Virus record (IMG/VR): IMGVR_UViG_3300042691_047289
Location: 1-20,788 of that record
Source: a virus
DNA: 20,788 nucleotides
Strand: one strand, 5' to 3'
Below, piece by piece: positions 1 through 20,788 of this stretch. A program made the translations under genes and the position numbers. Position 1 is the stretch's first letter, and every line of letters begins with the position of its first letter. A model generated the notes under the pieces. It was not told the origin of the DNA, did not search any database, and worked only from the letters and a program-made list of their open reading frames with translations.

Positions 1-765
1 AATAAGTAGCTTGTGAAATAAATTCATTCCATTTGGTGTTGATGTAATAATAATCTTAGAATTTTCTATTGCAGAAACAACTGGATAAACGGCGGTATAG
101 TATGGAACAATGATGTTTGATGGAATATGTGCGAACTCATCAAGATATAGAAAGTCAATCGTAAAACCAATTGCCGGTGTTTTACTTCTTGCAGAAGATT
201 TTATTCTACATCCATTATCGAATATTATCGTTCTTTGGTTCCAGTTCTTTATACCATTTTTAAGAAAAAAAGGTAGCTGGATGTAAATTGACTTGATCTT
301 ATCAATAATTTCAATAGCAGTAGAAGCTATGTTTGCTACAATCATTATATTCTTGTCATTATTGAAAAGTATAAAATGTAGCATTGTTATAGCAGCATTA
401 ATTGTTTTACCAGATTGTCGACTAGACATAAGAATACTGAACCTGTTTTTAGTATAGAGATCCAAGATATCTTTCTGATAAGGTCGCAACTTAATTTTAC
501 CAATGCTTCCGTCTTCGCGCTTTATTCTACAATAATGTTCAGCAAAATAGTGTATATCTAACTTACATTTAATATACTCCTGTATCTCCTCTTGCGTCAT
601 AGCAAAAGTAATACCACTGCGTCTTACACCAATCTCACCTTTAAACCAAGGGTTCTGATAACGCTTTATAACATAGCCATCATTTATTTGATCTGTTATT
701 TCTTCGACATTTTTTGAAGTGAAAACAAATTTTCTTTCTTCTTGCTTTTGTTTAGAATTAGCCAT
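1..765 (-). CDS. 17: Terminase large subunit (T4 gp17-like), partial
   Basis: This is the ATPase/nuclease motor that packages DNA through the portal. The start codon is ATG at 765, and the frame is open for 255 codons to the left edge, so only the N-terminal ATPase part is visible. The Walker A motif SRQSGKT is at residues 115-121. The Walker B motif FLYLDEFA is at 205-212, with D209 and the catalytic E210. The coupling motif TSTPNG is at 241-246. T4 gp17 has the same order and nearly the same words. The C-terminal nuclease domain lies outside the window. The gene diverges from the gp16-like gene at 832. An A/T-only box (776-783) lies ten bases before the start. Terminase is on the opposite strand to the portal and capsid genes, unlike the single late operon of T4. 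Confidence 0.95.
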   Translation of the reverse strand, partial: MANSKQKQEERKFVFTSKNVEEITDQINDGYVIKRYQNPWFKGEIGVRRSGITFAMTQEEIQEYIKCKLDIHYFAEHYCRIKREDGSIGKIKLRPYQKDILDLYTKNRFSILMSSRQSGKTINAAITMLHFILFNNDKNIMIVANIASTAIEIIDKIKSIYIQLPFFLKNGIKNWNQRTIIFDNGCRIKSSARSKTPAIGFTIDFLYLDEFAHIPSNIIVPYYTAVYPVVSAIENSKIIITSTPNGMNLFHKLLI

Positions 766-819
766 AAAATTTCAATATATATATAATTAATTCTCATTCC
801 AACAAAAAACAACTAAAAA

Positions 820-827
820 TATAAAAA
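820..827 (+). promoter_or_regulatory. Candidate late promoter box before the gp16-like gene
   Basis: TATAAAAA is followed by four bases (taat) and then the ATG at 832. It is a weaker match to the box seen before many genes here, but has the same spacing. No Shine-Dalgarno sequence is visible. Confidence 0.35.
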
Positions 828-831
828 TAAT

Positions 832-1437
832 ATGGCAAATCATAAAAAGGAAAATAAAATAAACGAGTTACAAACTGAGTTCGAAAGGATTCAACAAGAA
901 CAAGAAATCGATGTATCCAAATACTTAGCTAAAAGGGATGACTTACCTGATTTAGGTGAAATTGAAATATATGATTATGATAAAGATATCACTGAGTCGA
1001 TAGATCAAGCTAGCTCATTACTTGAGAGCCTAGTTGATTTATATTTAGGTGATTCAAAAAAAATTATGGATCACAAATACATAAAAAATAAAATGAAAGA
1101 AGACGCTGCTATTTATGCAGAAACTATTTTTCTTTCGAGAATGACTAGGAAAAACTTTCTAACACAACTCAGACAAGTTGATAATGGTGATAACTCCGCA
1201 AGAATGCACGAGGTTGTAAATCAGACTATTTCACAAATAAGAGAAAACTCAAAATTCTCTTCAACACAAAGGACCGATCTTGAAAAGTTCTACAAAGAGT
1301 TAAGAAAGGATCTAGGTCTAAATGAAATGACCTCGGAAGAAGTGAAATCCGAAATCCAAGAAAACGAAGAGGATGTTAAAATTACTGATACTAGAAATCT
1401 AAATGATATGATCGATAGCTACCTAAAAAATAAATAA
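832..1437 (+). CDS. 16: Probable terminase small subunit (T4 gp16-like)
   Basis: The protein has 201 residues and is rich in charge and helix-forming residues. It probably recognises phage DNA and regulates the large terminase subunit. Two stretches resemble T4 gp16 as I recall it: DLPDLGEIEIYDYD at residues 37-50 (T4 has DLPGIDGEEIKVY), and a helical segment near 123-155 starting ARMHEVV (T4 has PRHMEVF) that ends in a Lys-rich helix before an acidic tail. Length is close to T4 gp16 (164 residues). The gene begins 66 bases from the divergent large-subunit gene, which supports the pairing. The stop at 1437 abuts the stop of the convergent gene at 1438. The resemblance is partial, so a non-terminase helical protein remains possible. 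Confidence 0.6.
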   Translation: MANHKKENKINELQTEFERIQQEQEIDVSKYLAKRDDLPDLGEIEIYDYDKDITESIDQASSLLESLVDLYLGDSKKIMDHKYIKNKMKEDAAIYAETIFLSRMTRKNFLTQLRQVDNGDNSARMHEVVNQTISQIRENSKFSSTQRTDLEKFYKELRKDLGLNEMTSEEVKSEIQENEEDVKITDTRNLNDMIDSYLKNK

Positions 1438-2286
1438 TTACTTTCTAAGAAAGAAACTCTCGAAACTTTTAATTAAGTTAGAGTAGTCTAAGGTTATTTT
1501 TTCAGTTACGACTTTATTTATTTGATTATCGGAAACCCAATTTACAATTAGCTTAGGTTTGTAATCGTCAATATTTTCTTTAACTATCCTTGACATTGCA
1601 TCACCAGTCTTTGATAGTAATGATTTCAAAATAGGATTAAGATCTGCTGTAAGTGAAAGAACTATTTTAGCTGAATCATAAAAAAGTATTTGATCGTATC
1701 TTTGTAGCTCGACATCAGTAAATAATTTATCGTCTGTTTGGTATCCAACTAAATGTTGTAAAAAAAGTCTTGCTTTTTTGAAAATAATTTCATCTTCATT
1801 TTGATTGTAAAATGTCTCTGAAATAAAATAAAATTTTTTGATTTTTATACCTTCATCGAGTAGTTTCTCTTCTAGTTTTTCGATGATTGACGACCAATTG
1901 GATTTGGTTTGTTTTGAACAAATTATATAAATATCATCAGTCTTATTTTTAAGTTGATTCATCATCCAATCATTTAGACTGAATTCCAAGTTCTCGATAA
2001 GTTCCCTATTCATAAACTCCTGTAAAGAAATTGCCAGATTGGCTAAGCCAGCGTCAGAATTTTTCAGCTTTACTTTTAATTTTGAGTAAATGGAGTTGGG
2101 TAACCAAAAGGTTTGACCATTGAAGACTACTTTATTTCCTTGCGGTTTATAAATGGCGCTTTTGAATAAGTTGAAGTCTTCTTTACTTATCTTCATGATA
2201 GGAATATTAGGCTTGGACTTATCTATTATCCAAGCCTTATTTTCGATTTCGATTAAACAATTTAAATCAACAAAGTATGCTTTCAT
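1438..2286 (-). CDS. Unknown protein, possibly a degenerate HAD-like fold
   Basis: I do not recognise this 282-residue protein with certainty. Some local patterns recall the HAD phosphatase order. The N-terminal strand MKAYFVDLNCLIEI could replace the DxDGTL motif. The strand IYIICSKQ, near residue 120, ends in Ser as motif II does. A late strand, QILFYDSA, stands where HAD proteins carry DD. The key acidic residues are incomplete, so a working phosphatase is doubtful. Its ATG overlaps the stop codon of the upstream zinc-ribbon gene (2284-2286 with 2283-2285), so translation is probably coupled. It faces the gp16-like gene with no room for a terminator. Confidence 0.7.
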   Translation of the reverse strand: MKAYFVDLNCLIEIENKAWIIDKSKPNIPIMKISKEDFNLFKSAIYKPQGNKVVFNGQTFWLPNSIYSKLKVKLKNSDAGLANLAISLQEFMNRELIENLEFSLNDWMMNQLKNKTDDIYIICSKQTKSNWSSIIEKLEEKLLDEGIKIKKFYFISETFYNQNEDEIIFKKARLFLQHLVGYQTDDKLFTDVELQRYDQILFYDSAKIVLSLTADLNPILKSLLSKTGDAMSRIVKENIDDYKPKLIVNWVSDNQINKVVTEKITLDYSNLIKSFESFFLRK

Positions 2287-2486
2287 TTGTAGTTTCTATT
2301 AACTTTTATTTGCAACTGGTGGGGTAATCCATCAAATCTTGGCCCTTCGTAAGTTTTATCTACCCATTCAACACCACCTGATAATTCATTCGCCATTGAT
2401 ATACATTTTGGACAAATCTTTTTTTCGTCTTGTTCTGATTTCTCAAATGGTGCTTTACACCATTTATTTTGACAAACTGCTCTCAT
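2283..2486 (-). CDS. Small zinc-ribbon protein
   Basis: The 67-residue protein has two cysteine pairs, CQNKWC (C5, C10) and CPKC (C25, C28). They are spaced as in a small zinc ribbon and are followed by a short basic tail. Such small proteins often bind nucleic acid or another protein, but nothing shows the target. The ATG at 2486 follows an AATATATA box after five bases. The stop overlaps the start of the next gene in an ATGA arrangement, so the two form an operon. The hydrophilic composition and cysteine spacing make it a believable gene despite its length. Confidence 0.7.
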   Translation of the reverse strand: MRAVCQNKWCKAPFEKSEQDEKKICPKCISMANELSGGVEWVDKTYEGPRFDGLPHQLQIKVNRNYK

Positions 2487-2491
2487 GACGG

Positions 2492-2499
2492 TATATATT
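2492..2499 (-). promoter_or_regulatory. Candidate late promoter box before the zinc-ribbon gene
   Basis: Read on the minus strand, TTTTTTAATATATA is followed by five bases (ccgtc) and then ATG at 2486. The box is identical to those before the genes at 3836, 6531, 18114, 18160 and 20151. Confidence 0.5.
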
Positions 2500-2505
2500 A
2501 AAAAA

Positions 2506-2955
2506 CTATCTTGTAAAACCTTTACTTATTGCCCATTCGTAGATTCTAAGTAAATTAAGTTCCTTTATAAAATAGTTTCTGATGTCGCCCAATGTGTTTG
2601 CTTTATCAACTGCATTTGTTATATCAGAAGACCATTTACTACAAAAATCGAAAAGACAGTTAAACCAACTATCAGAATAATGCTCTAGTGTAATCCATTC
2701 TGAATCACCACCACTCAACCAATAGAGGCTTTTTTCAGGAAAAACATTTTTATCGAAGATATCAATTGGTAAGGACCAAACTTTATTATCTTCAGCTATA
2801 TCCAATCTTATCATGAGTGCGATTGCTTCTGCCATATCAAGAGTTGTGAAGGTTCCGATTTCAAATATTACTTGATTTCCCTCATTTAGTATTCTAAAAT
2901 TATTTCCGTTGTATAGCATTTCTTCTTTCTCCAATAATGTTTTTCTTCTTCTCAT
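2506..2955 (-). CDS. Hypothetical protein, 149 aa
   Basis: I do not recognise this protein. It starts with a very basic segment (MRRRKTLLEKEE) and a second Met is at position 13. Then come short strand-like segments (FRILNEGNQVIFEIGTF), helices, and a Trp/Tyr-rich middle (SLYWLSGGDSEW). It ends in helices with no membrane segment or signal peptide. It begins 11 bases after the stop of the upstream gene at 2966, has no A/T box of its own, and is probably co-transcribed with that gene. ATG at 2955 is chosen because it keeps the spacing tight. The start could instead be Met13. Confidence 0.65.
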   Translation of the reverse strand: MRRRKTLLEKEEMLYNGNNFRILNEGNQVIFEIGTFTTLDMAEAIALMIRLDIAEDNKVWSLPIDIFDKNVFPEKSLYWLSGGDSEWITLEHYSDSWFNCLFDFCSKWSSDITNAVDKANTLGDIRNYFIKELNLLRIYEWAISKGFTR

Positions 2956-2965
2956 TTGATTAGTT

Positions 2966-3271
2966 TTATTTTTTTGGAAGCAGATTATCGGGTATTATCC
3001 CACTAAGAAATTTACCAGCAAACTTACCGTTCTCGAAAATTCCATTTTCCCAGGTACCATAAAAGTTACCGGATTTCCAAATACCATAATGCCATATACC
3101 TGCATAAAAGTTACCTGAATGCCAAATAATCGTGTTGTTCTTGATTTCGATTATAGCATCTTCGATCTCAGAATCAATTAACCACCAAAACCCATGTTGA
3201 TTTAGAACAGATTCAATTTTTTCTCTGTTAGAGATTGAGGACTCGTTGATTATAAGCTTATTGAATCTCAT
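2966..3271 (-). CDS. Aromatic pentad-repeat protein, possible beta-helix
   Basis: The 101-residue protein has two parts. Residues 1-48 form an N-terminal segment starting MRFNKLIINESS, where IINE matches the (I/L)xE rule for prohead protease cleavage. Residues 49-91 are nine near-regular units of the type x(W/F)xxG, for example IWHSG, NFYAG, IWHYG, IWKSG and TWENG. Aromatics fall at about 50, 55, 60, 65, 70, 74, 79, 84 and 88. A five-residue period suggests a quadrilateral beta-helix like pentapeptide-repeat proteins, though the central residue there is usually Leu or Phe. Function is unknown. The start follows an AATATATA box (3282-3289) by ten bases. Confidence 0.7.
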   Translation of the reverse strand: MRFNKLIINESSISNREKIESVLNQHGFWWLIDSEIEDAIIEIKNNTIIWHSGNFYAGIWHYGIWKSGNFYGTWENGIFENGKFAGKFLSGIIPDNLLPKK

Positions 3272-3353
3272 AAATTAAAATTATATATTTTTACTTTTTT
3301 AGCTTTTAAAATGTAATCTTCTTTTTTTCAAAATTTTACATAAAATAGCTATG

Positions 3354-3836
3354 TTATCTTTTTGCTAAGAAATAGAGATCTTTTTCAGTAATACTAAATC
3401 CTTCTACCATGTTAATAAAATTAGTCAAAGTTTTAATAGTCTCATCTGAAAGTGCAAAAAGTGTATTAGACGGATCCCACTTAGAACCGTAAGATGTATA
3501 TTGTATGATATCTATATCATTAGGTGGTCGACAAGAAAACTCACAAGTAATTATATTACCATAGGCAATATCAAAGTCTAATTTAATTGAACCGTTTTCT
3601 AGGTAGTAAATATCCATTGACATCTCATCTGGATGACCAAATAATGATTTATCGGCTGTGTAAATTATCTGTGTCATATTGGCATTTTCAATGATGTTAC
3701 CTATATTGAAAGTCCTATCAAGCATTTGTCCTTCTACTTGTTTGAAGACTTCAATTTTTTGTGGTAAATATTTTTCAAACCCAGGTAACAGCAATCCCGG
3801 ACTTGAAAACTGCTCAAATGTTTTAATGGTTCTCAT
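3354..3836 (-). CDS. Hypothetical protein with a capsid-targeting-like N-terminus
   Basis: I do not recognise this 160-residue protein. The first residues, MRTIKTFEQFSS, have the pattern M-K/R-x-x-x-x-F-x-x-F. That pattern is shared with the genes at 18010 and 18160 and recalls the T4 internal-protein leader MKTYQEF. A clear (I/L)xE cleavage site does not follow immediately. The remainder is predicted alpha/beta with no signal peptide or membrane helix. It diverges from the clamp-loader gene. The ATG at 3836 is four bases from an AATATATA box, which supports this start. Packaging into the head is an inference from the leader only. Confidence 0.7.
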   Translation of the reverse strand: MRTIKTFEQFSSPGLLLPGFEKYLPQKIEVFKQVEGQMLDRTFNIGNIIENANMTQIIYTADKSLFGHPDEMSMDIYYLENGSIKLDFDIAYGNIITCEFSCRPPNDIDIIQYTSYGSKWDPSNTLFALSDETIKTLTNFINMVEGFSITEKDLYFLAKR

Positions 3837-3840
3837 AATC

Positions 3841-3848
3841 TATATATT
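3841..3848 (-). promoter_or_regulatory. Candidate late promoter box before the 160-aa gene
   Basis: On the minus strand AATATATA is followed by gatt and the ATG at 3836, a four-base gap as in many other genes of the window. Confidence 0.5.
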
Positions 3849-3892
3849 GAACTTTACATTATCTGAAACCTATAAAAGGACATTATTTGATT

Positions 3893-4867
3893 ATGAAGCA
3901 ACTTTTACTAAATGAAAAATGGCGCCCTAGAACAATGGAAGACCTAATAATTCTACCAAGAATAGCAAAGATCTTCGAGAAAGGGTTACAACAAAATGTA
4001 ATTTTATACGGACATTTCGGAACTGGAAAAACAACACTTGCTAGAATACTCATCGGTAAATGGTCAAAAGATAAACCCTTCATTGAGCTAAATAGTTCAT
4101 TTTATACATCAATTGATACACTCAGAACAAAAGTTGATGATTTCTGTTCACAAGTTTACATGGGTTTAGATTTGTTACCTGATTCAAAATCAGACTCGAC
4201 TAAATATGTTTTTTTAGACGAGTTTGAGAGAACTTCTATGCAGTATCAAGATGCCCTAAAAGCATATATCGAAGAATACTCGACAAAAGGTGTTAGATTT
4301 ATCCTTAATACTAATCATTTAGATAAGGTTTCAGATGGAATAAAGTCTCGAATGCTTCTAGTTAATTTCGATGCACAGTCACAAGAAGAAGAAAGATTTC
4401 TGAAAAGAAGCATTTACACTAAAGTGATGACTAAGATTTGTCCAGAGGAAAATATAGAAATGACGAGGGAAATTCTTGTAAAACTAATCAATGATACTTA
4501 TCCAGATTTAAGGAGCTTACTGAATAGAATACAATACTATGCGCAGACTGGGGACACAAATATAACTAGCTTAGATGAAGAAACTAAATTACAGTTATTT
4601 GAGATGATCAGTAACAGTAATTTAGATTTCGAAACATGCTTTCATTTCGTTAATGATAAATTTGGACCAGATGGTGTTTCTACAATGATTAAATTTCTAG
4701 GAACACCATTTACATCTTGGTTACTTAAAAATCGTAAAGATTTAAAGACTAAACTATTCGAAGTAAATTATCAAATAGCAAGAGCAAGTGAGCAATTAGA
4801 AACAAGTGTTGATCCCATTGTTGTTGCATTTTCTCTTATAGGACAGATTAACAAGTTAATGAGTTAG
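3893..4867 (+). CDS. 44: Sliding clamp loader ATPase (T4 gp44-like)
   Basis: This is the AAA+ large subunit of the clamp loader, which opens the sliding clamp and sets it on primed DNA for the replicative polymerase. With ATG at 3893 it has 324 residues. A TTG two codons earlier is open but less likely. EKWRPRTMEDL near the N-terminus is typical of clamp loaders. Walker A GHFGTGKT is at 40-47, Walker B VFLDEF at 106-111, a sensor-1-like ILNTNH at 137-142, and the SRx arginine-finger motif (SRM) at 152-154. A later YPDLRSLLNRI segment matches T4 gp44 NFPDFRKTIGEL. It is odd that this replication gene sits 19 bases before the baseplate gene gp25. Its partner, the gp62 small subunit, is not in the window. 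Confidence 0.93.
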   Translation: MKQLLLNEKWRPRTMEDLIILPRIAKIFEKGLQQNVILYGHFGTGKTTLARILIGKWSKDKPFIELNSSFYTSIDTLRTKVDDFCSQVYMGLDLLPDSKSDSTKYVFLDEFERTSMQYQDALKAYIEEYSTKGVRFILNTNHLDKVSDGIKSRMLLVNFDAQSQEEERFLKRSIYTKVMTKICPEENIEMTREILVKLINDTYPDLRSLLNRIQYYAQTGDTNITSLDEETKLQLFEMISNSNLDFETCFHFVNDKFGPDGVSTMIKFLGTPFTSWLLKNRKDLKTKLFEVNYQIARASEQLETSVDPIVVAFSLIGQINKLMS

Positions 4868-4874
4868 TAGTTTT

Positions 4875-4882
4875 TATATATA
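4875..4882 (+). promoter_or_regulatory. Candidate late promoter box before gp25
   Basis: TTTTTATATATA is followed by gtga and the ATG at 4887, giving a four-base gap. The box lies between the gp44 stop and the gp25 start, so it could uncouple late gp25 expression from the replication gene upstream. Confidence 0.5.
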
Positions 4883-4886
4883 GTGA

Positions 4887-5285
4887 ATGGCTGCTATAGA
4901 TTTCAGAGACTTTTATATTAAATTTCCTGGTCATCCAAAATTTAGAGATGCAAGAATAATTGAAGATGATGTAATTTCTGTTATTATTCAAAAATATGAA
5001 ATGATCTTATTTACGAATAAAGGCGAAGTTCTTGGATTACCTACATTTGGTTGTGATCTCGAGAGGTTCCTTTTTCAAACAAAGGTATCAGCTTCTTTTG
5101 TAGAAGACATTATAAATAGACAAATAGCTGAGTTCATTCCTGAATTAGTTGATATGGACTACACACTCAAAGTCGAATTTACTAGGGATATGGTTTCTTA
5201 TCAAGAAGCAATGTTTATAAACTTCACTCTTGCTGATTATCAAGTATTTGCGGTTGTAGGCAATAATATCGGAACTGGTTTCTAA
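4887..5285 (+). CDS. 25: Baseplate wedge protein (T4 gp25-like)
   Basis: This is a component of the tail baseplate wedge, related to the lysozyme-like baseplate proteins of contractile tails (gp25/TssE family). It is 132 residues long, the same as T4 gp25. The family signature is at residues 43-64: TNKGE, then LPTFGCDLERFLF, against T4 TRKGS and PEFGCDLSDQLF. The C-terminus has strand-like segments typical of the family. It follows gp44 on the same strand and has its own A/T box. Its stop overlaps by four bases the stop of the convergent gp4 gene (shared ctaa at 5282-5285). Confidence 0.88.
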   Translation: MAAIDFRDFYIKFPGHPKFRDARIIEDDVISVIIQKYEMILFTNKGEVLGLPTFGCDLERFLFQTKVSASFVEDIINRQIAEFIPELVDMDYTLKVEFTRDMVSYQEAMFINFTLADYQVFAVVGNNIGTGF

Positions 5286-5782
5286 CCTAATATTTTCTCA
5301 GTAATTATAATAAACTTCATTCCTTTTCTATTACACCAATCTATCATATACTCCCATTTGGAAAGGTTCTTATTCCACATCTTTAGTGCATATTCAAAAT
5401 TACGTAATTGCTTTACTGTTGGATTGGTAGCCAATTTCGGCTCAATCGTCTCACTATGTGGCTTGACTTCTGCTACAACTTTTTCTATTGAACCATCTGA
5501 ATTTTGAATCTCATAATAAAAGTCGGGATAATAAATATGCTCTGTGGTTTTTAATTGCTGCGATTCGTTATGCCACTCTGTTTTCTGATAGGGTATTTTC
5601 AGATTCTCTGCTCCCCACATCTTAATTTTAGAGTTAAAATCAAGATAGTGCATCATTTTTTTCTCTAAAGAAGATCTATAATATAATCCACCCATGGCAT
5701 TTAGCTTAATTACTTTATCTTTATTTGTTGGATGGTAAATTCCCTGGTGATATTTTGAATTGTTTGGTGCAGAGTTAATCAT
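5282..5782 (-). CDS. 4: Head completion nuclease (T4 gp4-like)
   Basis: T4 gp4 (also called gp50/gp65) finishes the filled head before tail joining and has a PD-(D/E)xK nuclease fold. This 166-residue protein is close in length to T4 gp4. YRSSLEKKMMHYLD is at residues 35-48, YYPDFYYEI with D87 at 84-92, and VVAEVKP with E105 and K107 at 102-108. The last segment, WCNRKGMKFIIITE, matches the T4 C-terminal pattern. Together these residues give a complete nuclease-like active site. It is a single minus-strand gene inside a plus-strand block. It shares a four-base stop overlap with gp25 and starts 29 bases from the divergent gene at 5812. Confidence 0.87.
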   Translation of the reverse strand: MINSAPNNSKYHQGIYHPTNKDKVIKLNAMGGLYYRSSLEKKMMHYLDFNSKIKMWGAENLKIPYQKTEWHNESQQLKTTEHIYYPDFYYEIQNSDGSIEKVVAEVKPHSETIEPKLATNPTVKQLRNFEYALKMWNKNLSKWEYMIDWCNRKGMKFIIITEKILG

Positions 5783-5799
5783 TTTAAAAAATACTTTTT

Positions 5800-5807
5800 T
5801 ATATATA
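5800..5807 (+). promoter_or_regulatory. Candidate late promoter box before the 230-aa gene
   Basis: TTTTTTATATATA is followed by ttac and the ATG at 5812 (four-base gap). It sits in a 29-base divergent gap, so it may also influence the gp4 gene on the other strand. Confidence 0.5.
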
Positions 5808-5811
5808 TTAC

Positions 5812-6504
5812 ATGGGTGAACTTTTAGAAAGGGTAAAATTATCCAAATTAATTTATGGAAATGGAGAAGCAGAAAATTACAAAAATAATTCTCTATTTTT
5901 TTACGAAAATTATAATAAAAGCACAGAACAGATTACCGCTATAGCAAGAGGGCAAATCGCGCTCGGTGGATTTTATTTTCTACATTATCTCGATGATTCG
6001 AATTGGATGAAATATTCTCCAGTATTTACTGTATCGTTTAAGAAATTCGACAATCTTATTATTCTTTTAGCGGTCAACTTAAATTTTATACCTATTGAAG
6101 TAAGAGTTACTATATTCGACAAGTTTTTAAAAGAATCTGATTTCGAAACAAATGCTCTATTAGCAGTAACATACGAAGGTGTTTACAAAGAGTTAATTAG
6201 ATGGGGGTTTGAATATGCTATAGTAGAATATAACGTAGCCCAAATTCAAATTGTTCACAAAATATCACTTACTCAAGTTCCTAGATTTCTAAACGCTGGA
6301 CATCCAATAAATATCTATGATCCAAATAAACTATATTCAATATGGACTGCTAAATTCAAAGAACATGCACAAAGACATCAAGAAATGTCTAAGCTAATGA
6401 TGAAGGAATTATTTGATATAAGTGAAGAAATTTCTGAAGATTATGTTATGTTAAAAGATCATATATCTAGAATAAAAAATAGCTTCCAAAAATATGGAAA
6501 ATAA
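5812..6504 (+). CDS. Unassigned protein of the morphogenesis block, 230 aa
   Basis: I cannot name this protein with confidence. Its middle, near residues 42-115, has short strands with the pattern GGFYFLHYLDD, YSPVFTV, LLAVNLNFIPIEVR and IFDKFL. This recalls a family of short proteins in marine T4-like phages (a G-x-x-Y/F-F-F-x-Y ... P-L/V-x-x ... N-x-x-Y/F-I/L-P pattern) whose role I do not know. A Pro-containing segment (HPINIYDPNKLYSIW) follows, then a long charged helix from about residue 180 to the end. It lies 26 bases before the portal gene and is probably made late with it. A role in the virion or in assembly is inferred from position alone. Confidence 0.75.
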   Translation: MGELLERVKLSKLIYGNGEAENYKNNSLFFYENYNKSTEQITAIARGQIALGGFYFLHYLDDSNWMKYSPVFTVSFKKFDNLIILLAVNLNFIPIEVRVTIFDKFLKESDFETNALLAVTYEGVYKELIRWGFEYAIVEYNVAQIQIVHKISLTQVPRFLNAGHPINIYDPNKLYSIWTAKFKEHAQRHQEMSKLMMKELFDISEEISEDYVMLKDHISRIKNSFQKYGK

Positions 6505-6517
6505 GAGACCACATTTT

Positions 6518-6525
6518 AATATATA
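6518..6525 (+). promoter_or_regulatory. Candidate late promoter box before the portal gene
   Basis: ATTTTAATATATA is followed by caacc and the ATG at 6531, a five-base gap. The box is the same AATATATA seen before 18160 and 20151. Confidence 0.5.
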
Positions 6526-6530
6526 CAACC

Positions 6531-8228
6531 ATGGCATCTTATAATCCGCAAAATTCACAGTCTGGATTGGTTTCCTCTGCGATTGAAAATAAAGGAGTAT
6601 TTAGTAAAATACTTAGAAACCTCAGCTCGTGGGGTATGAAATATGACGATATGATAGTTAGAAACACTGTCGGTGTCGGTATTAACGAGGACCCATATGC
6701 TGTTAAATCAGGTGATATGTATTCGTTTATGTCACAGAAGGCTGTTGCGCAAGTTCTAAATTCAAAATCTATACCTTACCTAGACAGGGCATACTCTGAT
6801 AAAAGACGAATTCTTCGTGAATATTCTATTAAAGATGAGATAAGAGACTTTGTAGCCAGGATAACCGATGAATCCATAATATACAACGATGAGCAAGATT
6901 TTTGTTCTCCGAAAGCACTAAATAACGATCTTCCTCAGGATGTTCAAGATAAGTATCAAGAGTACTTTGAAAAAATTTATCGCGCTTTTGGTTTCTCAGA
7001 TGGCATAACAGCTTGGAATCTCATGAAAGATTTCTTGATTGATGGTTATATTGCACTAGAAATAGTCTGGGATGATAAAAAGAAAAACATAATTTATTTT
7101 AATAGATTAAGACCTGAAACACTTGTTCCAGGATTTGAGCCTAGCATAGGTCGTTTATGGATACAATATCCAGAAGATCCACAGTTAAGGCGAATCTTTC
7201 TTGATTCACAAATTGTATTTATTTCATATTCAACTCAAAATGATTATTCTGAAACATCATATGTAGAAGGGTTAATTAAGCCGTATAACCAGCTCAAAAT
7301 TGTTGAGCAAACTAGGATTATGTTCAATGTTGTTAATGCAATGATTTATCAAAAGTTCACTGTTCCTGTAAAAGGTCTGTCAAGACAAAGAGCAGAAGAA
7401 CAAATTGGGCAACTTATTGCAGACTATTCTGAAGAAGTTGAGTGGGATGATTCACTTGGAACACTTTCAATTAATGGCAGAAAGCATCTACCTTATAATA
7501 AGCAAATATGGTTTCCAGAAGGGGATGCAGGAACTCCAAACATGGAATTGGTAAGTCCACAAGGTCACAACCTTAATGAAAGTGATATTTTACAATGGTT
7601 TTATAATGCTTTAAAAAGGGCGTCTAAAATACCGAACCAAAGATTAGACAAAGATAGTGGTGGAGGAAATGTATATAGCGAAGCATCTGAAGTAACAAGA
7701 GATGAAGTTATGTTCAGTAATTTTGTGAATAGATTACGTGCTAACTTTAAGGAATTAATAGTAAAGCCATTGAGACTTCAAATGTGTGTTGAGTTTCCAG
7801 AGCTAAAGGAAGATGAAGTTTTTCTTAATCAAGTAGATATAACTTTTTATTCTAATACTTTATTCGAAGAATGGAAAAGAAATGCAAATATCGAAAAGAG
7901 AGTTGGTATTATGACTACATTATTAGGAGTTCAAACTGGTGACGGCCAACCTTATTTCCACATTGACTTCTTAATTGATAAATATCTTAAACTCACAACG
8001 GAAGAGAAAGAAGAAAATAAAGCATACTGGATCAAGTTCAAGGGTGGTGAAGGATCTGCTGAGGGTGGTGAAGTTAGCGGCGAAGGTGGAGAAACGGGAG
8101 GCGGTGAAATGGGTGGAGAAATGGGGGCTCAGGCACCAGCACAAGGTGGAGCACAAGCTCAGGCAGCACCAGCACAAGGAGGAGCACAAGCACCGCCAGC
8201 TGAAGGTGGTGGCGAGTTCAGTTTCTAA
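6531..8228 (+). CDS. 20: Portal protein (T4 gp20-like)
   Basis: The dodecameric portal nucleates head assembly, carries the packaging motor and later joins the tail. The 565-residue length is close to T4 gp20 (524) plus a tail. Features matching the T4 portal family include the N-terminal region with SMxSQKAVAQ-like text, the central RLRPETLVPGF and FLDSQIVFISYS, the clip/stem segment around FYNALKRASKIPNQRLDKDSG, and LFEEWKR near the C-terminal crown. From about residue 505 the protein becomes a low-complexity tail, first Gly/Glu-rich and then Ala/Gln/Pro/Gly-rich, ending in EFSF. T4 gp20 has no such tail. The stop overlaps that of the convergent truncated homing-endonuclease gene by four bases. 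Confidence 0.93.
   Translation: MASYNPQNSQSGLVSSAIENKGVFSKILRNLSSWGMKYDDMIVRNTVGVGINEDPYAVKSGDMYSFMSQKAVAQVLNSKSIPYLDRAYSDKRRILREYSIKDEIRDFVARITDESIIYNDEQDFCSPKALNNDLPQDVQDKYQEYFEKIYRAFGFSDGITAWNLMKDFLIDGYIALEIVWDDKKKNIIYFNRLRPETLVPGFEPSIGRLWIQYPEDPQLRRIFLDSQIVFISYSTQNDYSETSYVEGLIKPYNQLKIVEQTRIMFNVVNAMIYQKFTVPVKGLSRQRAEEQIGQLIADYSEEVEWDDSLGTLSINGRKHLPYNKQIWFPEGDAGTPNMELVSPQGHNLNESDILQWFYNALKRASKIPNQRLDKDSGGGNVYSEASEVTRDEVMFSNFVNRLRANFKELIVKPLRLQMCVEFPELKEDEVFLNQVDITFYSNTLFEEWKRNANIEKRVGIMTTLLGVQTGDGQPYFHIDFLIDKYLKLTTEEKEENKAYWIKFKGGEGSAEGGEVSGEGGETGGGEMGGEMGAQAPAQGGAQAQAAPAQGGAQAPPAEGGGEFSF
8043..8213 (+). repeat. Low-complexity repeat encoding the portal tail
   Basis: About 57 codons inside the portal gene encode GGE-type repeats and then two or three copies of an APAQGGAQA-like unit. 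At the DNA level, gcaccagcacaagg recurs with small changes. Composition is far more GC-rich than the surroundings. The stretch is in frame with gp20, so it is a tail extension and not a separate element. Confidence 0.8.
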
Positions 8229-8584
8229 TCTGATCTTTTATTCTTATTGAGAGACTTCAGAATCTTGTTTTTTATTTCTTTATTTTGAATAGGATAATCA
8301 ACTCCGAAATTCAAGTTAAGTGATTTTTTTCGTTTATGCTCTGAACATTTCCTACAGTAGTAAGTGCCCCATTTGTTTCCATACTTCAAATAATTTTTGA
8401 ATATAACACTTTTAATGGAGCCACAAGTATCACACCTACAATCTATTTTTTGATGACTCCCGGTAGATAATAATTCGACTGGTATAGTTAATGTCTCACC
8501 AATATTGGCTTCGTAACCAAGTGATTCAAAGTAGCTTAGGTTTGTTTGATTTACTTTTACCTTGGCTTCACGAGTAATAATCAT
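8225..8584 (-). CDS. Truncated homing-endonuclease-like protein, DNA-binding part only
   Basis: The 119-residue protein, counted from ATG at 8584, matches only the N-terminal region of the homing endonuclease encoded at 9192-10916. It has the zinc ribbon CDTC ... CRKC, the intervening KNYLKYGNKWGTYYC (compare KDYNSYGYKNGIYLC), and one NFGVDYPIQNKEIKNKI unit. It stops where the larger protein continues into more helical repeats and the nuclease domain, so no catalytic part is present. It may be a remnant of an invading gene after the portal, or a small DNA-binding protein that kept its promoter. An ATATAATT box four bases before the ATG suggests it is still expressed. Confidence 0.65.
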   Translation of the reverse strand: MIITREAKVKVNQTNLSYFESLGYEANIGETLTIPVELLSTGSHQKIDCRCDTCGSIKSVIFKNYLKYGNKWGTYYCRKCSEHKRKKSLNLNFGVDYPIQNKEIKNKILKSLNKNKRSD

Positions 8585-8638
8585 AATCAATTATATTGAA
8601 TTTTTGAAGTTGAGTTTCAACAACCATAAGTATACACA

Positions 8639-8646
8639 TATAATTA
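8639..8646 (+). promoter_or_regulatory. Candidate late promoter box before the methyltransferase
   Basis: TATAATTA is followed by ggta and the ATG at 8651. The spacing is four bases, as elsewhere, but the box departs from AATATATA. Confidence 0.35.
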
Positions 8647-8650
8647 GGTA

Positions 8651-9235
8651 ATGACAAGAACAGATATAATAAACAGAATTGCCGCAAAAATAGGAGCTGA
8701 AAGCTATCTAGAAATTGGAGTACGTGATGGTGAAAACTTCAAAATGATAAATTGTGATTATAAATTAGGTGTAGACCCAGATCCTAATTCAAAAGCATTA
8801 ATACTACAAACCTCTGATTTCTTTTTTGCGTTCAATAAAGCGAAATTTGATTTGGTATTAGTAGATGGAATGCATACCGAAAAACAAGTAGCTAGAGATA
8901 TACAAAATTCAATTAAGATCTTAAATGATGGTGGTTGGATAATTTGTCATGATATGAACCCCACTGAAGAATTACAACAAACTGAACAATATTACGGTGG
9001 CGCTTGGTCAGGAACATGCTGGAGAGCTTTTGTTGAACTAAGAAGAACTAGGTCAGATCTATATATGGCAGTAGTAGATACTGATTATGGCTGTGGAATT
9101 ATAACAAGAGGAAAGCAAGAACTTTTAAAAGTAGATGAACCATTAACATATCAACTATTGGAAAGAAGAAGAAGAGAACTTCTAAATTTAATCAGTGTTC
9201 AGGAGTTCGAAAAGTTGATGTCCGAATATATTTAA
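8651..9235 (+). CDS. SAM-dependent methyltransferase (class I, Methyltransf_24-like)
   Basis: The 194-residue protein has a Rossmann-type methyltransferase core. The SAM-binding glycine motif YLEIGVRDGENF is at residues 19-30, and an acidic strand end, KLGVDPDP, follows. DLVLVDGMHTEKQVARDI at 67-84, NDGGWIICHDM at 92-102 and the HD at 100-101 are typical of the Methyltransf_24 group. The substrate is not evident; small molecules or sugars are common in that group. It lies between portal and protease genes, where T4 has the small genes 67 and 68. The last 44 bases are read antisense as the C-terminus of the neighbouring homing endonuclease. Confidence 0.8.
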   Translation: MTRTDIINRIAAKIGAESYLEIGVRDGENFKMINCDYKLGVDPDPNSKALILQTSDFFFAFNKAKFDLVLVDGMHTEKQVARDIQNSIKILNDGGWIICHDMNPTEELQQTEQYYGGAWSGTCWRAFVELRRTRSDLYMAVVDTDYGCGIITRGKQELLKVDEPLTYQLLERRRRELLNLISVQEFEKLMSEYI

Positions 9236-10916
9236 TTTTACCAGCATCCCAAATTTTCGGATGCCGATTTTCTTTTCCTCTGAAGTTGAACTTGTGTCTT
9301 CTTATGCCTTCAACAAGGTAACTATAATCTGGCTTTAAATCAGAAACTTTCTCAAATCCAAGTGACTCGTAAATAGAGCCAGTGGAATAAGCATTATCAC
9401 TGAAAGTCACAACATCACATTTAAATTTTTTTTGGAATTCCGAAAAGATTTTTGAGGCACCTCCAACTATAATTGTATTAATCTTACTACAATATCTATT
9501 CAATTCCAAATAATTATTTCTTTTTATGAAAGTCATCACACTTACTAACTCTGATCCTTCAAATAACCCAAACGCATAAGAAAATTGGCATTTTCCTTGG
9601 AGATGATTATCTTGTAGGAAATCGTAAATTATAGGCTTACTTTCTATATTTTTTACTAAACACTTCCTAGCCATTATTTTGCGTTTTGTAAGACCAATCT
9701 TATTCTCAATCATTGACTTTACTATTTCGTTTTTAAATAACCAGTCGTCTTCCCAAATATGAAATAGATTGATACCGTTACTCTGACATATTACAGACTT
9801 TTCTTTGTGATAGTCTCTGTGTTTAAATAAATCAGAATGCCAATAAACTCCGTTGAACTCGAAAGCGGTTTTTATTTCTGGAAGGTAAATATCTACTTCT
9901 TTACCATCTAGCCTGTGATTTCTAATTATATCACCAGTGTAGATGTCTCTAATATAGTTATAAAGGTTGATCTCTAATCCAGATTGATGCTTATCAATAG
10001 CATTACAATTGGTGCAAATAACTGTATTTGTTTCTCTTCTCTTATAAAAGAGCGACCATGTTATAAGGAACTCACGTTGGCATGAATTACAAAAGATTAG
10101 GAAATTTCTATTTTCAGAATCAATTTGCAAAAGGTTTTGAATGTTTTCGAAAGTTTTCTTGTTTAAAGTTTCTGTTACACCTTTTTTGATTTTTTTTGCT
10201 ATTGATTTATTTTTACTTGGATTTTCGAAACCGTAAATTTCAAAGTTTGTCTTTTTTATTTTCTCCTTAATATCTTGTGAAATTATTGAAAACTTATTTC
10301 CATATTTTATTTCGTTAGTTGATGATATTTTCTCAACGACCTCAGGGTCATTAAAAGGAGTTCTATATCCTGTTTTCAGAAGGTAGTTTTGTTCTTTCTT
10401 ATCTTTTATAATTTGTAGTTTAGATATATTTTCGATTGACCACTTATCTAACAAAGTAGCAATTGACTTTTGCTTTATAGTAGAACTTTGCATAGGCCAA
10501 TCAACTCCATACTTACTATTATTTGTCTCTATTTTTTTCATCTTCACATCATCTAATTTCGAGACATTATCTACTCCCCATTTTTCTATGTTAGTTTGTT
10601 TTATTTTTTGCTTTATATCATCTCTTTGAAAAACATTCTCAACACCATACTTATCTAAGTTGCTCTTCTTAAGCTTACACTTTCTACAAAGGTAAATTCC
10701 ATTCTTGTATCCATAACTATTATAGTCCTTATAGGTGATTTCCTTCTGAGAAGAACACTCATCACATTCTACCTTGATGAGAATCCTACTATTAGGAAGA
10801 ACCTGAAACAGATCACACTCAATAGTCAAACCACACTTGAGATTGTCGAACCATTTCGAATAATGCTTATGATTAGAGGCATTTATAGTAATGCTATATT
10901 TTTCGTTTACAATCAT
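9192..10916 (-). CDS. Homing endonuclease, zinc ribbon + repeats + Vsr-like nuclease
   Basis: This 574-residue free-standing homing endonuclease is predicted to cut a phage locus so that the gene is copied by repair. A zinc ribbon (C51, C54, C77, C80) comes first. Residues 88-250 are about seven helical units of the type KYGVxNxxxxxxIKxKIxxT, typical of NUMOD-like DNA-binding repeats. A second zinc ribbon (C276, C279, C301, C304) follows. The Vsr/EDxHD-like nuclease core has E315, D342 in VDIYLP, E353 in FEFNGVYWHS and HIWEDDW at 386-392. The C-terminal third resembles a GNAT-like fold (SELVSVMTF, YESLGFEKV). The gene lies opposite to the virion genes, between methyltransferase and protease, and overlaps the methyltransferase end by 44 bases. 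Confidence 0.85.
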   Translation of the reverse strand: MIVNEKYSITINASNHKHYSKWFDNLKCGLTIECDLFQVLPNSRILIKVECDECSSQKEITYKDYNSYGYKNGIYLCRKCKLKKSNLDKYGVENVFQRDDIKQKIKQTNIEKWGVDNVSKLDDVKMKKIETNNSKYGVDWPMQSSTIKQKSIATLLDKWSIENISKLQIIKDKKEQNYLLKTGYRTPFNDPEVVEKISSTNEIKYGNKFSIISQDIKEKIKKTNFEIYGFENPSKNKSIAKKIKKGVTETLNKKTFENIQNLLQIDSENRNFLIFCNSCQREFLITWSLFYKRRETNTVICTNCNAIDKHQSGLEINLYNYIRDIYTGDIIRNHRLDGKEVDIYLPEIKTAFEFNGVYWHSDLFKHRDYHKEKSVICQSNGINLFHIWEDDWLFKNEIVKSMIENKIGLTKRKIMARKCLVKNIESKPIIYDFLQDNHLQGKCQFSYAFGLFEGSELVSVMTFIKRNNYLELNRYCSKINTIIVGGASKIFSEFQKKFKCDVVTFSDNAYSTGSIYESLGFEKVSDLKPDYSYLVEGIRRHKFNFRGKENRHPKIWDAGKIKYIRTSTFRTPEH

Positions 10917-11020
10917 TTGTTATTGCACCTGTTTTTCTTCTTATTTATATAGTTTTTTTCTAGAAGTTATCCATTTTACATAAAAAATCCACCTTTTATA
11001 AAATAAGGTTTTTTAAGTGT

Positions 11021-11028
11021 AATATATA
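11021..11028 (+). promoter_or_regulatory. Candidate late promoter box of the protease-capsid operon
   Basis: AATATATA lies 30 bases before the ATG at 11059. Unlike most boxes here, it would give a leader of about 25 bases (ending ttgaataa). The leader has no good Shine-Dalgarno match. The capsid gene downstream has no box of its own, so this may serve both. Confidence 0.45.
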
Positions 11029-11058
11029 CTCTATCCAAAAAAATATCTATTTGAATAA

Positions 11059-13185
11059 ATGAAGCCCGTATTAATTGTCGAAAATAACAGCAAACCGTTG
11101 ACAATGAACGAATCAGTTCAAGATGATTCGAAAGGATATCTTTTAGGTGGTGTGTTTACCGAGTTCGGTATAAAAAACAGAAACGAAAGAATCTACACCG
11201 CTGAAAAGTTTATCCCTTGTCTCGAAGAGCTTAACGAAAGAATAAATACGATGGGTGTAGTTTATGGTGAATTCGATCACCCGGACGTCTTCGATACCTC
11301 TTTATCTAGAGCATCACACTTGATTCAAAAGGCATATTATGTCAAAGAATCAAACAGAGTTGATGGACAGATTAGACTATTGAATACTTACTGGGGTAAA
11401 GAAGCTAAAGCACTTGTAAATGACGGTTGTCCGTTGTTTGTTTCTTCGAGAGCAGCAGGTGTAACAGAATCTGATGGTACAGTTACTTTGAAAAAGTTAT
11501 TTACTTATGACATAGTAGCTGATCCTGGTTTTGCTTCTGCAAAGATGAGTTCCATAAATGAATCCTTCGGATTTAGCAATAACACAAACTTTAGAATTTA
11601 TGACATTTCTAAAGAATCAAAAATTAACGATTTATTCCAAATGAACAAGAATGAATTTGTTACCAAAAACCAGTTAACTGACTATTCGAAGTATATCATC
11701 AATGAGATTGCATCTACTAAGAAAGAAGTTAAAAGCGCTATGAAGCTTGGTAACTTAAACCCCAAAAAACTGGAACAACTTCTCGAGTACTATGATGAGT
11801 TGAACAGCACTAACAGCAAGATCGTTAAGTATCTTGATTACCTAGCAGAAAAAGTACAAGTAGTTGTTAATGAGAATAAGTCTCTTAAAGATACTACTAC
11901 AAAGCTCATTAATCACAATGATTATCTAGCTGAAAATTTAGAGAAAGCAATCAACTATTCTGAGTATGTAGCTGAGAATCTCGATAAGAATATTTCTTAT
12001 GCAGAATATCTTGCTGAAAATCTCGATAAGAATATTTCTTACTCTGAGTATCTAGCTGAGAACCTCGATAAGAATATTTCTTACTCTGAGTATCTAGCTG
12101 AGAATCTCGATAAGAATATTGCTTATTCCGAGTATATCGCTGAGAACCTCGATAAGAATATAGCTTATTCTGAGTATATCGCTGAGAACCTCGATAAGAA
12201 TATAGCTTATTCTGAGTATATCGCTGAAAATCTTGACAAGAACATTTCTTATGCAGAATATCTAGCTGAGAATCTTGACAATACTATTGCTTACTCTGAG
12301 TATTTAGCAGAACACCTTGAGGGTAATATTGCTTACTCTGAGTATATCGCAGAACACTTAGATGATAACATTGCCTACTCTGAGTATATCGCAGAAAATC
12401 TCGACAAGACTGTAAGTTATACTGGTCGTATTGTTGAGCAATTAAATGGTGGTAAAATGTTCGAAGGAAAAGACCAAACACTTCCTACTCTCGAAGAGGT
12501 TGGATTTGAAATGGTTTCTGACTACGAAGAAAAAGAAACTACCGAAGAAGAAGAAATGAATCCTCATGAAGAGGAAGAATATAGTGACGATGCTTTTCAA
12601 ATGTTACCCTCCACTGAGGAAGTAGCAGATGAAGAAAACGAAACTAGTGATAATTATGATGGTCATTCAGACACAGAATTATCACAAAGCATAGATAAGT
12701 TAATCGAAGAAGCCAAGAAACGTAAGGTTTTAGAGAAAAACGATCTACACTTCTTGACTTTCTTAACCAAGTCTGAAGTTGATAGCTACTATGATCTAAC
12801 AAATGAAGAACAAGAACAAGTTAAGCTTTACCTAAACGAAAAAAGCTATTTCAGCAGATCACAAGTTTTAAGCCACATCAACGAAGCACTTGCAGTTAAA
12901 GAAGAAAGTTTGGAAACAAGACTTATCAGATTGATGCCTGAAAACATTAAGCCTATCTGGAAAACTCTGAATGAAAGCACAAAGAAATCGTTCCTATCAC
13001 AAGCTATTCTTTATCCTGCATTGGATACAGAAGAGAAGATTGAACATTTCTGGTTGACTAGACCATTTAAAGTAAATGAAGCTAGCAACAAAAAATTGGT
13101 TTCTCATGAAACTTTGATCCTCGAAGACAAATTGTCTGATGAAGATGTTAAGTCAATCCTTGAGAAATTCAAAAACATTAAATAA
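11059..13185 (+). CDS. 21: Prohead protease fused to scaffold core protein (T4 gp21 + gp22-like)
   Basis: This 708-residue protein joins two roles. Residues 25-160 are a gp21-type serine protease that matures the prohead. They include GVFTEFGIKNRNERIY, GEFDHPD with the likely catalytic H74, FVSSRAAG with the likely catalytic Ser at 129 or 130, and TYDIVADP at 149-156. Residues 200-280 are helical. Residues 286-467 are about thirteen units of 14 residues (consensus YSEYLAENLDKNIS), a probable extended coiled-coil rod. A very acidic segment (about 480-540) and a helical C-terminal domain (about 545-708) follow. (I/L/M/V)-N-E sites occur at E18, E168, E216, E609, E639 and E674 and could be self-cleavage sites. 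It lies 21 bases before the capsid gene. T4 encodes protease and scaffold separately. Confidence 0.88.
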   Translation: MKPVLIVENNSKPLTMNESVQDDSKGYLLGGVFTEFGIKNRNERIYTAEKFIPCLEELNERINTMGVVYGEFDHPDVFDTSLSRASHLIQKAYYVKESNRVDGQIRLLNTYWGKEAKALVNDGCPLFVSSRAAGVTESDGTVTLKKLFTYDIVADPGFASAKMSSINESFGFSNNTNFRIYDISKESKINDLFQMNKNEFVTKNQLTDYSKYIINEIASTKKEVKSAMKLGNLNPKKLEQLLEYYDELNSTNSKIVKYLDYLAEKVQVVVNENKSLKDTTTKLINHNDYLAENLEKAINYSEYVAENLDKNISYAEYLAENLDKNISYSEYLAENLDKNISYSEYLAENLDKNIAYSEYIAENLDKNIAYSEYIAENLDKNIAYSEYIAENLDKNISYAEYLAENLDNTIAYSEYLAEHLEGNIAYSEYIAEHLDDNIAYSEYIAENLDKTVSYTGRIVEQLNGGKMFEGKDQTLPTLEEVGFEMVSDYEEKETTEEEEMNPHEEEEYSDDAFQMLPSTEEVADEENETSDNYDGHSDTELSQSIDKLIEEAKKRKVLEKNDLHFLTFLTKSEVDSYYDLTNEEQEQVKLYLNEKSYFSRSQVLSHINEALAVKEESLETRLIRLMPENIKPIWKTLNESTKKSFLSQAILYPALDTEEKIEHFWLTRPFKVNEASNKKLVSHETLILEDKLSDEDVKSILEKFKNIK
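11914..12459 (+). repeat. Tandem 42-bp repeats in the scaffold part
   Basis: There are twelve in-frame 42-base units from 11914 to 12417, and a degenerate thirteenth to 12459. Neighbouring central units are nearly identical at the DNA level (for example tctgagtatatcgctgagaa recurs). Outer units differ more, as expected from internal duplication. Each unit encodes 14 residues, two heptads, with Tyr, Leu and Ile in a regular pattern. Copy number could change by slippage or recombination and would lengthen or shorten the scaffold rod. Confidence 0.92.
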
Positions 13186-13206
13186 AAAAAAATCTTAAAA
13201 AAAATT

Positions 13207-14895
13207 ATGTCACACATTAGAATAGACACACAGAAAGCTTACAAAAAGTGGGCTCCTGTTCTTGAAAACATGGGTGTTCAAGGCGAAGAAAGACTCGGAT
13301 GGATGTCTGAATACGCTGAGTATCACTCAATTAACGAAAACGCATACGTAAATGCTGGTATCGCTGGTATGGGTGGAGTTCTTGCTCCTCAACCTTCTAC
13401 TCTTGCTGGTGCTCTACAGGGCACTAACTGGAATGGCGGAAGCAACGGTGGATCACTTGGTTCAGGTGATCTTGGTCAGAACCTTCTTCCTGTTGCAATG
13501 AAAATTGCTGCTCAGACTATTGGTCTTGATCTCGTTGCTGTAAAACCAACCCCTGGTCCAAAGATTGATCTTCTTTATATTGATTTCCAATATGATGATG
13601 TTGATACTAACGAAGCTAGACCTCAAGTATTTAAAGTAAACGCAGTTGAAAACACCTCTGTCATACTTGGTCTTACTGCTAACCTAGTTACCAGTGGTAT
13701 CACTGAAACCGTTGGTGGACTTCAAGGTGGTAGAGTATTCTACAACATCTCGACAGGTGCTACTGTATCTGATCCTCAGAGTGGTTCTAAGACTAACATC
13801 GTTGAGTTCCTAGGTTTCTCTCGCGTTGATGGATATCCTATGTTCAGAGCTTACAGACAAGCAAATGCCGTTGGTCAATACAGCGGTAATGTTGCTCCTT
13901 ATGTTTGGGATGCTGCTAAGAACACATTTAATGCAACCGCTTCTATGACTTCTCAGATTGTAAAAATTGCAGGCGTAACTTGCAGCTTTACAACTGGGTA
14001 TGGTGTTGAACTCGTTTCTGCACTTGAAGATCATATTCCTGGTTTCGTTACTAACTGGACTGGAACTTCTACTGGAGTTGGTAACTATCCTATGAGCCGT
14101 GCTAACGATGATCTATCGTATGCTGGTGTAATCGGACCTAAGGTATCTTCTAAGAGTGTTGCTGTTGGCACTATCGAGGTTTCTTCTGCTCTAAGAAGAA
14201 GTGAAATCGAAGATATCAAAGCTAACACTGGTATGGACATCGTTCAGAAAATGGAATCCATTCTCGTAAACGAATTGTCTCAGACTATCTCTAAGCAGAT
14301 CGTTGGTAAAGTTTTCGAACTCGCTTCTCTAAACAGAGATTCTGCACCTCGTGGTGGTGTTGGAACTATCACAAACCAAACCGTATTCGACCTCGATACA
14401 GCTTATGTATCTGGTGTTGGCGGTGAAACAACTCACGCTGTTCAAAGAAAGCTCATCACTAAGATGGTACATGCTTCTAACTACATCGCAACTGAAGGCC
14501 GTGTCGGACCTGCTCAGTTCGCTGTAACAAACGGAGGTCTTGCTGCTGCTTTCATGGATATCGCTGGTTATACAATCAACCCCGTTAAATCTAAAGTTAA
14601 TGGTGCTGGTCAACTCTATCCTGTAGGTCAAATCGGTGATATCACCATTTATGTTGATCCTTACATGAAGTATAATGACAACAGAATCGCTTTAGGTAGA
14701 AAGAACAACCCTGACCAACCTGGTTTGATTTTCGTGCCCTACTTGATGGCTCAATCAATCAGCTTGATTTCAGAAGCAACTTTCGCTCCTCGCATGCTTC
14801 TACGTTCTAGATATGCAGTAGCTGAAGTGGGTTGGTTCCCTCAAAAGCAGTATATGTTGATCAACGTTAAGGATGCTGCAACGTTACTTAACTAA
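13207..14895 (+). CDS. 23: Major capsid protein (T4 gp23-like)
   Basis: The 562-residue precursor of the HK97-fold shell protein is close in length to T4 gp23 (521). The N-terminal helical segment (IDTQKAYKKWAPVLENMG) is the usual delta-domain start. SINE at 41-44 gives a likely prohead-protease cut after E44, with NAYVNAGIAGM as the mature N-terminus. LLPVAMKIAAQTIGLDLVAVKP matches the gp23 NLIAFDICGVQP region, and LRSRYAVAEVGWFP near the C-terminus matches the end of the capsid family. Codons are richer in G and C than in the neighbours, as expected for very high expression. A strong hairpin terminator follows the stop. There is no promoter box of its own, so it is probably co-transcribed with the protease-scaffold gene. 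Confidence 0.94.
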   Translation: MSHIRIDTQKAYKKWAPVLENMGVQGEERLGWMSEYAEYHSINENAYVNAGIAGMGGVLAPQPSTLAGALQGTNWNGGSNGGSLGSGDLGQNLLPVAMKIAAQTIGLDLVAVKPTPGPKIDLLYIDFQYDDVDTNEARPQVFKVNAVENTSVILGLTANLVTSGITETVGGLQGGRVFYNISTGATVSDPQSGSKTNIVEFLGFSRVDGYPMFRAYRQANAVGQYSGNVAPYVWDAAKNTFNATASMTSQIVKIAGVTCSFTTGYGVELVSALEDHIPGFVTNWTGTSTGVGNYPMSRANDDLSYAGVIGPKVSSKSVAVGTIEVSSALRRSEIEDIKANTGMDIVQKMESILVNELSQTISKQIVGKVFELASLNRDSAPRGGVGTITNQTVFDLDTAYVSGVGGETTHAVQRKLITKMVHASNYIATEGRVGPAQFAVTNGGLAAAFMDIAGYTINPVKSKVNGAGQLYPVGQIGDITIYVDPYMKYNDNRIALGRKNNPDQPGLIFVPYLMAQSISLISEATFAPRMLLRSRYAVAEVGWFPQKQYMLINVKDAATLLN

Positions 14896-14918
14896 TCGAT
14901 CACACATATCGATATTAC

Positions 14919-14952
14919 AGAAAACCTCTCTTCGGAGAGGTTTTCTTTTTTT
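14919..14952 (+). terminator. Rho-independent terminator with UUCG loop after the capsid gene
   Basis: The arms AGAAAACCTCTC (14919-14930) and GAGAGGTTTTCT (14935-14946) pair perfectly over 12 bp around a TTCG tetraloop, followed by a T run. C(UUCG)G is the most stable tetraloop context. This is the only strong terminator in the window, and it ends the protease-capsid unit. Confidence 0.93.
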
Positions 14953-14959
14953 ATAAATA
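14952..14959 (+). promoter_or_regulatory. T4-consensus late promoter box TATAAATA
   Basis: TATAAATA is the exact T4 late promoter consensus. It begins at the last T of the capsid terminator and ends four bases (ctac) before the ATG at 14964, so the homing-endonuclease gene could be transcribed independently of the capsid operon. Confidence 0.6.
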
Positions 14960-14963
14960 CTAC

Positions 14964-15827
14964 ATGAACTACTCGAAAAAGGGCATAAAGTTGACCAATC
15001 AAGAATATGACCTTAGACTTTTAGAATATAAACTCAAGAGATTGGAAGATTACATAGATAGTAAAACATCTATAAAACATGTATGCATAAACTGCAACAA
15101 AATATTCAGGGTAAAACCAAAAGAATTAAACAGAATTAATTGTGATTGTTTTTTGAAAGGAGCCGAATACAAGAAAAACATTTATAATAAAAATATTGTT
15201 CCAATAGAAAATTATCGAAATATAAAATCTAAAATTCTACACAAGTGTCTCAACTGTCAATTAGAATTTTACAGCTCACCTAAAACTATACTAAAAAGTA
15301 AAATTGGATGTACTTCTTGTTCAGGAAAAAAATTCACCGAAGAAAAATATAAGTCTTTATTACCTTCTAATATTGAGCTTATAGGTGAGTATATAGATAC
15401 AGCAAAAGCAACGCTACACAAATGTTTAGAATGTGATAATAAGTGGACTACAAAGCCTAATTACATATTACATATGGGATGTGGTTGTCCTAACTGCGCA
15501 TCATCAAAAGGTGAGAAATTAATTCAAAAGCTACTTGAAGACTTATCAATTTATTATTTAAAAGAAAAAAATGTTGAAATATATGGATTTAAATATAGAT
15601 TTGACTTCTTCATAGATAATTTAAATTTGTTTATAGAATTCGATGGAATACAACACTTCGAATCAAAGGAATTCTTCGGTGGAGATGAGTATTTTAAAAA
15701 GATTCAAGAAAGCGATAAAATTAAAAATAATTGGTGTGTAAATAATAGATATAAATTAATTAGAATTACGTATAAAGAATTGAAAACATTGACAAAAGAA
15801 CAACTCTCTGAATTAATATATAATTGA
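14964..15827 (+). CDS. Homing endonuclease with three zinc ribbons and a PD-(D/E)xK-like domain
   Basis: The 287-residue protein carries three zinc ribbons of the type HxCxxC ... CxxC. Their cysteines are C41/C44 with C60/C62, C95/C98 with C116/C119, and C154/C157 with C175/C178. Each has a basic (K/S)P motif between the pairs, probably for DNA contact. The C-terminal nuclease domain has YRFDFFI with D214, LFIEFDGIQHFE with E225, D227, Q230 and H231, then FFGGDEYF, a Gln/Asp helix and KLIRITY. This arrangement is common in phage free-standing endonucleases of the Vsr/PD-(D/E)xK type. It lies directly after the capsid terminator, probably as an inserted mobile gene, and 16 bases before a second such gene on the same strand. 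Confidence 0.82.
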   Translation: MNYSKKGIKLTNQEYDLRLLEYKLKRLEDYIDSKTSIKHVCINCNKIFRVKPKELNRINCDCFLKGAEYKKNIYNKNIVPIENYRNIKSKILHKCLNCQLEFYSSPKTILKSKIGCTSCSGKKFTEEKYKSLLPSNIELIGEYIDTAKATLHKCLECDNKWTTKPNYILHMGCGCPNCASSKGEKLIQKLLEDLSIYYLKEKNVEIYGFKYRFDFFIDNLNLFIEFDGIQHFESKEFFGGDEYFKKIQESDKIKNNWCVNNRYKLIRITYKELKTLTKEQLSELIYN

Positions 15828-15843
15828 AAAGGACATTTGCTCT

Positions 15844-17337
15844 ATGTATACGGATAAGTTTAAAAAGATTAATGATATAGTTCAAGAACATTCGATTAGG
15901 TTACGGGAAAGTTACTTCAAAAATAATCATACCGAATTATATAATTTAATTAATAACTACTGTGCTGGTATTTCAGACTTGAAATTTGTTCAAAAAATTT
16001 GGCATTGGGTAAATGACAGAGAGAATTACTTTGTCTGTGAATGTGGGGAAAGAACTTCTTTTAATAAGAATTGGTTAGATGGATACCGAAAATATTGTTC
16101 TGCGAAATGTTCACAATCACAGGAGAAGACCAAAGAAAAAAGAAGAAAGACAACCTTAGAAAAATGGGGCACTGATAATGTTGCCAAATCTGAAGAGATC
16201 AAGAAAAAACAAGAGCAAACTAATTTAAAGAAATGGGGTTCTAAATCAACAACACAGAATACTGAGGTTCAAGAAAAGATAAGAAAATCAGTGGTTGAAA
16301 AATGGGGGAAAGAATGGTATTTTCAGACTGAAGACTTCAAACTGAAAGCAAAGAAGTATTATTTAGAAAAATATGGAGTTGAGCATCAATTAGAAGTAGA
16401 AGAGATTAAAGAACGTATAAAGCAAACTTGTCTAAAGAAGTATGGTGTTGAAACTTATTTGAATACTCAACATTCGAGAGATTCCATTAAGAAGTATAAC
16501 AAGTCAGGCTATGAGAAAGAAATTGTCGAATGGTTAAATGGTTTCGTTGATATAATAGAAACAAGCAGTAAAGTTATTAGCCCATTGAATATAGACATTT
16601 TTTTACCACAGTTCAATCTAGCAATTGAGTTTAATGGATTATATTGGCATTCAGAATTATTTAAAGATAAGAACTATCATTTAAAAAAGACTAAACTGTG
16701 TGAGGAGAAAGGAATAAAGCTAATTCATGTTTGGGAAGATGATTGGCTCAATAGAAAAGAGATCATCAAGTCTATTATACTAAATAGAATTGGTAAAATT
16801 GATAAAAGAATATGGGCAAGGAAGTGTCTTATCAAAGAATGTAACAATGAAGTTACTGCAAATTTTTTAAACAATAATCACATACAAGGTTATTCTAAAT
16901 TCAATAAGTCAGTAGGACTTTATTATGGAGAGGACCTAGTTAGTCTAATGACATTTGGTTGGCGTGCTATAAATGGCAAAAGAGAATATGAGCTTCTCAG
17001 GTTTTGTAATTTAATAAATCACAATATAGTTGGAGCTGCTTCGAGACTATTCAAGCATTTTGTAAAGGTATATAAGCCAGAAAATATAAAATCATATGCA
17101 GATAGATCAATGTTCGATGGAAATTTATATAAAACATTAGGGTTTAGTCTAGATAAGGTATCAGATCCCAATTATTGGTGGGTGGTTAAAGGTGTGAGAA
17201 AACATAGATTCACTTATAACAAAAAGAAATTAGTTGCAAAAGGACATGATCCCCTAAAAACAGAAGTTGAGATAATGCATGAGTTAGGAAACTACAGAAT
17301 TTGGGGGTGCGGACAAGACAGATGGCTCTATAATTAA
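15844..17337 (+). CDS. Homing endonuclease, repeat + Vsr-like nuclease + GNAT-like domain
   Basis: The 497-residue protein has the same architecture as the endonuclease at 9192-10916 but different sequence. A zinc ribbon (C65, C67, C85, C89) comes first. Residues 103-208 carry helical units such as EKWGTDNVAKSEEIKKK and KKYGVETYL. The nuclease core has E224, D251 in NIDIFLP, E262 in IEFNGLYWHS and HVWEDDW at 295-301. Residues 325-480 resemble a GNAT-like fold (EDLVSLMTF, LYKTLGFSL), ending in YRIWGCGQDRWLY. GAAAAGGA about ten bases upstream is one of the few Shine-Dalgarno-like sequences here. There is no A/T box, so the gene is probably co-transcribed with the preceding endonuclease. The region downstream is convergent with the gene at 17405. 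Confidence 0.85.
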   Translation: MYTDKFKKINDIVQEHSIRLRESYFKNNHTELYNLINNYCAGISDLKFVQKIWHWVNDRENYFVCECGERTSFNKNWLDGYRKYCSAKCSQSQEKTKEKRRKTTLEKWGTDNVAKSEEIKKKQEQTNLKKWGSKSTTQNTEVQEKIRKSVVEKWGKEWYFQTEDFKLKAKKYYLEKYGVEHQLEVEEIKERIKQTCLKKYGVETYLNTQHSRDSIKKYNKSGYEKEIVEWLNGFVDIIETSSKVISPLNIDIFLPQFNLAIEFNGLYWHSELFKDKNYHLKKTKLCEEKGIKLIHVWEDDWLNRKEIIKSIILNRIGKIDKRIWARKCLIKECNNEVTANFLNNNHIQGYSKFNKSVGLYYGEDLVSLMTFGWRAINGKREYELLRFCNLINHNIVGAASRLFKHFVKVYKPENIKSYADRSMFDGNLYKTLGFSLDKVSDPNYWWVVKGVRKHRFTYNKKKLVAKGHDPLKTEVEIMHELGNYRIWGCGQDRWLYN

Positions 17338-17352
17338 AATTACTAGAATCTA

Positions 17353-17373
17353 TATTTTTATAAGATAAAAATA
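17353..17373. terminator. Possible bidirectional hairpin between convergent genes
   Basis: TATTTTTAT (17353-17361) and ATAAAAATA (17365-17373) form a 9-bp A/T-only stem with loop AAG, between the homing endonuclease (plus) and the gene at 17405 (minus). The stem is weak and such sequences occur by chance in A/T-rich DNA. Confidence 0.3.
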
Positions 17374-17404
17374 CTAATTATTTCAATAGTCATCACCATA
17401 AAAT

Positions 17405-18010
17405 TTAAAAAAATTTCGATTTTAGTTTAAGCCAAATAAATTTCAAGATTAGTCTTGGCATCGATATTTTTTGGACTTTTACTAATTCAGTAGATAAACC
17501 AAAAATATAATCCTTCAACGACTTTGGTTCTATCTTGAATTTTTTGATGTCTTCAACTGCCATGAATTCGTTGACTACTTCTATTTTAGATGGATCAACT
17601 AAGTCCATAATTATGTATTCACTGATTTCGAAGTCAGTATCCTCTATATCATCTATATCTATCATCGAATCTTTCCATTTTTTCATGTCCTTCAACATAA
17701 GACTGACATTCCTAACTTTAACTTTATCTGGCTTCGCCTTAATCTTGAGAAGAGCACATTTTTGCTTTTTTGTAGCAGGAAAGAATAATAACGCCTGTAA
17801 TAAAGAACCGAATAAATTATTTGGAACAAGCCAATCATCAAAATTCTCTTCTGCTATTACATAAGTGCCTCCGTCCTTTCCAGGTAATAATCCCAGATTT
17901 TTTATAGACTCAAGATGTTCATAATTAATAATTTTATAAAAAACGGTTTCTCTGCTAAAAGCTTCGTTTAATTCAGTGCTGAATTTATCAAATAACTTTA
18001 TATGTTTCAT
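17405..18010 (-). CDS. Possible ADP-ribosyltransferase-like protein with a head-targeting leader
   Basis: The 201-residue protein begins MKHIKLFDKFSTELNEAF. The leader pattern and LNE fit a T4-type capsid-targeting peptide cut after E16. The next part, VFYKIINYEHLESIKNLGLL followed by PGKDGGTYVIAEE, has the order seen in many ADP-ribosyltransferase-fold proteins: an N-terminal (H/Y)-containing strand, a helix ending in G-L-L-P, then a strand with Tyr. SEYIIMDLVDPSKIEVV at 130-146, with E131, could supply the conserved Glu. T4 Alt is an ADP-ribosyltransferase carried in the head and injected, so the combination would make sense. I see the pattern only and cannot confirm the fold. The C-terminus is basic and hydrophobic (LILKFIWLKLKSKFF) and could touch membranes or nucleic acid. 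Confidence 0.6.
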   Translation of the reverse strand: MKHIKLFDKFSTELNEAFSRETVFYKIINYEHLESIKNLGLLPGKDGGTYVIAEENFDDWLVPNNLFGSLLQALLFFPATKKQKCALLKIKAKPDKVKVRNVSLMLKDMKKWKDSMIDIDDIEDTDFEISEYIIMDLVDPSKIEVVNEFMAVEDIKKFKIEPKSLKDYIFGLSTELVKVQKISMPRLILKFIWLKLKSKFF

Positions 18011-18017
18011 GAAAATC

Positions 18018-18037
18018 TTTTTTATATATATAAAAAA
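18018..18037. promoter_or_regulatory. Perfect 20-bp A/T palindrome upstream of the ART-like gene
   Basis: TTTTTTATATATATAAAAAA reads the same on both strands. It starts eight bases before the minus-strand ATG at 18010 and overlaps the stop of the small gene at 18022. It may act as a promoter box for 18010, a weak hairpin ending the small gene, or both. Confidence 0.35.
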
Positions 18038-18114
18038 TCAAAAGCTTTCTGTTTCAGTATTTTTAAATCAATTTGATTTCCTTCATTGAATAATTCGTAA
18101 CTAGTAATTATCAT
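18022..18114 (-). CDS. Small gene encoding a 30-residue leader-like peptide
   Basis: An ATG at 18114 opens a 30-codon frame starting MIITSYELFNEGNQ and ending KQKAFDFLYI, with a TAA at 18022-18024. The start is exactly four bases (gttt) from an AATATATA box at 18119-18126, the same spacing as the clear genes at 18160 and 20151. The first eleven residues resemble the head-targeting leaders of neighbouring genes, with a possible cut after FNE. It could be a short packaged peptide, a decayed copy of a leader-bearing gene, or chance. The box and spacing make me favour an expressed gene. It ends 11 bases before the start of the ART-like gene. Confidence 0.45.
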   Translation of the reverse strand: MIITSYELFNEGNQIDLKILKQKAFDFLYI

Positions 18115-18118
18115 AAAC

Positions 18119-18126
18119 TATATATT
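18119..18126 (-). promoter_or_regulatory. Candidate late promoter box of the 30-residue gene
   Basis: On the minus strand TAATATATA is followed by gttt and the ATG at 18114. It lies back to back with the plus-strand box at 18148-18155, forming a divergent promoter pair. Confidence 0.45.
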
Positions 18127-18147
18127 AATTTGTTAATTTTAAATTTT

Positions 18148-18155
18148 AATATATA
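18148..18155 (+). promoter_or_regulatory. Candidate late promoter box before the 656-aa gene
   Basis: TTTTAATATATA is followed by ggtt and the ATG at 18160, a four-base gap. The box and the first codons are almost repeated before the paralogue at 20151. Confidence 0.55.
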
Positions 18156-18159
18156 GGTT

Positions 18160-20130
18160 ATGATAAAGAACTATAGTGAATTCATTTTAGAGAATGTTCA
18201 AAAGTCTAAAGCTATATATAAGCAAAAGTTAGAAGACTATGAAAAGTTGAAAAAAAAGCTTGAGTTAGCAAATCGCCTTGGTTGGATGGGTAAATTTACT
18301 GAGTTACTCTTTAGTAATGTTCCATATAATGAACTTGAAGCACTTTTCAATAGTTTAGAAGACTTAAAAAAGAAGAATATACCAATAAATATTGACTCAT
18401 ATAATAATTACGAATCATTATTAGATGATATAGATAAAAAATTAAATTTTCATAGATTCAAATTAGTAATTAACAAGTTCCCAAAAAAGCAAAAAGATTT
18501 AGTATTGAATTGGCTATCTAACCCTGAAAAACTATCTCAAAATTCTTTATCATTTATAAAATTAGGCGAAGCTGAAAATAATGAAATTTTCTTCAGAGCC
18601 ATTTCTTCTTATGAAACTTATTCAGATTTGTATCAATCACTTCAAAGATTTTTAAAATCAAGAGGAAAGCAATATACAAGAGAGTATGTAAAGTCATTAT
18701 TAGACGATGATTTAATCTTGAGATACGAAGATGATAGATTCATCATTTTAGAAACTAAAACACATCCTGCAATTTGTAAAGTAGGAGATGATACCTCATG
18801 GTGTATTGTAAGAAGTGCTAGTCAATTTGCTTCTTATACCAAAGATGGTAGAAAACAATTCGTACTAATAGATTATACAAAGGAAAATTTTAACAAACTC
18901 TATAAAATAGGTTTTACTTTATCAGTTGATAATAAAATACTATATGCTCATGATATAATGGATGGATCAGTGATACCTTATATCAAAGATTTATTGACTA
19001 GTAACAAAATTGAAGTTCAGAGTTTGAATATAAAAGAAATTATTAATATTGATTTACTGAAGAGCTTACCTTATTCTAAAGCTGTGATATATTTAGAAAA
19101 GTCACCTTTAATAGAAAAAAATCAATTAAGAGAAGTTATTTCAGAATTCTCAAAAAAAGTCAGTGTGTCAGGCTTTACCACCGCTATGAAAATAATTAAA
19201 AATTTATTTGAAAAATGTCTTGACGTAACATTTATTAGCCAAAAAGATTTTGAAAAATATAAAGATTGGTTCAACCAATCTCCAGTGGCGAATTGGCAGA
19301 GAGTGAAAAAGGACCTTATAGAAAGTGGATTTGTAATTACACCAAAACCAATACATGATATTATGGAATATCCCTTGGAAGTACATAAGGTATACCATAA
19401 AAACTGGAAATTCAAAATTGATGATGACGAAGCATCAAAACGAGGAGCTATTAATATCATACTTTCCAAGCCTAATAAAGAATGGTGTGAAATACTGTTA
19501 CACTACTTGGATAAATTAGAAAATCTGACTAATTATCAAAATTTACTGAAATTATACTGTAAAATGACTCTAGGCCAAGAAATATCTAAATCTATTGCAA
19601 AAGAAATTATAGATACGAACTTGCCAAAAAATACACAGAGATATTTAAAACTGATGAATATTTTCAGGATAAAGTACAATATAACACAGAGTATGTTATC
19701 TTTAACTTATATTATAGATTGGAACTTAGTGGATAAAACACCAGTGAAGTTAAGAATTACGAGAAGTGACGAACTATTATATTCAATAAAAAAAGATATT
19801 TTAGATAAAAATGGAATAGACTATTATTATGAAATAAAATCCGAAGAGTTTTTATCATTTTTAAATAATATAACGTTAAAAGCAAAAAAACAAATAGAGT
19901 TTACCAAAAACTACACTGCTTGTAGAAGCAACGAAAGTTACTGGATAGAAAATTTTTTGGTCAACGTAGAGAAAAATAAAAAAGGCGAATTAAAATTCAA
20001 GGATGAAGTGAAATTTCCACTACAAATCCAATACCAGATAGGTGAAAAATCTATACCTATGACAATTGTCGAATCGGAAAGTAATCAGTCAAGCGTCAAA
20101 GAAAACCAAAGTTACTATAAAATATTTTAA
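18160..20130 (+). CDS. Large protein with head-targeting-like leader and WC-motif domain, paralogue 1
   Basis: I do not know the function of this 656-residue protein. Residues 1-11, MIKNYSEFILE, closely match the T4 internal-protein leader MKTYQEFIAE, so cleavage after E11 and packing in the head are likely inferences. Residues 12-75 are a charged coiled-coil-like helix (IYKQKLEDYEKLKKKLELANR) followed by GWMGKFTELLFS. Residues 172-270 form a domain with YTREYVKSLL, THPAICKVGDDTSWCIVRS (W214, C215), QFVLID and LYAHDIMDG (H264, D265). A G-x-x-T-x-W-C motif followed by F/Y and a xVLID strand recurs in other large-phage proteins, to my recollection, without a known function. The rest is helical. 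It is followed 20 bases later by a related gene. Confidence 0.8.
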   Translation: MIKNYSEFILENVQKSKAIYKQKLEDYEKLKKKLELANRLGWMGKFTELLFSNVPYNELEALFNSLEDLKKKNIPINIDSYNNYESLLDDIDKKLNFHRFKLVINKFPKKQKDLVLNWLSNPEKLSQNSLSFIKLGEAENNEIFFRAISSYETYSDLYQSLQRFLKSRGKQYTREYVKSLLDDDLILRYEDDRFIILETKTHPAICKVGDDTSWCIVRSASQFASYTKDGRKQFVLIDYTKENFNKLYKIGFTLSVDNKILYAHDIMDGSVIPYIKDLLTSNKIEVQSLNIKEIINIDLLKSLPYSKAVIYLEKSPLIEKNQLREVISEFSKKVSVSGFTTAMKIIKNLFEKCLDVTFISQKDFEKYKDWFNQSPVANWQRVKKDLIESGFVITPKPIHDIMEYPLEVHKVYHKNWKFKIDDDEASKRGAINIILSKPNKEWCEILLHYLDKLENLTNYQNLLKLYCKMTLGQEISKSIAKEIIDTNLPKNTQRYLKLMNIFRIKYNITQSMLSLTYIIDWNLVDKTPVKLRITRSDELLYSIKKDILDKNGIDYYYEIKSEEFLSFLNNITLKAKKQIEFTKNYTACRSNESYWIENFLVNVEKNKKGELKFKDEVKFPLQIQYQIGEKSIPMTIVESESNQSSVKENQSYYKIF

Positions 20131-20138
20131 GGAAATTT

Positions 20139-20146
20139 AATATATA
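20139..20146 (+). promoter_or_regulatory. Candidate late promoter box before the second paralogue
   Basis: TTTAATATATA is followed by aatc and the ATG at 20151 (four-base gap). It lies in the 20 bases between the two paralogues, so each copy appears to have its own promoter. Confidence 0.55.
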
Positions 20147-20150
20147 AATC

Positions 20151-20788
20151 ATGATAAAGAAATACGATGAGTTCTTGCTTGAAAATATTCAAAAGGCAAA
20201 ATCAATATATAAGCAAAAGTTAGAAGATTTTGAGTCTCTTAGAAACAAATTAGAAAAAGCAAACAGGTCTGGCTGGATGGGTAAGTTCGCAGAGCTTTTA
20301 TTTAGTGGTATTCCAAAAAAAGAACTTGATGATTTATTCACTTCTTTAGAAGATTTAAAGAAAAAAAACATTAATATTAATATAGATTCTTTCGATAATT
20401 ACGAGAAACTACTTGATGAAATAATAAAGATAGAGAATCAATACAAATTAAAATCTTTGCTAAATAGATTTCCAAAAAAACAGAAAGATTTAGTCAATGA
20501 TTCGATATCAATCACAAGCCCGAAACAATTCAAAGGAAATTTATTAGGTAGGTTGACTAAATTAAGTGATATGGATAATAAATCATTATTTATCAACAAG
20601 ATATCTTCATTTAATGATATTCAATCTTTATATAACGCTTTAGTAATATTTACGGATTCCTCTGGTATGGTATACACTAGAGAATATGTGAAATCGATAC
20701 TTTATGGGGATCTCAAACTGGTATATGAAGATTCGAGATTCATTATAGTAGAAGCCAAAACACATGCAGCAATAGTAAAGATTGGTAA
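20151..20788 (+). CDS. Paralogue 2 of the leader-bearing WC-motif protein, partial
   Basis: The frame is open from ATG at 20151 to the right edge (212 codons). It starts MIKKYDEFLLENIQKAK and aligns along its whole visible length with the protein at 18160. Shared text includes IYKQKLED, GWMGKF, ELLFS, SLEDLKKKNI, FPKKQKDLV, YTREYVKS and the domain start (T/K)TH-A-I-x-K-(V/I)G. The window ends just before the expected WC motif, so whether its Cys is kept cannot be seen. The leader LLE at 9-11 keeps the protease-site pattern. DNA similarity is moderate, so the duplication is old. A third copy beyond the edge is possible. Confidence 0.85.
   Translation, partial: MIKKYDEFLLENIQKAKSIYKQKLEDFESLRNKLEKANRSGWMGKFAELLFSGIPKKELDDLFTSLEDLKKKNININIDSFDNYEKLLDEIIKIENQYKLKSLLNRFPKKQKDLVNDSISITSPKQFKGNLLGRLTKLSDMDNKSLFINKISSFNDIQSLYNALVIFTDSSGMVYTREYVKSILYGDLKLVYEDSRFIIVEAKTHAAIVKIG

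Follow-up and report, generated by a model that had tools for sequence, protein, structure and literature searches.

Huge phages of the T4 type carry, at the start of many unrelated proteins, a short leader that we consider probably to be a capsid-targeting propeptide of the T4 kind, placed on a large cargo of virion proteins. The sequences argue for the tag itself, its spread over unrelated bodies, its match to the scaffold and to the capsid cleavage site, its exchange between orthologues, the predicted fold of the protease and a shared upstream element; docking, cleavage, packaging and injection are extended to these phages from what is known of T4. A broader proposal, to which we give even chances, is that virions of the largest phages are protein delivery vehicles: an exchangeable, scaffold-mimicking tag would send dozens to about 100 proteins, likely including counter-defence and RNA-repair enzymes, into the head and then into the Bacteroidetes host, and about one tenth of the genome would be virion cargo.

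The stretch of DNA analyzed (hereafter the window, 20.8 kb) is a small fragment of a T4-type huge phage, closely related to the 'Mahaphage' genomes (634-735 kb). ORF starts were assigned with a simple caller. Profiles and an AF2 model indicate that the gene at 11059..13185 (+ strand) encodes a 708-aa fusion of a gp21-like prohead protease with a scaffold. It matches PF03420 with an E-value of 7e-5 (22.8 bits, under the 27-bit cut-off) and phrog_207 with 1e-29; the best PDB match of the modelled protease is T4 gp21 (5jbl, Foldseek E 8e-7), and H74 and S129/S130 are invariant. Profile, predicted fold and the conserved His and Ser together assign it to the Peptidase S77 / gp21 prohead proteases. 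The scaffold part contains tandem 14-residue repeats (11914..12396, +), for example NIAYSEYIAE↓NLDK (arrows denote predicted cuts), about 12 of which bear the same motif as the leaders; they are conserved across a 31-sequence alignment and form a helix in the AF2 model. The next gene (13207..14895, +) encodes a gp23-type major capsid protein (PF07068, 2.7e-27), with a predicted propeptide (residues 1-44, 13207-13338) that ends in ...EYAEYHSINE↓NAY, at a site conserved in relatives.

The N-termini quoted in a preliminary description of the window, which proposed that they were capsid-targeting leaders, are all present where it placed them, but they are not of equal value. The clearest one, MIKNYSEFILE (18160-18192, predicted cut E11↓N12), fits the scaffold-derived motif and begins a 656-aa protein (18160..20130, +) whose body contains a GDDTSWCI motif. 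In six members of this family (21-59% identity to the window protein), E↓N is invariant and the length of the preceding stretch varies. MIKKYDEFLLE (20151-20183, predicted cut E11↓N12) begins a tandem paralogue (20151..20788, +), of which 212 aa precede the end of the window. As the two proteins are 59% identical across their shared part, the pair was counted once, and the claim that the bodies are unrelated fails for this, the best pair; by itself, the pair shows nothing about tag exchange. The strict motif is present in the window in one family only, with about 0.35% expected per N-terminus.

The 201-aa protein at 17405..18010 (- strand) starts with a leader of a second class, MKHIKLFDKFSTELNE (18010-17963, predicted cut E16↓A17); its MKHIKLFDKFSTELNE↓A is comparable to MKHIKKFDSYSINE↓E in LR756502. 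A single-sequence fold of this protein had a pLDDT of 39.5, too low for use, and an ADP-ribosyltransferase fold is a guess. MIITSYELFNE↓G is present as described, but begins an ORF of merely 30 codons (18022..18114, -) whose coding status is doubtful and which is possibly a gene remnant. As for the two looser members, the 160-aa protein at 3354..3836 (-) starts with MRTIKTFEQF, a probable class II-type leader judging from the nearest relative, in which a gene (L001:96-599) combines MNYIKKFESFKQF with the same body start, ...EKYLP...; MRFNKLIINE↓S (2966..3271, -) fits neither leader class and was left out of the count as too loose. Searches of Pfam and PHROGs assigned no function to the five candidates of the window, nor did a PDB search for the 17405 and 18160 proteins; when viral contigs and the PDB were searched for relatives of these two, none turned up.

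Related huge genomes show whether the leader is a general feature. The scaffold repeats of the phage itself supplied the class I motif, [FY]xx[FY][ILVM]xE, which was scanned in the first 20 residues. It is present in 2.5-6.0% of genes in five related huge genomes, compared to about 0.27% after shuffling of the N-termini (four genomes) and 0.24-0.45% for 20-mers from within the proteins, a 6- to 20-fold enrichment over the internal controls (Fisher p for the N-terminal excess: 2.9e-10, 2.7e-14, 6.8e-27, 7.7e-9 and 5.5e-12). Comparison with shuffled N-termini was among the tests that the preliminary description had set for itself and, since the rate is above the shuffled one, its proposal survives this one. 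The Glu peaks at residues 10-13. By chance, about 10-15% of class I matches are expected. A DegT aminotransferase of LR756504 was excluded as probably one of these; its MIPIYKPFLNEK resembles what we take to be the usual start of the DegT family. Scoring with a position-weight matrix built on the exact repeat gave no N-terminal excess; with Ala before Glu and Tyr at the two aromatic positions the matrix was overly narrow, and the class-based motif was adopted in its place. Mutagenesis of the T4 leader attributed targeting to positions 4 and 7, and processing to positions 8 and 10 (PMC9026906); the class I consensus has residues matching all four.

Class II leaders take the forms MKHLKxFNE↓S and MKYLKxYKIFE↓S, and the window gene 17405 belongs to this class. 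They account for up to 10% of genes: 71 of 905, 91 of 944 and 34 of 903 starts, versus 0.04-0.1% at internal Met. In LR745206, LR756502 and LR756504 the enrichment over internal controls is about 80- to 150-fold. With both classes combined, four genomes hold 302 leader genes. A single paralogous family (DDGF, class II) accounts for 45 of the proteins, and the other 257 fall into 202 families, so that on the genome scale the bodies are indeed largely unrelated. Among them are RNA ligase, Acb1-like, SMODS-associated NUDIX and ADP-ribosyltransferase proteins.

The tagged genes may also be expressed late, judging from an upstream sequence. A late-promoter-like element, TTAATATATA, precedes 18160 (18146..18155, +), 20151 (20137..20146, +) and the short ORF at 18022-18114 (18119..18128, -). 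Genome-wide, the ATATATA element is found upstream of 49% and 46% of leader genes, about as often as for T4-late orthologues (59%), the figure for T4-early ones being 16%. The sequences do not bear out an effector module beside the capsid genes: leader genes are spread genome-wide, with between 3 and 27 of them in each 50 kb of two genomes, and in the window's three nearest relatives other genes lie downstream of the capsid gene.

A mechanism modeled on T4 can be proposed. Tagged proteins would be made late in infection, alongside head proteins. The leader, a putative short helix (I-K-K-[YF]-x-x-F-[IL]-x-E) imitating a single turn of the repeated scaffold unit, would dock each protein onto the protease-scaffold core, and the protein would thereby be enclosed in the prohead. 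The scaffold-fused gp21-like protease would then cut the leader after Glu; the same enzyme should likewise process the repeats of the scaffold and, after SINE, the capsid protein. Freed bodies would stay inside the head and accompany the DNA into the host. Against this picture stand the number of cargo proteins, since no characterized head known to us holds as many as about 100 different ones, and the size of some of them (1,284 aa).

Could similar starts arise without any targeting? Whole-gene descent does explain the 18160/20151 pair as well as the DDGF family, and the DegT protein resembles a chance match; as a general account, descent or chance is very improbable, given the 202 unrelated families and the enrichment of both classes. 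We give scarcely any credence to selection on the mRNA for translation initiation in AT-rich genes. The starts are rich in A and T, and many ATGs have an ATATA element whose end lies 6-8 nt before them, but 70 of 71 and 90 of 91 leader starts are distinct over 24 nt, with ordinary synonymous codon variation that tracks the usage of each genome; moreover, the Glu and the small residue after it are conserved, and the motif is rare elsewhere among the genes of these AT-rich genomes.

Two alternatives accept a protein signal and question its purpose. The leader might dock or localize proteins at a non-capsid target, such as a replication compartment or a membrane. Many tagged proteins are enzymes that could work in the producing cell (RNA ligase, PPK2, methyltransferases, FMN reductase), and the class II cut sites, FE↓S and FNE↓S, deviate from the (I/L)xE rule of T4. 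We nevertheless find this improbable: the leader fits the scaffold repeats and the capsid cut site, leader genes have the late-type element in common, and conserved replication proteins lack the tag (2 of 86 T4-core orthologues carry it, both RNA ligase). Alternatively, only class I would target the capsid, class II being some other tag or an N-terminal segment inherited within one large paralogous family, which we regard as unlikely, if worth keeping in mind. In its favor are the DDGF family and the 735-kb genome, which has class I and almost no class II. However, most class II proteins are not DDGF members, and the two classes replace each other on orthologous bodies (W01_480 and W02_549, 84% identical in the body, as well as a methyltransferase and two others). 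Copies of the capsid N-arm follow leaders of either class, in register with the predicted capsid cut site; both classes share the upstream element, and S and N are abundant at P1' in both. With its many unrelated bodies, these swaps, the lack of a leader on some RNA-ligase orthologues and an encoded gp21-type protease, the exchangeable T4-like tag of the preliminary description remains the best reading, and capsid targeting its probable function.

For the majority of genes in huge phages no role is known. If the tag can be read, it would name, directly from the genome, those proteins that are active in the opening minutes of an infection, ahead of phage gene expression, and would point to candidate counter-defence proteins (Acb1-like, SMODS-associated NUDIX, RNA ligase, ADP-ribosyltransferase). 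Protein cargo is one possible answer to why huge phages need large heads, and the leaders would provide natural tags with which to load phage heads with proteins.

Other phages share parts of this system. As is predicted for the phages studied here, a gp21-related protease cuts many head proteins, ejection proteins included, after Glu in the large phages phiKZ, SPN3US and 201phi2-1. Their propeptides are mostly long, with an (S/A)-x-E site (PMC5694885, PMC9026906); the leaders here, mostly 8-20 residues in an aromatic/aliphatic context, do not follow that pattern, and the class I motif is at chance level in phiKZ. In Tenacibaculum phage PTm1, a protease-scaffold fusion adjoins the gp23-type capsid gene, as here, but this fusion has no YSEYIAE repeats, and the genome has no more leaders than expected by chance. 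A further parallel is T4, which also has a gp21-type protease, and where IPI-IPIII and Alt carry a short N-terminal leader (CTS) with aromatic, aromatic, aliphatic and Glu residues at the same spacing. In the T4 internal proteins, this leader is all that unrelated bodies have in common (PMC12373910). Alt is an ADP-ribosyltransferase, as is one leader-bearing relative here. Unlike T4, these phages have two leader classes, a scaffold fused to the protease and built of leader-like repeats, and many enzymatic bodies in their putative cargo. The scale differs as well: 26-114 tagged genes per genome, versus three regex matches in T4 (ipII, ipIII and gp61.1) and three, two of them convincing, in P-SSM2.

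Short leaders resembling the T4 capsid-targeting propeptide stand at the start of proteins with unrelated bodies, as the preliminary description had proposed, and they do so on a larger scale than first claimed, in 302 genes of four huge-phage genome sets (W01-W04); the idea that these genes form a module of virion-delivered effectors near the capsid genes was wrong. The window, a complete IMG/VR virus record of 20,788 bases, encodes a gp23-type capsid protein (PF07068, 2.7e-27), and the best matches lie in uncultured huge phages: LR745206.1 (635 kb, 70% identity), LR756502.1 (642 kb, 67%), LR756504.1 (636 kb, 53%) and LR756501.1 (735 kb, 53%). In size they correspond to the four largest genomes described as complete by Al-Shayeb et al. 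2020, the Mahaphage clade, whose largest members have Bacteroidetes as predicted hosts (PMC7162821). The sets analyzed were W01 (LR745206), W02 (LR756502), W04 (LR756504), W03 (LR756501, first 520 kb) and W08 (400 kb of the 462-kb LR756500); T4, phiKZ, PTm1, P-SSM2 and MaF61 served for comparison. ORFs were called by a simple longest-ATG method.

Within the window, the N-termini first quoted are present as given, but the local evidence is weaker than it seemed: genes 18160 and 20151 are tandem paralogues, and MIITSYELFNE starts an ORF of only 30 codons. What is left is one strict family, gene 17405 (a member of class II, defined below) and the looser gene at 3354, whose closest relative bears the comparable leader MNYIKKFESFK (L001:96-599). 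Members of the 18160 family share an invariant E/N junction (slash, predicted cut), preceded by a stretch of varying length. The short, divergent intergenic stretch at 18115-18159, between 18022-18114 (minus strand) and 18160 (plus strand), carries two inverted TTAATATATA elements. ORFs resembling homing endonucleases (9192-10916, 14964-15827 and 15844-17337) crowd the head-gene cluster.

The scaffold, to which a gp21-like protease is fused (11059-13185), supplies an independent definition of the leader motif. The middle of this fusion carries some 12 repeats of 14 residues in tandem, for example NIAYSEYIAE/NLDK, kept across a 31-sequence alignment, and the leader NYSEFILE/N is a near-copy of the repeat AYSEYIAE/N. 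In a model of the fusion, the protease domain matches T4 gp21 (5jbl, E 8e-7, probability 1.0) and the repeats are predicted, at modest confidence (mean pLDDT 53), to be helical. Pieces of the protease domain and repeats are also duplicated outside the head cluster, in LR756501 (11440-11778 and 620141-620263) and LR745206 (460435-460686).

The resulting class I motif, [FY]xx[FY][ILVM]xE within the first 20 residues, is found in 23/905 (W01), 26/944 (W02), 40/668 (W03), 23/903 (W04) and 20/527 (W08) proteins, with Glu at residues 10-13 in most matches. Shuffled N-termini of W01-W04 gave only 2.1-2.7 matches and internal 20-mers of all five genomes 0.24-0.45%, an N-terminal excess with p from 8e-9 to 7e-27. 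The same search found ipII, ipIII and gp61.1 in T4 and three matches in P-SSM2, two of them convincing (MKSFKQFLEE, MKSFSQFLTE); in PTm1, phiKZ and MaF61 the motif was no commoner than chance. T4 gene 61.1 (18966-19130), which adjoins adfA (61.2), encodes a hypothetical protein with the CTS-like leader MKTFKEFIKE/D.

A second class of starts (MKHLKKFNE/S, MKYLKTYKIFE/S, MKHIKKFDSYSINE/E) came to light because [FYILVM]NE at residues 7-25 is enriched among genes with an ATATATA element upstream (20% vs 8%, p 1e-16); deeper into the proteins, the same test revealed no enrichment among these genes. Class II starts head 71/905, 91/944 and 34/903 proteins in W01, W02 and W04, compared with 0.04-0.1% of internal methionines and none in T4, PTm1 and phiKZ. 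Ser follows the first Glu in 38% (9% in controls), the 24-nt starts are nearly all distinct (70/71 and 90/91) and codon use is ordinary, so that selection acts on the peptide. The 302 genes of both classes comprise 45 from one paralogous family (DDGF) and 257 in 202 families. The 'ILxELxDDGF'-domain family of small class II proteins has about 80 members in LR745206 and LR756502, frequently in tandem and at many loci (for example, L123:10332-15620).

An ATATATA element lies within 30 nt of the ATG in 49% of class I genes, 46% of class II genes, 59% of orthologues of late T4 genes and 16% of orthologues of early ones (late and early as on the T4 map), and 14% of remaining genes. Only 2 of 86 T4-core orthologues bear a leader, both RNA ligase.

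The tag is exchanged: orthologues carry different leaders. W01_480 and W02_549, with bodies 84% identical, start with MIIKKYIKFINE/E and MKYLRTYE/G; one methyltransferase has MIIKRYNEFVFE, MKYILSKKIFE or MIKKYIQFINE; and an RNA ligase begins with a leader in W01 and W02 and lacks one in W03 and W04. Most telling are short proteins in which a leader immediately precedes a copy of the capsid protein N-arm (MKHLKNYKSFNE/DATANASTAGMGGVSPAQPG and MKKFKEYIKE/DATATMGNTGGMGAVVAAQPS; the capsid itself has EFHSINE/NAYANASNVSGMGAVVAAQPA), the leader ending exactly at the predicted end of the capsid propeptide. Such small proteins, with a basic tail, lie at LR756502.1 80294-80539 (L127:294-539), at LR745206.1 93266-93520 (L095:13266-13520) and in the DNA pieces L354 and L326. 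Leaders are also more similar within than between genomes, exceeding all 500 shuffles, as exemplified by the MKYIKEYEEFLLE-like starts of LR756500.

Pfam families with a leader include T4-type RNA ligase, DHH, 2H/Acb1-like with exonuclease, SMODS-associated NUDIX, PPK2, methyltransferases, GH108, FMN reductase, HNH and radical SAM. When IMG/VR was searched with an exact DNA pattern for each of the two leaders, 61 and 57 matches resulted; 105 of these sit at likely true starts, and the 109 products of at least 60 aa belong to 52 families. In one IMG/VR contig, MKHLKKFNE heads an ADP-ribosyltransferase (PF18760, 1.2e-12), a parallel to T4 Alt. We found no account of such leaders in huge phages in the literature searched, which mostly excluded subscription papers. 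By analogy with T4, the tagged proteins would be packaged, cleaved and injected. In T-even phages, injected proteins are known to share a leader and to be unrelated apart from it, and each of Ip1-Ip3 inhibits GmrSD nucleases (PMC12373910). Mutagenesis of the T4 leader assigned targeting to residues 4 and 7 and processing to residues 8 and 10 (PMC9026906), and these are the positions that the class I motif constrains.
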